Below the pieces are notes generated by a model. That model had not been told where the DNA came from. It saw nothing but the letters and a program-made list of their open reading frames with translations, and made no database searches. The position numbers and the translations under genes are program-made. From contig NZ_QOKZ01000005.1 of the NCBI RefSeq assembly GCF_003697785.1, positions 124,001 to 188,000 on the forward strand: a stretch of DNA of 64,000 nt, read 5' to 3'. The number at the start of each line of letters is the position of its first letter. Positions within the stretch are counted from its first letter, which is position 1. The DNA is from Paracoccus alkanivorans. GTDB taxonomy: Bacteria; Pseudomonadota; Alphaproteobacteria; Rhodobacterales; Rhodobacteraceae. Positions 1 to 64,000 of this stretch are shown here, piece by piece.

Positions 1-634
1 TTGCGATCGTGACCTAGCGGTTGCGCTTGAACAGGCCGGGGCCGAGGTGACGCGGGTCTGGCACAAGGACAGTGCGCTTCCGGCGGGCACGGAGCTGGTG
101 GCGGTGCCGGGCGGTTTTTCCTATGGCGATTACCTGCGCTGCGGCGCGATTGCCGCGCAATCACCCATCGCCCGGAACCTGCGCGAGCACGCGGACAAGG
201 GCGGTTACGTGCTGGGGATCTGCAATGGCTTTCAGGTGCTGACCGAACTGGGCCTGCTGCCCGGCGCATTGATGCGCAACCAGGGGCTGACCTTCCTGTG
301 CAAGCCAGCCCCGCTGAAGGTCGCCACCACCGACAGTGCCTATACCTCCGGCTATGCTCCGGGCCAGACGATCACTATTCCCGTCGCCCATCACGATGGT
401 AATTTCCAGATAAGCGAGGGCGAACTCGCGCGTCTGCGGGACGAGGACCGGATCGCCTTCACCTATGCGCCGGCGATCAACGGCTCGGTCGGGGATATCG
501 CGGGAATCCTGTCGGCCAATCGCCGGGTTCTGGGCATGATGCCCCATCCCGAGCGTGCCGCCGATACAGCATTGGGGGGCCTGGATGGAAGGCCCCTGTT
601 CACAGGGTTGGTCGAGGCGCTTGCCTACGCCTGA
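1..634 (+). CDS. purQ: Phosphoribosylformylglycinamidine synthase subunit PurQ (5' truncated by window edge)
   Basis: Glutaminase subunit of FGAM synthase, which supplies ammonia to PurL in step four of purine synthesis in the cytoplasm. The open frame runs from base 2 without a start, so about a dozen N-terminal residues lie outside the window. Visible class I glutamine amidotransferase features are GGFSYGDYLRCGA, the nucleophile motif GICNGFQ with its Cys, and the C-terminal MMPHPER containing the His/Glu pair. Length (about 210 residues visible) fits the family's usual size of about 220. The next gene in the same direction, dctB, starts 47 bases after the stop, but nothing suggests a shared function. 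Confidence 0.96.
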   Translation, partial: CDRDLAVALEQAGAEVTRVWHKDSALPAGTELVAVPGGFSYGDYLRCGAIAAQSPIARNLREHADKGGYVLGICNGFQVLTELGLLPGALMRNQGLTFLCKPAPLKVATTDSAYTSGYAPGQTITIPVAHHDGNFQISEGELARLRDEDRIAFTYAPAINGSVGDIAGILSANRRVLGMMPHPERAADTALGGLDGRPLFTGLVEALAYA

Positions 635-681
635 CTTGAGCGCCGCCCGATCTGGCTCTAGATTGCGCAAGTTGCGCAATA

Positions 682-2499
682 ATGGCGAAAGTGCGGTCCG
701 TGACCGGTAAAGATGATATCGCAGCGGCAAGGCCGAAAGGCGCGCGCCGGGGCCTGCCTCCGGTGGCCAGCCCATGGTGGCTGCGCAGCGCTATCGTGGT
801 GATCATCCTGACGGCGCTGGTATCTATCTGGACGACCAATGCGTGGCTGACCGAACGGTTCTCGGAAAACACCCGGATGCGAGCCGATCTTCGGCTTGCG
901 CTTTATACCGGAAACCTGCTTTCCGAATTGCAGCGAACGGCCGTGGTTCCCTTGCTGCTGGCCCGCGATCCGACCCTGATCGGTGCATTGAACAACAATG
1001 ATTTCTCCAGCACATCCGCCCGTTTGATCGCGGCGCAAAAAGAGATCGGCGCGGTCTCGATCCGGTTGCTGGATGCTTCCGGAAGAACCGTCGGATCGAC
1101 CGATCGTTATCAGATCGGCACCAGCAACTCTCTGGCTCCCTATTATGTCGAGGCATTGCGGTCGCGGGACACCGTGTTTGCTGTTTCGAAGGAGGAAGCC
1201 GGCGCCTATGAATTCACCTATTCCCGGGCCGTCGTGGCCGACAGCAAGACACTAGGCGTCATCGTCGTCGCAGCTGACCTGACTCAGATCGAACGCTCGT
1301 GGGCCGGTATCGCGGATGCGGTGGCGGTAACCGACAGTTCGGGCGACATCATATTATCGACGGAGCCACGCTGGCGCGGGCTGACCATGCCCGAGGCACT
1401 GTCGGTGCGCTCCGCTCCTTCCGCGATCCAGCGGGCCTTCCAGGTCACCACCGACTGGACCACCGCCCCTGCCGATGCCTATGTGCAGGGCCGCGCGGTG
1501 ATGCGCAGCGAGCGCAGGATTCCGTTCCGAGGCTGGAAAATGATAGGCTTCACCACCTATTCCTCGATCCGTGAGCGGGTGAACGCCGTGCTGGCACTTG
1601 AAATCATGGGATTCGCGATCCTGCTTGCGACCAGTTTCTATATCCTGTCGCGACGGGCCCGGATGCAGTCGGTGGCATATATGCGGGAATCGGCGGATCT
1701 GCGGGCGCTGAATGCCCGCCTGACCCGCGAGATCGCCGAACGCGAACGGGTGCAAAAGGAACTGCGCGTGGCCGAGCAGACGGTTCAGCAAAGCTCCAAG
1801 CTGGCGGCGCTTGGCGAGATGTCGGCGGGGGTGAGCCACGAGCTCAACCAGCCGCTGGCGGCGATGAAGACCTATCTGGCGGGCGCGCGCCTGCTGTTGC
1901 AACGCAACCGCCCCGAAGAGGCGCTGTCCAGCTTCCAGCGCATCAACGACCTGATCGACCGCATGAGCGCCATTACCAGGCAGCTCAAATCCTATGCCCG
2001 CAAGGGCGGCGAAGCGGTCGAGCCGGTCGATCTGCGCGAAGCGGTCGGCTCCGCCCTGACGATGATGGAGCCACAGCTGCGCGAACGCCCAATCCAGGTG
2101 AGCCGCAACCTCCCCCGCGGCAAGGTCATGGTGATGGCGGATCGCATCCGGCTCGAGCAGGTCATCATCAACCTGCTGCGCAACGCCGTGGATGCCGTCA
2201 AGGATCGGCGCGAGGGGCGAATCGACATTACCGTGGAAAGCGGCGCTCACGCCTATGTGTCCGTTCGCGACAACGGTCCGGGTGTCACTGATCTGGAAAA
2301 ACTGTTTGAACCATTCTGGACAACAAAGAAACCCGGAGAGGGAACCGGGCTGGGTCTGGCGATTTCTTCGTCGATCGTGGCGGATTTCGGAGGTCGTCTG
2401 ACCGCCCATAATGAAACCGAAGGCGGTGGAGCGGTGTTTCAGGTTGAGTTGCCCTTGCATCGGCCCGAAGAGCCGGGCGAGGCGCTTGCTGCCGAATAA
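682..2499 (+). CDS. dctB: DctB-type C4-dicarboxylate sensor histidine kinase
   Basis: Membrane histidine kinase of 605 residues. A first transmembrane helix lies near residues 34-53, a periplasmic dCache/PAS-like sensing region follows, and a second helix is near 300-322. A short coiled coil precedes the kinase core. The H box GVSHELNQPLAA places the phosphorylated His near residue 386; the N box (LLRNAVDAV), G1 (DNGPGV) and G2 (GEGTGLGL) follow. This arrangement is that of DctB, which senses succinate, fumarate and malate. The response regulator starts 20 bases downstream, so the pair is probably one operon. No DctPQM or DctA transporter is in the window, so the ligand is inferred from family likeness only. 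Confidence 0.88.
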   Translation: MAKVRSVTGKDDIAAARPKGARRGLPPVASPWWLRSAIVVIILTALVSIWTTNAWLTERFSENTRMRADLRLALYTGNLLSELQRTAVVPLLLARDPTLIGALNNNDFSSTSARLIAAQKEIGAVSIRLLDASGRTVGSTDRYQIGTSNSLAPYYVEALRSRDTVFAVSKEEAGAYEFTYSRAVVADSKTLGVIVVAADLTQIERSWAGIADAVAVTDSSGDIILSTEPRWRGLTMPEALSVRSAPSAIQRAFQVTTDWTTAPADAYVQGRAVMRSERRIPFRGWKMIGFTTYSSIRERVNAVLALEIMGFAILLATSFYILSRRARMQSVAYMRESADLRALNARLTREIAERERVQKELRVAEQTVQQSSKLAALGEMSAGVSHELNQPLAAMKTYLAGARLLLQRNRPEEALSSFQRINDLIDRMSAITRQLKSYARKGGEAVEPVDLREAVGSALTMMEPQLRERPIQVSRNLPRGKVMVMADRIRLEQVIINLLRNAVDAVKDRREGRIDITVESGAHAYVSVRDNGPGVTDLEKLFEPFWTTKKPGEGTGLGLAISSSIVADFGGRLTAHNETEGGGAVFQVELPLHRPEEPGEALAAE

Positions 2500-2519
2500 G
2501 ACAAAAGAGAGGATGCCTG

Positions 2520-3845
2520 ATGTCCCGCAAACTGAAGATTGCGATCGTTGACGACGAGCCCGATATGCGGGAATCGATCAGCCAGTGGCTGGTCCTGTCG
2601 GGCTTCGAGACCGAATCCTATGCCAGCGCCGAGGACGCGCTGAAGGTCGTCGGACCGGACTGGCCGGGGGTCGTTGTCTCGGATATCCGCATGCCGGGAA
2701 TGGATGGAATCGCTTTTCTCAAGCGCCTGATGAGCATGGATTCCGCCCTGCCCGTGATCCTGATCACCGGTCATGGCGATGTGCCGATGGCAGTCGAGGC
2801 GATGCGGCTCGGGGCCATGGATTTCATGGAAAAGCCCTTCAACCCCGACAAGATGACCGCGCTGGCCAAGAAGGCCACACAGGCCCGCCGGATGACGCTG
2901 GACAACCGCGCGCTGCGCCGCGACCTGTCCGAAGGTCAGCAAGTCATGTCCAAGCTGATCGGCTCCAGCCCGGTGATGGAACGGCTGCGCGAGGATATCC
3001 TGGATCTCGGACAGGCCGACGGCCATGTGCTGATCGACGGAGAGACCGGCACCGGCAAGACGCTGGTCGCCCATGCACTTCATGCGGTGGGGCCGCGCGC
3101 GACGAAGAAATTCGTCCCCGTGTCATGCGCGGCCTATAATGACGAGGCACTGTCCGCACGCCTTTTCGGCCCATTGGATGACGGGCTGCCCGCGGTCGAG
3201 GAAACCCGCGGCGGCACCCTTTGCCTCGAGGATATCGAGGCCCTGTCCGAACCCCTGCAAGCCCGCCTGCTGGCCTTTATCAGCGATCAGGGCGCGCCCG
3301 CCGAGACCCGCATCATCGCCATTTCGAACGCGCGGGGCGAGGGCCGCAAGGCCGAGGATTCGCTGCGGCCCGACCTGTTCTACCGGCTTTCGGCGCTGAA
3401 TATCACGCTGCCGCCCCTGCGCGCGCGCGGCGAGGATATCCTGACGCTTTTCAACCGGATGACGGAACAGTTCTCGGAGGAATATGGCTGCGAGGCCCCG
3501 CAGGTCGGCGCACAGGAGGCCGCACAGCTTCTGCAAGCGCCATGGCCCGGCAATATCCGCCAGCTCATCAACGTGGCCGAGCGCGCGGTCCTGCAGAACC
3601 GGCGCGGTTCGGGCAGCATCGCATCGCTGCTGATGACGGACGGGGACGACAACCAGCAGGCCACCACGACCGAGGGAAAGCCGCTCAAGGAATATGTCGA
3701 GAGCTTCGAGCGCATGCTGATCGACAATACCATGCGCCGCCACAAGGGCAGCATCGCCAATGTCATGGACGAGCTGTGCCTGCCGCGACGGACGTTGAAC
3801 GAAAAGATGGCCAAATACGGGTTGCAGCGCAGCGACTACCTGTAA
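2520..3845 (+). CDS. dctD: DctD-type response regulator with AAA+ domain lacking the GAFTGA loop
   Basis: Response regulator of 441 residues. The N-terminal receiver has the acidic pair in IVDDEPD and the phosphoacceptor Asp near residue 54 (SDIRMPG). A central AAA+ domain has Walker A GETGTGKT near 173-180, an arginine-finger region LRPDLFYRL, and the PWPGNIRQL motif. The C-terminal Fis-type helix-turn-helix includes GSIANVMDELCLPRRTLNEKM. Two features are abnormal: the segment that should carry GAFTGA is missing (LFGPLDDGLPAVEETRGG runs straight on), and Walker B reads LCLEDIE rather than LFLDEI. Such a protein is unlikely to remodel sigma-54 polymerase normally. It probably partners the DctB-type kinase immediately upstream. 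Function as DctD rests on that context and on overall similarity. Confidence 0.85.
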   Translation: MSRKLKIAIVDDEPDMRESISQWLVLSGFETESYASAEDALKVVGPDWPGVVVSDIRMPGMDGIAFLKRLMSMDSALPVILITGHGDVPMAVEAMRLGAMDFMEKPFNPDKMTALAKKATQARRMTLDNRALRRDLSEGQQVMSKLIGSSPVMERLREDILDLGQADGHVLIDGETGTGKTLVAHALHAVGPRATKKFVPVSCAAYNDEALSARLFGPLDDGLPAVEETRGGTLCLEDIEALSEPLQARLLAFISDQGAPAETRIIAISNARGEGRKAEDSLRPDLFYRLSALNITLPPLRARGEDILTLFNRMTEQFSEEYGCEAPQVGAQEAAQLLQAPWPGNIRQLINVAERAVLQNRRGSGSIASLLMTDGDDNQQATTTEGKPLKEYVESFERMLIDNTMRRHKGSIANVMDELCLPRRTLNEKMAKYGLQRSDYL

Positions 3846-3924
3846 CGGCCTGGCACGAATGGCCGGGGCGAGCCGTTCCGGCCGTCTTCCGCCCTGCGCG
3901 GTCGGATTGACGGAATCCTGCCGG

Positions 3925-4842
3925 CTATGCCTTGGTCACATCGACCGGCGGCGTCTTGGTCGTGGCCCGCTTTCGGGCTTCGCGCCAAGTGATATAGGTG
4001 ATCGCGCCGATCATCAGCCCGCCACCCAGGATGACCCATCCATCCAGGGGCTCGTGAAAGACCAGCACACCCAGCAGGCTGGCCCAGATCAGTTGCAGGA
4101 AAGTTACCGGCTGCGTCACGGTCAGCGGTGCGGCGGCGAAAGCCCGGGTCATGGTGTAATGTCCCAGTGTCGCGAATACTGCGACCAGCCCCAGCCAACC
4201 GATCTGCGCGATGCTCGGCGGGACCCAGACTGCATATGCCAGTGGTGCCAGCCCGACCGAAACCGTCAGCGACATCATCGCCACGACAACCGCCGCAGGC
4301 ACCCTGTCGGACAAATGCTTGGCCAACAGATAGGACACCCCGAAGGTCACGGATGCCCCCAATTGCGACAGATGCCCCGGATCGAGTTCCCGTATCCCCG
4401 GCCGCAGCACGATGAGCGCACCAAGCAGCGCGACAAAAATCGCCGCAATCCGGCGCGCCGCCAGCTTTTCGCCAAGAAACAGCGCCGCACCGACCGTGAC
4501 CATGATCGGGTTGAGAAAGCCGATCGCAGTGACCTCTGCCACGGTGATCCGCGACATCGCATAGAACCAGCCGATCACCGCCATCACGTGCAGCACCCCG
4601 CGCAGCGCGAACAGTTGCCAGACCGGCGCGGAAAAGCCACGGCGCAGCGCCGGCAGCAGCACCGGCAACAGGAAACCCGTCCCGAAAAGAAAGCGGATGA
4701 AGGCTGCCTGCGGGGCGGGCAATGCGCCCTCAAGACCACGAACGATGCCGTTGACGGCCACGAAACACAGCCCGGTCACCAGCATCCAGCCGATGCCGAT
4801 CAGATCGCGGCGCGTATCCAGTTCAATTTGCATATGATGCAA
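3925..4842 (-). CDS. EamA/DMT-family inner-membrane transporter
   Basis: Hydrophobic protein of about 305 residues with roughly ten predicted transmembrane helices arranged as two EamA repeats, typical of drug/metabolite transporters. Start options are the first ATG (MHHMQIEL) or the internal ATG three codons later; I kept the longer one. It converges with dctD. It may be co-transcribed with argO, whose stop lies 32 bases upstream at 4875, suggesting a metabolite exporter pair, but the substrate cannot be read from the sequence. Only a weak 5-bp hairpin (CGGCC/GGCCG) is visible between it and dctD. Confidence 0.85.
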   Translation of the reverse strand: MHHMQIELDTRRDLIGIGWMLVTGLCFVAVNGIVRGLEGALPAPQAAFIRFLFGTGFLLPVLLPALRRGFSAPVWQLFALRGVLHVMAVIGWFYAMSRITVAEVTAIGFLNPIMVTVGAALFLGEKLAARRIAAIFVALLGALIVLRPGIRELDPGHLSQLGASVTFGVSYLLAKHLSDRVPAAVVVAMMSLTVSVGLAPLAYAVWVPPSIAQIGWLGLVAVFATLGHYTMTRAFAAAPLTVTQPVTFLQLIWASLLGVLVFHEPLDGWVILGGGLMIGAITYITWREARKRATTKTPPVDVTKA

Positions 4843-4874
4843 TCACACGCTTTCGCGGGCGGTTGCAAGCCCCC

Positions 4875-5468
4875 TCAGCCAATCATCAGCCGAAGCGCGA
4901 TGGCCCACATCACGCAACCCACCCCGGCCTCCAGCCATTGCCAGGCCCGGGGGCGTGCGAAAACCGGCGCCAACAGCCTTGCTCCATAGCCCAATGTAAA
5001 GAAGAACAGGAAGGAACCGGTAATCGCTCCGGCGGCGAATCCGGTGCGATCCGGCCATTGCGCCGACACGGCACCAAGCAGAACCACCGTATCCAGCCAG
5101 ACATGCGGATTGAGCCATGTCAGGGCCGCGATCGCCGCCAATGTCGTGACCAGCCCGTTGCTGCGCCCCTCGGGCCGCAACGCTTCGCCCCCGGCCAGCG
5201 CCGCGCGAAAGGATTTCAGCCCATACCATAGCAGGAACGCGACACCGCCCCACCGCATCGCCTCCATCAGCCAGGGCAGGCGCGCGCCCGCCGCCGCCAT
5301 GCCGCCGACACCCGCGGCAATCAAAATCGCATCCGACAGTGCGCAGAACAGGCATACGGCCAGAACATGACGCCGCATCAGCCCCTGTTTCAGCACGAAG
5401 GCGTTTTGTGCCCCGATAGCAAGGATCAACGACAATCCGGTGCCCAGACCGGCAAGATAAGACATCAT
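4875..5468 (-). CDS. argO: LysE/ArgO-family basic amino-acid exporter
   Basis: Inner-membrane exporter of arginine/lysine type, 197 residues with about six helices. The N terminus carries the family hallmark IGAQNAFVLKQG and a conserved SDAILI segment. I placed the start at the first of two adjacent ATG codons because AAGGAG sits 7 bases upstream. A longer in-frame start near 5570 would run through the divergent argP start and its added residues look non-coding. The divergent neighbour is an ArgP/LysG-type regulator, the classical arrangement in which the regulator activates the exporter when lysine or arginine accumulates. Confidence 0.92.
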   Translation of the reverse strand: MMSYLAGLGTGLSLILAIGAQNAFVLKQGLMRRHVLAVCLFCALSDAILIAAGVGGMAAAGARLPWLMEAMRWGGVAFLLWYGLKSFRAALAGGEALRPEGRSNGLVTTLAAIAALTWLNPHVWLDTVVLLGAVSAQWPDRTGFAAGAITGSFLFFFTLGYGARLLAPVFARPRAWQWLEAGVGCVMWAIALRLMIG

Positions 5469-5551
5469 GGCAAAGCTCCTTCGGGCTTGCTGATGCCAAG
5501 CCGGGATGTTTAAGTAAAATGAATATATCTTATCCTGATTAAGTGAAACTG

Positions 5552-6418
5552 ATGCTGGACTATCCTGCACTCCAGGCGCTTGCCGAAATCATCCGCCGCG
5601 GCTCTTTCGAGGCGGCCGCCCATGCGCTGGCGATTACGCCCTCGGCGATTTCGCAGCGCATCCGCAACCTGGAGGATCGCAGCGGCGCAGTGCTGATCGA
5701 CCGGGGACCGCCCGTGCAGGGGACTGAGGCGGGGCTGCGCCTTGCCGCTCATCTCGACCAGGTGCGGCTGCTGGAAAGCACGCTTGCGGGGAGCCCGCAT
5801 CCCACACAACCGCCGGTGATCCGCATCGCCATGAATGCCGACAGCCTCGCCACATGGGCCATACCCCCACTGACCGAGGCCCCCGGGCTGGTCGATCTGG
5901 TCATCGACGATCAGGATCACGCGCTGGACTGGCTCCGCAACGGTCAGGTCGCCGCCGCATTGACCAGCGACAGCCGCCCTGTCACCGGCTGCGACAGCAT
6001 CCCGCTTGGCCGAATGCGTTATCGTGCCACCGCCAGCCCCGAATTCGCTGCGCGCCATTTTCCCGATGGGCCCGACGCGGACAGCCTCTCCCGCGCTCCG
6101 GCGCTCAATTTCAACAGCAAGGACAGCCTGCAGGATCGTTGGATCAGGCAGATGACTGGCCGCCGCATCGCCCAGCCCCTGCACCGGATTCCCTCGTCAC
6201 AGGGCTTTGCCGAGGCAACCCGCCTCGGACTTGGCTGGGGCATGAATCCCGAGGCGATGATCACCGACGATCTTGCCACGGGACGTCTGATTGACCTTGC
6301 GCCGGAACTTCCGCTGGACGTCCCACTTTTCTGGCAAACCGCCCGCATATCGGCCGCAGCCATCGAATCGCTGACCCGGGCGGTGGAAGGGGCTGCCCGG
6401 ACAGCTTTGCTGAGATAA
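5552..6418 (+). CDS. argP: LysR-family regulator ArgP/LysG type
   Basis: LysR-type transcription factor of 288 residues. The N-terminal winged helix-turn-helix begins MLDYPALQALAEIIRRGSF and includes the recognition segment ITPSAISQRIRNLE; the rest is the periplasmic-binding-protein-like effector domain. MLDYPALQAL and SAISQRI are characteristic of ArgP/IciA and LysG, which bind lysine or arginine and control the divergent exporter. A GTG three codons upstream (5543) is possible, but the ATG at 5552 has a better placed AAGTGA. The 83-base gap to argO should hold both promoters and the operator. Confidence 0.9.
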   Translation: MLDYPALQALAEIIRRGSFEAAAHALAITPSAISQRIRNLEDRSGAVLIDRGPPVQGTEAGLRLAAHLDQVRLLESTLAGSPHPTQPPVIRIAMNADSLATWAIPPLTEAPGLVDLVIDDQDHALDWLRNGQVAAALTSDSRPVTGCDSIPLGRMRYRATASPEFAARHFPDGPDADSLSRAPALNFNSKDSLQDRWIRQMTGRRIAQPLHRIPSSQGFAEATRLGLGWGMNPEAMITDDLATGRLIDLAPELPLDVPLFWQTARISAAAIESLTRAVEGAARTALLR

Positions 6419-6420
6419 GG

Positions 6421-7365
6421 CTACTCGACCGCTCCGGCCTTGTTTTCATCCGGCTTGGCCTGTGCCGAAGCGGTAACGCCGGGCAGGCGCAGCCGGATGC
6501 GCTTGATCCGGCGGGGGTCGGCCTCGACGATCTCGAACTCGGCGCCGGAATCATGGGCGATCACCTCGCCGCGCAGGGGCACGCGCCCGGCCAGCATGAA
6601 GATCAGCCCGCCAAGCGTATCAATATCCTCGTCCTCATCCTCCGCCAGCAGGCGCAACCCCGTTTCCGCCTCGGCCTCGTTCAGGGGTGTGCGGGCCAAC
6701 ATCAGCCACTGGCCGGGCTTCTCCAGACTCCAGAGATCGCCCTCTTCCTCGTCATGCTCGTCCTCGATCTGGCCGATCACCTGCTCGATCAGATCCTCGA
6801 TCGTCACCAGCCCGTCCACGCCGCCATATTCATCGATGACCAGCGCCATATGGATGCGCTTCTGCCGCATCTGCTGCAACAGCACGCCGATGGTCATCGA
6901 GGGCGGCACGTAAAGTAGTGGGCGCAGCATCGGGCGCAGGGTGAACTTGCCGCCTTTGCCAAATCCATGCTTGAGCGCAAGGTCCTTGAGATGGATCAGT
7001 CCAAGCGGGCTGTCCAGCGTGCCGCGAAAAACCGGAATGCGCGAGAAACCATGCTCGCGAAACATTTCGACCAGATCATCCTGGGTGATGTTCAGGGGGG
7101 CGGCGACGATCTCGACCTTGGGAATGGCGACGTCATCGACCCGCATCCGGCGCAGATTGACCATGCCCGGCACATGATGCGCCTTTGGACGGTCTGTCTG
7201 CGCAGGCTCCCCCTGATTGTCATCATGCCCGGTCAGCGCCTCGAAGAAACGGCCGAAGAAACCGCGAGAGGCCGGCAGGTCGCGCCCCTCGCCGCCCACT
7301 CCGTCGGCTGCCGTGGCGGGTTCGTCCCCAAGATGATCGGTGGATAATCGGGATTCGGAATTCAT
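6421..7365 (-). CDS. corC: CorC/TlyC-like CBS-domain protein
   Basis: Cytoplasmic protein of 314 residues lacking the DUF21 membrane domain, as CorC does. A variable acidic N terminus is followed by MRVDDVAIPKVEI, two CBS domains (about residues 80-210, with SRIPVFRG and IDEYGGVDGLVTIEDL) and a C-terminal CorC_HlyC domain containing DTLGGLIFMLAGRVP. CorC-type proteins are linked to magnesium/cobalt efflux and to divalent-ion homeostasis. It is the last gene of a phoH-ybeY-corC operon: its ATG overlaps the ybeY stop by 4 bases (ATGA). This order is widely conserved in proteobacteria and usually ends in lnt, which is absent here because argP converges from the other side. Confidence 0.93.
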   Translation of the reverse strand: MNSESRLSTDHLGDEPATAADGVGGEGRDLPASRGFFGRFFEALTGHDDNQGEPAQTDRPKAHHVPGMVNLRRMRVDDVAIPKVEIVAAPLNITQDDLVEMFREHGFSRIPVFRGTLDSPLGLIHLKDLALKHGFGKGGKFTLRPMLRPLLYVPPSMTIGVLLQQMRQKRIHMALVIDEYGGVDGLVTIEDLIEQVIGQIEDEHDEEEGDLWSLEKPGQWLMLARTPLNEAEAETGLRLLAEDEDEDIDTLGGLIFMLAGRVPLRGEVIAHDSGAEFEIVEADPRRIKRIRLRLPGVTASAQAKPDENKAGAVE

Positions 7366-7859
7366 GTTGCTTTCTCTTGATACGGATCGGGAATCCGGAG
7401 GTTCTGCAGAATCGAACGCTCGGCCGCCTCCATGGTTTCGGCATCGAGGTCGTTCTCATGATCGTAGCCCAGCAGATGCAGGACTGCATGGATGAGCAGA
7501 TGCGTGACGTGATCGGCAAATGGCTTGCCTTGCGCCCGCGCCTCGGCCTCGCAGGTGTCGAAGGAAATGGCGATGTCACCCAGTTCCTCGATTTCGGGGA
7601 ACACAGGGCGCGCGCCGGGATCGCGCGGAGCATGTTCGACCGAGGGCCATGACAGCACGTTGGTTGCGCGCGGCTTACCCCGGAAATCCGCGTTCAGCGC
7701 CGCGATCCGGGCATCGTCGCAGCCAAGCACCACGACCTCGCCATGAAGCCCGTGCCATTCCAGCGCGGCAGTGACAGCGCGTTCGGCCAGGCTTTCGAGT
7801 CCGGCCTTTTCCCATCGCTCATCCTCGATGACGCTGTCGGCGGATATCTCGTCAGGCAT
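7362..7859 (-). CDS. ybeY: Endoribonuclease/rRNA maturation factor YbeY
   Basis: YbeY, 165 residues, a zinc metalloprotein needed for 16S rRNA 3'-end maturation and ribosome quality control. The three-histidine zinc motif is seen in HAVLHLLGYDHEND near the C terminus, and the preceding RGKPRATNVLSWPS is the usual substrate-cleft segment. The ATG lies inside the last codons of phoH (AACGATGCCTGA), an 8-base overlap that argues for translational coupling. A longer in-frame start near 8048 would overlap phoH extensively and is rejected. A slightly extended acidic N terminus precedes the core. Confidence 0.95.
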   Translation of the reverse strand: MPDEISADSVIEDERWEKAGLESLAERAVTAALEWHGLHGEVVVLGCDDARIAALNADFRGKPRATNVLSWPSVEHAPRDPGARPVFPEIEELGDIAISFDTCEAEARAQGKPFADHVTHLLIHAVLHLLGYDHENDLDAETMEAAERSILQNLRIPDPYQEKAT

Positions 7860-8928
7860 CGTTTCGTGTCGTGCGGCGCGGGATGTAGCCGCCCCGGTTC
7901 TCCGTGTTTTCGCCGCGAGCCAGAGCCGCCTGATCCTCGGCGTCATAGGCCTCGATGATGCGGGCGACCAGCGGGTGGCGGACCACATCCTTGGCGGTGA
8001 AATAGCTGAAACCGATCCCCTTGACGCCCCCCAGGATACGCTCTGCATCGACCAGCCCCGACTGCATCCCCCGCGGCAGGTCGATCTGCGTGCGGTCGCC
8101 GGTAATGACCATGCGCGAACCCTCGCCCAAACGCGTCAGGAACATCTTCATCTGCATTGTCGAAGCGTTCTGCGCCTCGTCCAGAACCACGAAGGCGCTG
8201 GACAGCGTGCGCCCACGCATGAAGGCCAGCGGCGCGATCTCGATCCGCTTTTCCTCCATCAGCTTCTGCATCTGCTTGCCCGGCAGAAAATCGTTCAATG
8301 CGTCATATAGAGGCTGCATGTAGGGATCGACCTTCTCCTTCATGTCGCCGGGCAAAAAGCCAAGACGCTCGCCCGCCTCGACGGCGGGGCGGGACAGGAT
8401 GATGCGATCCACCTGCCCGCCGATCAGCATCGTGACCCCGACGGCCACGGCCAGATAGGTCTTGCCGGTCCCTGCCGGACCGATCCCGAAGGCCAGTTCA
8501 TTCTCGAACAGCGAACGGACATAGGCCTTCTGCGCGTCGGTGCGCGGCTCAACCGATTTCTTGCGGGTGCGCAACTCGTAATTTCCGGCAGAGAACATCT
8601 CGAGCTGTTCGTCTGCCGTTGTCTCGGCCGAGCCGTCGATGCCCATGCGCAAGGCGGCGTCAATCTCGGCCAGTTCAACCGGGCGCCCCTGCTCCAGCCG
8701 GGCATAAAGGCCTTGCAGCAGCTGCCCGGCCTCTGCCTGCGCCTCGGCCTGGCCTACGACGGCAAGCTGGTTGCCCCGGCGCAGGATATGGACGGACAGC
8801 GCTTCTTCGATGCGGGCAAGGTGCCGGTCGTTGACGCCGCACAGATCGATCAGCAGTCGGTTGTCCGGAAATTCCAGCAGAGTTTCGCCTGGTGGTGTGG
8901 TCGCGGGTGGCGTTGGGGTCAGGCCCAA
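7852..8928 (-). CDS. phoH: PhoH-like ATPase
   Basis: PhoH/YbeZ-type protein of 358 residues. The N-terminal KH-like region (FPDNRLLIDLCG...) is followed by a RecA-like ATPase with Walker A IGPAGTGKTYLAVA, LSRPAVEAGERLGFLPGD, and Walker B AFVVLDEAQN. This is the standard first gene of the phoH-ybeY-corC operon; YbeZ interacts with YbeY in RNA metabolism. The proline/threonine-rich start (MGLTPTPPATTPP) is normal for alphaproteobacterial members. The 123-base gap up to alr should hold the promoter; a miaB gene, common upstream in other genomes, is not here. Confidence 0.95.
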   Translation of the reverse strand: MGLTPTPPATTPPGETLLEFPDNRLLIDLCGVNDRHLARIEEALSVHILRRGNQLAVVGQAEAQAEAGQLLQGLYARLEQGRPVELAEIDAALRMGIDGSAETTADEQLEMFSAGNYELRTRKKSVEPRTDAQKAYVRSLFENELAFGIGPAGTGKTYLAVAVGVTMLIGGQVDRIILSRPAVEAGERLGFLPGDMKEKVDPYMQPLYDALNDFLPGKQMQKLMEEKRIEIAPLAFMRGRTLSSAFVVLDEAQNASTMQMKMFLTRLGEGSRMVITGDRTQIDLPRGMQSGLVDAERILGGVKGIGFSYFTAKDVVRHPLVARIIEAYDAEDQAALARGENTENRGGYIPRRTTRNDA

Positions 8929-9051
8929 ATTTTTCTCCTGCTTGAGACTATGTCCTTATGGTGGCGATCCAAGGGGATTCGCACAAGGTCATCCCGGCAT
9001 TTTCTGCGGCAATCCTGTGTAAGGATTGTGACAAATGCGAACGAAACAGGA

Positions 9052-10068
9052 TCAGAGATAGTGCCGCTCGTATCGATGCCTCAGGGATGTCAGGATTTCA
9101 TAGCCGATCGTGCCGGCATAATCCGCCACGGCGTCTATGGGCTGCTCGGGGCAGATCAGGTCGAGTTCGGCCGGAACCTCGTCCAGATCGGTCACATCGG
9201 CAGTCACGAGATCCATCGAGACCCGCCCGACGATCGGACAGGCCGCGCCATCTGCGTAAAGGCTGGCTCCGCTTGACGACAGCATGCGCAGAATCCCGTC
9301 GGCATAGCCCGCCGCAACCGTGGCGATGCGGCGCGGAGCGTCAGCGGTCCAGGTCGCCCCGTAGCCGACGATCTCGCCGGGCAACACCTCGCGCGTCTGG
9401 ATCACCGGCAGGGAAAGACGCACCACCTGACGGGCATCGGCAAAAGGCATCCCGCCATAAAGGCCGACACCGGGGCGCACCATATCGAAGTGATAATCCG
9501 GTCCCAGCAGGATTCCTCCTGTCGCGGCCAGCGACAACGGCACGCCGACGCCATCGGTCATCTCGTGAAAAGCCCTGAGCTGCATGGCGTTGGCCGGATG
9601 TTCGGGTTCATCGGCGCAGGCCAGGTGCGACATGATGAACGACGGGCCGGCGGCCAGGACCTCGTCGCGGATGGCGGCCCATTCGGCGGGTTCCATGCCG
9701 AGCCGGTTCATACCGCTGTCAAGCTGGATCGCGAAGGGCTGTCCGGGACGCATGGCGCGATCGCGAAAGAATTGTCCGGCACTGTTGATGACAGGAACGA
9801 GCCCGGACAGATCGGCCCTCTCCATATGTCCCGACAGGACGTTGACGGTTGCATCATCCGGCAGAAGCGGACGGATCGCCCGCCCTTCCCCGGCCAGCGC
9901 GACAAAGAAATCGCGCGCACCAGCCCCGTAAAGAGCAGGCACGATCCTCGCAGCGCCCAGGCCATAGCCATCGGCCTTGACCACCGCTGCCGCCCGCGCA
10001 TTGGGAGCCTTTGCCGCCAGCGCCTTCCAGTTGGCCACGATGGCCGCGATATCGATCTGCAGTCCCAT
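9052..10068 (-). CDS. alr: Alanine racemase
   Basis: PLP-dependent interconversion of L- and D-alanine for peptidoglycan, 338 residues. The PLP lysine is in AAVVKADGYGLG near the N terminus and the catalytic tyrosine in GYGATW. Residues IQLDSGMNRLGM and RPGVGLYGG are typical barrel-domain motifs; VGRVSMDLVTADVT is in the C-terminal beta domain. I chose the ATG at 10068 because family members begin just before the IDIAAIVANWKAL segment; an upstream GTG at 10110 lacks a ribosome binding site. It may be co-transcribed with the Nudix gene 92 bases upstream. Confidence 0.93.
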   Translation of the reverse strand: MGLQIDIAAIVANWKALAAKAPNARAAAVVKADGYGLGAARIVPALYGAGARDFFVALAGEGRAIRPLLPDDATVNVLSGHMERADLSGLVPVINSAGQFFRDRAMRPGQPFAIQLDSGMNRLGMEPAEWAAIRDEVLAAGPSFIMSHLACADEPEHPANAMQLRAFHEMTDGVGVPLSLAATGGILLGPDYHFDMVRPGVGLYGGMPFADARQVVRLSLPVIQTREVLPGEIVGYGATWTADAPRRIATVAAGYADGILRMLSSSGASLYADGAACPIVGRVSMDLVTADVTDLDEVPAELDLICPEQPIDAVADYAGTIGYEILTSLRHRYERHYL

Positions 10069-10160
10069 GAAACTGCTTTCATCCAACCGGGAAGATCCGT
10101 CAAGGGCCACTATGATATTATGCCCGTCTTGTGGAGGGCGACGCTGCCGGCCAACCCACG

Positions 10161-10589
10161 TCAGGCAGGTTCGCGACGGTGGACGGCCTGGCGCAGGATA
10201 TCGGTTACATGGGCGCTGAGCGCCACGCGCTCGGCCAGGATATCGGCGATCTTCCACCATCCCGCATCCAGCGCATCATCAGCGGCCACAGGCTCGCCCG
10301 AGACATAGTCGCACAATACCGCTGCCAACAGGAAATGGAACTCGATCCCGCCATCGGAGCCGCGCTGGATCAGGTCGACATTGTCGAGATAGAGGCGCGG
10401 GACTGCCACGACCCCGGTTTCCTCGGCCAGTTCACGGGCGGCAGCGGCCAGCGCGGTCTCTCCCGGGTCGACATGGCCGCCGGGAAAACCCCACAGCCCC
10501 GCATCGGGCGGATTTCGGCGGCGCACCAGAAGCACCTCGTCACCCCGAAGCGTGACGGCAAGGGCAGCCAACCGGGGAAATCCGGGCAC
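10161..10589 (-). CDS. Nudix hydrolase (ADP-ribose pyrophosphatase type)
   Basis: Small Nudix enzyme of 142 residues. The Nudix box is intact: GGHVDPGETALAAAARELAEETG spans about residues 37-59, with the REL-x-EE metal ligands. VLLVRRRNPPDAGLWGFPGG before the box resembles ADP-ribose or nucleotide-sugar hydrolases, but the substrate cannot be assigned. It starts 4 bases after the gcrA stop, so it is probably in the gcrA operon. (The box is quoted in part; its key residues are G37, E44, R52, E55, E56 by rough count.). Confidence 0.88.
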   Translation of the reverse strand: MPGFPRLAALAVTLRGDEVLLVRRRNPPDAGLWGFPGGHVDPGETALAAAARELAEETGVVAVPRLYLDNVDLIQRGSDGGIEFHFLLAAVLCDYVSGEPVAADDALDAGWWKIADILAERVALSAHVTDILRQAVHRREPA

Positions 10590-10593
10590 CGGG

Positions 10594-11187
10594 TTAACGA
10601 CGGCGGTCGCGGCGCGAACTCATCGGCTGGAAGGCGACCCCGACATGCGCCTCGCAATAGGGTTTGCCGGGCTGGCTGGGCAAGCCGCAGAACCAGAACT
10701 TGTCAGTCGCGGGATCGCCGATCGGCCATTTGCAGGTGCGTTCGGTCAATTCCATCAGCGACAATTTGCGGGCCTTCTTCTCGACCTCGCGCACCGAGGC
10801 CAGCGCCTCGGGGCTGATCTCGTTGGCCGAAGGCTGCGGCGGCAGCGGTTGGCCTGCCGGAACAATGGGACGGCGTGGCGCGGGAGTGAATACCGGTTGC
10901 GGAGCGGCCTCCTTCGCGGGAGCGGGTTCCGGCTTGGCCGCCGCCTGTTCCGGCGCGGGTTCGGGTCTGGCCTGAGCCGGCTTTTTCTCGGTCTTCTTTT
11001 CCGCCGCCGGTGCGGGCGCGGGCTTGGCCTCGGCCTCGTCATTGCGGTTCGACAAGCCAAGGCGATGCACCTTGCCGATCACCGCATTGCGGGTCACCCC
11101 GCCCAGTTCCTTGGCGATGGCGCTGGCCGACTGACCCTCGGCCCACATACGCTTCAGCGTCTCGACACGTTCATCCGTCCAGGACAT
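10594..11187 (-). CDS. gcrA: GcrA cell-cycle regulator
   Basis: GcrA, 197 residues, an alphaproteobacterial sigma-70 cofactor that recognises promoters carrying CcrM-methylated GANTC sites. The N-terminal DNA-binding domain starts MSWTDERVETLKRMW and contains GGVTRNAVIGKVHRLGLS. A long linker rich in Ala, Pro, Glu and Lys follows (about residues 50-125). The C-terminal sigma-interacting domain has RTCKWPIGDP, FWFCG and GKPYCEAH with paired cysteines. I chose the ATG preceded by GGAAAGG; an upstream in-frame start at 11250 adds residues foreign to the family. Its presence supports an alphaproteobacterium with CcrM-based cell-cycle control. Confidence 0.95.
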   Translation of the reverse strand: MSWTDERVETLKRMWAEGQSASAIAKELGGVTRNAVIGKVHRLGLSNRNDEAEAKPAPAPAAEKKTEKKPAQARPEPAPEQAAAKPEPAPAKEAAPQPVFTPAPRRPIVPAGQPLPPQPSANEISPEALASVREVEKKARKLSLMELTERTCKWPIGDPATDKFWFCGLPSQPGKPYCEAHVGVAFQPMSSRRDRRR

Positions 11188-11303
11188 GGCTGCCTTTCCG
11201 GGCGGGCTTGTCCGCCGCCCCATCTTGAAACCCGCGATTGACCCCGTCACAAACGGGATGCCGAGATTTAGCCTTCACGCGACAGGAATTCAAGGACAGC
11301 AGC

Positions 11304-12122
11304 ATGAGCGGATCGATGTCAGAGACCCAAATCGCCATGGGTGTGCGCAGATTCGGCCGGGTCAACTGGCTGGGGCTGCGCACACTCGCCACACGCGAGG
11401 TGATGCGCTTTCTGGCGGTCTGGCAGCAGACGGTCTTTGCGCCGCTGATGACGGCGGGGTTGTTCGTGCTGGTCTTCGCCCTCGCCCTTGGCCGGGGCCG
11501 GGGCGAGGTCATGGGGCTGCCCTACCTGCAATTCCTCGGTCCCGGCATCCTGATGATGACAGTGATCCAAAATGCTTTCGCCAATACCTCCTCTTCGATC
11601 ACGGCGGCCAAGGTGCAAGGCAATATCGTGGACACATTGATGCCGCCCTTGTCGGCGGGCGAATTGCTGACCGGCTACCTGGCCGGCTCCGTCGCCCGGG
11701 CGGCACTGGTCGCCATCGTGATCGGCACGGGCATGACGCTGGTGACCGGGGCGGGAATCGCGCATCCACTCTGGGCGGTGACATTCGTATTTCTGGCAGC
11801 AATACTGCTGGGTGGGCTTGGCATTCTCGCCGGGATCATGGCGCAGAAATTCGACCAGATGGCGGCGATCACCAATTTCGTCATCACCCCGCTGTCCTTC
11901 CTGTCAGGCACCTTCTACTCGGTCGAGGCGCTGCCCGAACCCTTCCGCAGCCTGTCGCACTGGAACCCGGTCTTCTATCTGATCGACGGCGCGCGCTTTG
12001 GCGTGACCGGCGTCAGCGACGCATCGCCATTGCGCGGGCTGCTGATCTGTCTGTTGGCGGCGGCGGCGGTGCTGTATCTGTGCTGGCGCTGGCTGAAATC
12101 GGGCTATCGGATGAAACCGTGA
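11304..12122 (+). CDS. ABC-2 type transporter permease
   Basis: Inner-membrane permease of 272 residues with six predicted helices. Motifs such as GLRTLATREVMRF, VFAPLMTAGLFV, LGPGILMMTVIQNAF and FLSGTFYSVEALP are those of ABC-2 permeases related to NodJ/YadH-type exporters. The ATG has AAGGA 7 bases upstream; an upstream start at 11238 would cross the divergent gcrA start. The usual ATP-binding partner is not adjacent: gcrA is divergent and argD follows 144 bases later. The ATPase must therefore be encoded elsewhere. Substrate unknown. Confidence 0.85.
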   Translation: MSGSMSETQIAMGVRRFGRVNWLGLRTLATREVMRFLAVWQQTVFAPLMTAGLFVLVFALALGRGRGEVMGLPYLQFLGPGILMMTVIQNAFANTSSSITAAKVQGNIVDTLMPPLSAGELLTGYLAGSVARAALVAIVIGTGMTLVTGAGIAHPLWAVTFVFLAAILLGGLGILAGIMAQKFDQMAAITNFVITPLSFLSGTFYSVEALPEPFRSLSHWNPVFYLIDGARFGVTGVSDASPLRGLLICLLAAAAVLYLCWRWLKSGYRMKP

Positions 12123-12266
12123 TTGCAAGACCGGCAAAAGCACGCTATTGGCGATGCCATGATCGCATGGACCGCCAGTTTTGCCCGCTCCCGACGTTGA
12201 CGCTTCGTCACCGTCCGATCACGCCTGCCCTTCATAAAATCTGTCATGCCATCCGGGGAATCCGCC

Positions 12267-13439
12267 ATGATTTCGCATGTTCTGCCGACCTATAACCGTG
12301 CCCCTCTTGCATTCGAGCGGGGGGAAGGAAGCTGGGCCATCGCAACGGACGGGACTCGATATCTCGACCTTGGCGCCGGAATCGCGGTGAATGTGCTGGG
12401 GCACGCCAATCCCGACCTGGTGGCGGCGCTGACCGAGCAGGCGGGACGGATCTGGCATGTCTCGAATCTCTACCAGATCCCGGAACAGGAGAAACTGGCC
12501 GATCTGCTGGTCGAGAGAACCTTTGCCGATACGGTCTTCTTCACCAATTCCGGCACCGAGGCGGCAGAACTGGCCATCAAGATGGCGCGCAAGTTCTGGG
12601 ATCACCGGGGCGATCCCGATCGTATCGAGATGCTGACCTTCGACGGCGCCTTCCATGGCCGCTCGACCGGGGCCATTGCGGCGGCCGGATCGGAAAAGAT
12701 GGTCAAGGGTTTCGGCCCGCTAATGCCCGGTTTCCGGCAATTGCCCTGGGGTGATATCGAGGCGTTGAAAGCGGCCATCACCGATCGCACTGCAGCAGTA
12801 ATGCTGGAGCCGATTCAGGGAGAGGGTGGCATCCGCCCGCTCGACGATACGGAGCTGCGCGAGATCCGGGCACTCTGCGACAAGACCGGCACTCTGCTGG
12901 TGCTGGACGAGGTGCAATGCGGCGTGGGCCGGACCGGAAGGCTCTTCGCGCATGAATATGCCGGGATCGCTCCCGATATCATGATGGTGGCCAAGGGCAT
13001 CGGCGGCGGCTTTCCCCTGGGCGCGGTGCTGGCCACCGAACGGGCGGCGGCGGGGATGGTCGCGGGCACGCATGGCTCGACCTATGGTGGCAACCCGCTG
13101 GCCTGCGCGGTCGGCGCGCGGGTGATGGAGATCGTCGCCGATGATACCTTCCTCGCCGAGGTGAACCGCAAGGCCGCCCTGTTCCGGCAAAAACTGGAAG
13201 GGCTGGTCGCCGCCCATCCCGATCTGTTCGACTCCGTGCGCGGACAGGGGCTGATGCTGGGCCTGAAATGCAAATCCGCGCCCGCCGATCTGGTCAGGGC
13301 GGGCTATGCCCAGCATATCCTGACCGTGCCTGCCGCCGACGACACGCTGCGCCTGCTGCCGCCGCTGAACATCTCGGACGAAGAGATCGCCGAGGCGGTG
13401 GCAAGGCTCGACAAGGCGGCGGAAAGCCTCGATGCCTGA
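12267..13439 (+). CDS. argD: Acetylornithine aminotransferase
   Basis: Class III PLP aminotransferase of 390 residues converting N-acetylglutamate semialdehyde to N-acetylornithine (and possibly acting in the diaminopimelate branch). Signature segments are TNSGTEAAELAIKMAR, the substrate segment FDGAFHGR, LDEVQCGVGRTG, and the PLP lysine near residue 243 in VAKGIGGGFPLGA. The ATG has GGGGA 7 bases upstream; an earlier in-frame start at 12246 is less likely. It overlaps the next gene (GNAT) by 8 bases and argF follows, forming an arginine operon argD-GNAT-argF. Confidence 0.95.
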   Translation: MISHVLPTYNRAPLAFERGEGSWAIATDGTRYLDLGAGIAVNVLGHANPDLVAALTEQAGRIWHVSNLYQIPEQEKLADLLVERTFADTVFFTNSGTEAAELAIKMARKFWDHRGDPDRIEMLTFDGAFHGRSTGAIAAAGSEKMVKGFGPLMPGFRQLPWGDIEALKAAITDRTAAVMLEPIQGEGGIRPLDDTELREIRALCDKTGTLLVLDEVQCGVGRTGRLFAHEYAGIAPDIMMVAKGIGGGFPLGAVLATERAAAGMVAGTHGSTYGGNPLACAVGARVMEIVADDTFLAEVNRKAALFRQKLEGLVAAHPDLFDSVRGQGLMLGLKCKSAPADLVRAGYAQHILTVPAADDTLRLLPPLNISDEEIAEAVARLDKAAESLDA

Positions 13440-13908
13440 TTATCACTTCAGGCCGGTGCGCCGGAACGACCTGCCGATGCTGGCCGAATGGCTGCGCGAT
13501 CCACTGGTCGCCGAATGGTGGCCGGATCCCGATTACCAACTGGCCCTGCTGACCGAGGATTTGGACAATCCCGCGATGCAGCAACTGATTGCGCTGCATG
13601 GCGAAACCCCCATCGGCTACGCGCAATGCTACCCGGCCCATCACTGGCCCGCTCCGCATTTCCACGGCCTGCCTCCGGATACCATCGCCATCGACGTCTT
13701 CGGCGCGCCCGAGGGGCGGGGCCATGGCGGTGCATGGCTGCGCGCGCTCGGAGATCTGCTGCTGCGCGAGACCTCGCTACTGGTCATCGACCCCTCCCCG
13801 GAAAATCTCCGTGCCATCCGAGCCTATGAAAAGGCCGGTTTCGCAGGCGATACCGTCCGCCTCGATTCCGAGGGTCAGTCCGTGCGGATCATGACCCGCC
13901 TGCGATGA
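13432..13908 (+). CDS. GNAT acetyltransferase of the AAC(6')/lysine N-acetyltransferase type
   Basis: GNAT enzyme of 158 residues. The segments LAEWLRDPLVAEWW, IGYAQCYPAHHW and IDPSPENLRAIRAYEKAGF match the architecture of aminoglycoside 6'-N-acetyltransferases (AAC(6')-Ib group) and related IucB-like lysine acetyltransferases. The gene starts inside the end of argD (8-base overlap) and precedes argF, so it is translated with arginine genes; an amino-acid or metabolite acceptor is as likely as a drug. The acetyl-CoA site expected as Q/R-x-x-G-x-G/A appears as EGRGHGGAW. Downstream lies a repeat with terminator-like hairpins. Confidence 0.8.
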   Translation: MPDYHFRPVRRNDLPMLAEWLRDPLVAEWWPDPDYQLALLTEDLDNPAMQQLIALHGETPIGYAQCYPAHHWPAPHFHGLPPDTIAIDVFGAPEGRGHGGAWLRALGDLLLRETSLLVIDPSPENLRAIRAYEKAGFAGDTVRLDSEGQSVRIMTRLR

Positions 13909-13914
13909 CGCCCC

Positions 13915-13976
13915 TTCTTCTTTGTCAAAATACCTCGGGGGAGCCGCCGGAACGGCGGCGGGGGCAGCGCCCCCTT
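13915..13976 (+). repeat. Dispersed repeat copy 1 with terminator-like hairpins
   Basis: TTCTTCTTTGT-CA-AAATACCT followed by CGGGGG, then two inverted repeats: GCCGCC/GGCGGC (13943-13959) and GGGGGC-AGC-GCCCCC (13960-13974) followed by TT. The 21-base core recurs at 29217-29237 and on both arms of the hairpin at 57778-57827. It lies between the GNAT gene and argF and could attenuate transcription into argF. Confidence 0.75.
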
Positions 13977-14028
13977 GACCCCGTCGCCACAAGCGGGCTT
14001 GCTGGCCCAAATCGCCGAAAGACACCAG

Positions 14029-14955
14029 ATGAACCATTTTCTAGACATCCACACCACCGGCAAGGATGACCTCCGCGCGATCATCGATCAGGCGCTTGCC
14101 ATGAAATCCGCCCGCAATGACCGCCCCAGGGGTATGCCCGATGACGAATTGCCGTTGGCGGGGCGCATGGTCGCGCTGATCTTCGAGAAACCCTCGACCC
14201 GCACCCGCGTCAGCTTCGATGTCGGCGTGCGGCAGATGGGCGGACAGACTATGGTGCTGTCAGGCTCCGAGATGCAACTGGGCCATGGCGAAACCATCGC
14301 CGATACGGCGCGGGTCCTGTCGCGCTATGTCGACCTGATCATGATCCGCACCTTCGAAGAGGCGACTCTGCAGGAGATGGCCGAATATGCCAGCGTTCCG
14401 GTCATCAACGGGCTGACCAACCGCACCCATCCCTGCCAGATCATGGCCGATGTGATGACCTTCGAGGAGCATCGCGGCCCGATCCGGGGCCGGAAAGTGG
14501 TCTGGGTGGGCGATGGCAACAATGTCTGCGCCAGCGTGATCCACGCCGCCGGGCAGTTCGGCTTCGATTTCACCTTCACCGGCCCGCCGCCTCTGGACCC
14601 CGAGAACGAGGCGCTTGAATATGCCCGCGCCCAGGGCGTGGGCGTGACCATCGAGCGCGACCCCCATAAGGCGGTCGAGGGCGCCGATCTGGTCTTTGCC
14701 GATACCTGGGTCAGCATGCACGACCCTCAGTCCGCCAAGGAGCGCCGCCACAACCAGTTGCGTGGCTATCAGGTGAACGAGGCGCTGATGGCGCGGGCCA
14801 AGCCCGACTCGCTGTTCATGCATTGCCTGCCTGCCCATCGCGAGGACGAAGTCACCAGCGCTGTCATGGACGGCCCCCATTCGGTGATCTGGGACGAGGC
14901 CGAGAACCGCCTGCACGCGCAAAAGGCGGTGATAAGGTATTGCCTCGGGCTGTAG
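14029..14955 (+). CDS. argF: Ornithine carbamoyltransferase
   Basis: Forms citrulline from ornithine and carbamoyl phosphate, 308 residues. The carbamoyl-phosphate loop STRTRVSF, the segment [17 protein letters not shown] and the ornithine-binding HCLPAHR motif are all present. I took the ATG at 14029 ([10 protein letters not shown]), which is the usual family start; a TTG at 13975 would translate part of the upstream repeat. The 120-base gap after the GNAT gene holds that repeat, so argF may have separate or attenuated expression. In related genomes hslO often follows; here an APH(6)-like kinase does. Confidence 0.95.
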
Positions 14956-15009
14956 GCGGTTGCTCATCTTGCCCGGACAACAGCATGTATTTGCCGGTTG
15001 CAGGCAAGC

Positions 15010-15032
15010 ATGCCTGCGCTTCACGCAGGTAT
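15010..15032 (+). terminator. Possible terminator hairpin after argF
   Basis: CCTGCG-CTTCA-CGCAGG forms a 6-bp perfect stem, extendable by two A/T pairs and a G/T wobble, 53 bases after the argF stop. There is no T tract, so it may be a weak or Rho-assisted terminator. Confidence 0.35.
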
Positions 15033-15118
15033 CACGATCATTCGCCGCATCCGCGAAAAGCCTAGCTGCTGTCTTGGCAAATCTCCTGTCTTGATCCGGT
15101 GAGCTGGAAAAGAATGTG

Positions 15119-15931
15119 ATGTTCGGGCCGTATCTGCAACGCTGGAACCTGGTCGCCGATGGCGAACCGATCCTCACCCCTGCCGCGCACCTCCTTCCGG
15201 TGCTTCGGAAGGGTGAGCCCGCGATGTTGAAATTGTCCTCCACCCCAGACCAGCAGCGCGGCGCGGCGCTGATGGAGTGGTGGAGCGGAGAGGGGGCCGC
15301 GCGGGTCTTCGCCCGAGACGGCACCGCCCTGCTTATGGAGCGTGCCACCGGAGAGCGTTCGTTGGCGGATATGGCCCGTGGCGGTGATGATGACGAGGCT
15401 TGCCGCATTCTTTGCACAACGGTTAACCGGCTGCATCGGAGTCGCCCAGATCCGCTGCCGGAACTGGTTCCTCTGACCCTCTGGTTCCGGGAACTCGGGC
15501 CAGCGGCAGCAAAACATGGTGGCATCCTGACCCGCAGCTTTGAAACCGCGCAAATGCTGTTGGCCGATCCAGGGGAGCAAGCCGTCCTCCATGGTGACCT
15601 GCATCACGACAACGTGCTCGATTTCGGACATCGAGGCTGGCTTGCCATCGATCCGCATGGGCTGATCGGTGAACGCGGTTTCGACTTTGCCAATATTTTC
15701 ACCAACCCCGACCTGAGCGATCCAAGCCGGCCGGTTGCGACTCAACCAGGGCGCTTCCATCGGCGCTTGAGGGTAGTGGCAGAGGCGGCGGATATCGAGC
15801 GCGGCCGCCTGCTTCGATGGATTCTCGCATGGACTGGGCTGTCCGCGGCGTGGTTTCTTGGCGACAACGATCCTCTGGCAGAGGTGGATTTGAGAATTGC
15901 CTCGCTCGCAGCAGCGGAACTTGCTCGATAA
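15119..15931 (+). CDS. APH(6)/streptomycin 6-phosphotransferase-like kinase
   Basis: Kinase of 270 residues resembling the aminoglycoside/hydroxyurea phosphotransferase family (APH(6), StrB). The catalytic segment is VLHGDLHHDNVLDF with the Brønsted Asp and metal Asn, followed by GWLAIDPHGLIGERGF, which is the family's second metal-binding segment. LLMERATGERSLADMA corresponds to the nucleotide-binding hinge. The fold is complete, so the gene is probably functional. Start is the ATG at 15119; a GTG one codon earlier is equally possible. It could phosphorylate streptomycin or an endogenous metabolite. No mobile-element sequence borders it. Confidence 0.85.
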   Translation: MFGPYLQRWNLVADGEPILTPAAHLLPVLRKGEPAMLKLSSTPDQQRGAALMEWWSGEGAARVFARDGTALLMERATGERSLADMARGGDDDEACRILCTTVNRLHRSRPDPLPELVPLTLWFRELGPAAAKHGGILTRSFETAQMLLADPGEQAVLHGDLHHDNVLDFGHRGWLAIDPHGLIGERGFDFANIFTNPDLSDPSRPVATQPGRFHRRLRVVAEAADIERGRLLRWILAWTGLSAAWFLGDNDPLAEVDLRIASLAAAELAR

Positions 15932-16057
15932 GGGACGATGGATAACGAATGACCGCTTGGGCTCAAACCCGAAATGAGCCCGCAAAATCAAAGCTATCAT
16001 AATGCTTTGCGGACATACCCGGATATCAGCGAAACAGGCAGAGCGAAAACCCCATCG

Positions 16058-16075
16058 CCGTCACAAATCCTTCAC
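16058..16075 (+). promoter_or_regulatory. Possible Pho box upstream of phoX
   Basis: CCGTCAC-AAAT-CCTTCAC gives two 7-base direct repeats with 4 bases between (11-base period), resembling the PhoB site CTGTCAT-N4-CTGTCAT. It lies about 90 bases before the phoX ATG, where PhoB sites normally are. Matches are partial (5/7 and 4/7). Confidence 0.5.
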
Positions 16076-16166
16076 GAAACATTTGCGATCATGTTACACG
16101 CCCCGCCTAACTCTCTGGCAAGCGGCCCGCCTAGCGGGCCTGTTTTTCGTCAGCCAGGAGAGCGCC

Positions 16167-18161
16167 ATGAGCGATCGCGAGCCTTCCCGTCATGTTTTCC
16201 GGACCAGCCAGCTTGAAGAAGCCGACGGTCCCGGCCTGAACCCCACCAATAACCGCACCATGGGCGAGATCATCGCCGCCCGGTTCTCGCGCCGCGGTTT
16301 CCTGCGCGGCTCGATGGCCGCCACGGCGATTTCGGCCACGGTCAGCCCGATGGCGCTGCTGGCCGCCGGTGATGCCCATGCGCAGGGCGCGGTCGAGGGT
16401 TCCGTCTTCAACTTCCCCGAGGTCAAGGCGGGTGTCGATGCCGATCACCATGTCGCCGAGGGCTATGACGCCGATGTGCTGCTGCGTTGGGGTGACAAGG
16501 TCTTTGCCGATGCGCCGGAATTCGATCCGGCCAACCAGTCCGAGGCCGCGCAGGAGCGCCAGTTCGGCTATAACAATGATTTCGTCGGATTCATCCCGCT
16601 GGACGGAGCCGACGATCACGGCCTGCTGGTGGTCAACCACGAATATACCAACGAGCACCTGATGTTCCCCGGCATCGTGACCGTCAGCGATGGCGAGATC
16701 ACCGTGAGCGAGGCGACCGAAGACCGGGTGAATATCGAGATGGCCGCGCATGGCGGCACGGTGATCGAGATCCGCAAGACTGACGGCAAATGGCAGCCGG
16801 TGCTGGACGGCATGCTGAACCGCCGGATCACCGCCAAGACCCCGATGACCATCAGCGGCCCCGCAGCCGGCCATGCCCGCCTGCAGACCAGCGCCGATCC
16901 GAGCGGGACCGAGGTCCTGGGCACCGTCAACAACTGTGCTGGCGGCGTGACGCCCTGGGGCACCTACATCATGGCCGAGGAAAACATCCACGGCTATTTC
17001 ATCGGCACCCTGCCCGAAGGCCATGCGGAGGCCACGAATTACGAGCGCATGGGCATTCCGGACGAAAGCTATGAATGGGGACGGTTCCACGACCGCTTCG
17101 ACGTCTCCAAGGAGCCGAACGAGCCGAACCGTTTCGGCTGGATCGTCGAGGTCGATGTGATGGACCCGGAATCGAAACCGAAGAAACGGACGGCACTTGG
17201 CCGTTTCAAGCATGAGGGCGCGGCAAGCGCCGTTGCCGGGGATGGCCGCGTGGTCTTCTATCTGGGCGATGATGAACGCTTCGACTATGTCTATAAATTC
17301 GTGACGGCGGGGAAATACAATCCCGACGATCGCGCCGCGAATATGGATCTGCTGGATGAGGGCACGCTTTATGTTGCCCGTTTCGACGAGGATGGCTCGG
17401 TCGAATGGCTGCCCCTGGTGCATGGCGAAGGGCCGTTGACCGCCGAGAACGGTTTCGAGTCCCAGGCCGATGTCCTGATCGAGACCCGCCGCGCCGCCGA
17501 CCTGCTGGAAGCCACGCCGATGGACCGCCCCGAAGATATAGAACCGGATGCCGAGAAGGGCCGCGCCTATGTCATGCTGACCAACAACACCAAGCGCGAA
17601 GAGGCCAATGCCGCCAATCCGCGCGTGGAGAACGCCTTCGGCCATATCATCGAGATCACCGAGGATGGCGGCGACCTGACCGCGACCAGGGGCACCTGGG
17701 AGATCCTGGTGCAATGCGGTGATCCGGCGATTGCCGATGTCGGGGCGACTTTCTCGACCGCGACGACCGAGGATGGCTGGTTCGGCATGCCGGACAACTG
17801 CGCCATCGACAGCGACGGGCGGCTCTGGGTGACGACCGATGGCAACTCGCCTTCGGATACCGGACGCACGGACGGGCTTTGGGCAATGGATACCGAGGGT
17901 GCCGCGCGCGGGACCTCGCGGCTGTTCTATCGCGTGCCGGTCGGGGGCGAGATGTGCGGCCCCTGCCCGACCCCGGACCTGACCACCTTCTTCGTGGCGG
18001 TGCAGCACCCGGCTGACGGTGGCGAGGATTGGGAAGAGTTCGGGCGGCCGTCCTATTACGAGGACCTGTCCACCCGCTGGCCGGATTTCGACGACGCGAT
18101 GCCGGTGCGCCCCTCGGTCGTGGCGATCACCAAGCAAGGTGGCGGCAAGATCGGAGCCTGA
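16167..18161 (+). CDS. phoX: PhoX family alkaline phosphatase (Tat-exported)
   Basis: Protein of 664 residues of the PhoX/DUF839 family, calcium- and iron-dependent phosphomonoesterases that release phosphate from organic esters in the periplasm or outside the cell. A twin-arginine signal (FSRRGFLRGSMAATA) lies about 45 residues in, followed by a hydrophobic stretch and an AHAQ cleavage site. Further family segments are VNHEYTNEHLMFPG, NNCAGGVTPWGTY, FKHEGA and MPDNCAIDSDGRLWV. The ATG has CAGGAG 7 bases upstream; a frame extending to 16002 is rejected as a leader. A possible Pho box and a strong terminator frame the gene, suggesting a monocistronic phosphate-starvation gene. Confidence 0.93.
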   Translation: MSDREPSRHVFRTSQLEEADGPGLNPTNNRTMGEIIAARFSRRGFLRGSMAATAISATVSPMALLAAGDAHAQGAVEGSVFNFPEVKAGVDADHHVAEGYDADVLLRWGDKVFADAPEFDPANQSEAAQERQFGYNNDFVGFIPLDGADDHGLLVVNHEYTNEHLMFPGIVTVSDGEITVSEATEDRVNIEMAAHGGTVIEIRKTDGKWQPVLDGMLNRRITAKTPMTISGPAAGHARLQTSADPSGTEVLGTVNNCAGGVTPWGTYIMAEENIHGYFIGTLPEGHAEATNYERMGIPDESYEWGRFHDRFDVSKEPNEPNRFGWIVEVDVMDPESKPKKRTALGRFKHEGAASAVAGDGRVVFYLGDDERFDYVYKFVTAGKYNPDDRAANMDLLDEGTLYVARFDEDGSVEWLPLVHGEGPLTAENGFESQADVLIETRRAADLLEATPMDRPEDIEPDAEKGRAYVMLTNNTKREEANAANPRVENAFGHIIEITEDGGDLTATRGTWEILVQCGDPAIADVGATFSTATTEDGWFGMPDNCAIDSDGRLWVTTDGNSPSDTGRTDGLWAMDTEGAARGTSRLFYRVPVGGEMCGPCPTPDLTTFFVAVQHPADGGEDWEEFGRPSYYEDLSTRWPDFDDAMPVRPSVVAITKQGGGKIGA

Positions 18162-18180
18162 GCGGCGTAACGTGACAGGC

Positions 18181-18209
18181 AAAGCCCGCGTCATCGGCGC
18201 GGGCTTTTT
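18181..18209 (+). terminator. Rho-independent terminator of phoX
   Basis: AAAGCCCGCG-TCATCGG-CGCGGGCTTT: a perfect 10-bp stem (18181-18190 with 18198-18207) ending in TTTTT, 20 bases after the phoX stop. The A tract on the left means it could also work for def genes converging from the other strand. Confidence 0.92.
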
Positions 18210-18326
18210 GCTTGCCGAAGCGTATTGGAAGCGAGTTGATCCGGCGAATATGCGGCAAGACCGCCAGCGGGTGACGCCATCGGCTCGAATGAGCCGTCCA
18301 CGACGGGATGAAGCCCCTCTGTCCTG

Positions 18327-18830
18327 CTATGCCCGCCGCGCCAGCTTGGCGGATTTCTGCACCAGCATCTTGCGCCGCAGCGGCGACAGGTGATCGACAT
18401 ACATCCGCCCGTCGAGATGATCGATCTGATGCTGCACGCTGGTCGCCCAGAGCCCGACGAAATCGCGCTCCTCGATCTCTCCGTCCATGTTCAGGAACCG
18501 CACCGTCACCGCACGCGGCCTCTCGATTCGCGCCGACACGCCGGGCAGGTTCGGGCTGGCCTCCTCGTGGCTGCGCAGCTTCACGCTGACATGCAGCAAT
18601 TCAGGATTGGCCATCCGCACGACCTGCCCCCGCGACTCTGACGCATCCACCACCGCCAGCCGCAGCATGATGCCGATCTGCGGCGCGGCCAATCCCACGC
18701 CCGGCATCGCCTCCATCGTGTCGATCATGTCGTCCCAGATCATCCGCACGGTCTCGGTCACCGCCTCGACCGGGTCGGCGGGGATATGCAGCCGGCGGTC
18801 GGCATAGGGCAGGAAGGGGCGGACCGTCAT
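18327..18830 (-). CDS. Peptide deformylase paralogue, probably inactive
   Basis: Deformylase-fold protein of 167 residues placed directly after def. Motif 1 is intact (GLAAPQIG). Motif 2, normally EGCLS with the metal-binding Cys, reads EEASPNLP. Motif 3, normally HExxH, reads QHQIDH, so the catalytic Glu is Gln. Loss of one metal ligand and the catalytic base makes hydrolysis of N-formyl groups unlikely. The fold and C-terminal helix are conserved, which points to a retained non-catalytic or altered role. The ATG at 18830 follows the def stop by 15 bases; a TTG at 18842 is an alternative. The gene fmt, often next, is absent. Confidence 0.85.
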   Translation of the reverse strand: MTVRPFLPYADRRLHIPADPVEAVTETVRMIWDDMIDTMEAMPGVGLAAPQIGIMLRLAVVDASESRGQVVRMANPELLHVSVKLRSHEEASPNLPGVSARIERPRAVTVRFLNMDGEIEERDFVGLWATSVQHQIDHLDGRMYVDHLSPLRRKMLVQKSAKLARRA

Positions 18831-18845
18831 TCCCGGCCCCAAGCC

Positions 18846-19367
18846 TCAGCCACGCGCCATCTCGCGCTTCAGTTTGACCATCTTGCGGGTGATCATCTGC
18901 CGCCTGATCGCCGAAAGATGATCGATGAACAGCACCCCGTTGAGATGATCCAGTTCATGCTGCGCGCAGGTCGCCCAGAGCCCGTCGAACTCCTGCTCAT
19001 GCGTCTTTCCGTCCAGCCCCAGCCAGCGCATCTTCACCTGTGCGGGACGGGTCACCTCTGCATATTGCTCGGGGATGGACAGGCAGCCTTCCTCATGGGT
19101 GTTAGCCTCTTCCGATGACCATGTCACCTCGGGATTGATCAGCACCATCGGCTGACGCTCCGCCTCCGGATCGCGATTCGCATCCATCACGAAAATCCGC
19201 TTGAGCACGCCCACCTGCGGCCCGGCCAGGCCGACCCCCGGCGCGTCATACATCGTCGCCAGCATGTCATCGGCCAGCGCCTCGATCTCGGGCGTGACGC
19301 TTGCGATGGGCTCCGCCAGTTTTTTCAGGCGCGGATCGGGATGGATCAGGATCGGTCTAATGCTCAT
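18846..19367 (-). CDS. def: Peptide deformylase
   Basis: Removes the formyl group from initiator methionine of nascent proteins, 173 residues. All three motifs are present: GVGLAGPQVG (A to G change at one position), EEGCLSIP with the metal Cys, and QHELDHLNG with two His ligands and the catalytic Glu. It is the first gene of a two-gene operon with the degenerate paralogue downstream. The promoter must lie in the short gap of 82 bases to the divergent lyase gene. Confidence 0.95.
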   Translation of the reverse strand: MSIRPILIHPDPRLKKLAEPIASVTPEIEALADDMLATMYDAPGVGLAGPQVGVLKRIFVMDANRDPEAERQPMVLINPEVTWSSEEANTHEEGCLSIPEQYAEVTRPAQVKMRWLGLDGKTHEQEFDGLWATCAQHELDHLNGVLFIDHLSAIRRQMITRKMVKLKREMARG

Positions 19368-19449
19368 ATCTGCGATTTAGGCGATGGCTTCACCTTACGC
19401 AACAAGCAGCGTATGCATATGACGAAACGCGAAAACGAGGGAGCCCGCC

Positions 19450-20634
19450 ATGACCCAGCCCGATTTCGACGAGGTGATCGATCGCATCGGCACACATTGC
19501 TCGAAATGGGACGACATGGAGGGTGCTTATGGCGTCTCGCCGGGCCAGGGCGGGCTGGCGATGTGGGTGGCCGACATGGATTTCCGCCCCCCCGCCGCTG
19601 TCCAGCGCGCCGTCGAGGCAACGGCGGCGCATGGAATCTATGGCTATCCCGGCGCGAACGCCCCTTATCTCGACGCCATCCAATGGTGGATGGCGAACCG
19701 GCATGGCTGGCAGATCGAGCGCGAATGGATCCTGACCTGCGCCGGGCTGGTCAATGGCGTGGCGATGGCGCTGGACGCCTATACGAACCCCGGCGACGGG
19801 GTGATCGTAATGAGCCCGGTCTATCACGCCTTCGGACGTGTCATCCGTGCCAGCGGGCGCGAGTTGATCGAGCTGCCGCTGGCCATCGAGGATGGCCAAT
19901 ACCGCATGGACTGGTCGCAATGGGAAACCATGCTGACAGGCGGCGAGCGGCTGCTGATCCTGTGCTCGCCACATAATCCCGGCGGCCGCGTCTGGACCGA
20001 GGAGGAGCTGCGCGAGGTGGCCGATTTCTGCACCCGCCACGAGCTGATCCTGGTCTCGGACGACATCCATTGCGACCTGCTCATGCCCGGCCAGCGCCAC
20101 CGCATGATCGCCAATACCGTGCCGGATATCCGCGACCGGCTGGTGACACTGACCGCCGCCACCAAGACATTCAACATCGCCGGCGCCCATATCGGCAACG
20201 CGATCATCGCCGATGACGACCTTCGCGCGAAATTCAAGGGTGCGCTGATGGCGCGCGGTGTCTCCCCCGGCCTGTTCGGCATGGACATGGTCGCGGCCGC
20301 CTATTCCCCCGAGGGCGCGGCATGGGTCGATGCACTGGTCGAATATCTCGACGGCAACCGCCGCCTCTTCGACGAGGGTGTGAACGCCATTCCCGGCCTG
20401 CGCTCGATGCCGCTGCAGGCGACCTACCTGTCATGGGTCGATTTCTCCGGCACCGGGATGAGCACCGCCGAGTTCACCGCCCGCGTCGAAAAGACCGCCC
20501 GCATCGCCGTCAATCACGGCACAAGCTTCGGCAGGGGCGGCGACAGCTTCCTGCGTTTCAACATCGCCACCCCCCGCGCCCGTGTGACCGAGGCGGTGAA
20601 ACGGCTTCGGGAGGCCTTTTCCGACCTGCAATGA
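19450..20634 (+). CDS. patB: MalY/PatB-type C-S lyase (PLP aminotransferase fold)
   Basis: PLP enzyme of 394 residues of the MalY/PatB subgroup, cystathionine beta-lyase-like. The N-terminal pattern (THCSKWDDMEGAYG, WVADMDFRPP) is specific for this subgroup. The PLP lysine is near residue 239 in AATKTFNIAG, the Asn-Pro-Gly motif is SPHNPGG and SDDIHCDL carries the PLP-pyridine Asp. It would cleave cystathionine or cysteine conjugates. A good GAGGGAG precedes the ATG. Its stop overlaps the next start (ATGA), so it is coupled to the L,D-transpeptidase gene, an unusual pairing. Confidence 0.88.
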   Translation: MTQPDFDEVIDRIGTHCSKWDDMEGAYGVSPGQGGLAMWVADMDFRPPAAVQRAVEATAAHGIYGYPGANAPYLDAIQWWMANRHGWQIEREWILTCAGLVNGVAMALDAYTNPGDGVIVMSPVYHAFGRVIRASGRELIELPLAIEDGQYRMDWSQWETMLTGGERLLILCSPHNPGGRVWTEEELREVADFCTRHELILVSDDIHCDLLMPGQRHRMIANTVPDIRDRLVTLTAATKTFNIAGAHIGNAIIADDDLRAKFKGALMARGVSPGLFGMDMVAAAYSPEGAAWVDALVEYLDGNRRLFDEGVNAIPGLRSMPLQATYLSWVDFSGTGMSTAEFTARVEKTARIAVNHGTSFGRGGDSFLRFNIATPRARVTEAVKRLREAFSDLQ

Positions 20635-21179
20635 ACCTGCTTGCCCGGCTCTTCTCGGCCCTGACGCTGGTGGTGCTGATCTGCGCCCTCTGGGTCGCGC
20701 TGCTTCCGCAACGCCCCGTCCCGCCGAATCGCCCCGCGCCCGATCAAGCCACGCTGACCGGACCGGTAGACCGTATCCTGATCGAGAAATCCGCCCGCCG
20801 GATGATTGCCTACCGGGATGGCGCAGCGCTGAAAACCTATCGCATCGCCCTTGGCTTCGCTCCCGATGGCGACAAGCGCCAGCAGGGCGACGGCAAGACC
20901 CCCGAGGGCATTTTCCGCATCGATCGCCGCAATGAAGCCAGTGCCTATCACCTGTCGCTCGGCATAGACTATCCCAAACCTGAGGACCGCGCCCGCGCCG
21001 CCGCCGAAGGCATCGATCCCGGCGGCGACATCTTCATCCACGGCCAGCCGAACCAGTTGCCGCGCGGAATTCTTTTGCCCGGAGACTGGACGGCGGGCTG
21101 CATCGCCATTTCGAACGCCGAGATTGCCGAACTTTTCGCCGCCACCGCCATCGGCACCGAGGTCGAGATCAGGCCGTGA
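20631..21179 (+). CDS. L,D-transpeptidase (YkuD) family protein
   Basis: Protein of 182 residues. An N-terminal hydrophobic segment (about residues 3-25) acts as signal or anchor. The YkuD domain follows: [16 protein letters not shown], the GDGKTPEG substrate loop, IHGQPN and the catalytic segment [10 protein letters not shown] with Cys and preceding Gly, matching H-G-x(n)-S/T-x-G-C. Such enzymes crosslink peptidoglycan 3-3 or attach lipoproteins. The ATG overlaps the lyase stop by 4 bases. A longer frame extending back into the lyase gene is a shadow. Confidence 0.9.
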
Positions 21180-21255
21180 AGCGACCCACATTGCAATCCC
21201 CTCGACGGACAAGCATATAGGGGCGCAAAGCGAACAAGCCCGGAGCATCTCGCGT

Positions 21256-22215
21256 ATGGTCTATCTGGACTTCGAAAAACCGTTGGCCGATGTCGAAGGC
21301 AAGGCCGAAGAACTTCGCGCCATGGCCCGGAAATCCGAAGACGCAGTCGATGTCGAAAAAGAGGCAGCCGCGCTGGACAAGAAGGCCGGCGATCTTTTGA
21401 AGGACCTTTACAAGAATCTTGATCCCTGGCGGAAAACGCAGGTCGCGCGCCATCCCGACCGGCCGCATTGCCGCAACTATATCGATGAGTTGTTCTCGGA
21501 GTTCACGCCGCTGGCGGGCGACCGCGCCTTTGGCGACGACCACGCCGTGATGGGCGGGCTCGCGCGCTTCAACGACGCGCCCTGCGTGGTGATCGGCCAT
21601 GAAAAGGGGCATGATACCAAATCCCGGATCGACCATAATTTCGGCATGGCCCGCCCCGAGGGGTATCGCAAGGCGATTCGCCTGATGGACATGGCGCACC
21701 GTTTCGGCTTGCCCGTGATCACTATCGTCGACACGCCCGGCGCCTATCCCGGGAAGGGTGCCGAGGAACGCGGCCAGTCCGAGGCCATCGCCCGCTGCAC
21801 CCAGAAATGCCTGGAGATCGGCGTGCCGCTGGTCAGCGTGATCATTGGAGAGGGCGGCTCTGGCGGGGCCGTGGCATTCGCGACGGCCAACCGTATCGCC
21901 ATGTTGGAGCATTCGATCTATTCAGTGATATCGCCCGAGGGCTGCGCTTCGATTCTGTGGAAGGATTCCGACAAGATGCGCGACGCCGCCACCGCCCTGC
22001 GCCTGACCGCGCAAGATTTGAAGAAGCTCGAAGTGATCGACCGCATCATCGCCGAGCCCCTGGGCGGGGCACAGCGCAGGCCACAAGACGCGATCAGGGC
22101 GGTCGGCGAGGGAATCGCAGAGATGCTGAAGGATTTGTCTGGCAAGAAACCCGCCGATCTGATCAGGGATCGCCGCCAGAAATTTCTGTCGATGGGCTCG
22201 AAATCACTGGCCTGA
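21256..22215 (+). CDS. accA: Acetyl-CoA carboxylase carboxyltransferase subunit alpha
   Basis: Alpha subunit of the carboxyltransferase, forming malonyl-CoA with AccD, 319 residues. Recognisable segments are [43 protein letters not shown] and IGEGGSGGA, and [10 protein letters not shown] near the C terminus. Start at the ATG giving [10 protein letters not shown], the normal alphaproteobacterial N terminus; GGAG lies about 10 bases upstream. accD is not in the window, which is usual for proteobacteria. A 397-base region without a long gene follows. Confidence 0.96.
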
Positions 22216-22612
22216 GACAGGGCTCTCCCCTTCTGGAGGCAGAGCGGGATAAGCGCCTGTCGCGGGTCACGGAATCCCCGGCTGCGACATTATGGCAACA
22301 GTTTTTGCTCTTTCCCGGCGATCACGCCTTGAAGTCTTGCCGTCTTCCCTTTGCTGCGGCAGTCATTAGCCCTGCCCATTGTTCAAGCCGAGAGAGGAGG
22401 GGCCTGCATGACTGAACCTTGCATCGCACACGCCTTTCTCGTGATGGATTCCCTGTCGCTGAACCGACAAGGATAATCCGTCCCGCAGGGGCAGTTTCCA
22501 AGCTGACATGATCTGATCCACCGCGTTTCGCGCGGCGTTCCATCATGTCTTTTCTCAACACAACCAACCACTTGCATCCCATGCCCCGGCATGGGTGATT
22601 ATGGAGACCGCA
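22216..22612. other. Intergenic region between accA and the DUF1127 gene
   Basis: No long reading frame. It contains a 22-codon candidate ORF (22408-22476) with a strong ribosome binding site, and an 8-bp inverted repeat CCCATG-CCCCGG-CATGGG at 22578-22595 just before the DUF1127 gene. A region GCTCTCC...GGAGGCAGAGC close to the accA stop might be a weak terminator. I see no tRNA or insertion sequence. Confidence 0.5.
22408..22476 (+). CDS. Candidate 22-residue leader or micro-ORF
   Basis: ATG preceded 7 bases upstream by AGGAGGGG, an almost perfect ribosome binding site, and ending at TAA. The product (MTEPCIAHAF...) has no recognised relative. It lies about 140 bases before the DUF1127 start. 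Strong Shine-Dalgarno placement is the only argument for it; chance is possible. Confidence 0.3.
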   Translation: MTEPCIAHAFLVMDSLSLNRQG

Positions 22613-22843
22613 ATGATTGCGCAACTTCCCGCACGCGTGCTGACGCCGCGGCCCACCATCGAACGCCTGATCCATCGCTATGGCGCGATGCCGGTCTTAT
22701 GGGCCACCATCCGGGCGCTCCTGATGCCACGGAAAAGGCGGGCGAGGCCGCCCGACCCCTATCATCTCAGCCCGCATCTGCGGCGCGACATCGGCCTTCC
22801 GCCAGAACGGCCCCATGTCCCGAAATATTACGAGTTGAGATAA
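22613..22843 (+). CDS. DUF1127-like small protein
   Basis: Small basic protein of 76 residues. The C-terminal segment HLSPHLRRDIGLPPE matches the arginine-rich DUF1127 core (S/D-x-LxRDIGL). GGAG 6 bases before the ATG at 22613 decides the start over the in-frame ATG at 22595. DUF1127 proteins in Rhodobacteraceae are linked to stress response and RNA turnover; the sequence here does not show a specific role. A GC-rich hairpin after the stop is shared with the converging gene. Confidence 0.75.
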   Translation: MIAQLPARVLTPRPTIERLIHRYGAMPVLWATIRALLMPRKRRARPPDPYHLSPHLRRDIGLPPERPHVPKYYELR

Positions 22844-22850
22844 TCCGGCG

Positions 22851-22870
22851 GGCCGCGCTTCGGCGCGGCC
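22851..22870. terminator. Bidirectional GC hairpin between convergent genes
   Basis: GGCCGCGC-TTCG-GCGCGGCC, a perfect 8-bp stem with a stable TTCG tetraloop, in the 26-base space between the DUF1127 stop and the stop of the FMN-binding protein gene (it touches the latter's stop codon). There is no T tract. Confidence 0.65.
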
Positions 22871-23472
22871 TACCACATGGTCCTGGCGGCCCGTTGCGGC
22901 CATTCGGCGTCATAGGAGGCGCCGCCGACTTCGCCTTCGGTCATGTTCGCAAGGATTTGCCCCGGCGTCGGCAGACCGCCGCTATCGTCCCCGCCTTCCC
23001 ACAACGCCGCGCGGATCACCGCCCGTGCGCATTGGAAATATATCTCGGCCACCTGCACCACGATCACAGTGCGAGGCAGTTTGCCCCGGTGCTCGAAGCT
23101 TTGCCGCAATTCGGCATCATCGGTCAGCCGCGCCGTCCCGTTGACCCTGATCGCATTGCCCGAACCGCGTACCAGGAACATCAGGCTGACCCGCCCGTCA
23201 CGAACAATATTGCGGATCGAATCGATCCGGTCATTGCCCCGCCAATCGGGAATCGCCAGGTGCCGTTCGTCCAGCGCCCGCGCCACCGGCCCATCATCAC
23301 CACGGGGACTGGCATCGGTCCCCTCGGGTCCCACCGTCGCCAGGACGCAAAACCGTGCCGCCGCGATGAAGCGCGCGTAATCCGGGGTCAGCCGGTCGGC
23401 CACCTTGCGCGTCGACGCCGGGCCGGGGGCGCCGTAAATCCCGGTCAGATCAGTCTCTTTGAGCCAGTTCAT
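22870..23472 (-). CDS. Pyridoxamine 5'-phosphate oxidase-like FMN-binding protein
   Basis: PPOX-fold split-barrel protein of 200 residues resembling the TIGR04025 (DR_2398/MSMEG_1061) group. Segments FCVLATVGPEGTDASPRGD, IPDWRGNDRIDSIRNI, FLVRGSGNAIRVNG and VVQVAEIYFQCARAV are typical of this flavin- or cofactor-binding family, of which many members have unknown substrates. Its start lies within the last 23 bases of plsC, so it is the end of the ftsE-ftsX-plsC unit. Exact reaction unknown. Confidence 0.85.
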   Translation of the reverse strand: MNWLKETDLTGIYGAPGPASTRKVADRLTPDYARFIAAARFCVLATVGPEGTDASPRGDDGPVARALDERHLAIPDWRGNDRIDSIRNIVRDGRVSLMFLVRGSGNAIRVNGTARLTDDAELRQSFEHRGKLPRTVIVVQVAEIYFQCARAVIRAALWEGGDDSGGLPTPGQILANMTEGEVGGASYDAEWPQRAARTMW

Positions 23473-24235
23473 GCACGAACCCCGCCTCTGCCATCAACCG
23501 GTCGGAATTGTCCTCAATCCGCGTCGACAATTCCGCCATGAATGTCTCTGCCGGCAGTTCCGCCCCCATGACCGGCAGGAACTCGATCACCGCGCGCCCC
23601 GGCCGCACCCCCCAGCCCTTGCGTGGCCAGAACAGCCCGGCATTCACCGCAGCAGGCACGACAGGCAGGCCGGTCGCATTGCGGATCGTGCCGACACCAT
23701 GCTTGTAGCTCCGCCGCTCGCCCGGACGCGTCCGCGTGCCCTCGGGATAGATGATCAACTGCCCAAGCCCCTCGCCCGTCAACCGCTTGTTGATCGTTTC
23801 GCCGATAGCGCGCATCGCGTCGTGCCCCCGCGCCCGGTCAATGGGGATGCAGCCCACCTTGTAGGCATACCAGCCCATCACCGGCACCCGCATCACCTCG
23901 CGCTTCATGATGAAATTACGTTCGGGCAAGGCGTGGGCAAGAGCCAGTATATCGAGGAAACACTGGTGCTTGGCAGCGACGATGCAATCGCCGGTCGGCG
24001 GCGTGCCCCGCAATTCGCAGGTGACACCCATATGTATCCGCGCCGCCCAAAGGACATAGCCGATCCAGCGCGTCGCCACCCGGTTCGCCCCTGCCCGCCC
24101 ATGGCGCATGACCTCGGGGATTCCGGCCAGCCCCATCAGCAGGGTTGCAATACCCACATGCAGATAGAACAACGCATTCTGCAGGTATTGCATCGGCCCC
24201 AGGGGCCCCGGCCCGGATGAGGCCGCGCGGCTCAT
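23450..24235 (-). CDS. plsC: 1-acyl-sn-glycerol-3-phosphate acyltransferase (PlsC type)
   Basis: Acyltransferase of 261 residues converting lysophosphatidic to phosphatidic acid at the inner membrane. An N-terminal membrane helix (LFYLHVGIATLLMGLAG) precedes the HX4D motif AAKHQCFLDILAL and the YPEGTRTRPGE substrate motif. The ATG overlaps the ftsX stop (GTGCGATGAG), implying coupled translation. A long upstream extension to 24652 is in the wrong frame inside ftsX and is rejected. Phospholipid synthesis joined to the divisome pair ftsEX is a conserved arrangement in Rhodobacterales. Confidence 0.93.
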   Translation of the reverse strand: MSRAASSGPGPLGPMQYLQNALFYLHVGIATLLMGLAGIPEVMRHGRAGANRVATRWIGYVLWAARIHMGVTCELRGTPPTGDCIVAAKHQCFLDILALAHALPERNFIMKREVMRVPVMGWYAYKVGCIPIDRARGHDAMRAIGETINKRLTGEGLGQLIIYPEGTRTRPGERRSYKHGVGTIRNATGLPVVPAAVNAGLFWPRKGWGVRPGRAVIEFLPVMGAELPAETFMAELSTRIEDNSDRLMAEAGFVHELAQRD

Positions 24236-25161
24236 CGCACCGACTCCAGCATCTTCAGCGCCGCCCATTTGGTCGCAAAGAACCCCACGACGGCAGCCAC
24301 GACGGGGATCAGCAACGGCATCAGCCAGCCCCAGCCATGAAAACCGAGGCCGGTCAGAAAGCCCCCCGCAGCATTCATGTCGGGCAGTAATGCCATGGCA
24401 CCCATGCCCAGCAGGGTTCCGGCCCCAGCACCGATGGCTGCACGATGGGTAAAACGGCGCACGAAGGCAATGGCGATGGTGATGTCGCGCGCGCCGATCA
24501 GCCTCAGCACCTGGATCACCTGTCCGTTCGCGGCCAGCGCCGCCTTGGCGGCAAGGGTAATCATCGCCGCCGAAGCCGCCGCGATCAGTGCAAGCGAGAT
24601 CACCCCCAGGGCCCGCAAACGTTTCGCAGCCGAAACCAGCGGTCGCCGCCACTGCGTATGATCATCCAGGATCGCGCCCGGAGCCTCGGCCTCCAGCCGC
24701 AGCCGCAGCCCTTCGGAATCGAAATCCGGACCGGCGATAGGCAGTTCGATCAGGTTGGGCACCGGCAGGGCATCGATCGGCATATCCGGGCCGAACCATG
24801 GCGTCAGCAGCTCCGCGACCTCTTCATCGGGCAACAGCCGGGGTTGACCGACCCCCGGTGTCGTCTGCAGAATCTGCATGACGGATTGGGTCAGCACCTC
24901 CTGATCTCCATCCGGGGCGCTGACCCGAACCGTCACCGATTGAGCCAGCTCTGACGACCAGCGCTCGGCCAGCCGCCCGGTCGCCAAGGCCAATGCCAGT
25001 GCGAAAACCGCCAGGAACGCCATGGCGGCGGCCGAAAACAGAGTCAGTTGCGCCGTGAATCCCGTGGGTGGCACGATGCGGTTTCCCACCCCGCCATCGC
25101 GCCCGACCAGGCCCTGCCACAATGCCCTGATACTCAGCGTCCGGAACTCGCCCCGCTTCAC
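24232..25161 (-). CDS. ftsX: Cell division protein FtsX (permease-like)
   Basis: FtsX of 309 residues: cytoplasmic N terminus, a first helix (about 37-60, TLFSAAAMAFLAVFALALALA), a periplasmic loop of about 110 residues, then three helices near residues 190, 240 and 280. It works with FtsE to activate peptidoglycan hydrolases at the septum rather than transport. It follows ftsE with a 4-base overlap and precedes plsC with another. The extracytoplasmic loop (with VRVSAPDGDQEVLTQSVMQIL) should contact the murein-hydrolase activator. Confidence 0.93.
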   Translation of the reverse strand: MKRGEFRTLSIRALWQGLVGRDGGVGNRIVPPTGFTAQLTLFSAAAMAFLAVFALALALATGRLAERWSSELAQSVTVRVSAPDGDQEVLTQSVMQILQTTPGVGQPRLLPDEEVAELLTPWFGPDMPIDALPVPNLIELPIAGPDFDSEGLRLRLEAEAPGAILDDHTQWRRPLVSAAKRLRALGVISLALIAAASAAMITLAAKAALAANGQVIQVLRLIGARDITIAIAFVRRFTHRAAIGAGAGTLLGMGAMALLPDMNAAGGFLTGLGFHGWGWLMPLLIPVVAAVVGFFATKWAALKMLESVR

Positions 25162-25838
25162 AGGTCCGCCCCCGCCAGTTGCAGCGTGCCGCCCGCGATT
25201 CGCAAAACCCGCGCCGAAACCTGCGCCTTCACCGCGCGGATCAGGTTCAGGTCATGGGTCGCGACCAGCACGGTCTTGCCCGTCTTATTCAACTCGATCA
25301 GCAATTGCATCAGCCGCATCGACATGTCCCAATCAAGATTTCCCGTCGGCTCATCGGCCAGCACCACATCCGGCGACAGGATCACCGCCCGCGCCAGTGC
25401 CGCCCTCTGCCGTTCCCCTCCTGACAGCGACGGCGGCAGCGCACGGGCATGTTGCGCAAGCTGGACCCAACCCAGCAGGTCACGCATCGCGGCCATATCG
25501 ACCACCTGTCCCGAGACGCTCAACGGCAAGGCGACATTCTCGGCCACCGGCAAGTGATCCAGGAACTGCGTATCCTGATGCACGACGCCCACACGGCGGC
25601 GCAGCATGGCGATACCGTCGCGTGAAAGGCCGACCACATCCTGGCCGAAAACACTCAGTCTCCCGGTATTCGGCAAGAGATCCGCATAGCACAGCCGCAG
25701 CAGCGTGGTCTTGCCCGATCCCGATGGGCCGGTCAGGAAATGGAACATGCCCGGCTGCAAGCTTAGCGTCATCCCCGACAACAGTTCGGAGCCGGCGCGA
25801 TAGCCGAAGCTCACATCCTGCATCTCGATCAAGCGCAT
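25158..25838 (-). CDS. ftsE: Cell division ATP-binding protein FtsE
   Basis: ABC ATPase of 226 residues. Walker A GPSGSGKTTLL, signature LSGGERQRAALARA, Walker B VVLADEPTGNLDW and the switch His in VATHDLNL are complete. The start is uncertain: ATG at 25838 has GGGAG almost adjacent; ATG at 25823 or TTG at 25832 have better spacing. A frame extending to 26171 crosses the divergent zinc-ribbon gene and is rejected. It heads the ftsE-ftsX-plsC operon. Confidence 0.93.
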   Translation of the reverse strand: MRLIEMQDVSFGYRAGSELLSGMTLSLQPGMFHFLTGPSGSGKTTLLRLCYADLLPNTGRLSVFGQDVVGLSRDGIAMLRRRVGVVHQDTQFLDHLPVAENVALPLSVSGQVVDMAAMRDLLGWVQLAQHARALPPSLSGGERQRAALARAVILSPDVVLADEPTGNLDWDMSMRLMQLLIELNKTGKTVLVATHDLNLIRAVKAQVSARVLRIAGGTLQLAGADL

Positions 25839-25924
25839 TCTCCCATTGCTGTCCCTCGGCCTTCCGCTTGGAAGCCGGCTCCGCGCTTGATAGAACAGCG
25901 CAACGGCGAATGCGAGAGGGTGGC

Positions 25925-26704
25925 ATGGGTGAAATAAAGCTGGGTTGTCCGAAATGCGGAACCGAATACCGCTTGCCCAAAGAGGCGATCCCCGAAACCG
26001 GGCGAGAGGTGGAATGCACCGCCTGCGGTCATTCCTGGTTGGCCCTGGCCCCCTCAGCGGGATCCGCCGACATGGCGGGAAAGCCTGCCGTGGTGCGGCA
26101 TTCGGCTTCCGAATCGGGTGCCTCGGCGAATGGCGATGAAAGCCGTTCACCCGCTCCCGCCGACATTCCACCGCTGCAGCGCCGCCTCCCCGATAACGTC
26201 CTCAGCATCCTGCGAGAGGAAGTGGAATTCGAGCGGCGCGCCCGGCGAGGAGAGAACATCACACAGAATTCATCCGGGTCTTCCGATCCGGACTGGCCTG
26301 CGACGACGGTGACCGATCCCGGGGCGACACCTGATATTCGCGACCTGCCCCACAGCCTGCCGACAGCCGACAGCACGCCGGAGGCGCAGGTGGCATCGAT
26401 TCTGCCGCTTCCCGCCGAGGCGAATCCCCGCCCTGCTCCTGTTGAAACCCGACCCGAGACCGACATGCCGGCAGCAGCGCAAACCAGCGCCGCACAGCCG
26501 TCCCGCAAGGGGCGCAGCGGCTATTTCGCCGGTTTCGGACTGGCAGCGGGTATCGCGGCAGCCGCGCTGGCGCTTTATATCCTCGCGCCGGGAATGTCGG
26601 ATAACGGGGCTTTCGGCAAGCAGTTGACGCAATACCGCCAGCATGTCGATGCCGGGCGCCAGTGGCTGCGCCAACAAGGCTCGGCACTGACCGGGGGCGA
26701 CTGA
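25925..26704 (+). CDS. Zinc-ribbon (MJ0042-type) membrane protein
   Basis: Protein of 259 residues. The N terminus has the zinc-finger/MJ0042 motif CPKCGTEYRLP...CTACGHSW (two CxxC pairs). A long region rich in Pro, Ala, Ser and Thr follows, then one transmembrane helix near residues 205-225 (FGLAAGIAAAALALYILAPG) and a short C-terminal tail. Such proteins are common next to ftsE in Rhodobacterales. Their function is not established; a membrane-associated regulator is plausible. AGAGGG precedes the ATG at 25925. A longer frame starting at 25022 covers ftsE in antisense and is spurious. Confidence 0.8.
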   Translation: MGEIKLGCPKCGTEYRLPKEAIPETGREVECTACGHSWLALAPSAGSADMAGKPAVVRHSASESGASANGDESRSPAPADIPPLQRRLPDNVLSILREEVEFERRARRGENITQNSSGSSDPDWPATTVTDPGATPDIRDLPHSLPTADSTPEAQVASILPLPAEANPRPAPVETRPETDMPAAAQTSAAQPSRKGRSGYFAGFGLAAGIAAAALALYILAPGMSDNGAFGKQLTQYRQHVDAGRQWLRQQGSALTGGD

Positions 26705-26740
26705 GGTTTCCGGCTGCCCGATCGGAGCGCCGGTCACGGA

Positions 26741-29299
26741 TCAGAACCGGTCCAGCAGCCGTCCCAAATAGTCTCGCTCGTCCTGCGGCCGCCCGCGTTC
26801 GCCACTGCGGCGGCGAATTTCATCCAGCAGGTCGCGTGCCCGTGCCGCGGGATCTATCCCCCCGGCTAGGGGATCGCTGGAAGTGATCACGTTGCCGTTC
26901 CCGGGCTGCTGCCGCCCCAGCGGGTCCAGCACCGGACGACCTTCACGAGGTTCCGCCGATCCGGTCTGCCGTTGCTGATCGCCGGACGGGCCTGATGGCT
27001 GATCCGACTCCTGTTGCCCCTCGCGATCATCGCCCGCCCGGCGTTGTTCGCCCTGCCCCAGCATATCGCCAAGCGCCCGCATCCCCTCGCGCATGGACTG
27101 GATCGCATCGGCCTGCCGCTGCAATGCCCCGCCCAGATCTCCGTCGCGCAGGGCCTGCTCGGCATCCTCCATGGCACGCCCGGCATCGTCCAGCCGCCGC
27201 CCGGCATCGTCGCCCTGTTCGGAACCCTGACCGGGCAGCAGGCCCCGCTGCTGGCCCAATTCCTCCCGCAACTCGCGCTGGCGCCGCGCCAGTTCCTCGG
27301 CACTCTCGGGGGCCTGGCCCAGTTGCCCTTCCCCGAACTGTTCCTGCATCTCGCGGAAGGCTTCATCCGACAGGCGCTGCTGCTCGCGCAGGGTATCGGC
27401 AAGGCCATTCATCGACTGGTTCCCCTCGCCGCTGCCCTGACGGCCTTGACCGCCCTGACCCTGAGTGACCTGCAGGTTTTCCATCATACGGTTGAACTGT
27501 TCCAGCAGTTGCTGGGCCTCGGCCATCCGGCCCTCGTTCATCAGCCGCTGGATCTCATCCATCATTTGCTGGATCTGGTCGCCGGTAATCTCCTGCCGCG
27601 GCTGGTCCCGGGTGAAACGTTCGGACGGATCCTCCTTGCCCTGTTCCGCCAGCATTCGCGTGTAGGCGTCGGTGGCCTCTTTCAACTCGTTCATCAACCG
27701 CTGGATTTCGTCGGGGCTGGCACCATTGCGAATCGCCTCCGACAGCTTTTCCTGTGCCTGCTTCATCCGCTCAAGGGCATCGGCCAGCCCGCCATCCTCG
27801 ACCAGCACCGCCGCCTTCCACAGCGCCTCGGCCAGCTTGTCGCGCGCCTCCTCGCTCAGCGAGCCGGATTCCAAAACCCCCACCGCCTCTTGCAATTGCC
27901 GGTATAGCGGCTCTTCAACGAAGCCCTGCGGCCGCCATGTGACCGCGCGCAGGATCTCGGCGCTCCGCCCGGCATTCTCGCGCGACCACAGCAGGTCACG
28001 GCGCAGCTCGATCAACGCGGCAGCGAGTGGATCAAAGAATCTCCGCCCGGGCAACACCATCAGCTTTGGTGCCGCCTGTCCCTCCTGCTCGATTCCGTCG
28101 ATTGCCCGCAGGGTGAGATTAACAGGCATGTTCGCCCAGGGATGACGCGACAGGTCCTGAACCAACTGCCCGCGCAGAGCGCTGCGATCGCCCGATCGCG
28201 GCAAGGGAAGATCAAGCGACAGGGCCTCCCGCGGTTCCGGCTCGACCGTCAGCCCGAACCTCCGGGCAATCCTGGACAGATCGAGATCGATGCGAGCCTC
28301 GGCCGAAACGACGCCGTGATCGTCCTCGGCTTCGAAAGGCTGCACCATACGCCCGTCGGCACGGCGTGTCGCCGCCGATCCGGCCCGGATGACGGGCGGC
28401 AAATCCGGCAGCACGGTTACCTCAAAGCGGCGCCCGGCAATCTCGATCGCGCCCGACCGTTCGGCCCGGAATTCCGGCGCACGCGGATCCCCGCTCTGCT
28501 CCGGCCCGATATCCTGTGCCAGTTCAGTTGTCTCGCCATACAGCCGGAACGTCACGTTGCTGCCTTTCGGCAACTCCAGCACTTCACCCTCGTGCAATGC
28601 ATTGAGATAGATCGTCGGGCGGCGGGTATATGCCGGTGGCTCTGCCCACCCCTCCCATCCAGGGCCGCGCGCTACCTCCTCCGCACCGGGGGATGTCCGG
28701 CTGATCGTTGCCGCGATGGCCGAGACCCCCTGCCCCATCTGTGCGGCACCGCCGAAAAGCAAGGCCATGACCAGCGCGACCATCGCGGCCAGCCGCAGGG
28801 CGAACGGATCACGCCGCGCGAGATCCGCGTCGGGCCGCACCGCCCGCGCCCGAGCTGCCTCCGCCTCCATCTGCGCCAGATGCGCCTGCCAGAGTGCCCC
28901 CTCGCCACCAATCGCAGCCCGGTCCCGCAATGCCGTCAGGGGTCGCCCAGACAAGGTTCGGTCCAACCGCTCGACCGCTTCGGCCTCCCGCACCCGGCGA
29001 TAGCGTAGCCCGCCCCGGATCGCCGCAGTCAGCAAGGCGGCCAGTGCCCCTCCCGCCAGCCAAGGCAGAATGGTGGGGGGCACCGCGCCGACCCCTCCCA
29101 GAGCGAATGCCGCGAACAGGCAGGCCAGCAGCCCGGCCAGCGGCCAGAAAGCCCGCGCGGCACGTTCCCAGAGCATGCCCCAACGGGTCAGTCGCAGGGC
29201 AAGGAAAACCCGGTTCTTCTTCTTTGTAGAAATACCTCGGGGGTCCGGGGGCGGCGCCCCCGGCCGTGACATCCGTTCCCTGCGCCGCGTCAAAGCCAT
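26741..29299 (-). CDS. TIGR02302/DUF4175 family large membrane protein
   Basis: Protein of 852 residues of the alphaproteobacterial TIGR02302 (DUF4175) family. Two or three N-terminal membrane helices (residues about 50-100 and 165-190) precede a long soluble part. It ends in a low-complexity region very rich in Gln, Glu, Arg, Gly and Met (QGQGGQGRQGSGEGN, GEQRRAGDDREGQQ). The first ATG overlaps the lysA stop by 10 bases, suggesting coupling. Residues about 11-29 are encoded by a copy of the dispersed repeat, so this start gives an unusual N terminus; an ATG at 29176 would avoid it but would cut off the family-like segment before the first helix. Function unknown. Confidence 0.83.
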   Translation of the reverse strand: MALTRRRERMSRPGAPPPDPRGISTKKKNRVFLALRLTRWGMLWERAARAFWPLAGLLACLFAAFALGGVGAVPPTILPWLAGGALAALLTAAIRGGLRYRRVREAEAVERLDRTLSGRPLTALRDRAAIGGEGALWQAHLAQMEAEAARARAVRPDADLARRDPFALRLAAMVALVMALLFGGAAQMGQGVSAIAATISRTSPGAEEVARGPGWEGWAEPPAYTRRPTIYLNALHEGEVLELPKGSNVTFRLYGETTELAQDIGPEQSGDPRAPEFRAERSGAIEIAGRRFEVTVLPDLPPVIRAGSAATRRADGRMVQPFEAEDDHGVVSAEARIDLDLSRIARRFGLTVEPEPREALSLDLPLPRSGDRSALRGQLVQDLSRHPWANMPVNLTLRAIDGIEQEGQAAPKLMVLPGRRFFDPLAAALIELRRDLLWSRENAGRSAEILRAVTWRPQGFVEEPLYRQLQEAVGVLESGSLSEEARDKLAEALWKAAVLVEDGGLADALERMKQAQEKLSEAIRNGASPDEIQRLMNELKEATDAYTRMLAEQGKEDPSERFTRDQPRQEITGDQIQQMMDEIQRLMNEGRMAEAQQLLEQFNRMMENLQVTQGQGGQGRQGSGEGNQSMNGLADTLREQQRLSDEAFREMQEQFGEGQLGQAPESAEELARRQRELREELGQQRGLLPGQGSEQGDDAGRRLDDAGRAMEDAEQALRDGDLGGALQRQADAIQSMREGMRALGDMLGQGEQRRAGDDREGQQESDQPSGPSGDQQRQTGSAEPREGRPVLDPLGRQQPGNGNVITSSDPLAGGIDPAARARDLLDEIRRRSGERGRPQDERDYLGRLLDRF
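29217..29263 (+). repeat. Dispersed repeat copy 2, inside the start of a coding region
   Basis: TTCTTCTTTGT-AG-AAATACCT, then CGGGGG and the inverted repeat CCGGGGGC-GGC-GCCCCCGG (29245-29263). It matches copy 1 in 19 of the 21 core bases and in the following CGGGGG. It lies antisense within the first 30 codons of the TIGR02302-family gene. Confidence 0.75.
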
Positions 29300-30555
29300 T
29301 CCGGGATGGTATCGCGCGCCAGCATTTCCTCAAATGTCGGTCTTGCCCTGATGACGGCGAATTGATCGCCGCGGACCAGAACCTCGGGCACCAGCGGCCG
29401 GGAATTGTATTCCGACGCCATCACCGCGCCATAAGCCCCGGCAGAGCGGAACGCGACCAGATCGCCCGCCGCCAGCCCGGGCAGTTGCGCGCCCTTCTGG
29501 AACGTGTCGCCCGATTCGCAGACCGGCCCGACGACGTCGAATGTCCTGACATCGGCCCCCGGGACGGGCTCGGTCACCGGCACTATGTCGTGATGGGCGC
29601 CATACATGGACGGGCGCAACAAATCGTTCATCGCGGCATCCACGATCAGGAAATCGCGGCCCTCGCCCTCTTTCAGCCAGATCACCGAAGTCAGCAGGAT
29701 CCCGGCGTTTCCGACGATGTTGCGGCCCGGCTCGATCTCGATCTCGCAGCCCAGATCGCCCACGGTGTCGCGGATGACCTGACCATATTCGATCGGCAGG
29801 GGTGGGGCGTTGTTGTCGCGGCGATAGGGGATCCCCAATCCCCCACCCAGGTCCAGCCGGGTGATGGAATGGCCGTCGGCCCGCAATGCGTGGGTCAGTT
29901 CCGCAACCTTGCCATAGGCCAGCCGGTAGGGTTCCAGGTCGGTCAGCTGGCTGCCGATATGCACATCCACGCCGACCACGCGCAGCCCCGGCAGGCGCGC
30001 CGCCTCGGCATAGACCTCGCGCGCGCGGGCGATGGGGATGCCGAACTTGTTCTCGGATTTGCCCGTGGCGATCTTTTCATGCGTCTTGGCATCCACATCC
30101 GGGTTCACCCGAATCGCCACCGGAACCTCGGCCCCCATCGAGGCGGCCAGTTCCGACAGCGCCCGCATCTCTGGCTCGCTCTCGATATTGAACTGGCGGA
30201 TGCCGCCCTCGATGGCCTGCCGCATCTCGGCCAGGGTCTTGCCGACACCCGAGAAGACGATCCGATCCCCCGGCACGCCCGCCGCACGCGCCCGCGCGTA
30301 TTCGCCACCCGAGACGACATCCATTCCGGCGCCCATATCGCCCATCAACTTGAGCACGGCGAGGTTCGAATTCGCCTTGACCGCGAAACAGACCAGATGC
30401 TCGGTCCAGTCCAGCGCCTGCCGGAACAGCCCGAAATGCCGGGTCAGGGTCGCCGCCGAATAGACATAGACCGGGGTGCCGACCTCTGCCGCAATGCGCG
30501 ACAGCGGCACCTCTTCGGCATGCAGCGCGCCGTCATGGTAGTTGAAGTGATCCAT
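29290..30555 (-). CDS. lysA: Diaminopimelate decarboxylase
   Basis: Last step of lysine synthesis, meso-diaminopimelate to L-lysine, 421 residues. The PLP lysine is in FAVKANSN, the barrel HIGSQL motif and GGGLGIPY are seen, and GPVCESGDTF supplies the Cys from the other subunit. The ATG shares one base with the stop of the small lipoprotein gene (TGATG), fixing the start; the longer frame to 30789 runs through argH. The order argH-lipoprotein-lysA is a typical proteobacterial arrangement. It ends overlapping the start of the TIGR02302 gene. Confidence 0.96.
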   Translation of the reverse strand: MDHFNYHDGALHAEEVPLSRIAAEVGTPVYVYSAATLTRHFGLFRQALDWTEHLVCFAVKANSNLAVLKLMGDMGAGMDVVSGGEYARARAAGVPGDRIVFSGVGKTLAEMRQAIEGGIRQFNIESEPEMRALSELAASMGAEVPVAIRVNPDVDAKTHEKIATGKSENKFGIPIARAREVYAEAARLPGLRVVGVDVHIGSQLTDLEPYRLAYGKVAELTHALRADGHSITRLDLGGGLGIPYRRDNNAPPLPIEYGQVIRDTVGDLGCEIEIEPGRNIVGNAGILLTSVIWLKEGEGRDFLIVDAAMNDLLRPSMYGAHHDIVPVTEPVPGADVRTFDVVGPVCESGDTFQKGAQLPGLAAGDLVAFRSAGAYGAVMASEYNSRPLVPEVLVRGDQFAVIRARPTFEEMLARDTIPEWL

Positions 30556-30692
30556 CAGAGCTCGGTGACGGCTCCGACCGTCGCATGCCCGGAGATCGAC
30601 ACGCCCGGCTTCTGCGCCGCCGGTCGTTCGGGCGGACCATCGACGCCGCAGGCGGTCACGGCGAGTATCGCGAACAATGCCAGGAATCTCAT
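30555..30692 (-). CDS. lptM: Small LptM-like lipoprotein
   Basis: Lipoprotein of 45 residues. A short signal peptide ends in a lipobox (ILAVTAC, +1 Cys) followed by [10 protein letters not shown], which resembles the CG-x-x-GPL/P segment of LptM (YifL), the small outer-membrane lipoprotein that assists oxidative maturation of LptD. AAGGAG lies 9 bases before the ATG. The gene overlaps the argH stop (ATGA) and the lysA start (TGATG), so it is part of one tightly packed operon. The assignment rests on the lipobox pattern and location beside lysA. Confidence 0.75.
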
Positions 30693-32095
30693 GCAAGTAT
30701 CTCCTTCCAGCGCGCGATCTGCGCGCGAACCTGATCGGGGGCAGTCCCGCCATAGCTTTGCCGCGAGGCGACGGAATTGTGAACACCAAGAACGGAATAG
30801 ACCGACTGATTTATCGCCGGATTGACCGATTGCATCTCGGTCAGGGACAACTCGTCCAGATCGCAGCCCTTCTTCTCGGCCAGCGCGACGAGCGAGCCGG
30901 TAACATGATGCGCATCGCGGAAGGGCAATCCCGCCTCGCGCACCAGCCAATCGGCAAGGTCAGTCGCGGTCGAGAAGCCGCTTGATGCCGCCGCCTCCAT
31001 GTTCTCGCGATTGGCGCTCAGATCCGACAGCATCCCCGCCATCGCGGCCAGCGCCAGCATCAGGTGATCGGCGGCGTCGAAGACCTGCTCCTTGTCCTCC
31101 TGCATGTCCTTGGAATAGGCCAAGGGCAGTCCCTTCATCACCGTGAACAGCGCCACCGTCGCGCCCAGGATCCGGCCGATCTTGGCGCGGATCAACTCTG
31201 CCGCGTCGGGATTGCGCTTCTGAGGCATGATGCTTGAGCCGGTGGACCATTTGTCCGACATCGACACGAATCGGAACTGGGCCGAGGACCAGATCACCAG
31301 TTCCTCCGACAACCGCGACAGATGCACCGCGCAGATCGAGGCCGCCGACAGGAATTCCAGCGCGAAATCCCGGTCGCTGACGGCATCGAGGCTGTTGGCC
31401 ATGGGCCGGTCGAAGCCAAGCGCAACCGCCGTGGCCTCGCGGTCGATGGGATACCCGGTCCCGGCCAGTGCCGCAGCGCCAAGGGGTGATTCGTTCATCC
31501 GGCGGCGGGCGTCCCGGAAGCGCGACAGGTCGCGGCCGAACATCTCGACATAGGCCATCATGTGATGCCCCCATGTCACCGGCTGCGCGGTCTGCAGATG
31601 GGTGAAGCCCGGCATGACCCAATCCGCCCCCGCCTCGGCCTGCGACAAAGCGGCGCGGATCAGCGCATCCAGCCCCGCGATGGCCGCGTCGCACTGGTCG
31701 CGCACCCACAGCCGGAAATCGGTCGCCACCTGGTCATTGCGCGACCGGCCTGTATGCAAGCGGCCCGCTGGTTCCCCGATGATCTCCTTCAGCCGGGCCT
31801 CGACATTCATGTGGATGTCTTCCAGCGCAGTCTGGAACGGAAAATCCCCGGCCTCGATCTCTGACAAGACCGTGAGCAGGCCTTCCCCGATCGCGCTTGC
31901 ATCGCTATCGCTGATGATGCCTTGCGCGGCGAGCATCGCGGCGTGGGCCCGGCTGCCCCGGATATCCTGGGCGTAGAGCCGCCGGTCGAAACCGATCGAG
32001 GCGTTGATCGCCTCCATGATCGCGTCGGGCCCGGCGGCAAAGCGCCCGCCCCACATGCTGTTGGCGGCATCCTTGTTTTCGGGCCGGTCGGTCAT
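30689..32095 (-). CDS. argH: Argininosuccinate lyase
   Basis: Cleaves argininosuccinate to arginine and fumarate, 468 residues. Fumarase/aspartase-superfamily motifs are present: [27 protein letters not shown], and the signature [12 protein letters not shown] with the catalytic serine loop. GAAGGAC lies before the ATG at 32095 (MTDRPENK); a start 7 codons upstream is less likely. The divergent tlpA starts only 21 bases away, so the two promoters share very little space and tlpA's site probably overlaps the argH leader. Confidence 0.96.
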
Positions 32096-32116
32096 TGTCA
32101 GTCCTTCGGAGGTCAA

Positions 32117-32665
32117 ATGCTGCGTCGAGTCCTGCTTTATACGGCACTGGTTTTAGGTGCAAACGCCGCGTTCGCGGGCGAGATCGACTGGCAGGCCGCC
32201 AAGGATGGTGGGCTGGCCAAGCTGGTCCCGTCCGAAAACGCGCCCGCCCTACCGGAAACCACATTTACGGACCGGGACGGCGGCACGCACAGCTTTGCCG
32301 ATTACAAGGGCAAGGTGATTCTGGCGAATTTCTGGGCGACCTGGTGCGCGCCCTGCCGCGAAGAGATGCCATCGCTGGACGCACTCCAGAGTGAGCTGGG
32401 CGGAGAGGATTTCCAGGTCGTGACCATCGCGACAGGCCGGAACCCGCCCGAGAAAATAGATAAATTTTTCGAGGAAACCGGTGTCGAGAACCTGCCCGTC
32501 CTGCTGGATCCCAAGCAGAAGCTGGCGCGCGACATGGGAGTGGTCGGGCTTCCGGTCAGCGTGCTGATCGACCGCGACGGCAACGAGGTCGCCCGGCTCG
32601 TGGGCGATGCGGACTGGTCGAGCGATGCCGCCAAGGATGTTATCCGCCAGTTGACAGCGCCCTGA
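32117..32665 (+). CDS. tlpA: TlpA-like thiol:disulfide oxidoreductase
   Basis: Exported thioredoxin of 182 residues. A signal peptide ([20 protein letters not shown]) precedes a TlpA/AhpC-TSA domain with the redox motif WCAPC at about residues 79-83 and the cis-Pro in [12 protein letters not shown]. Such proteins reduce cytochrome c or copper chaperones such as ScoI during cytochrome oxidase assembly. CGGAGG lies 6 bases before the ATG. It is divergent from argH, a pairing seen in other alphaproteobacteria, and its end overlaps the converging tag gene by 26 bases. Confidence 0.9.
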
Positions 32666-33218
32666 CCTGAGCGTGGCGCGGACAATCCGTGAGGTGATCG
32701 TTCACCATTCCGGTCGCCTGCATGAACGCATAGGTGATGACCGGCCCGCAGAAGTTGAAGCCGCGTTTTTTCAGTGCTTTGGACATGGAGACCGATTCAG
32801 CGGTATCGGTCGGCACCTCTGCCAGCGTCGCAAATCGGTTCTGAATTGGGCTGCCGCCCACGAATGACCACAGGAAGGGCGAGAACCCCTCGCCCTGCTC
32901 GATCTCCAGAAAGAGCCGCGCTCCACGCACCGTGGCAGAGATCTTGCCGCGATGACGTATAATGCCTGGATTTTGCAGTGCTTTTTCTATCCGCGCATCG
33001 TCCCATCGGGCCACGCGCTCGGGGTCGAAACCCTCGAATTCCTCGCGGAATCCGTCACGCTTGCGCAGGATGGTGATCCAGCTCAGCCCCGCCTGGAAAC
33101 CGTCGAGCACCAGTTTCTCCCATAACGCGCGCGAGTCATATTCCGGCACTCCCCATTCCGTGTCGTGATAGGCGACATACAGGGCATCATCGCCGCACCA
33201 GCCACATCTCTTGTCCAT
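32640..33218 (-). CDS. tag: DNA-3-methyladenine glycosylase I
   Basis: Base-excision repair enzyme of 192 residues removing 3-methyladenine. The N terminus RCGWCGDDALYVAYHDTEWG carries the zinc-binding Cys and His, the aromatic pocket segment DGFQAGLSWITILRKR follows, and the C-terminal DHLTDCPRH supplies the other zinc ligands. It converges on tlpA with a 26-base overlap. Upstream a 55-base gap separates it from the divergent EAL gene. Confidence 0.94.
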   Translation of the reverse strand: MDKRCGWCGDDALYVAYHDTEWGVPEYDSRALWEKLVLDGFQAGLSWITILRKRDGFREEFEGFDPERVARWDDARIEKALQNPGIIRHRGKISATVRGARLFLEIEQGEGFSPFLWSFVGGSPIQNRFATLAEVPTDTAESVSMSKALKKRGFNFCGPVITYAFMQATGMVNDHLTDCPRHAQVRALSTGG

Positions 33219-33273
33219 GCGTCGTTAACCCCGAGTCCAGATTTTCCACCGGTTTGCGCCAAGTTAGGCAATC

Positions 33274-34149
33274 ATGCCCGGAGTGCAAGCCATCCCTGTG
33301 GAACAAGCCACCCCTATGGAAAAAGAGGCCGATGTGAGTGAAGCGAACTCCCCCATGGGCTCACCGCTGGACTATGCGATCAACCAGCAAAGCCGCATCA
33401 CCCTTTCCCTGGTCCGCTCTGCAGTGGAAAGGGGCAGCGGCCTGCTTGCCTATCAACCTATCGTGCAGGCGGGCCGGCCGCAGCGAACGGCCTTTTACGA
33501 GGGGTTGATACGGATCATCGATGATACCGGCCGTATCGTCCCGCTGAAGGATTTCATGCCTATCGCGGAAACCACGGAACTGGGGCGCCAGATCGATTGC
33601 CTGTCGCTGTCCCTGGGGTTGCAGGCATTGGCCGAAACCCCGACATTGCGGCTGGCCGTGAACATGTCGGCAAGATCCATCGGCTATCCGAAGTGGAAAC
33701 GCATCCTGCGCGAAGGCATCCGCAGTGATCCGCATCTGGGTGAAAGGCTGATCCTCGAGGTCACCGAAAGCTCGGCAATGGAGCTGCCCGAACAGGTGAA
33801 CGAATTCATGCAGGAGATCCAGCGGCATGGCGTCAGCCTGGCTCTGGACGATTTCGGGGCGGGCTATACATCGTTCCGCTATCTGCGCGATTTCTGCTTT
33901 GACATGATCAAGATCGACGGCCAGTTCATCCGCCGGATCGCCGAACATCCTGACAACCAGGTTCTGACGCGCGCATTGCAGTCCATCGCCCATCATTTCG
34001 ACATGTTCACCGTTGCTGAATCGGTGGAAACAGCCGATGACGCGGCCTTCCTGATCGAAATGGGGATCGATTGCCTGCAGGGGTATTATTTCGGCGCACC
34101 AACCATCACTCCGCCATGGAAATCACCTCCCTTCGCGACTCGGCGCTGA
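33274..34149 (+). CDS. EAL-domain protein (probable c-di-GMP phosphodiesterase)
   Basis: Cytoplasmic protein of 291 residues that is almost only an EAL domain; there is no GGDEF or transmembrane segment. Signature residues are present: E in FYEGLIR (EGL in place of EAL), N in NMSAR, E in LEVTES, the DDFGAGYTS loop, K in MIKIDGQF, E in VAESVET and Q in LQGYYFGAP. That set supports metal binding and c-di-GMP hydrolysis to pGpG. The N-terminal 40 residues are unassigned. Start may be the ATG at 33274 or an internal ATG at 33316. It stands alone between tag and phaA. Confidence 0.85.
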   Translation: MPGVQAIPVEQATPMEKEADVSEANSPMGSPLDYAINQQSRITLSLVRSAVERGSGLLAYQPIVQAGRPQRTAFYEGLIRIIDDTGRIVPLKDFMPIAETTELGRQIDCLSLSLGLQALAETPTLRLAVNMSARSIGYPKWKRILREGIRSDPHLGERLILEVTESSAMELPEQVNEFMQEIQRHGVSLALDDFGAGYTSFRYLRDFCFDMIKIDGQFIRRIAEHPDNQVLTRALQSIAHHFDMFTVAESVETADDAAFLIEMGIDCLQGYYFGAPTITPPWKSPPFATRR

Positions 34150-34281
34150 GTGGGAAAGCGCCGGGCCCATTACCGGCATTGCCCGAGGGTGCATCACGGT
34201 GATTAACTTGACGTCAAGGCATGAAACCGCATTCTTAGTTCGACTCGCCGAAATCCCGGCGTCGATCGGAAGGAGCCCGAC

Positions 34282-35454
34282 ATGACCAAAGCCGTAATCG
34301 TATCCGCCGCCCGCACACCGGTGGGCAGTTTCCTCGGCTCATTCGCAAATGTTCCCGCGCATGACCTGGGAGCAGCCGTCCTCAGGGAGGTCGTCTCCCG
34401 TGCTGGTGTTGACCCGGCGGAGGTCAGTGAAACCATCCTTGGTCAGGTGCTGACGGCAGCCCAGGGACAGAACCCGGCGCGCCAGGCACATATCAATGCC
34501 GGTCTGCCGCAGGAATCCGCCGCCTGGCTGATCAACCAGGTCTGCGGTTCCGGCCTGCGCGCTGTCGCACTGGCCGCACAGCAGGTGATTCTCGGGGATG
34601 CGAATATCGTGCTGGCGGGTGGCCAGGAAAGCATGTCGCTCGCGCCACATGCCGCCTATCTGCGCGCGGGGCAGAAAATGGGCGATATGCAGATGATCGA
34701 CACGATGATCCGCGACGGGCTCTGGGACGCGTTCAACAACTACCATATGGGACAAACCGCCGAAAACGTGGCAGAGAAATGGTCCATCAGCCGCGAACAG
34801 CAGGACGAATTCGCCGTCGCATCGCAAAACAAGGCGGAGGCTGCACAAAAGGCCGGGAAATTCGACGATGAGATCACCGCCTACACGGTCAAGACTCGCA
34901 AAGGTGATATCGTCGTGGACAAGGATGAATATATCCGCCACGGCGCGACGCTGGAAGCCATGCAGAAACTGCGTCCGGCCTTTACCCGTGACGGTTCGGT
35001 CACCGCCGCGAACGCATCCGGCCTCAACGATGGCGCCGCCGCCGTCATGGTAATGACCGAGGAAGAGGCGAATCGCCGTGGCCTGACCCCTCTGGCACGG
35101 ATCGCATCCTATGCGACCGCCGGGCTCGACCCTGCCATCATGGGCACCGGCCCCATTCCATCCAGCCGCAAGGCATTGGAAAAGGCGGGCTGGAAGGCCG
35201 AAGACCTGGACCTGGTCGAAGCCAACGAAGCTTTTGCCGCGCAGGCCTGTGCCGTGAACAAGGACATGGGCTGGAACCCCGAGGTTGTTAACGTGAATGG
35301 CGGTGCGATCGCGATCGGTCATCCGATTGGCGCCTCGGGTTGCCGTATCCTGAACACCTTGCTGTTCGAAATGAAACGCCGCGATGCCAAGAAAGGTCTT
35401 GCCACATTGTGCATCGGTGGCGGCATGGGCGTCGCCATGTGCCTCGAACGTTGA
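34282..35454 (+). CDS. phaA: Acetyl-CoA acetyltransferase (beta-ketothiolase)
   Basis: Biosynthetic thiolase of 390 residues condensing two acetyl-CoA to acetoacetyl-CoA for polyhydroxybutyrate. The acyl-enzyme Cys is in [15 protein letters not shown]; the C-terminal [17 protein letters not shown] and CIGGGMG carry the other catalytic His and Cys. GGAAGGAG lies about 9 bases upstream of the ATG. It precedes phaB by 91 bases, which contain a perfect hairpin. The synthase phaC is not in the window. Confidence 0.95.
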
Positions 35455-35465
35455 CCCGGAAAAAA

Positions 35466-35494
35466 TCTGCGCGCAATTATCTTGCGCGCAGATC
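35466..35494 (-). terminator. Perfect 12-bp hairpin between phaA and phaB
   Basis: ATCTGCGCGCAA-TTATC-TTGCGCGCAGAT. On the minus strand the stem is followed by TTTTTT, giving a textbook Rho-independent terminator for transcripts running opposite to pha; on the plus strand the T tract is poor. Read plus-wise it may act as an attenuator or mRNA stabiliser between phaA and phaB. Confidence 0.7.
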
Positions 35495-35545
35495 TCTAAT
35501 TCGATAGCAAGATTTCAAGACGGTTCAACGCAAAGGGGGGAACGA

Positions 35546-36271
35546 ATGGCTAAAACAGCATTGGTCACCGGGGGTTCACGCGGTATCGGCGCGGCGATCT
35601 CGAAGGCACTGCAGGCAGCAGGATATACCGTCGCCGCCAATTACGCCGGCAATGACGACGCGGCGAAGAGCTTTACCGAAGAAACCGGCATCAAGACCTA
35701 TAAATGGTCGGTCGCCGATTACGATGCATGCGCCGCCGGTGTGAAGCAGGTCGAGGAGGAGCTGGGACCGATCACGGTGCTGGTCAACAATGCCGGCATC
35801 ACCCGCGACGCGATGTTCCACAAGATGACCCCTCAGCAGTGGAAAGAGGTTATCGACACCAACCTGACCGGCGTCTTTAACATGACTCATACGACCTGGG
35901 GTGGCATGCGCGACCGCAAATTCGGCCGGGTCATCAATATCAGTTCGATCAACGGGCAAAAGGGTCAGGCCGGCCAGGCGAATTATTCGGCGGCAAAAGC
36001 AGGTGATCTAGGCTTTACCAAGGCGCTTGCGCAGGAGGGTGCACGTGCAGGCATCACTGTCAACGCGATCTGCCCCGGCTATATCGGCACCGAGATGGTT
36101 CGTGCCATCGACGAAAAGGTGCTGAACGAACGGATCATCCCTCAGATTCCGGTCGGCCGCTTGGGCGAGCCCGAGGAAATCGCGCGCGCCGTGGTATTTC
36201 TTGCCTCGGACGATGCAGGATTCATCACCGGTTCGACCATCAGCGCCAATGGCGGCCAATTCTTCGTCTGA
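35546..36271 (+). CDS. phaB: Acetoacetyl-CoA reductase
   Basis: NADPH-dependent short-chain dehydrogenase of 241 residues giving (R)-3-hydroxybutyryl-CoA for polyhydroxybutyrate. TGGSRGIG is the nucleotide loop, NNAG follows, catalytic Ser is in INISSINGQKGQ and YSAAKAG carries Tyr and Lys. AAAGGGGGGAACGA before the ATG at 35546 fixes the start; the frame extending to 35384 is within phaA. The two genes work in sequence. Confidence 0.95.
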   Translation: MAKTALVTGGSRGIGAAISKALQAAGYTVAANYAGNDDAAKSFTEETGIKTYKWSVADYDACAAGVKQVEEELGPITVLVNNAGITRDAMFHKMTPQQWKEVIDTNLTGVFNMTHTTWGGMRDRKFGRVINISSINGQKGQAGQANYSAAKAGDLGFTKALAQEGARAGITVNAICPGYIGTEMVRAIDEKVLNERIIPQIPVGRLGEPEEIARAVVFLASDDAGFITGSTISANGGQFFV

Positions 36272-36294
36272 CCGGCAATCAGAACCAATAAGCA

Positions 36295-36319
36295 CGGCCC
36301 GCACCTATGGTGCGGGCCG
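36295..36319 (+). terminator. Hairpin after phaB
   Basis: CGGCCCGCACC-TAT-GGTGCGGGCCG, an 11-bp perfect stem with a 3-base loop, 24 bases after the phaB stop. The T tract is weak (ATGTCATTT), but location and stem strength support a terminator that may also serve the converging DUF465 gene. Confidence 0.8.
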
Positions 36320-36349
36320 ATGTCATTTCAGCGCCACTGTTCAGCAGAA

Positions 36350-36514
36350 TCAGTGCGACAGCCGGGAAATTTCCTCTTTGAGGCGCAGCTTTTCACGTTT
36401 CATCGCAGTGATCTCCAGATCGCTGGTGCCCGGGCTCTTCTGCGCCTTTTCCACGGCATCTGACAGGTTCTGATGTTTCTTGCGAAGCTCTTCAACGTGG
36501 GAAGCAACCGACAT
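36350..36514 (-). CDS. DUF465 (YdcH-like) small protein
   Basis: Helical protein of 54 residues, MSVASHVEELRKKHQNLSDAV with conserved heptads and LEITAMKREKLRLKEEI, fitting the DUF465/YdcH family. GGAGGACGCG before the ATG at 36514 decides the start; the upstream in-frame ATG at 36559 lacks one. The family is widespread in proteobacteria and has no agreed function. Confidence 0.85.
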   Translation of the reverse strand: MSVASHVEELRKKHQNLSDAVEKAQKSPGTSDLEITAMKREKLRLKEEISRLSH

Positions 36515-36574
36515 CGCGTCCTCCTCTGTGTGGGTGTCGAACATTACGGATTGCAGCACAGAACTCTGATTCTG

Positions 36575-37333
36575 TCACGATTCTTTCGCAAAATACTCAA
36601 CCATTGACGCTCCTTCGCGGAGAACTGCCGAGGCCTGGCTGGAAAAATCCTCTCCATCCAGCCAGTGCTGCGCTCCGTCATGCATGATAAAGGGTGCCAA
36701 AAGGCGCAGCGGCGTGCGGGCGGCCTTCCGCGCGGTCAGAATGATGCGCCCTGCTTCGCGCCCCTGCCGGGCGGCGACCGGCAGGATCGCGATGGCTCCG
36801 GCCCGCCCCTGCAAGGTGCTGAGGACTGCATCCAGCCGATCAGCGCGTTGTATCAGGGTGATAATCCCGCCCGGCCGCAACCTGCGCAAGGCCGCATCGA
36901 TCCATCCGACCAGCGGCGTGTCCTCTTGCCGCGACAGGTTTCGCCCCGCATCCCCGGCTTTGGTGCCGGCGATGAAATAGGGAGGATTGGCGATTACATG
37001 ATCGAAGCTCTCCCGCCGCAGTTCAGCGGGCATGGCCCCCAGATCACCGGTCAGGACATGTAGTGATATCCCGTTCCTCGCGGCATTACGACGCGCCAGT
37101 TCCGCGTAATCCTCCTGCCGCTCCAATCCGGTCAGCCGCAAACGCGGAACACGCCAGCCCAGGCACAGGCTGGCAACACCTGCCCCGCAGCCCAGTTCCA
37201 GCACGCTCTCGTCCGGCTGCGCGGGACAGGACGCAGCCAGCATGACGGCATCGGCGCCCGAGCGATAACCCCGCAACGGCTGCGTTATCCGCAGGCGCCC
37301 ACCAAGAAAGCCGTCTTCGCGCAACTCATTCAT
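36575..37333 (-). CDS. tRNA1(Val) adenine-N6-methyltransferase-like enzyme (TrmN6/YfiC type)
   Basis: Rossmann-fold methyltransferase of 252 residues. QPLRGYRSGADAVMLAASCPA, the SAM loop LELGCGAGVASLCLG and the catalytic NPPYF motif match YfiC/TrmN6-like N6-adenine methyltransferases. The ATG at 37333 overlaps the DUF2007 stop by 8 bases; the upstream in-frame start at 37378 lies inside DUF2007 and is less likely. Substrate (tRNA1-Val A37 in E. coli) is inferred by similarity. Confidence 0.85.
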   Translation of the reverse strand: MNELREDGFLGGRLRITQPLRGYRSGADAVMLAASCPAQPDESVLELGCGAGVASLCLGWRVPRLRLTGLERQEDYAELARRNAARNGISLHVLTGDLGAMPAELRRESFDHVIANPPYFIAGTKAGDAGRNLSRQEDTPLVGWIDAALRRLRPGGIITLIQRADRLDAVLSTLQGRAGAIAILPVAARQGREAGRIILTARKAARTPLRLLAPFIMHDGAQHWLDGEDFSSQASAVLREGASMVEYFAKES

Positions 37334-37535
37334 CCAGTCCCGCGTCCCGCAAGATGCTCCGGGCCATGAATTCGTCACGATCCGCGACCATGACCCGCCG
37401 CGGCAGGATCCCGAGCGAACCGTCCAGCACGCTCATATGCCGGTCCATTTCGAAGGCCGCTATGCCTTCCTGCTCCAGCAGGTCGACGGCTCTGGATATC
37501 CTGACGGGATCGGTGCTACGAAAAAGCTCTTTCAT
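37326..37535 (-). CDS. DUF2007 domain protein
   Basis: Protein of 69 residues. MKELFRSTDPVRISRAVDLLEQEGI followed by a beta-rich C-terminal half is typical of DUF2007 (putative signal-transducing) proteins. It overlaps the methyltransferase start by 8 bases, so the two are coupled, and it is divergent from the prenyl synthase gene. ATG at 37535 is preferred over the TTG at 37541. Confidence 0.8.
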   Translation of the reverse strand: MKELFRSTDPVRISRAVDLLEQEGIAAFEMDRHMSVLDGSLGILPRRVMVADRDEFMARSILRDAGLDE

Positions 37536-37610
37536 CGGCAAAAGGATATGTGGCGGTTGCGCAATTGTCGATGGCGTGGCAATGCGTTGAACCAGAAATG
37601 GGGTATGGCC

Positions 37611-38612
37611 ATGGGTGTGAACGAAAACGTTCTGAAACCGCTGGACCAGCTCGCGTCGACCTTATCGGCCGAGATGGATGCAGTGAACACGCTGATCCGC
37701 GCGCGGATGTCCAGTCGTCACGCGCCACGCATCCCCGAGGTCACGGCGCATCTGATCGAGGCCGGCGGCAAACGGCTGCGCCCGATGCTGACGCTGGCGG
37801 CGGCAAAGCTGCTGGATTACCCGGGCGAGTATCACATACACCTTGCCGCGACGGTCGAATTCATCCACACGGCGACGCTGCTGCACGACGATGTCGTCGA
37901 TGAAAGCCGGCAACGGCGCGGGCGGCCGACGGCCAATCTGCTGTGGGACAATAAATCCTCGGTGCTGGTTGGTGATTACCTGTTCGCGCGCAGTTTCCAG
38001 TTGATGGTCGAGCCGGGCAACCTGCGGACGCTGGAAATCCTGGCCAATGCCAGTGCCACGATTGCCGAGGGGGAAGTGCTGCAGCTGACCGCCGCCCAGG
38101 ATCTTCGCACGGATGAGGAGATCTATCTGCAAGTGGTGCGCGGCAAGACGGCTGCGCTGTTTTCGGCCGCGACCGAGGTGGGCGGCGTCATCGCAGGCGC
38201 TCCGGCAGAGCAGGTGCAGGCGCTGTTCGATTACGGCGATGCCTTGGGAATCGCGTTCCAGATCGTCGATGACCTGCTGGATTACGGTGGCGCGACTGAA
38301 ACCATTGGAAAAAATATCGGCGACGATTTTCGCGAACGCAAGCTGACGCTCCCGGTGATCAAGGCAGTTGCCAGGGCCGATGACCGGGAGCGCGCATTCT
38401 GGTCGCGCTGCATCGAGGCCGGGGATCAGCGCGATGGCGATCTGGAGCACGCGCTGACCCTGCTTGCCCGGCACAACGCGATGGAGGCTGCGCGGGCGGA
38501 TGCCCTGAGATGGGCCGAGCGCGCAAGATCCGCTCTTGCACCGCTGCCTGATAACGCGATCCGCGGAATGCTGTCGGATCTTGCAGACTTCGTCGTCAGT
38601 CGGGTCGCCTGA
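37611..38612 (+). CDS. ispB: Polyprenyl (octa/decaprenyl) diphosphate synthase
   Basis: Trans-prenyltransferase of 333 residues that makes the ubiquinone side chain. The first Asp-rich motif is LLHDDVVDES and the second is IVDDLLDYGG; GGKRLRPMLT is the IPP-binding segment. Chain length (C40 or C50) cannot be read from sequence alone. Start at the ATG with GGGG 6 bases upstream; one two codons earlier at 37605 is possible. A strong hairpin follows the stop. Confidence 0.93.
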   Translation: MGVNENVLKPLDQLASTLSAEMDAVNTLIRARMSSRHAPRIPEVTAHLIEAGGKRLRPMLTLAAAKLLDYPGEYHIHLAATVEFIHTATLLHDDVVDESRQRRGRPTANLLWDNKSSVLVGDYLFARSFQLMVEPGNLRTLEILANASATIAEGEVLQLTAAQDLRTDEEIYLQVVRGKTAALFSAATEVGGVIAGAPAEQVQALFDYGDALGIAFQIVDDLLDYGGATETIGKNIGDDFRERKLTLPVIKAVARADDRERAFWSRCIEAGDQRDGDLEHALTLLARHNAMEAARADALRWAERARSALAPLPDNAIRGMLSDLADFVVSRVA

Positions 38613-38643
38613 GATTTTCGTTTCAAGCTGTCCTGAACAGAAA

Positions 38644-38667
38644 GGCGGGCCGGTTTCCCGGCCCGCC
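38644..38667. terminator. Bidirectional hairpin between ispB and amtB
   Basis: GGCGGGCCGG-TTTC-CCGGCCCGCC, a perfect 10-bp stem in the gap between the two converging genes. Left side has AAA and right side CCTCT, so it can stop both transcripts, though neither T tract is long. Confidence 0.8.
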
Positions 38668-38696
38668 CCTCTCCGGGAAGAGACTGTGAATTCCTG

Positions 38697-40031
38697 TTAT
38701 TTTGCCTGAACAAAATCGGGATAGGCTTCCATTCCCATCTCGGAAATATCCAGCCCGCTGATCTCGGCCTCCTCGTCGACCCGAATACCCATCGTCGCCT
38801 TGAGGACGGTCCAGATCACGAAGCTGAGCACGAAGGTAAAGGCACCGATGGCCGCCACGCCGACAAGCTGGGTGATATAGCTGGCATCGGGATTCGAGGC
38901 GGGCACAACCAGTGTCCCCCAGATGCCTGCAACAAGATGGACCGGGATCGCGCCGACCACATCGTCGATCCTGAACCTGTCCAGCATCGGCACCACGAGA
39001 ACCGCGATCGCACCGCCCACGGCGCCGATCAGGATGGAACCGAAGATGGACGGGAAAAGCGGCTCTGCGGTGATCGCGACCAGCCCGGCCAGCGCCCCGT
39101 TCAGCACCATGGTCAGGTCGATCTTGCCATACAGGGCCTGCGTCACGCCGATGGCGGCGATGGCACCGGCCGAGGCGGCCATATTGGTATTCACGAAGAT
39201 ACGGCTGACATCGGCGGCATCATTGACCGAGCCGATGGCCAGTTGCGAGGCTCCGTTGAAGCCGAACCAGCCGAGCCAGAGGATGAAGGTTCCAAGGGTC
39301 GCAAGCGCCAGATTCGAGCCAGGCATCGGCTGCATCCGGCCATCGGCGCGGTATTTGCCGCTGCGCGGACCAAGGATGATCGCGCCGGCCAGCGCCGCGA
39401 AACCGCCCGTGGCGTGAACCAGGGTAGAGCCCGCGAAATCCGAAAAGCCCATCTGGTCAAGAAAGCCCGTGCCCCATTCCCAGCTTGCCTCGATGGGATA
39501 GATCACCCCGGTCAGCAATACGGTAAAGATCATGAAGGGCCAGAGCTTGACCCGCTCGGCCAGCGTCCCCGACACGATTGAGGCAGTCGTTGCACAGAAC
39601 ATCAACTGGAAGAAGAAGTCCGATCCCGCCGAATACCCGGCCGAAGCATCGCCCGCAGCAACCGGGTCGATCGCCTTGGGACTGAAGATCTGCCCGATCA
39701 CGCCCGGCACGGTCCAGCCATCGTCTCCCGGATACATCAGGTTATAGCCGATCAGCCAATACATGAGGCCCGCGATGGCGAACAACGAGACATTCTTGAA
39801 AAGCTGGGTCGTCACGTTCCGGGACCTGACGAGGCCGGCCTCCAGCATGGCAAAACCCGCCGCCATCCACATCACGAGGAAGCCTCCGATCAGAAACAGC
39901 AACGTATTGAAAATATAGGCCACATCCGCGCTGACTGCGGGAGCTGCCCCCGTGGCGGCCGCATCCTGCGCGACGGCTGGCAGGGCAACCAGGATTGCCA
40001 TTGCCGCGATTAACGGGGAAGTTTTTCTCAT
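38697..40031 (-). CDS. amtB: Ammonium transporter AmtB
   Basis: Ammonia channel of 444 residues with a signal peptide (about 20 residues) and about eleven helices. The twin pore histidines are in LVHATGGFAALAG and IPVHLVAGIWG; the GYNLMYPGDDGW and WLGWFGFNG segments are typical. Start is the ATG at 40031 (MRKTSPLIAAM); a frame to 40124 has no family-like N terminus. The PII gene glnK, usually just upstream in the same operon, is missing here: the next gene is a divergent PBP. Regulation by NtrC cannot be seen in the upstream sequence. Confidence 0.95.
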   Translation of the reverse strand: MRKTSPLIAAMAILVALPAVAQDAAATGAAPAVSADVAYIFNTLLFLIGGFLVMWMAAGFAMLEAGLVRSRNVTTQLFKNVSLFAIAGLMYWLIGYNLMYPGDDGWTVPGVIGQIFSPKAIDPVAAGDASAGYSAGSDFFFQLMFCATTASIVSGTLAERVKLWPFMIFTVLLTGVIYPIEASWEWGTGFLDQMGFSDFAGSTLVHATGGFAALAGAIILGPRSGKYRADGRMQPMPGSNLALATLGTFILWLGWFGFNGASQLAIGSVNDAADVSRIFVNTNMAASAGAIAAIGVTQALYGKIDLTMVLNGALAGLVAITAEPLFPSIFGSILIGAVGGAIAVLVVPMLDRFRIDDVVGAIPVHLVAGIWGTLVVPASNPDASYITQLVGVAAIGAFTFVLSFVIWTVLKATMGIRVDEEAEISGLDISEMGMEAYPDFVQAK

Positions 40032-40386
40032 GTCATTCACCTGTCTGCGTTTAAAGCCGCCGGACCGGCTGCCTTCCGCATCGTGATCGGCAATCGGACG
40101 CCGTTTCGACAAGACTGTGGGCAATCTGCGGCAGGGCGAAACAGGAAATGCCTATTTCAAAGGCAATTTCTTTCCTGATTGCGCCCAAATCATGCAGAAA
40201 TTATCTCGCGAGCTTGATGTTCTGCCCGATCGTTTTGCAACGCCTGCGAATTTCGCGCTATTGGAACCGCTCGCGCCGATCACGGGTTGGTCAGTGCAAT
40301 TCCATGTTCAAAGTTTCTCATGTATGATGTTCATCCATCAATTGGCCGTCACGAAACGGCTCCGCAACGAGCAGGCAAAAGCAGGC
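40032..40386. promoter_or_regulatory. Divergent promoter region between amtB and the PBP gene
   Basis: No gene of its own is supported. At 40145-40170 an imperfect inverted repeat GAAATGCCT-ATTTCAA-AGGCAATTTC may be an operator or stem-loop in one of the leaders. I found no clear sigma-54 -24/-12 element. Upstream reading frames extending the PBP into this region show no family similarity. Confidence 0.35.
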
Positions 40387-42693
40387 ATGAAACGACCAAC
40401 CGGCACTCCAAAGCGCACGGGCCGCAGCCCGGTTGCCGACAAGCGCACTCAGCCCCCGGCCAGCACCCCGTCCAAGCCGCGCCGCAAGGCGGGAAATCGC
40501 GGCCGGCAATCACGCAAGGGCAATGTGGTGCTGCGTAGCGTCGCCGGCATAGTCAGCCTGATATGGCGAGTCCTGTGGGGCTCCGTATGGCGCCTTGCCA
40601 TGGTGGTCGCACTGATCATCGGCGCCGCCACCGCCTATTATTATAGCGGCCTGCCCGAACCACAGGCCCTTTTCGACGCACGCGCACGCGGTTCGGTCAC
40701 GATGCTCGATCGTCATGGCAAGGTCTTTGCCTGGCGTGGCGAAACTTTCGGCACGGTGAACAGCGACCAGATCGCCCCGGTGCTCAAGCATGCCGTCATC
40801 GCGACCGAGGATCGCCGGTTCTACGGCCACCTGGGCATCAGCCCCCGCGGCATCGCCAGCGCCATCAAGATCAATCTTGCCGAGGGTCGCGGTCCCCTGG
40901 AAGGCAATGGCGGCTCGACCATCACGCAGCAGGTGGCAAAACTTCTGTGCCTGGGTGAAACCTTCGATCCGATCCGTTGGAAGAACGAGGCCGAGTTCGA
41001 ACAGGATTGCCGCGTCACCAGCTTGTGGCGAAAGGTCAAGGAAGTGCCCTTCTCATTCGCACTCGAGGCGAAATATTCGAAGGACGACATCCTGAACATC
41101 TATATGAACCGCTCTTACCTGGGTGCCGGGGCGCGCGGTTTCGAGGCTGCCAGCCAGCGCTATTTCAACAAGCCGGCATCGGATGTGAACGCGGCAGAGG
41201 CCGCGATGCTGGCGGGGTTGCTGCAGGCGCCCAGCTATTTCGCTCCGACCGCCAGTCTGGAACGCAGCCAGAACCGTGCAAATGTGGTGCTGGGCCTGAT
41301 GCATGAACAGGGCTATTTGGAAGATCAGGAATTCGCTCAGGCAAAGGAACACCCGGCGCAGTTGTCCCAGGCCGCCGCCGCCCGTGCGGGCGGATATTTC
41401 GCCGATTGGGTGATGGATACCGGCCCCGGCTTCCTGACCAGCGAGACGACCGAGGATGTCACGCTCAAGACCACCTTCGACCAGAAGGTTCAACAGGCCG
41501 CCGAACAGGCTCTGAAACGCGTTTTCAACGAAAAGCTCAAGGATGGCAGCAAGGTGGAGGCCGCGGTGGTCGTCATGTCCGCCGACGGCGCGGTCCGGGC
41601 CATGATCGGTGGGCGCGATACGACCGTGAACGGTGCCTTCAACCGCGCGATCCAGGCGAAACGGCAGACCGGTTCCAGCTTCAAGCCATTCGTCTATGGC
41701 GCTGCGCTGGAGGCAGGTTATTCGCCCTCGGATATCGTGCAGGACGGGCCGCTGACCATCAGTATTCCCGGCGGCAAGCCATGGTCGCCCAAGAACTACA
41801 CGCGCCGCTATTACGGTTCGGTCACGCTCACCGACGCGCTGAAGCGCTCGCTGAACACGGCGACCATCCGCCTGCAAGAGGCGGTGGGGCGCGAGGCGGT
41901 CAGGCAAGTGGCGCATGATTTCGGCATCGTCAGCAACCTCACCACCAGCCCTTCGCTCGGTCTCGGCGCATCGGAGGCAACCCTGCTGGAACTGACCGGC
42001 GCTTATGCGGGCATCCGTAATGGCGGCACTTCGGTTGCGCCCTACGGTCTGGTCGAACTGACCATCAAGGGCGATGAGAGGCCCTTGATGGGGCAGCTTG
42101 GCGGCTTTGGCGAACGGGTCATCAGCCAGCGCGCTGCCGGCCAGCTAATCTATATGATGCAGCAGGTCATCCAGTCGGGAACCGGCACGCGCGCCAAGCT
42201 GGGCGACCGCCCGGTCGCAGGAAAGACCGGCACGACCAGCAGCTATCGTGATGCGTGGTTCGTCGGGTTCTCCGAGCAATATGTAACCGGTGTCTGGATG
42301 GGGTACGACGACAACACCCCGCTGACCGAGGTAACCGGCGGCGGTCTTCCGGCCGAAATCTGGCAAGCCGTGATGACCGACATCCACAAGGGCCTGCCCG
42401 AACTTCCGCTCTCGACGGTTTCGCCCGATGGCAGCGGCATCATCGTCTCAAGCGGGGAAAACACCCCGAAAGTGGTGACATCCGGCTCCCCCGACGATCC
42501 GCTTGCGGCTGCATTGGCGGGTGCGATGCAGAGCGCCGAAAGCCAGCGGCAGGCGCAGAATCAGGGTGGACGGGTTGTCACGGCACCAACCGAGATCACC
42601 GGGAATGCACCGCAAACCGAAGGATCGTCGACCTCATCCGGCTCCGATGACGCGCTGAGCCGGGCACTGAACGGCATTCTCGGAGGGAATTGA
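40387..42693 (+). CDS. Class A penicillin-binding protein (PBP1a type)
   Basis: Bifunctional peptidoglycan synthase of 768 residues. A basic, Pro/Lys-rich cytoplasmic tail (about 50 residues) precedes a membrane helix (near 68-86, VVALIIGAATAYYY). The glycosyltransferase domain has ATEDRRFYGHLGI and NGGSTITQQVAK. The transpeptidase has the active-site Ser in TGSSFKPF, SLNT (SxN) and GKTGTTSSYRD (KTG). The C terminus is rich in Ser, Gln and Pro. ATG at 40387 (MKRPTGT) is preferred over the frame extending to 40117. LCLGETFDP...DCRVTSLWRK is an insertion typical of Rhodobacterales homologues. Confidence 0.93.
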   Translation: MKRPTGTPKRTGRSPVADKRTQPPASTPSKPRRKAGNRGRQSRKGNVVLRSVAGIVSLIWRVLWGSVWRLAMVVALIIGAATAYYYSGLPEPQALFDARARGSVTMLDRHGKVFAWRGETFGTVNSDQIAPVLKHAVIATEDRRFYGHLGISPRGIASAIKINLAEGRGPLEGNGGSTITQQVAKLLCLGETFDPIRWKNEAEFEQDCRVTSLWRKVKEVPFSFALEAKYSKDDILNIYMNRSYLGAGARGFEAASQRYFNKPASDVNAAEAAMLAGLLQAPSYFAPTASLERSQNRANVVLGLMHEQGYLEDQEFAQAKEHPAQLSQAAAARAGGYFADWVMDTGPGFLTSETTEDVTLKTTFDQKVQQAAEQALKRVFNEKLKDGSKVEAAVVVMSADGAVRAMIGGRDTTVNGAFNRAIQAKRQTGSSFKPFVYGAALEAGYSPSDIVQDGPLTISIPGGKPWSPKNYTRRYYGSVTLTDALKRSLNTATIRLQEAVGREAVRQVAHDFGIVSNLTTSPSLGLGASEATLLELTGAYAGIRNGGTSVAPYGLVELTIKGDERPLMGQLGGFGERVISQRAAGQLIYMMQQVIQSGTGTRAKLGDRPVAGKTGTTSSYRDAWFVGFSEQYVTGVWMGYDDNTPLTEVTGGGLPAEIWQAVMTDIHKGLPELPLSTVSPDGSGIIVSSGENTPKVVTSGSPDDPLAAALAGAMQSAESQRQAQNQGGRVVTAPTEITGNAPQTEGSSTSSGSDDALSRALNGILGGN

Positions 42694-42719
42694 CCATCGC
42701 ACGATTAACAGATGCTTCC

Positions 42720-42751
42720 AGTGTTCCGGGCTGATCCAGCCTCGGGGCACT
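42720..42751. terminator. Possible nested hairpin between the PBP and btuD genes
   Basis: AGTG-TTCC-G-GGCTG-ATC-CAGCC-TC-GGGG-CACT forms a stem with an inner 5-bp GGCTG/CAGCC hairpin between converging genes. No T tract; a weak terminator at best. Confidence 0.35.
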
Positions 42752-42787
42752 CGAAGATCCGGTCGGTATCGCTCGCCGGGTATCGTG

Positions 42788-43525
42788 TCAGATCGGCAGG
42801 ATGGCGGGGCCGTCGGGCGTATCAATGCGCCGGGTGGTAATGCCGAAGGCTTCCCGGATCACCTCGTCGCGCAATACGTGATCGGGGCTGCCATCGGCCA
42901 GAATCCGTCCCTTGGCCAGCAGCACCAGACGGCTGCAGAACCGCGCCGCCAGCCCAAGATCGTGGATCGAAACCAGCAGCCCGCGCCCCTCGCCCGCAAG
43001 TCCCTGGAACAGCCGCAGGCAGGCGAGTTGCTGCGCCGGATCAAGGCCCGCCACGGGTTCATCCGCAATCAGCAGCGGAGCTTCCTGTGCCAATGCCCGG
43101 GCGATAAGGGCGCGAGCCTGTTCGCCGCCCGACAGGCGTAGCGCGGTGCGGTGCCGGAAAGGCTCCAGCCCCATGCGGGTCATCGCCGCCTCGATCGCCT
43201 TGCGATCCTCGGAGCTGCGTCCACTGCCGGGCCACGGTATGCGCCCTAGGGCAACCAGATCCTCGACGCTGACGGGCCATGCGATTTCGCGCGATTGCGG
43301 CAGATAGGCCGCCGCGCGGGCACGGGCAGTCGCATCCATCGCGGCAAGGTTCGAGACGCCGGAAAAGGGAATCAGCCCAATTGCCGCCTCCATCAATGTC
43401 GATTTCCCCGCGCCGTTGGGGCCGATCAACCCAACCAGTTCTCCGGCGGCAATCGACAGGCCGACATCACGCAAGACCTCGCGGTTACGGCGGATGACGG
43501 ATAATTCGCGCAGTTCCAGTAACAT
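42788..43525 (-). CDS. btuD: Cobalamin ABC transporter ATP-binding protein (BtuD-like)
   Basis: ABC ATPase of 245 residues in the iron/B12 (FecE/BtuD) subfamily. Walker A GPNGAGKSTLMEA, signature LSGGEQARALIARA, Walker B LLIADEPVAGLD and SIHDLGLAA (switch His) are intact. The ATG shares one base with the permease stop (TGATG), so the start is fixed; the frame beyond it to 43822 is spurious. It is the last gene of btuB-btuF-btuC-btuD, read from a cobalamin riboswitch. Confidence 0.92.
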   Translation of the reverse strand: MLLELRELSVIRRNREVLRDVGLSIAAGELVGLIGPNGAGKSTLMEAAIGLIPFSGVSNLAAMDATARARAAAYLPQSREIAWPVSVEDLVALGRIPWPGSGRSSEDRKAIEAAMTRMGLEPFRHRTALRLSGGEQARALIARALAQEAPLLIADEPVAGLDPAQQLACLRLFQGLAGEGRGLLVSIHDLGLAARFCSRLVLLAKGRILADGSPDHVLRDEVIREAFGITTRRIDTPDGPAILPI

Positions 43526-44511
43526 CACATCCGCCCTCCGCTGCGCGTCTTCCAGATCAGGTGCAGGAATAGCGGTGCGCCGACGATCGCGGTCAACACG
43601 CCGAGCTTGAGATCCCGCTCGGGCAGGATCAGCCGCACCGCGATATCGGCAGCCAGAACCAGCGCCGCCCCCCCCAATGCAGAGGCGGGCAGCAACGCCG
43701 AGGGCCGCGCACCGACCCATGGCCGCAGGATATGCGGCACGACCAGCCCGACAAATCCGATCACCCCGCCCACGGCTGTGGCGGGGCCGACGATCAGCGC
43801 AACCCCCGCGACCAGCCGCCAACGCAATGTCGTGGGCGAGACACCCATGGCCGCCGCCGCATTCTCCCCCAGTGTCAGCGCATCCAAGTCACGGGCGGTG
43901 GTCCAGATCAGCATCGCCCCCAGGACCATGGGCGGCAGGACCAGCCAAACATGCAGCATCGAGCGATCGGCGAGCGATCCCATCAACCAAAAGACGATCT
44001 CGTTGGCGGCATAGGGGTTGGGCGACAGGTTCAGGACCAGCGCCGTTCCCGCATTCGCCAGCGCCGAAATCGCAATTCCCGCAAGGATCAGCGTGACCGA
44101 GCCGCCCCGCGGCCCAGCCAGCGCAACCAACAGTCCCGCGCCCATCCCTGCCCCCAGCAACGCCGAAAGCGGCAATGCCATGGCAGCACTCAGCGACAGC
44201 CCGGTCTGGATGGCAAGCACCGCCCCCAATGCGGCCATGCCCGAGACACCAATCAGCCCCGGCTCGGCCAGGGGGTTGCGCAGATAACCCTGCATCGCCG
44301 CACCTGTCAGCCCGAGTCCGCCCCCGACGACCAGCCCCAGAACCGCCCGCGGCAGGCGGATCTCGCGCATGACGATCGGCATCGGTCCTTCGCCGCCCAG
44401 CAACAGCGCCCGCAGGCCATCGACGACGCTCAGCCCCGCCGGGCCGGTGATCAGCGAAGCTGCGAACAACATCGCCGTCACAAGGATCAGCATAGCGAAA
44501 AGCGGTCTCAT
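43525..44511 (-). CDS. btuC: Cobalamin ABC transporter permease (FecCD/BtuC type)
   Basis: FecCD-family permease of 328 residues with about ten helices. Segments RLPRAVLGLVVGGGLGLTGAAMQ, RNPLAEPGLIGVSGMA and IGFVGLVVPHILR are hallmark motifs of B12 and siderophore permeases. ATG overlaps the BtuF stop (ATGA). Together with BtuF and BtuD it imports vitamin B12 across the inner membrane; the riboswitch supports B12 over a siderophore as substrate. Confidence 0.93.
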   Translation of the reverse strand: MRPLFAMLILVTAMLFAASLITGPAGLSVVDGLRALLLGGEGPMPIVMREIRLPRAVLGLVVGGGLGLTGAAMQGYLRNPLAEPGLIGVSGMAALGAVLAIQTGLSLSAAMALPLSALLGAGMGAGLLVALAGPRGGSVTLILAGIAISALANAGTALVLNLSPNPYAANEIVFWLMGSLADRSMLHVWLVLPPMVLGAMLIWTTARDLDALTLGENAAAAMGVSPTTLRWRLVAGVALIVGPATAVGGVIGFVGLVVPHILRPWVGARPSALLPASALGGAALVLAADIAVRLILPERDLKLGVLTAIVGAPLFLHLIWKTRSGGRM

Positions 44512-45320
44512 TGCAGCGCCTCGATCGCCCGCAGGATAAAGGGTGTGCCGCAGACCCAATCGCGATCGGTGACCTCGGCGGTATCGGGTGCCAGCTTTTT
44601 CAATGCCGGATGATCCAGGATCGCTTCTGAGCGCGACTGTCCCGGCCATTTCGCCCCGGTGATCAGCCGGTCAGGCTGTGCCATGACGACCAGTTCCAGC
44701 GGCAATCCGGTCGTGCTATCGACGCCATAGTCACCGGCGATATTCTCATACCCCGCTGCGTCGAGGATGGTTCCGGCCAGCGTGTTCCGCCCCGAGGTGA
44801 TCCCGTTCGCATAGTAAAGTGCCGCCTTTCCCCGATAGTGGTCGCTGCGGACCCGCGCCAGTTCGCGGTCGAAACCGGCAAGCAGATCGGCGGCGGCATC
44901 CTCGCGAACCAGCAGTTCGCCCATACGGGTAATCCCGCTGCGGATCGCCTTAATGCTTTCGGCTGGCGGCAGCACCTCGACGCGAATGCCCAGCCTCCGC
45001 AACATCTGCAAGGTCGGCCCGGATTCGAACTGACCGGCGATAACCAGGTCAGGGCGCAGCAGATAGATTTCCTCAGCCCGCCCGTGATTGACAGGATAAT
45101 TTGCGGCGGTTTCGGCCATGGCCGACATGCGTGGATCCCGCGCCAGGTGGCTGACCGAGATCAACTGCCCTTCTGCCGCCAGCAACATGGCAAGCTGATC
45201 GGTGCACAGGTTCATCGATACGACCCGTTGCGGGGCGGCAGTCACGGGTGCGCCGGCAGCGATCAGCATCGCCGCCAGCCAGCCAGCAATGATCCTAGAA
45301 GGACGCACGAAGCCCCGCAT
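44508..45320 (-). CDS. btuF: Periplasmic cobalamin-binding protein (BtuF-like)
   Basis: Substrate-binding protein of 270 residues. A signal peptide (MRGFVRPSRIIAGWLAAMLIA, cut near AAP) leads into a class III binding protein with RVVSMNLCTDQLAMLLA and LLRPDLVIAGQF. The first ATG chosen lies in the end of btuB (26-base overlap); an alternative 8 codons further upstream is possible. It delivers B12 to BtuC and BtuD. Confidence 0.9.
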   Translation of the reverse strand: MRGFVRPSRIIAGWLAAMLIAAGAPVTAAPQRVVSMNLCTDQLAMLLAAEGQLISVSHLARDPRMSAMAETAANYPVNHGRAEEIYLLRPDLVIAGQFESGPTLQMLRRLGIRVEVLPPAESIKAIRSGITRMGELLVREDAAADLLAGFDRELARVRSDHYRGKAALYYANGITSGRNTLAGTILDAAGYENIAGDYGVDSTTGLPLELVVMAQPDRLITGAKWPGQSRSEAILDHPALKKLAPDTAEVTDRDWVCGTPFILRAIEALQ

Positions 45321-47106
45321 AGAGTGAACGATCCGGAGTGCCATAGCCCTCGGTCAGTTGATATTGCTCGTTAAAGACATTCTCCAAGCGCAGGTAAGCC
45401 TCTGCCCTGTCGTGCAGGGGATGGCTCAGCAACAGGTCAACCGTGGTGAAATCATCCATATCCTCCGGCCGGCCGGCAATATGCTGCAACGCAATCGCCG
45501 CCGTGGTGCCGGTCGCGAAGCGCGTCTCGAAGCCAAGGCTCAGGCTGTGGGCGGGAACCTCTGCCCATTCCGAGGCCACGTCGTTATCGGTATAGGTATA
45601 AGCCGCCGTCACCGCATGTCCCAAGCCGAATGCATAGCGTCCATCGAGTTCCAGCCCCCTGCGGTGCGCCTTGCCTTCCACCTGCGCATAGCCATCGTCA
45701 TTCCAGTCGTCCGGGGTGTCGCGATCATCCCAACCGATCAGGTGATCCGCCTCCATCCAGAACAAGGTGGCACGCAGATGGCTGTCCTCGCCCCACAGCT
45801 TCTCCACCCCGATCTCGGCGGTCCTGCTTTCTTCACGCTGCAACTCCGCATCGCCGTAAGGCCCGAACAACTCGTAAAGCGACGGCGCGCGGAAACCGTT
45901 GCCGAAAGCGGCCCGGAAAAGCAGATCGTCATCGGCACGATAGACAGCGGCGAAGCGGCCTGATGTAAAACCGCCGAAGCTGGAATGATCATCGCGCCGC
46001 AACGAGACGCTGATATCGACACGATCCCCGAGCGGAGCGGAAGCTTCGGTAAACACGCCCGACAGCCGGGTTTCGCCATGCCCCCTGGCTTTTTCCTTCT
46101 CGGTATCGGCGCCAAAGATCACGCGCGCTCCGGATGCCCCCAGATCTGTCGCCCCCTGCCAGGACAATTTCGTGCGGGTGCCAACGAAAGGATCACCATG
46201 CCCGTTTTGCCAACTGGTTCTGTCGATATGATATCGCGTCAGTGCCAGCTCGTGATCGACTGCACCGGCCGAGAATGTCGTAAAGCCACGCAGACCGTAG
46301 GACTCGCGTTCGTTGTAATCATCTCCGGGCGTACTCCCTATATCTCCACCGAAATCGTCGAATTCGCCCTCGCTCTTTTCCCAGAAGCCGTTGAGACCTA
46401 TGGTCACGCCGTTCTGCAACTCCTGCGCGGCATAGAAATTCAGGCGCGCGGCATCGAAACCGTCATTCTCGAAATTGCCGTCATTATCGTCCGTGGCGGA
46501 AAATCCGTCGCTGTGAATGCGACTGGCAGAGAAAGCCAGATCGGTCCCGCCCCGCCTGAATGTCACGCCGTAATTGGCGAGAGCCGTGTTGTAACTGCCC
46601 GCCTCGATCGCGAAACTGTGCTGCACGCCATCCTGCGTCGGACGCAGCGATTGCAGGCTGAGCACCCCGGCCACCGCGCGCGAGCCATAGAGGGCGGATT
46701 GCGCGCCACGCAAAAGCTCTGCCCGCCCGATTCCCGCACCGGTCATCCCGCCGATATCGAAATAGGGCTGCCCCGCCGCCGGATCGGAAACGTCGATCCC
46801 GTCTATGATGACCGGCAGATATTGCGCTGGCGCGCCCCGCAATTGCAGTGATCCAGTCGTTCCGAGCGGGCCCGATTGACGCAATGAGACCCCCGGCAAC
46901 CGGCTAAGGCTTTGCGCGATCGGCTGGCCGGTGCGGGCAATCAACGCGTCATCCGTCAGCACGGACACCGAGCTGCCCGACCGGCTGAGTTCGGTCGCCT
47001 CGCGGTTTGCAGTCAGGGTGATTTCAGGCAGAACAAAAGCATCCTGCGCCATGGCGGGCAGGGCCGTAACGGCAGTGGTCGCAGCCAGAATGGCAAGCTG
47101 TCTCAT
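45295..47106 (-). CDS. btuB: TonB-dependent cobalamin receptor (BtuB-like)
   Basis: Outer-membrane receptor of 603 residues. A signal peptide (MRQLAILAATTAVTALPAMAQ) is followed by a TonB-box-like ITLTANRE and a plug domain with GVSLRQSGPLGTTGSLQLRGA and IDGIDVSDPA, then a 22-strand-type barrel ending in an aromatic residue (LYAGLRASF). ATG at 47106 follows GGAGG at a long spacing; the frame continuing to 47229 covers the riboswitch 3' flank. The cobalamin riboswitch upstream makes a vitamin B12 receptor much more likely than a siderophore receptor. Confidence 0.93.
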   Translation of the reverse strand: MRQLAILAATTAVTALPAMAQDAFVLPEITLTANREATELSRSGSSVSVLTDDALIARTGQPIAQSLSRLPGVSLRQSGPLGTTGSLQLRGAPAQYLPVIIDGIDVSDPAAGQPYFDIGGMTGAGIGRAELLRGAQSALYGSRAVAGVLSLQSLRPTQDGVQHSFAIEAGSYNTALANYGVTFRRGGTDLAFSASRIHSDGFSATDDNDGNFENDGFDAARLNFYAAQELQNGVTIGLNGFWEKSEGEFDDFGGDIGSTPGDDYNERESYGLRGFTTFSAGAVDHELALTRYHIDRTSWQNGHGDPFVGTRTKLSWQGATDLGASGARVIFGADTEKEKARGHGETRLSGVFTEASAPLGDRVDISVSLRRDDHSSFGGFTSGRFAAVYRADDDLLFRAAFGNGFRAPSLYELFGPYGDAELQREESRTAEIGVEKLWGEDSHLRATLFWMEADHLIGWDDRDTPDDWNDDGYAQVEGKAHRRGLELDGRYAFGLGHAVTAAYTYTDNDVASEWAEVPAHSLSLGFETRFATGTTAAIALQHIAGRPEDMDDFTTVDLLLSHPLHDRAEAYLRLENVFNEQYQLTEGYGTPDRSLYAGLRASF

Positions 47107-47240
47107 CGGATGTATTCCCTCCGGACGCCCTTGCGGGGCGGGATGCGGTCTGTCCGGAGGGGTCTTTCCTTCGGACGGCGAATACCACCACGACGGAAGA
47201 ACCGTTTCGCGCATGCCCCTCGCATGCACTCAGGGTGATC

Positions 47241-47420
47241 GCATCGGCAGGTCTCCTGACTTCGCGGGTCGCAGCTTGGCCGGGCCTTCCCATCGGCGTA
47301 TTCGCAGACAGTGGCATTCTCCGGTCTCGCTCACCGCTCACAGTTGCGGGGGCAGTCGCGGATTCACACCGCGTTCCCTTTTCACCGGGCAAATCGCCCG
47401 AAACCGAGGCAGGGCGGAAT
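47241..47420 (-). ncRNA. Cobalamin riboswitch
   Basis: Read on the minus strand the region contains the full set of conserved cobalamin elements: a GGTGAAAAGGGAA start, GTGTGAATCCGCGACTGCCCC, CGCAACTGTGAGCGG, GCCACTG, GGGAAGGC and the B12 box AGTCAGGAGACCTGCC (47246-47261). It sits 135 bases upstream of the btuB ATG and should shut the operon when adenosylcobalamin is plentiful. The 5' and 3' limits are approximate. Confidence 0.96.
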
Positions 47421-47629
47421 TAATCCATCGCCTCATATTAAGCAAGCAATATCGCCGAAACAGTAACGATATTACCTGCTTCCGGCTCAGGAGGACGATC
47501 CGGTTGTCGACAGAAGGCACCATACCGGCTAATCATCATTTATGTTGCGCAGATGTGCTGCGATTGACGGGTTCGACTGGTTTACTGCGCAGTTCTAAGT
47601 AGATAAGCCGGACGAGTTTCAGGAATCCG
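47421..47629. promoter_or_regulatory. Divergent promoter region between the riboswitch and the GntR gene
   Basis: About 210 bases without a gene, relatively AT-rich against the surrounding sequence. It must hold the btu promoter (minus strand) and the GntR promoter (plus strand). I see no clear operator for the GntR regulator and no other feature. Confidence 0.4.
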
Positions 47630-48328
47630 ATGCACATGAATACAAAGCCATTACCCCGTTCCGCCCGACTTACACGCACATCCCTGTCCGAACGCGCGGC
47701 GACAAAGTTGCGCAAACTGATCCTGCGCAATGTGCTGGTCCCGGGCAGTTCCGTCACCGAGCGCGAGGTCTCGGAACAGCTTGGCATCTCGCGCACCCCG
47801 GCGCGTGAGGCGATCCGGACGCTGGTTGGCGAAGGGTTGATCGTCGTCAGCGAAACCGGGCGCCTGTCGATTGCCAACCCGGATTTCGATGCGATCATAG
47901 ATCTCGTGCAGGTGCTCAGAGCATTGGAAGCACTTGGGTGCGAACTGGCCGCAGAAAACGCCAGCGACGCCGAGTTAACCAGTATAAAGCAGAGTCATAA
48001 CAGGATGTGCGAGGCGGTGGCTGATTCCAGTGACTTCAAGTATTTTGACGCCAATATCGCCTTTCACCGCTCTATCGTCGCCGCCAGCCATAATCCGGCA
48101 TTGGTGCAGACGCATAAACTGATCGACGATCAGCTTTACCAGGCCCGTTTCCGCTGTTCGCGCCAACAGGGCCGGCGGGAGATCGCGATAGAGGAACATG
48201 ACCGAATCACCAAAGCCCTGCTCGCCCGGGACAAGGCACAGGCGCGGCAGGCCATGACCCTTCACCTGACCACAACCATCCACAATCTGCGCGCCATCGA
48301 GGAAGAGGACTCGCAATCCGCAGAATGA
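47630..48328 (+). CDS. GntR-family transcriptional regulator (FadR/FCD subgroup)
   Basis: Regulator of 232 residues. The N-terminal winged helix has VTEREVSEQLGISRTPAREAIRTLVGEGLI. The C-terminal FCD domain has the metal/ligand pattern seen as D..NIAFHRSIVAAS, HDRI and LHL (His and Asp residues spaced as in FadR-type FCD). Such regulators respond to small carboxylates or amino acids. The neighbours (btu, ask/ect) give no clear target. ATG at 47630 or two codons later at 47636. Confidence 0.87.
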   Translation: MHMNTKPLPRSARLTRTSLSERAATKLRKLILRNVLVPGSSVTEREVSEQLGISRTPAREAIRTLVGEGLIVVSETGRLSIANPDFDAIIDLVQVLRALEALGCELAAENASDAELTSIKQSHNRMCEAVADSSDFKYFDANIAFHRSIVAASHNPALVQTHKLIDDQLYQARFRCSRQQGRREIAIEEHDRITKALLARDKAQARQAMTLHLTTTIHNLRAIEEEDSQSAE

Positions 48329-48420
48329 TGTAAACGCGATGCGCTTCTGGGCAGCGAACCCGTCGCCGGTGCATTCAGGAAGGCAGCTTCAGGGATAACA
48401 AGGCGCATGCCGCATGCCGA

Positions 48421-48452
48421 CCGGACGATCGTACAAGACGATGATCGTCCGG
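48421..48452. terminator. Hairpin between the converging GntR and ask genes
   Basis: CCGGACGATC-(12 bases)-GATCGTCCGG, a perfect 10-bp inverted repeat in the 171-base gap between convergent stops. There is no T tract in either direction; a structural or protein-binding role is also possible. Confidence 0.45.
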
Positions 48453-48499
48453 CCATCTCCCTGATCTACGGGATAAATTTCGGGGCGGGAATCCGCTGT

Positions 48500-49924
48500 T
48501 CAGGCTGCTTTCAGCAATCCACTGTCCGAATTCTCGATAAGGGCATGGTGCAGCGCCTTGATCGCCGGCTGCATCACCTCGCGCTCGACGATGAACTGCA
48601 CATCCACGGGGCGCGGTCCCTGCGTCGCGCCGATCGCCTCCAGCCCGTTATCGGCCAGCGCATTCAGCCCGCGGCTCAGCACCGCCAGCCCGTTCAGGTC
48701 GCGTCCCACCGCAGCGACCATCGAAATCGCGCGTGACGTTACCCGCGCCGAAGGATAGCGCTCCACCAAGTCCTTCTCGACCCGGCGCAGCACCTTCAAC
48801 GAGCTGTCGACGTAATGCGTAACCGTATTGGCGTTCGAGACCTTGGAGACGATGCGGACGTTATGCCGGGTCAGGATATCCAGAACGGCGCTGTCATAGC
48901 CCTTGGCACCGACCATGTCCTGTTCGAACAGTTCCAGTGCGAACAGGTCGAGGCCCGTCACGATCTCGACATTCGGCCCGTCTGCGGGCTGGTCATCGAT
49001 CAGCGTGCCGGGGTCCTCGGGCTCGAAAGCGTTGGTCACGCGCAGCGGCACACCGGACTGGCGCAGCGTCTTGGCGGCCTTGGGATGGATCGCCTCCATG
49101 CCAAGGTTGGAAAGCTGATCGGCGACATCATAATTCGTCCGGCCCAGCTTACGCACGGCATCCTGCCCGACAAGCTTCGGATCGGCCGAGGAAAGGTGAA
49201 ATTCCTTGTGGATAATCGCCTCGCGTGCACCGGTCATCGACGCCAACCGCGAGAAGGTCACCTCGGAATAGCCACGGTCGAATTCACGCATCAGCCCTTC
49301 GGCACATTGCGCATAGCCGGTGACGATGGGCATCTCGGCTGCCGGATCGATATCCTTCATCGCGCCCTCGATACGCTCGTCCAGGCTCACATCGCCCTCG
49401 TCGCGCCAACCCGACAGGTCGACGAAACGGGCATTCACGCCGGCGCGTTGCAGCATCAGCGCGGTGACGAAAGCCGAATGCGCCTCGCCCAGTCCCGACA
49501 GCAGCTCGCGCGTCTGCAGCATATGCTCGGACAGGCGGAAATGGCCGTAAGTGCACAGGCGCTGCAGATCGATCAGGCAGTTGCGGGCGCCAAGGATGCG
49601 ATCATGCACAAAGGCATCCGCGCGCTCGATATCGCCGGGGTGATCCAGCACCGCCTTATGCGCCGCGACCATCGCGTCCGACACGCGGTCCAGAGCCTCG
49701 TGCCAGCCGTGATCGGAATCCGAACTGGCGAAGGCCGCATAGACCCCGGCCTTGCCGGATTTCTTGTGTTCCAGCAGCAGATCGGTGATCCCGCCGAAAG
49801 CCGAAACGACAAAGATGCGTCCGTAAAGGTCGGCCCCCTTGCGGTTTCCGATGATCAGCGTGTCGCGCAACTCATTCACCCGCGACATGGACGTGCCGCC
49901 GATTTTCTCGACAGTATGGGTCAT
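48500..49924 (-). CDS. ask: Ectoine-cluster aspartate kinase
   Basis: Aspartokinase of 474 residues of the Ask_Ect type. EKIGGTSMSR is the phosphate-binding N terminus; SGWRDEGDVSLDERIE, REFDRGYSEVTFSRLASMTGA and a C-terminal ACT pair (about 370-470, with SAVLDILTRHNVRIVSKVSN) follow. This subtype is nearly exclusive to ectoine clusters and feeds aspartyl phosphate toward 2,4-diaminobutyrate without the usual lysine/threonine feedback. It begins two bases after the ectC stop. The longer frame to 50008 overlaps ectC. Confidence 0.93.
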   Translation of the reverse strand: MTHTVEKIGGTSMSRVNELRDTLIIGNRKGADLYGRIFVVSAFGGITDLLLEHKKSGKAGVYAAFASSDSDHGWHEALDRVSDAMVAAHKAVLDHPGDIERADAFVHDRILGARNCLIDLQRLCTYGHFRLSEHMLQTRELLSGLGEAHSAFVTALMLQRAGVNARFVDLSGWRDEGDVSLDERIEGAMKDIDPAAEMPIVTGYAQCAEGLMREFDRGYSEVTFSRLASMTGAREAIIHKEFHLSSADPKLVGQDAVRKLGRTNYDVADQLSNLGMEAIHPKAAKTLRQSGVPLRVTNAFEPEDPGTLIDDQPADGPNVEIVTGLDLFALELFEQDMVGAKGYDSAVLDILTRHNVRIVSKVSNANTVTHYVDSSLKVLRRVEKDLVERYPSARVTSRAISMVAAVGRDLNGLAVLSRGLNALADNGLEAIGATQGPRPVDVQFIVEREVMQPAIKALHHALIENSDSGLLKAA

Positions 49925-49926
49925 GT

Positions 49927-50322
49927 TCAGTCCGTCAATTCTTCCACCGGGGCGTAAGAGCCGTCTTCGCGGTGGACTTCCTTGCCCGTTACCGGCGGGT
50001 TGAAGCAACAGGCCATGACCAGTTCTTCTTCGGCCCGCAGGGTATGCTTGTCATGCAGGTTCAGCGCATACATGACACCGGGTTTGATTTCATGCGTCTC
50101 GCCGGTCGCCAGATCGGTGATCGAGCCCTTGCCCGACATGCAGTAGACGCTTTCGAAGTGATGCTTGTAGTGGAAGGTATGCTCGGATCCCGCCTCGAGC
50201 GTGGTGATGTGGAACGAGAACCCCATCCCGTCATCGGCCAGCAGCATCCGCACCGAGTTCCAGCGTGCATCCGACACCGAGCGGTCGGTGTCTTTCAGTT
50301 TGTTGAAGTCGCGAACGATCAT
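49927..50322 (-). CDS. ectC: Ectoine synthase
   Basis: Cyclises N-gamma-acetyl-diaminobutyrate to ectoine, 131 residues. Cupin residues appear in [22 protein letters not shown] and [31 protein letters not shown] is the common N terminus. It follows ectB by 7 bases. GGAG within the end of ectB is its ribosome binding site. No hydroxylase ectD is adjacent. Confidence 0.96.
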
Positions 50323-50329
50323 CTCTGTC

Positions 50330-51622
50330 TTACTCCGCAGCAATCTTGGTCGTGTCGAGAGTTTCCCGGGCCGCATCCAGCAGGATGTCAAAGCCTTTTT
50401 CGAATGTCTCCACCGGGGTGGTCAGCGGGGCCAGGACCTTCACGACCTGATCTTCGCTACCCGACGTCTCGATCACAAGCCCCTTCTCATAGGCACGTGC
50501 GCAGATTTTCCCGGCCAGATCCCCGGACCCTACATCGACGCCGCGCATCAGCCCGCGGCCCTTCAGGAAGGCTCCGGGAACCAGATCGGCCAGTTCGGTC
50601 AGCCGCTTTTCGATCAGCGCGGCCTTTCCGGCCAGCTCGGTCTCGAAACTCTTGTCGGCCCAGAATTTCTCGATCGCGATACGGGCAGTGACGAAGGCAT
50701 GGGTATTACCCCGGAAAGTGCCGTTATGCTCGGCCGGACCAAGTACGTCATGCTCGGGACGCACCAGAACCAGCGCCAGTGGCAAACCGAAGCCCGAAAT
50801 GGATTTCGCCATGGTGACGATATCGGGAGTGACCCCCATCTCTTCGAACGAGAAGAAAGTGCCGGTCCGGCCGCAGCCAGCCTGGATATCGTCAACGATC
50901 AGCAGCGCGCCGTGCTTTCTGGCGACAGCGGCGATCTTCCGGACGAATTCGCTCGAGGCGGCGTTCAGCCCGCCCTCACCCTGTACGGTTTCCAGCATGA
51001 TGGCGGCGGGCGCGTCGATCCCTCCCGAAGCATCGGACAGCATCTGATCCAGCAGTGCGGCCCCATCGACACCATCGGCATAGCCGTCATAGGGCATCCG
51101 GGTGACACCCTGCTTGTCGATCCCCGCGCCACCACGGTGATAACCGTTACCGGTTGCCGCCAGCGCCCCCATGGTCACGCCATGAAAGCCATTGGTGAAG
51201 GCGATGACATTCGTGCGGCCGGTCGATTTGCGTGCGATCTTCATCGCCGCCTCGACAGCGTTCGCACCGGTGGGACCAGTGAACATTATCCGATGATCCA
51301 TGCCGCGCCGGGCAAGGATGTGGCGCTCGAATGCCGACAGGAAGCCGGCTTTCGCGTCAGTGTGCAGGTCCAGCCCATGGGCCAGCCCATCAGCGGTGAT
51401 ATGTTCGACCAGCGCGGTCTTCATGTCGGGATCGTTATGGCCGTAATTCAGTGAGGAACAGCCCGCTAGGAAATCGATATATTCCGTGCCGCCCTGCGCG
51501 GTCAGGATCGAGCCGCGCGCGGCAATGAAAACAGCCGGAATACCCCGGCAATAGGAACGCGCCTCGCTTTCGCGGCGCTCGAAAATACCGGTATCGATAC
51601 CGTTGGTCATATCCTTGGACAT
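50330..51622 (-). CDS. ectB: Diaminobutyrate-2-oxoglutarate transaminase
   Basis: Class III PLP aminotransferase of 430 residues converting aspartate semialdehyde to 2,4-diaminobutyrate. [15 protein letters not shown] and [12 protein letters not shown] are EctB-type N-terminal segments; [29 protein letters not shown] and the PLP lysine in [14 protein letters not shown] follow. It lies between ectA (55 bases upstream) and ectC in the order ectABC-ask, the standard one. Confidence 0.96.
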
Positions 51623-51677
51623 TGGAAATCCTTTCGCACCTTGTGCGTTTTGATAAAGTCGGCCTGTTCGGCGAAGC

Positions 51678-52223
51678 TCAGGCGGCAGCCGAGGACGCGT
51701 CTTCCTCGTCGGGCAGGGTGATCGTCACCATATGCTCGGTGGCGTGCTGGCCATCGAAATGAAGATCGCGCTTGTAATGCGCCTTGTCGGAAAGCTCCCC
51801 GCCCACCTCGCGGGCAAAGCTGCGGAACAGCGCCCAGGAAGCCTCGTTATCCCTGGTGATGGTGGTGTTGAGCTGCTGCGCCTCTGCACAGGCATCGCGG
51901 CCGATCAGATGCTCCAGCATCTTGCGGCCCAGTCCCAGCCCACGGGCGCGGGGGCTGACGGCCACTTGCCAGACGAACAATGCATCCTCATTGGGGATCA
52001 TGTGACCGGAGATCCAGCCGACGATATCGCCATTCATTTCCGCCACCACGCAGGTGTCGCTGAAATGCTCGGCCTGAACGATATTGCAATACATCGAGTT
52101 CTCGTCCAGCGGTTTGCATTCCCGCACGAGTTCCCAGATGGCCGAGCCGTCGGTGCTGCGCGGTTTGCGCAGGACAATCGTCCGGTTGCGATGCTTTTCG
52201 ATCTCGTTCACGTCTTTGGGCAT
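51678..52223 (-). CDS. ectA: Diaminobutyrate acetyltransferase
   Basis: GNAT enzyme of 181 residues acetylating L-2,4-diaminobutyrate. RKPRSTDGSAIWELVRECKPLDENSMYCN is the substrate side; QVAVSPRARGLGLGRKMLEHLI is the acetyl-CoA loop. First gene of the operon. The 222-base gap to divergent ectR holds the promoter and palindromes. The C terminus ends in an acidic tail. Confidence 0.95.
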   Translation of the reverse strand: MPKDVNEIEKHRNRTIVLRKPRSTDGSAIWELVRECKPLDENSMYCNIVQAEHFSDTCVVAEMNGDIVGWISGHMIPNEDALFVWQVAVSPRARGLGLGRKMLEHLIGRDACAEAQQLNTTITRDNEASWALFRSFAREVGGELSDKAHYKRDLHFDGQHATEHMVTITLPDEEDASSAAA

Positions 52224-52445
52224 GGAGTCCGATCTCTGCTTTGCTTCGCTTTACTAACTAATAAAAACACCCCTCGGTTGCAACCGATACGGCAAATTTT
52301 AGCCAATATCAGCTAAATAACTGTCGATATGGAGATTTTGGCGGCACCCAAACCAGAACCCTGTGGAAAATCACTTAGTCAAGCAAAATATTTACTCATT
52401 GTTTAGCAATTGAACGATTCCCGCGTTTCATGTGATGATCGCAAC
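52224..52445. promoter_or_regulatory. ect control region with candidate operators
   Basis: AT-rich gap between ectA and ectR. Three symmetrical elements are visible: TTTACTAA-CTAATAAA at about 52251-52266, the 14-base perfect palindrome TCGGTTGCAACCGA at 52274-52287, and TTTAGC-N8-GCTAAA at 52298-52317. Any could bind the MarR-type EctR. A minus-strand TTGCAA (in the palindrome) and a downstream TATTAG at 17-base distance are a plausible -35/-10 for ectA, so an operator would overlap the promoter. Confidence 0.5.
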
Positions 52446-52952
52446 ATGAGCAAGCCGAACGAAAATCGCCTCAACGAAGCCTTGATCGCGTTGCGCCGCA
52501 TCCTGCGCGCGACCGAGCTTTACGAGCGTGAACTTGCCCAGGCCGCCCGGCTGACACCGGCCAAACTGCGTGTATTGCAAATTCTTGCCAGCCGCGAAGG
52601 CGGCAGCGCCACCCCTACGGCATTGGCCAATCAGATGGGCGTCAGCCAGGCAACGGTGACAGCGCTGGTCGATCAGTTGCAAAAACGCGAGATGGTCAGC
52701 CGCCAGCGATCCAGCATGGACCGGCGGCAGACCAATGTCGTCATCGCGGAAGCGGGCACAGAAGCGCTGAAAAACGCGCCAAGTGCCCTGCAACAGCATT
52801 TCGTCAGGAATTTCGAGAAGCTCGAGAACTGGGAGCAGCAAATGGTCCTAGCGGTCCTGGAACGCGTCGCGGCTATGCTGAATGCCGGAGAGATTGAGGC
52901 ATCGCCAGTGCTGACCATCGGCGATATCCGCAAGGACCGCGATCGCCTTTGA
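52446..52952 (+). CDS. ectR: MarR-family regulator of the ectoine operon (EctR-like)
   Basis: MarR-type winged-helix protein of 168 residues. Helical N terminus, ATPTALANQMGVSQATVTALVDQLQKREMVSRQRSSMDRRQ is the DNA-binding region, and C-terminal helices form the dimer. A divergent MarR gene next to ectABC is the normal EctR position; EctR represses the operon. ATG at 52446 (MSKPNENRL) is preferred; the frame to 52410 adds 12 atypical residues. Confidence 0.88.
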   Translation: MSKPNENRLNEALIALRRILRATELYERELAQAARLTPAKLRVLQILASREGGSATPTALANQMGVSQATVTALVDQLQKREMVSRQRSSMDRRQTNVVIAEAGTEALKNAPSALQQHFVRNFEKLENWEQQMVLAVLERVAAMLNAGEIEASPVLTIGDIRKDRDRL

Positions 52953-53024
52953 CTACGGCAATGTATCGAACGATTTCGGCCGCCTGGCTTTCGCCGCGCA
53001 GCGTCCGGCGGCATTGCCGGGGTC

Positions 53025-56000
53025 TCAGGCGACCAAGGCTTCGGCGCGCTGCAGATCGACGCTGACAAGCTGGCTGACGCCCTGTTCGACCATAGTCACA
53101 CCGAACAACCGGTCCATCCGCGCCATGGTGACCGCGTGGTGGGTAATGATCAGGAAACGCGTCTCGGTGCGCCGCGTCATCTCGTCAAGCAGATCGCAGA
53201 AGCGGCTGACATTGGCATCGTCCAGCGGCGCGTCAACCTCGTCCAACACGCAGATCGGCGCGGGATTGGCCAGGAACACAGCGAAGATCAGCGCAAGCGC
53301 CGTCAGTGTCTGCTCGCCCCCGGACAGCAGGCTGAGCGTGGACAGTTTCTTGCCCGGCGGCTGGCACATGATCTCCAGCCCGGCCTCCAGCGGATCGTCG
53401 GATTCGACCAGCACCAAGCGTGCCTCGCCGCCCCCGAACAAGGTGGTGAAAAGCGTCGAGAAATTGGCATTCACCGTGTCGAAAGCCGCCAGCAGCCGCT
53501 CGCGCCCCTCGCGGTTAAGGCTGCCGATCCCGGCGCGCAGCTTGCGGATCGCCTCTTCCAGATCCGCCTTCTCGGCAGCCAGCCGGTCGCGCTCTTCCTC
53601 CAGTTCGCGCTTGTCCTCGTCGGCGCGCAGATTGACCGCGCCCAAGGCATCGCGCTGTGCGCGCAACCGTGCGATCCGATCCTCCAGCGCGGCAGCGGGG
53701 GTCTCGGTATCGGCTTCCTCCAGACTGTCGCACAGCGCCTGCGGCGTCGATTCGGTTTCCTCGAAGATCCGCGTCCGGGCCACGGCCTCGCTGTCCCGCG
53801 CCGCCTCCGCCCGTGCCTCACGCGCGGCCCGCGTCTCGCGCGCCTCCGAGGCCATGCGCTCGGCATCGCGCTCGGCGTGGGCGGCGGCGCGGGCTGCGTC
53901 ATCGGCAGCCGACAGCGCGTTGCGGGCACGGGAAAGCCGGTCCTCGGCCTGCGCCTCTCGCTCGCTCAGACTGTCGCGTTTCTCAGCCAGAACAGCGGGT
54001 TGCGCCTCTGCCTGCTGCAATTCCCCGGCGGCGGCCTCGCGGCGGCTGGCCAGCTCAGCGGCCCGCGTGCCCGCCTGCTGAAGCCGCAGCTTCCAGCCCG
54101 ATTCCTCCTTGGCGATTTCCTGCAGGCGTTTCTGCCGGGCGTTCCCCTCGCGGCGCAATTCATCCAGAGCGGCCCGGCGGGTCATGGTCGCGATTCGCGC
54201 CGCCTCGACCCCGGTGCGAGCATTCTCGACTGCCTGCGCGGCATCGCCGCGATCCGGCAGATCGGCCAGAGCCCGCTCGGCCTGGGCCAGTCGGGTCCGG
54301 GCGTCCGAGGCATCTGCCCGGTGCCGGGTCAACTCACCCCGCGCCGATTCCACACGGCTGTTCGCCATCGCCAGATCGGATTCCGCACGGGTCGCGGCCC
54401 GCGCCGCATCCGACAAGAGCCGTTCGGCCTCGCGCCGCCCGTCGCGGGCGGATTTCTCCTGCATGGAGGCATCGTTCAGCCGCGCCTTGGCCTCGTCATG
54501 GGCGACAGTAGCCGCATCCGCTCGTGCCTGCGCTTCTTCAACTTGCGCGATTATCTCGTTGAGTTGGTTGACCTTTTGTAGATGCAGCGCAGCGGAGGAG
54601 GATGCCTCGCCCGCCATCACCCGCATCCCGTCCCACCGGAACAGATCGCCCTCGGGTGTCACCAGCCGCTGGCCGGGCAGCAAGCCCGCCTGCATCGCCG
54701 CCCCGGTTTCCGTATCCGCGACCAGCCCGACCTGAGACAAGCGCCGCGCCAGCACTTCGGGACCGGTGACATGCCGCGCCAGAGGCTCCGCCCCTTCGGG
54801 CAAGGGCTGCGGCGAATCCCAACCGGGCAGATCGTGCCAACCCGTCTCCCCGTCCTCGGCCAGCCCGGCCCGTAGATCGTCGCCCAGGGCGGCACCGAAG
54901 GCGACCTCGTAACCCTTGGCCACCTGCACCCGGTCAAGGATCGCCTTGCCATCCGACTGCCCCCGCTCAACCAGCCGTTTGAGCGCCGCCATTTCGGCGG
55001 CCAAAGCGCCCGCCTCGCCCTCGGCCTCCGACCGGGCGGCGCGGGCAGAGGCTTCGGCTGCTTCGGCTTCGGCGCGGGCGGCTTCCGCACCGCCCAAAGC
55101 CTCCTCGGCAGCCTCGGCCCGGTCGCGCGCGGCGTCTTGCGCTTCTTCGGCGGCCCGCAATGCCTCTTCGGCAGCGATCCCGGCCTGAGCGGCCCGGTTA
55201 GCATTCTCGTCGGCCTCGGCGGCGGCGCGTTCCGCACGCGCCAGCATATCGCGCAAATCCGAGACCAGCCGCTCGGCGGATTGATGGCGGGCGGCAAGCC
55301 GCGCCGATTCGTCGGTCAGTTCGGCCAGCCGCGCCTCGACCTCGCGTAGCGCCTCGGCGGCCTCATCCGCCGCAGCGGCCGCCGCGTCCACGCGCTCGTC
55401 ATGGCCCTGCCCCGATTTCTCCAACTCGGTCTTTTCCCAGGTCAGACGCTCCACTACCTCGCCCGCATCGCGGTTCAGTGCTTCCTCGCGTTCGATATCC
55501 CGGTCAAGCTGCGCGATCCGGGCGGCCAGCGCCGAAACCTGCTCGGCAGCCCGCGCCTCGGCCTCGTCCAGCGCCTCGCGCTCCACGGTCAGGCGCGACA
55601 GGATCGCCGCCGCCACCTGCTCTTCCTCGCGCAAGGGGGGCAGCGCCTCATCTGCGGCCTCTCGCCGCTCTGCGGCCTGGCGCGATGCCGCCTCGGCCTC
55701 AGCCGCAGCCTTGACCGCCGCCGCAAGGGCCTCGGTCGCCGCCAGCCGCGCCTCTTCCGCCTCGGACCAGCGGCGATAGAGCAGCAGCCCCTCGGCCAGT
55801 CGCAAGGCCGCCCCGATCTCGCGATATTTCGCCGCCGCCCGCGCCTGCCGGGCAAGGCTGGCCGCCTGCGTGGACAACTGATCCAGCGTGTCGTCCACGC
55901 GGGTCAGGTTGTTCTCGGCCCCGTTCAGCTTCAGCTCTGCCTCGTGCCGGCGCTGATAGAGCCCCGAGATCCCCGCCGCCTCCTCAAGGATCCGACGGCG

Positions 56001-56477
56001 GCTTTTGGGCTTGGCGTTGATCAGCTCGCTGATCTGCCCCTGCCGCACCAGCGCCGGGGAATGCGCGCCGGTCGAGGCATCGGCGAACAGCATCTGCACA
56101 TCGCGCGCCCGCACATCCTTGCCCGCGATCTTGTAGGCGGAACCGGCATCGCGGGTGATCCGGCGCACGATGTCGAAATGATCCTCGTCATTGAAACCCG
56201 CCGGCGCCAGCCGGTCCCGGTTATCGAGGGTCAGCGTGACCTCGGCATGCCCTTTGGCGGAACGCCGCGAGGTGCCGGCAAAGATCACATCCTCCATCCC
56301 CTCGCCGCGCATCGCGGTCGGGCGGTTCTCGCCCATGACCCAACGCAATGCCTCAAGCAGGTTCGACTTGCCACAGCCATTGGGACCGACAACACCGGTC
56401 AGCCCCTCGCGGATGACCAGGTCGGTCGGGTCCACGAAGCTCTTGAAGCCGTTGAGACGAAGGCGGTCGAAGCGCAA
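53025..56477 (-). CDS. smc: Chromosome segregation protein SMC
   Basis: SMC protein of 1150 residues. The N-terminal head has MRFDRLRLNGFKSF and Walker A GPNGCGKSNLLEALRWVMG. Two long coiled coils flank a hinge around residues 500-640. The C-terminal head has the signature LSGGEQTLTALALIF and Walker B CVLDEVDAPLDD. The coiled coils are rich in Ala, Glu and Arg. Length is normal for alphaproteobacteria. The antisense strand shows long open frames, an effect of the coiled-coil composition. scpA and scpB are not in this window. Confidence 0.97.
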   Translation of the reverse strand: MRFDRLRLNGFKSFVDPTDLVIREGLTGVVGPNGCGKSNLLEALRWVMGENRPTAMRGEGMEDVIFAGTSRRSAKGHAEVTLTLDNRDRLAPAGFNDEDHFDIVRRITRDAGSAYKIAGKDVRARDVQMLFADASTGAHSPALVRQGQISELINAKPKSRRRILEEAAGISGLYQRRHEAELKLNGAENNLTRVDDTLDQLSTQAASLARQARAAAKYREIGAALRLAEGLLLYRRWSEAEEARLAATEALAAAVKAAAEAEAASRQAAERREAADEALPPLREEEQVAAAILSRLTVEREALDEAEARAAEQVSALAARIAQLDRDIEREEALNRDAGEVVERLTWEKTELEKSGQGHDERVDAAAAAADEAAEALREVEARLAELTDESARLAARHQSAERLVSDLRDMLARAERAAAEADENANRAAQAGIAAEEALRAAEEAQDAARDRAEAAEEALGGAEAARAEAEAAEASARAARSEAEGEAGALAAEMAALKRLVERGQSDGKAILDRVQVAKGYEVAFGAALGDDLRAGLAEDGETGWHDLPGWDSPQPLPEGAEPLARHVTGPEVLARRLSQVGLVADTETGAAMQAGLLPGQRLVTPEGDLFRWDGMRVMAGEASSSAALHLQKVNQLNEIIAQVEEAQARADAATVAHDEAKARLNDASMQEKSARDGRREAERLLSDAARAATRAESDLAMANSRVESARGELTRHRADASDARTRLAQAERALADLPDRGDAAQAVENARTGVEAARIATMTRRAALDELRREGNARQKRLQEIAKEESGWKLRLQQAGTRAAELASRREAAAGELQQAEAQPAVLAEKRDSLSEREAQAEDRLSRARNALSAADDAARAAAHAERDAERMASEARETRAAREARAEAARDSEAVARTRIFEETESTPQALCDSLEEADTETPAAALEDRIARLRAQRDALGAVNLRADEDKRELEEERDRLAAEKADLEEAIRKLRAGIGSLNREGRERLLAAFDTVNANFSTLFTTLFGGGEARLVLVESDDPLEAGLEIMCQPPGKKLSTLSLLSGGEQTLTALALIFAVFLANPAPICVLDEVDAPLDDANVSRFCDLLDEMTRRTETRFLIITHHAVTMARMDRLFGVTMVEQGVSQLVSVDLQRAEALVA

Positions 56478-56677
56478 AGGTCGGCCTTTCCAGAATCAGA
56501 GTTATAGAGGATTGTTGCCGCGAGACCGCTACAAGTCAACACGAACCCCAAGATATGGACGAATATACCATTTTATCCACAAGATGCGTGCAAGCCGCCC
56601 CCGGCATGAAACAGCATATTCGTATATGACGCAAAGCCGTCTGGCACAGGTCGCATCGCTCGGCTAGCCTGCCTTTC

Positions 56678-57058
56678 ATGATCAGCACATTGGCCATCAT
56701 CCTGTCGTTTCAACTGATTGGCGAGGTTATCTCGCGCGCGCTCACCCTCCCCCTGCCGGGGCCGGTCGTGGGGCTGATCCTGCTGGTCCTGACCTGCATC
56801 CTGCGCCCCTCTGTCGCCGCCCATATCCGGGGCACGACGCTTGGGCTGCTGCAACACCTGTCGCTGTTCTTCGTGCCCGCCGGGGTGGGCATCGTGGCGC
56901 ATCGCGACCTGCTGCGCGAGGATGGCGTGGCGCTGATGCTGGCGCTGATCGGCTCGACGGTGCTGGCGATCGCGGTCGGGGCATGGGTTTTCGCGGCGGT
57001 GGCACGCTGGACCGGCTCGACCGATCCCGAGGCACAGAAAGGTCCGAACGATGCGTGA
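56678..57058 (+). CDS. lrgA: CidA/LrgA-family holin-like membrane protein
   Basis: Membrane protein of 126 residues with four helices. FQLIGEVISRALTLPLPGPVVGLILL and LSLFFVPAGVGIVAH are the LrgA/CidA signature segments. It overlaps lrgB by 8 bases. LrgAB systems influence murein hydrolase activity or export of small metabolites such as pyruvate or glycolate. The ATG has no strong ribosome binding site. Confidence 0.9.
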   Translation: MISTLAIILSFQLIGEVISRALTLPLPGPVVGLILLVLTCILRPSVAAHIRGTTLGLLQHLSLFFVPAGVGIVAHRDLLREDGVALMLALIGSTVLAIAVGAWVFAAVARWTGSTDPEAQKGPNDA

Positions 57059-57770
57059 TCCGCTTCTGATCTGGTCCTACCTGGCGCAGGGGCCGCTCCT
57101 GTGGCTGACGGCGACCCTGGTCGCCTATCTGGCGGGGGATGCCTGTTTCCGGGCCACGGGGCGGCAAAGCTGGGCGAACCCGGTGCTGATCGCGGTGATC
57201 CTGCTGGCGCTGCTGCTATGGCTGACAGGCACCGATTACGCGACCTATTTCGAGGGTGCGCAATTCGTCCATTTCATGCTCGGCCCCGCAACCGTCGCTC
57301 TGGCACTGCCGCTTTACGACAACCTGCCCCGCGTCAGGAAAGCCGCCCTGCCGATGCTGGCCGCCCTGCTCGCGGGTTCGGCCACAGCCGTCGTCTCAGC
57401 CCTTCTCATCGCCCGCGCCTTCGGCATCAGCGGCCCGGTTCTCGCATCTCTGGCACCGAAATCCACCACCGCGCCGGTCGCCATCGGCATCGCCGAGCGT
57501 ATCGGCGGCCAGCCCACCCTGACCGCGGCACTGGTGCTGCTGACCGGCATATTCGGCGCCATCATCGTCACGCCGCTGCTCAATGCCCTGAAGATCCGCG
57601 ACTGGCGGGCGCGCGGTTTCTCGGTCGGAGTCGCCGCCCATGGAATCGGCACCGCCCGCGCGTTCCAGGTCAATGAAACCGCCGGAGCATTCTCCGGCAT
57701 CGGCATGGGGCTGAACGCGGTCCTGACCGCCATCATCGCGCCACTGGCGCTGCGCCTGTTTGGCGGTTAA
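57051..57770 (+). CDS. lrgB: LrgB-family membrane protein
   Basis: Membrane protein of 239 residues with about seven helices. YFEGAQFVHFMLGPATVALALPLYDN, SLAPKSTTAPVAIGI and AAHGIGTARAFQVNETAGAFSGIGMGLN are the LrgB family segments. It is translated with lrgA and partners it. A perfect 21-bp hairpin follows 8 bases after the stop. Confidence 0.92.
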   Translation: MRDPLLIWSYLAQGPLLWLTATLVAYLAGDACFRATGRQSWANPVLIAVILLALLLWLTGTDYATYFEGAQFVHFMLGPATVALALPLYDNLPRVRKAALPMLAALLAGSATAVVSALLIARAFGISGPVLASLAPKSTTAPVAIGIAERIGGQPTLTAALVLLTGIFGAIIVTPLLNALKIRDWRARGFSVGVAAHGIGTARAFQVNETAGAFSGIGMGLNAVLTAIIAPLALRLFGG

Positions 57771-57777
57771 GTCTTTC

Positions 57778-57827
57778 AGGTATTTGAACAAAGAAGAAAT
57801 ATCCGCTTCTTCTTTGTTCAAATACCT
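57778..57827. repeat. Dispersed repeat copy 3: perfect 21-bp hairpin
   Basis: The arms (57778-57798 and 57807-57827) are perfect inverted copies of the 21-base core; each arm reads TTCTTCTTTGT-TC-AAATACCT on one strand. The loop is 8 bases. It lies between the convergent lrgB and moaB stops and may terminate or stabilise both transcripts. The core recurs as single copies at 13915 and 29217. Confidence 0.88.
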
Positions 57828-57850
57828 ATCCAAAGCCCGCAGCCGGGAAT

Positions 57851-58393
57851 TCACTTGCCCTTGGGGCGGAACGCCTCGATCCGCGCCGGGTCCGTCTCGA
57901 TCCGAGCGGCGCCGATCAGGTCGAGGCAATAAGGCACGGCGGCGAAAACCGCATCGAGGCAGGTGGCGATGGCCGAGGGTTTGCCGGGAATCGTGATGAT
58001 CAGCGAGGCGCCGCGGATCACCGCCGTCTGGCGCGACAGGATCGCGGTGGGCACTTCGGCCAGCGAGGCGCGGCGCATTTCCTCGCCGAATCCCGGCAGC
58101 TCCTTTTCGGCCACATCGGATACCGCCTCGGGCGTCAGGTCGCGCGGGGCGGGGCCGGTGCCACCGGTCACCAGAATCAGGTCGGCACCGCCATCGGCCA
58201 GTTCGCGCAGCTTGGCGGCCACGATGTCGCGGCCGTCGGGGATGATGTGGCGATCGATCCGGACCGGCGAGGTCACAACCCCGCGCAGCCATTCCTCAGC
58301 ACCCGGACCACCCTTGTCCTCGTATTCGCCACGCGACGCACGGTCGCTGACCGTGACAATCGCGATTCGGGCGGTCAGGCGCTGTTCACTCAT
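57851..58393 (-). CDS. moaB: Molybdopterin adenylyltransferase MoaB/MogA
   Basis: Molybdenum cofactor protein of 180 residues. [18 protein letters not shown] and [20 protein letters not shown] are the MoaB/MogA signature segments (SD and GGTGP Asp residues), with IPGKPSA near the end. It adenylates molybdopterin before metal insertion. It overlaps the argG stop (ATGA); no other mo- gene is nearby. Confidence 0.9.
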
Positions 58394-59619
58394 GGCTTGA
58401 TCCGGGCGTTGCGGTTGCCAATCAGTTTCAGGCGCAGCGCGTTCAGGCGGATGAAGCCCGCCGCGTCCTTCTGGTCATAGGCGCCGGCATCATCCTCGAA
58501 GGTCACATGCGCTTCGGAGTAAAGCGAATGCTCCGAGTGACGGGCGACCGTCCGGGCAAGACCCTTGTAGAGCTTGAGCCGCACCGTCCCGGTGACATGC
58601 TCCTGCGACTTGTCGATCAGCGCCTGCAGCATCTCGCGCTCAGGCGAGAACCAGAAGCCGTTATAGATCAGCTCGGCATATTGCGGCATGATCTGGTCCT
58701 TGAGATGCCCCGCGCCGCGATCCAGCGTGATCTGCTCGATGCCGCGATGGGCTTCCAGCAGGATGGTGCCGCCAGGGGTCTCGTAGACGCCGCGTGATTT
58801 CATCCCGACAAAGCGGTTCTCGACCAGATCGAGGCGGCCGATGCCATGCCTGCGCCCGTATTCGTTCAACGCGGTCAGCACCGTGGCCGCGGACATCGCC
58901 TCGCCATTGATCGCGACCGGATCGCCCTTCTCAAAGGTGATCTCGATGAATTCCGGCTGATCGGGCGCATCCTCGGGGTGAACCGTGCGCTGGTAGACGT
59001 AATCGGGCGCCTCCTCGCCCGGATCCTCCAGCACCTTCCCCTCGGACGACGTATGCAACAGGTTCGCGTCGACACTGAACGGCGCCTCGCCACGCTTGTC
59101 CTTGGCGATGGGAATCTGGTTCGCCTCGGCGAATTCCAGTAGCCTGGTGCGCGAAGTCAGGTCCCATTCCCGCCACGGCGCGATCACCTTGATCGCCGGA
59201 TCCAGCGCATAGGCTGCGATCTCGAAGCGAACCTGGTCGTTGCCCTTGCCGGTCGCGCCATGGGCGATGGCATCGGCCCCGTGCTCCTGCGCGATCTCGA
59301 CCAGCCGCTTGGAGATCAGCGGGCGGGCGATCGAGGTGCCCAGCAGGTAGCAGCCCTCGTAGACCGCATTGGCGCGGAACATCGGAAAGACGAAATCGCG
59401 CACGAATTCCTCGCGCAGATCCTCGATATGGATGTTCTCGGGCCTGATGCCCAGCATCTCGGCCTTCTTGCGGGCGGGGTCGAGCTCCTCTCCCTGCCCC
59501 AGATCGGCGGTGAAGGTGATGACCTCGCAGCCATATTCGGTCTGCAGCCATTTCAGGATGATCGAGGTGTCGAGCCCGCCCGAATAGGCAAGGACGACTT
59601 TCTTCGGCGCGTCGGACAT
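58390..59619 (-). CDS. argG: Argininosuccinate synthase
   Basis: Joins citrulline and aspartate with ATP, 409 residues. The P-loop-like [32 protein letters not shown] and the C-terminal [13 protein letters not shown] are typical. AAAGG lies about 9 bases before the ATG. With argD/argF and argH elsewhere in the window the final arginine steps are covered. Confidence 0.96.
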
Positions 59620-59719
59620 GTGTCTAAACCTTTAAAGATCCCGGTCACGGAATAGAGGGATTTGTTAGTCATCTCAAGGCAGGCTCGGCAGAAAGAATTA
59701 TCCTGCCGTCCGAGGCATC

Positions 59720-60469
59720 ATGCTCGCGTTCCGAATCGTTAACCACTCCATCCGGCAGATCATCTGCGATGTCCCGGTTATGCTGCGGCTTCTATGGGCA
59801 CCGGTGGGCCTGCATGTGCTGGCGGTCTACATCTTGTTCAATGCCGGAGAACGGCAGTTGCTGCTACGCGAATTCGGTGATCCGTTTCCGCCCGAGACTG
59901 CATCACGCGAAGTTCTCCTGCTGCTGCTCTTTTTCCTGCTTGTGATGTGGCTGGCTGTATCCTTTCACCGTTTCATCCTCCGGGAGGAGGAACCTTCCGT
60001 AGTCCCCGCACTCAGCCATGAAACCCGCAGCTATCTGGCACGAAGTATTCTGATCGTTGTCATGGCCATATTGCTGGTGATCCCGGTGGCGATCTCCGGA
60101 GCCATCATTGCGGGAATCGCCGAAACCTCCCTTGGGCCCCATCCGGTTGTCTCCTTTCTGGTGATCACTGCTCCGATACTTCTGGTGGAACCCGTCATTC
60201 TGCGCTGGTCCGCAGGTCTGCCGGGTATCGCGCTCGGAGAGGAAAACGCGTTCAAAAAGGGCGAGGCCAGCCTCGCGGGGCATTACTGGCTGCTTCTTTG
60301 GGTCACGGTCATCGTCTCCGTGATCGGATATATCGTGCATCTTCTCGTGGTGCTGCCCGGCCTGCCCGTTCTGTATTACATTGCCTCGAACTGGTTCAGC
60401 ACCCTGCTGAACCTGTCCGTTCTGACCACCCTCTGGGGATATTTCGTGGAAGGGCGCGAATTGCACTGA
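59720..60469 (+). CDS. Orphan six-helix membrane protein
   Basis: Protein of 249 residues with about six predicted membrane helices (for example LWAPVGLHVLAVYILF, EVLLLLLFFLLVMWLAVSF, ILIVVMAILLVIPVAISGAIIAG). I do not recognise a family beyond a general resemblance to integral membrane proteins of the DUF975/GlpM-like kind. It is divergent from argG and 38 bases before ilvA, with which it may be co-transcribed. A conserved loop EEPSVVPALSHETRSYL lies between helices two and three. Confidence 0.65.
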   Translation: MLAFRIVNHSIRQIICDVPVMLRLLWAPVGLHVLAVYILFNAGERQLLLREFGDPFPPETASREVLLLLLFFLLVMWLAVSFHRFILREEEPSVVPALSHETRSYLARSILIVVMAILLVIPVAISGAIIAGIAETSLGPHPVVSFLVITAPILLVEPVILRWSAGLPGIALGEENAFKKGEASLAGHYWLLLWVTVIVSVIGYIVHLLVVLPGLPVLYYIASNWFSTLLNLSVLTTLWGYFVEGRELH

Positions 60470-60507
60470 CCCTTGCCAAACCCACGCTTTCGCGGCATGG
60501 GGCGGGC

Positions 60508-61755
60508 ATGGAAAACTTTGTCGCCTCCGTCCGCCAGGCCGAGGCCGCGCTTCGCGACCTGTTCGAGCCTACGCCGCTACAACGCAATGACCACCTGTCG
60601 GCGAAATACGATGCCGATATCTGGCTCAAGCGCGAGGACTTAACCCCCGTTCGCAGCTACAAGCTGCGCGGTGCCTTCAACGCGATGCGCAAGCTCGTCG
60701 GCAGCAAGCCCGGCAGCAACGCGCATTTCGTCTGCGCGAGCGCCGGCAATCATGCACAGGGCGTTGCCTTTGCCTGCCGCCATTTCGGCGCGAAGGGAAC
60801 GATCTTCATGCCGGTCACGACGCCGAAGCAGAAGATCGACAAGACCCAGATCTTCGGAGGCGACGCCGTCGAGATCGTCCTGACCGGCGATTACTTCGAC
60901 CAGACTCTGGCGGCCTCGCAGGCTTTTGCGCGCGAGCAGCAGGCGCAATTCCTGTCACCCTTCGATGCCCCGGATATCATCGAGGGACAGGCGACGGTCG
61001 GACTGGAGATGCTGGAGCAACTGGGCCGCGCGCCCGATCTGGTGGTTCTGCCGGTCGGTGGCGGCGGGCTGTCGGCGGGTGTGACCCGCTATCTCGGCGA
61101 GACCGCACCCGAGACCCGCTTTGCTTTCGCCGAGCCATTGGGCGGGGCCAGCCTGCAAGCCGCCCTGCAGGCCGGAGCGCCCGTGGCACTGCCTGCCATC
61201 GACAGTTTTGTGGATGGCGCCGCCGTTGCCCGGATCGGCGCCCTGCCCTTCGAAAGCCTGTCGCGTTTCGAGGTCTCGGACGTCCATCTCGCGCCCGAGG
61301 ACCGTATCTGCCGCACCATGCTGGAAATGCTGAATACCGAGGGCATCGTTCTTGAGCCCGCCGGGGCGTTGGCCGTCGACGTGCTGGATGATCTGGGCGA
61401 TCTGACCGGCAAGACCGTGATCTGCGTCTGTTCGGGCGGAAATTTCGATTTCGAGCGCCTTCCCGAAGTCAAGGAACGTGCGCAGCGTTTTGCGGGCGTC
61501 AAGAAATATTTCGTTCTCAGGATGCCGCAACGCCCCGGAGCGCTTCGCGATTTCCTGCAACTCCTGGGACCGAATGATGATATTTCGCGTTTCGAATATC
61601 TCAAGAAATCGGCGCGCAATTTCGGCTCGGTCCTGATCGGAATCGAGACGACGGACCCGGACAGCCTGACCCAACTGACCGAGCGGCTTGACCGGTCGGG
61701 TTTTGCCTATCGCGACATAACCGGCGACGAGATACTCTCGGAACTTTTGGTCTAG
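60508..61755 (+). CDS. ilvA: Threonine dehydratase (biosynthetic, one ACT domain)
   Basis: PLP enzyme of 415 residues deaminating threonine to 2-oxobutyrate, first step of isoleucine synthesis. The PLP lysine is near residue 52 in VRSYKLRGAF; ASAGNHAQGVAFACRHF and PVGGGGLSAGVTRYL follow. The C-terminal ACT-like segment (VLRMPQRPGALRDFLQLLG) is single, so allosteric control by isoleucine may differ from the two-ACT form. ATG at 60508 follows GGGGCGGGC. The frame before it to 60298 lies inside the membrane-protein gene. Confidence 0.93.
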   Translation: MENFVASVRQAEAALRDLFEPTPLQRNDHLSAKYDADIWLKREDLTPVRSYKLRGAFNAMRKLVGSKPGSNAHFVCASAGNHAQGVAFACRHFGAKGTIFMPVTTPKQKIDKTQIFGGDAVEIVLTGDYFDQTLAASQAFAREQQAQFLSPFDAPDIIEGQATVGLEMLEQLGRAPDLVVLPVGGGGLSAGVTRYLGETAPETRFAFAEPLGGASLQAALQAGAPVALPAIDSFVDGAAVARIGALPFESLSRFEVSDVHLAPEDRICRTMLEMLNTEGIVLEPAGALAVDVLDDLGDLTGKTVICVCSGGNFDFERLPEVKERAQRFAGVKKYFVLRMPQRPGALRDFLQLLGPNDDISRFEYLKKSARNFGSVLIGIETTDPDSLTQLTERLDRSGFAYRDITGDEILSELLV

Positions 61756-61851
61756 GCATCGCGGCCTGCAAATGGGTGAACGATAAAACTGTCACGATTC
61801 CGGTAATTTGGGTTCATGGGCTGTTTACGCGGACAGTGCTAGCCCTTTGTC

Positions 61852-63234
61852 ATGAGCATCGCCGACCGATCATTGCCCGCTGCAGCCGCCTGCCCCAATG
61901 CCGCGACAATGCGCCGGGTTCTGGTCATCGGCGATCTTGCCCGGCAGCAGAAGAAGCTCCTGCAGGCGGGATATCATCTGACCCTGGCGGCCTCTGCCGC
62001 CGACGCTCTGGCGATCGGGCCGCAATTCAGGCCCGATGTCGTCATCGCCGACGCTGCCGCACTCGACATGCCCGTCGCCGGATTCTGCCAGATCCTTCGC
62101 GGCCTCGATCACGGCGGGTATTGTTATGTCATCCTTGTGGTCCAAAGCCGGGATGCCCGGGAAATCGCTGGTAATCTTGACGCGGGTGCAGACGATTTCC
62201 TGGTAAAGCCGGTCAAGACCTTCGAACTGCACGCGCGCCTGTTGGCCGGAGAAAAAACTCTGCTTGCCGGGGGGGACCTGCAACTGCGGAACAGCCGGCT
62301 GCACGGCCTGCTTCAGCAGATGCGTGAAGCGCAAGGAAAGGCAGAGCGGGATCTGGGTGACGCGGGTAGGCTGCAACGGGCCATGATGCGGGATCACAGC
62401 GGCCAGTTCGGCGATATGACCATATCATTGCTGCTGCGCCCGGCGCATCAGATCGGCGGCGATCTGGTGGGCTTCTTCCCTATCGACGATCAGCGGGCCG
62501 GCATTTTCGCGCTGGACATCGCCGGTCATGGCGTGGCTGCCGCCCTGCTGACTGCACGGCTATCGGTGCATTTGTCGGCTTCTCCTGATCTCAACGAGGT
62601 GCTGCGCCCATTACGCGGGGGTAACGCAGCGCTGACACCGGTCGAACTGGCCCATCGCCTGAACAGCATCCTGCTGGATGAAATGGGCTGCAATAGCCAC
62701 ATGACCATGGCTTACGCGGATATCAATCATGTCACCGGCCGCGTCAGTATGGTCCAGGCGGGCCACCCGCATCCGGTCCTGCAATCCGCCGACGGCAGCC
62801 TCCGGCGTCTTGGACAAGGGGGGATGCCGCTCGGCCTGTTCTCCGCGCCGGAATTCGACGCGTTCGAATTCACCCTGCAGCCGGGGGAGCGGTTGCTGAT
62901 CGTCTCGGACGGTTTCACCGATTCCGCCGACTTCAAAGGGCACCCCTTGGGGGAACACGGTCTCGACGCCCTTATCGCCGCGAACTCTTCGCTTTGCGGC
63001 CATGCATTTCTGGAAGCGCTGATCCTTGCGCTGAACGGGCGAAGCCTTGGAAAGGTCCGGGATGACCGGTCAGCGGTTCTGGTGGAAACCGATCTCTTCC
63101 GGAGGTCCTGCTCCACGATCATCCTGACCGGCCCAGTTCCTGATCAGGACGGGGGCGACGGAGTACGGGCCATACCCTGGCGGCTTCGATGCGAGCTTTG
63201 CGAATTCAAGGCAGGCTGCCTCGGGCCCGGCTGA
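61852..63234 (+). CDS. Receiver-SpoIIE phosphatase response regulator
   Basis: Protein of 460 residues. An N-terminal receiver (about 20-135) retains the phosphoacceptor Asp in VVIADAAALDMP, a Ser in VVQSRDA and the Lys in FLVKPVK. A short coiled coil leads to a SpoIIE/PP2C-type domain (about 185-420) with AGIFALDIAGHGVAAALLTARL, VQAGHPHPVL and VSDGFTDS metal-binding segments. Such proteins release anti-sigma or anti-anti-sigma factors (general stress response). About 40 residues after DDRSAVLVET are not family-like and overlap the opposite Nudix gene by 91 bases. No partner switch genes adjoin. Confidence 0.87.
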   Translation: MSIADRSLPAAAACPNAATMRRVLVIGDLARQQKKLLQAGYHLTLAASAADALAIGPQFRPDVVIADAAALDMPVAGFCQILRGLDHGGYCYVILVVQSRDAREIAGNLDAGADDFLVKPVKTFELHARLLAGEKTLLAGGDLQLRNSRLHGLLQQMREAQGKAERDLGDAGRLQRAMMRDHSGQFGDMTISLLLRPAHQIGGDLVGFFPIDDQRAGIFALDIAGHGVAAALLTARLSVHLSASPDLNEVLRPLRGGNAALTPVELAHRLNSILLDEMGCNSHMTMAYADINHVTGRVSMVQAGHPHPVLQSADGSLRRLGQGGMPLGLFSAPEFDAFEFTLQPGERLLIVSDGFTDSADFKGHPLGEHGLDALIAANSSLCGHAFLEALILALNGRSLGKVRDDRSAVLVETDLFRRSCSTIILTGPVPDQDGGDGVRAIPWRLRCELCEFKAGCLGPG

Positions 63235-63674
63235 ACTGTCCGAAGCACCTGCCTTATCGCCGCCTTCGAGCCGGGATCGGACAGCAGTTCCATCGCCTGA
63301 CCGGCGGGAATCCAATGCGCCTCGTGGCCGGGTTCAGACGGGGCGGCAAGGCGGGTTACCGGACGGGCCAGCCAGACAGAGCACAGCTTTTCGGCATAAA
63401 GGTCGTAGTCGGGCATATAGCAGAACCGCCGATAGATCCCGATTCGGCGAGGCGTGGAAATCGTCCAGCCGGTCTCTTCCAGAACCTCCCGGTGCAGGGC
63501 CGCGATCGGCCCCTCCCCCGGATCGATGCCGCCGCCGGGCAGCTGGAATTCCGGCTCGGGCCAATCCTGATGCGTCAGCAATACCCGCCCCTCGCGCAAC
63601 AGTAAGGCATAGGCGCCCGGACGGCGCCGATATTGACGGGCGGGTTCTGGAGCGATTCCGAAACGGGGGATCAT
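63144..63674 (-). CDS. Nudix hydrolase
   Basis: Nudix protein of 176 residues. The box GGGIDPGEGPIAALHREVLEETGW has the REVLEE metal ligands near residues 60-65. The N terminus is basic (RRRPGAYALLLREGRVLLT). The last 30 residues (QPGPRQPALNSQSSH...) look unlike the fold and come from the overlap with the converging phosphatase gene. The substrate is unknown. The hslO gene is divergent on its other side. Confidence 0.85.
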   Translation of the reverse strand: MIPRFGIAPEPARQYRRRPGAYALLLREGRVLLTHQDWPEPEFQLPGGGIDPGEGPIAALHREVLEETGWTISTPRRIGIYRRFCYMPDYDLYAEKLCSVWLARPVTRLAAPSEPGHEAHWIPAGQAMELLSDPGSKAAIRQVLRTVQPGPRQPALNSQSSHRSRQGMARTPSPPS

Positions 63675-63815
63675 GCTGGCCTCCGGACAGGACGCCTTCT
63701 CCTAACGCAGTCACAATGTATAGAAAAGCCGCCCCTTGGGATCGCCGGTGAAAGCTCTATATTGGGGCCAACCCGGCTCGCGACCGCAGGCCAGACATAA
63801 TTTCAAGGATCAGCC

Positions 63816-64000
63816 ATGAGCAAAATCAACCAGATTGCCTGGGACGACACGGTTCTGCCCTTTCAGCTCGACCGCTCGAATATCCGCGGCCGCACCGCTC
63901 GGCTGGATGGCGTGCTGGACCATATCCTGTCGCGCCATAACTATCCCGCGGCGGTCAGCGCGCTAGTTGCCGATCTGGCCTTGCTTGCTGCGCTGATCGG
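63816..64000 (+). CDS. hslO: Redox chaperone Hsp33 (3' truncated by window edge)
   Basis: The first 61 residues read MSKINQIAWDDTVLPFQLDRSN and RGRTARLDGVLDHILSRHNYP, typical of the N-terminal domain of Hsp33, a holdase activated by oxidation of a C-terminal zinc-cysteine centre. The centre lies outside the window. CAAGGATCAGCC precedes the ATG. Confidence 0.92.
   Translation, partial: MSKINQIAWDDTVLPFQLDRSNIRGRTARLDGVLDHILSRHNYPAAVSALVADLALLAALI

Follow-up and report, generated by a model that had tools for sequence, protein, structure and literature searches.

The locus raises the question of what becomes of a DctD-like response regulator from which the GAFTGA loop, the element that contacts sigma-54, is missing. 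The window is the whole stretch of DNA analysed, 64,000 nucleotides of Paracoccus alkanivorans; its regulator of 441 residues and the orthologues of that protein are here named DctD1, and the own genome, genus, family and class are Paracoccus alkanivorans, Paracoccus, Rhodobacteraceae and Alphaproteobacteria. The initial annotation described a regulator that lacks the loop, reads LED instead of LDE at Walker B and keeps Walker A and the arginine-finger region, all of which is borne out by direct reading and by alignment. The motifs GETGTGKT (174-181), RLFGPLDDGLPAVEETRGGTLCLEDIEAL, LRPDLFYRL and PGNIRQL are read directly, and the segment between LFG and GG is LFGPLDDGLPAVEETRGG, from which the loop is absent. 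The claim that LFGPLDD runs directly to ETRGG has to be corrected, as six residues, GLPAVE, intervene. At Walker B the two acids have changed places without a gap, GGTLCLEDIE standing against GGTLFLDEI. Three features go beyond that annotation: the L2 stretch of DctD1 is shortened, the sensor of the linked kinase is changed and the own genome is without a match to rpoN. The features of the two genes are collected in the table.

Table. Coordinates in the window of the regulator DctD1, its linked kinase and their functional elements
Feature	Position	Strand	Basis
DctB-like sensor histidine kinase, directly upstream of DctD1	682..2499	+	reading frame, profiles, structure matches
Kinase periplasmic sensor part, residues 72-236	895..1389	+	homology to solved DctB domains
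Kinase Ala152, at Arg of FRDYF (S. meliloti DctB) / WRPYF (V. cholerae DctB)	1135..1137	+	alignment
Kinase Ala197, at Lys of VAKLEF / VVKMDL in two solved DctB domains	1270..1272	+	alignment
DctD1 gene, 441 aa, REC - AAA+ - Fis-type HTH	2520..3845	+	reading frame and domain profiles
DctD1 receiver domain, residues 7-115	2538..2864	+	PF00072
DctD1 phospho-acceptor Asp55	2682-2684	+	in 129/129 unique orthologues
DctD1 AAA+ domain, residues 146-295	2955..3404	+	PF00158; AlphaFold2 model
DctD1 Walker A GETGTGKT, residues 174-181, retained	3039..3062	+	Lys180 in 128/129
DctD1 L1 loop stub FGPLDDGLPAVEETRG, residues 216-231, without GAFTGA	3165..3212	+	alignment
DctD1 exchanged Walker B L-E-D, residues 236-238	3225..3233	+	read directly, and alignment
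DctD1 short L2 (pre-sensor I) stretch, residues 255-263, 9 vs 18	3282..3308	+	alignment
DctD1 arginine-finger stretch Arg283 to Arg289, retained	3366..3386	+	each in 128/129
DctD1 sensor II stretch GNIRQL	3549..3566	+	Arg347 in 129/129
DctD1 C-terminal HTH with LPRRTLNEKMAKY	3690..3842	+	domain profile and alignment

The AAA+ domain is recognised by PF00158 at 92.1 bits (cut-off 20.2), and among the 25 listed of 103 matched NCBIfam models none lies above its own cut-off, the best scoring 289.8 bits against a cut-off of 650. The sequence matches the DctD receiver and linker structure 1qkk at E 1.9e-39. An AlphaFold2 model built from 43 rows, with mean pLDDT 86.8 and pTM 0.56, replaced an earlier one from 10 close rows (pLDDT 68.0). 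The model aligns with NtrC4 (3dzd; Z 30.6, rmsd 9.7, 345 aligned), Brucella NtrX (5m7o; Z 30.1, rmsd 10.8, 355 aligned), the sequence of which is also without GAFTGA, NtrC1 (1ny5; Z 29.9, rmsd 9.5, 361 aligned) and, in row 7 of the fold comparison, VpsR (7v2b; Z 26.2, rmsd 15.2, 353 aligned), and its receiver domain with that of S. meliloti DctD (1l5z; Z 24.8, rmsd 1.1, 146 aligned). Such likeness of a predicted fold to NtrC-type structures proves no function.

The search across the own family covered 198 genomes, one per genus except for two of the own genus, and orthologues, called at a best E-value below 1e-100, are found in 178 of them by this measure, with sequences read for 55 of the 178. 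The alignment holds 137 sequences (the window, 54 and a further 2 from genome searches, and 80 named ones), which reduce to 129 unique orthologues after removal of the fragments L054 and L063 and of identical copies; 16 DctD-type relatives of other families served as a yardstick. A GAFTGA-like motif occurs in none of the 129 orthologues, whereas GAFTGA is present in 13 of the 16 yardstick proteins; two more of these carry GSFTGA (L238, L239) and L227 has also lost the loop. The L1 stretch comprises 14-17 residues in 126 of the 129 and 7, 19 and 20 in the remaining ones, where 22 are usual, and the L2 stretch 9 residues in 118 and 8 to 15 in the rest, where 18 are usual. Walker B reads LED in 117 orthologues, LEN in 6, LEG in 3 and LEE, LDE and FKN in one each, so that its first acid is E in 127. 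The Walker A Lys, Arg283 and Arg289 are each kept in 128 of the 129, and Arg347 and Asp55 in all. The mean share of the commonest residue is 0.857 in REC, 0.797 in the AAA+ core, 0.878 in the lid and 0.906 in the HTH, with linkers at 0.805 and 0.771; the AAA+ core is thus the most variable domain, linkers apart, and its nucleotide-binding positions are almost invariant. The closest named relatives are from Paracoccus species, at no more than 94% identity among the matches listed, and orthologues are 73-86% identical among the matches listed and 46-75% identical in remoter rows. As GAFTGA is absent from all 129 and LED present in 117, with the ATP-binding Lys, the arginine fingers and the phospho-accepting Asp retained, the loss of the loop is not local decay.

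Individual orthologues depart from this pattern. The one of genome G075 (L065) looks decayed, with Walker A GERGAGRS (Lys to Arg) and Walker B FKN, and that of G108 (L063 and its neighbour) is split over two frames. A contig titled Candidatus Poseidoniales archaeon (L171) carries an orthologue of 77% identity and is probably wrongly binned.

The kinase and DctD1 genes lie on the same strand, 20 bases apart, and the periplasmic sensor part of the kinase matches the solved DctB domains 3by9 (E 6e-12) and 3e4o (E 1e-7). In S. meliloti DctB, succinate is presumably contacted by Arg152 and Lys197, which lie in FRDYF and VAKLEF respectively. In the window's kinase, no Arg lies within three residues of Ala152. 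The pocket Lys is found in none of 105 own-family kinase sequences (one gap, mostly Glu), and up to two columns away all of them are likewise without a Lys or Arg. Five of the 105 have the pocket Arg at its own column, but an Arg lies within three columns in 77, so that its general loss, being alignment-dependent, is not secure. Both pocket residues are present in all five of the best DctB-like matches beside other DctD-type regulators, taken from regions L240-L243 (other families) and L244 (G064, own family). The ligand residues of DctB are depicted in Fig. 2 of PMC8694187, a source available in part. As the pocket Lys is gone from the family kinases, dicarboxylate sensing by the DctD1-linked kinase appears doubtful.

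The gene neighbourhood was read with purQ, rne, ccdA, valS, dctQ, dctM, DctS, NtrC, NtrX and the AcoR-like gene named by eye from translations. The DctD1 gene comes after purQ in most neighbourhoods read; of 20 from the own family, 19 have a called kinase-DctD1 pair, 16 a purQ-like gene cluster and 16 one read as RNase E. In the window, the pair lies after purQ, and the next gene downstream, transporter-like by eye, lies on the opposite strand. The own DctP and DctQ are without a close match in 100 loci around DctD1 (20 family and 80 named), one weak DctP match of 26-29% occurring in L090. These loci and the missing pocket Lys do not uphold the role in dicarboxylate control that had been proposed at the outset. 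The R. pomeroyi SPO2626/2628/2630 mutants (PMC10130141, PMC10041152) were considered as evidence on DctD1 and dropped, because SPO2630, called a sensor protein in the portion of PMC4809877 available, is taken to belong to a DctS-type system.

A search for target promoters could start from relatives with the loop. DctD1 shares the HTH stretch RRTLNEKMAKY, letter for letter, with L224, a relative that carries GAFTGA and adjoins dctQ/dctM, and both L224 and L229, which has a like recognition helix, lie beside transport genes (loci L240 and L243). Inspection by eye shows operator pairs at both loci, together with -24/-12-like sites; a strict -24/-12 pattern is found at neither, and a looser score gives 10/12 at each (shuffle p 0.002-0.006), the site at L243 lying 352 bp ahead of its gene. 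A model of the paired operator, built from these two loci, scores them at 39.2 and 42.5, and its best score in 256 kb of own DNA is 17.8 against 15.8 in shuffles of 384 kb. The single operator gives 68 matches in the own genome against 55 for the reversed control, of which 12 were inspected and no target is claimed. An operator pair of fixed spacing gives 50 matches against 28 for the reversed control in 45 genomes (own and 44 others; table sums), and the 29 loci with such a pair, taken one per genome, share no recurring neighbour gene. Two palindromes of the own genome, TCGGCGAAAATTCGCCGA and TCGGCGGATTTCCGCCAG (L256 at 1501, L260 at 1501), lie between predicted genes, each followed at 20 bp by a second, weaker copy.

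A second type of regulator in the own family offers a parallel. The family dctP, which we take to be of the Pseudomonas type (own copy L093), occurs in 125 of 198 own-family genomes at E 1e-100 or better, and 50 dctP loci were examined (the best 30 of the family search, 19 chosen ones and L240). In 22 of them (L193-L221, upstream of dctP) an adjacent DctD-like regulator carries the helix RKTFYDK and is here called DctD2. Like DctD1 it is DctD-like and lacks GAFTGA (0 of 22); unlike DctD1, it has the Walker A Lys off its place in 21 of 21 readable sequences, mostly keeps the Walker B D-E (18 of 22) and lies beside dctP with TGTGCGGANNTCCGCACA-like operators, of which two stand 32-34 bp apart at 19 of the 22 loci and one at 3, by a consensus derived from the same loci in which the operators were counted. 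No -24/-12 site at these 22 loci scores above 8/12 (shuffle p 0.19 or more). In G064, which has rpoN and a GAFTGA regulator, TGTGCGGANNTCCGCACA-like operators 32 bp apart accompany a 10/12 -24/-12 site with p 0.012, a value that comes from one of 50 loci scored and alone would not survive correction; L307 has a 9/12 site (p 0.062) with no regulator found adjoining. The own-genome dctP is without a DctD2-type regulator and without such operators. Beside dctP at L211, L300, L301 and L302 stand GAFPGA/GAFAGA regulators with no clear -24/-12 site, in genomes of which three of four have rpoN, so that there is no strict correspondence between the loop and the type of promoter. DctD2 is likely a sigma-54-free dicarboxylate regulator with readable operators, and its loci suggest that a DctD may retain the enhancer layout yet lose the signs of sigma-54, which by analogy is a parallel for DctD1 and not proof.

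Among known systems, the DctB-DctD pair of S. meliloti and Pseudomonas is a sigma-54 activator of dctA or dctPQM. The DctD1 pair resembles it in REC and linker (1qkk, 1l5z), HTH type, DctB-like sensor part and adjoining kinase and regulator genes, and differs in that DctD1 is without GAFTGA, has a short L2 and reads LED instead of LDE, the kinase lacks the pocket Lys and has the Arg off its place, no close dctP or dctQ lies nearby and the genome is without an rpoN match. The best PDB sequence match of DctD1, at E 4.6e-60, is Brucella NtrX (5m7n), likewise a full-length NtrC-family regulator without GAFTGA, which in contrast to DctD1 retains the Walker B D-E and a longer L2. The input domains and regulons of HupR, TyrR, DhaR and VpsR differ from those of DctD1. 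These four are bEBP relatives without an intact GAFTGA that are reported or judged to be sigma-54-independent in the accessible text of PMC3162934. R. capsulatus NtrC, to which the initial annotation had pointed as a precedent, is confirmed as such by the available part of PMC10274813, where it is reported to be a GAFTGA-less, phosphorylation-dependent bEBP that works with sigma-70 and needs ATP binding and not hydrolysis; like DctD1 it has the NtrC-family layout without GAFTGA, and it is another paralogue. GAFTGA-less bEBP relatives are thus already established (PMC3162934, PMC10274813, as far as available), and with HupR, TyrR, DhaR, VpsR, Caulobacter NtrC and NtrX all on record there, DctD1 cannot count as the second case that had been envisaged. 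In C. sphaeroides, the accessible text of PMC11999139 counts four bona fide bEBPs with GAFTGA or GSFTGA and a DNA-binding domain. No description of a loopless DctD clade was found in the available portions of open-licence full texts.

From these motifs and comparisons, DctD1 is probably an ATP-binding AAA+ response regulator that works with the housekeeping (sigma-70) polymerase. It would have departed from the sigma-54 system long ago and stayed phosphorylation-controlled, its AAA+ domain having lost GAFTGA and half of L2 and exchanged the Mg/catalytic acid pair, with the nucleotide pocket, fingers and sensor II kept. The linked kinase would phosphorylate Asp55; ATP binding, with hydrolysis that the motifs suggest to be slow or absent, would hold a putative oligomer together; the HTH would set this oligomer on presumed paired operators; and, bound there, DctD1 would help, or possibly block, the housekeeping polymerase at predicted sigma-70 promoters. 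The Asp at the catalytic Walker B place may still hydrolyse ATP; in the case of Caulobacter NtrC, which is loopless, ATP binding and ATP hydrolysis are both taken to matter by the authors of PMC10274813 (in the part available). The sigma-70 reading had been put forward in the initial annotation and stands in so far as DctD1 is without the ordinary needs of a sigma-54 activator and the genome without an rpoN match, shorn of the second case and of dicarboxylate control. That annotation had also allowed for a plain DNA-binding response regulator, in which the AAA+ domain would do no more than join REC to HTH, as a scaffold with no role for nucleotide. The missing GAFTGA, the short L2 and the altered Walker B would fit such a protein, as would the precedent of DctD2 with its displaced Walker A Lys and the fold neighbour VpsR, said to need no ATP in the accessible text of PMC10274813; the Walker A Lys, fingers and sensor II Arg, held in 128-129 of 129 orthologues despite the variable AAA+ core, weaken this reading and leave it unlikely, if worth keeping in view. 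By analogy with Caulobacter NtrC, which without GAFTGA both activates and represses genes (PMC10274813, as available), the effect of DctD1 at sigma-70 promoters might be mainly negative, that of a repressor or anti-activator and not of an activator; we consider such a role quite improbable.

The occurrence of rpoN was surveyed in the own genome, genus and family. PF04552, a single Pfam domain used as query, finds no match in the own genome, a 39-contig draft of 99.99% completeness. In the own genus it matches in 10 of 61 genomes, 9 above cut-off, and 50 of the 60 genus genomes other than the own one are without a match; in the own family it matches in 67 of 198, 61 above cut-off, of which 60 are clear and form the rpoN-positive set and one, G134, is weak. 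The own genome has 11 PF00158 matches in 9 genes; the weak matches L006, L007, L009 and L011 were left out, and the five bEBP-type proteins read, DctD1 included, are all without an intact GAFTGA, NtrX and NtrC among them. L005 is an AcoR-like regulator (by eye) without GAFTGA or recognisable Walker B acids, and L001 is a GAFPGA response regulator adjoining a membrane sensor-like gene, in a genome with no rpoN match. The loop is absent from all 55 whole-genome DctD1 loci, the window included, 23 of them in rpoN genomes and 32 in genomes without a clear match, so that its loss does not track present-day rpoN. That DctD1 might serve sigma-54 through another contact surface draws on rpoN being present in 49 of the 178 family genomes with an orthologue (and in 11 of the 20 without); the lack of an rpoN match in the own genome, a loop gone with and without rpoN and a shortened L2 speak against it and make it very improbable. 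A decaying relic without function, to which the decayed-looking orthologue of G075 and the split one of G108 would lend themselves, is hardly credible in view of orthologues in 178 of 198 genomes by E-value, at the identities given above and with key residues almost invariant.

The age of the loss can be approached through the own class, where 17 of 289 genomes have a DctD1 match at E 1e-80 or better, four of them in the own family and 13 outside it at 37-42% identity. In a tree of 51 rows, whose bootstrap had not converged and which includes the long row L066, the 30 DctD1 rows form one clade (support 100/100), and L064 of genome G221 branches ahead of the other 29 (99/95). L064 has lost the loop and retains L-D-E, which suggests, on this one row, that the loop may have gone first and Walker B changed later. 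A separate DctD-type clade (L067 of G064, L069 of G077 and L227 of another family) is also without GAFTGA, with L-D-E retained and the HTH LGIGRRTLNEKI; its loss is apparently independent, and loop loss among DctD relatives is accordingly not confined to the DctD1 clade.

NtrC allows a comparison within the same genomes. Of 30 own-family NtrC loci, 6 have GAFTGA or GSFTGA with D-E, 4 a broken loop and 20 no loop; the loopless ones keep D-E in 19 of 20, with D-G in L288. The own-genome NtrC has lost the loop entirely and reads E-N at Walker B; a Walker B exchange common to NtrC across the family was considered and dropped, because 19 of 20 loopless NtrC retain D-E and only the own one reads E-N. 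The half-broken GAFTGA loops of L290 (G061), L294 (G116), L289 (G133) and L295 (G152) go with a retained D-E, and L2 is kept in three of these loci and shorter in L295; they may represent intermediate stages in the loss of the loop. The rpoN-bearing genomes G221 and G189 combine an NtrC with intact GAFTGA and a loopless DctD1, so that DctD1 there lost the loop while NtrC kept it. G075 is a third such combination, with the DctD1 that looks decayed. Taken together, the conservation of the key residues, the presence of orthologues in 178 of 198 genomes and the absence of the loop even where NtrC keeps GAFTGA indicate that DctD1 is of old origin, has been maintained and is no longer suited to sigma-54.

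A wider reading, held tentatively, is that the pair was re-purposed at both ends. The sensor would have moved off C4-dicarboxylates, the regulator would have left sigma-54 before NtrC did in the same lineages, and an ATP-bound, hydrolysis-poor oligomer would be a stable on-state driving sigma-70 promoters of a near-universal function of the family. The alignment-dependent loss of the pocket Arg makes this reading slightly less likely.

The known cases of AAA+ sigma-54 activators that became sigma-54-free are scattered, and the DctD1 family presents a graded series, from relatives with GAFTGA and -24/-12-like promoters through an early loopless L-D-E member to the L-E-N and L-E-D members, which are spread over most genera sampled; such a series makes the order of the losses testable. 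Proteins annotated as DctB, DctD or "sigma-54 dependent regulator" in these bacteria may carry a misleading name.
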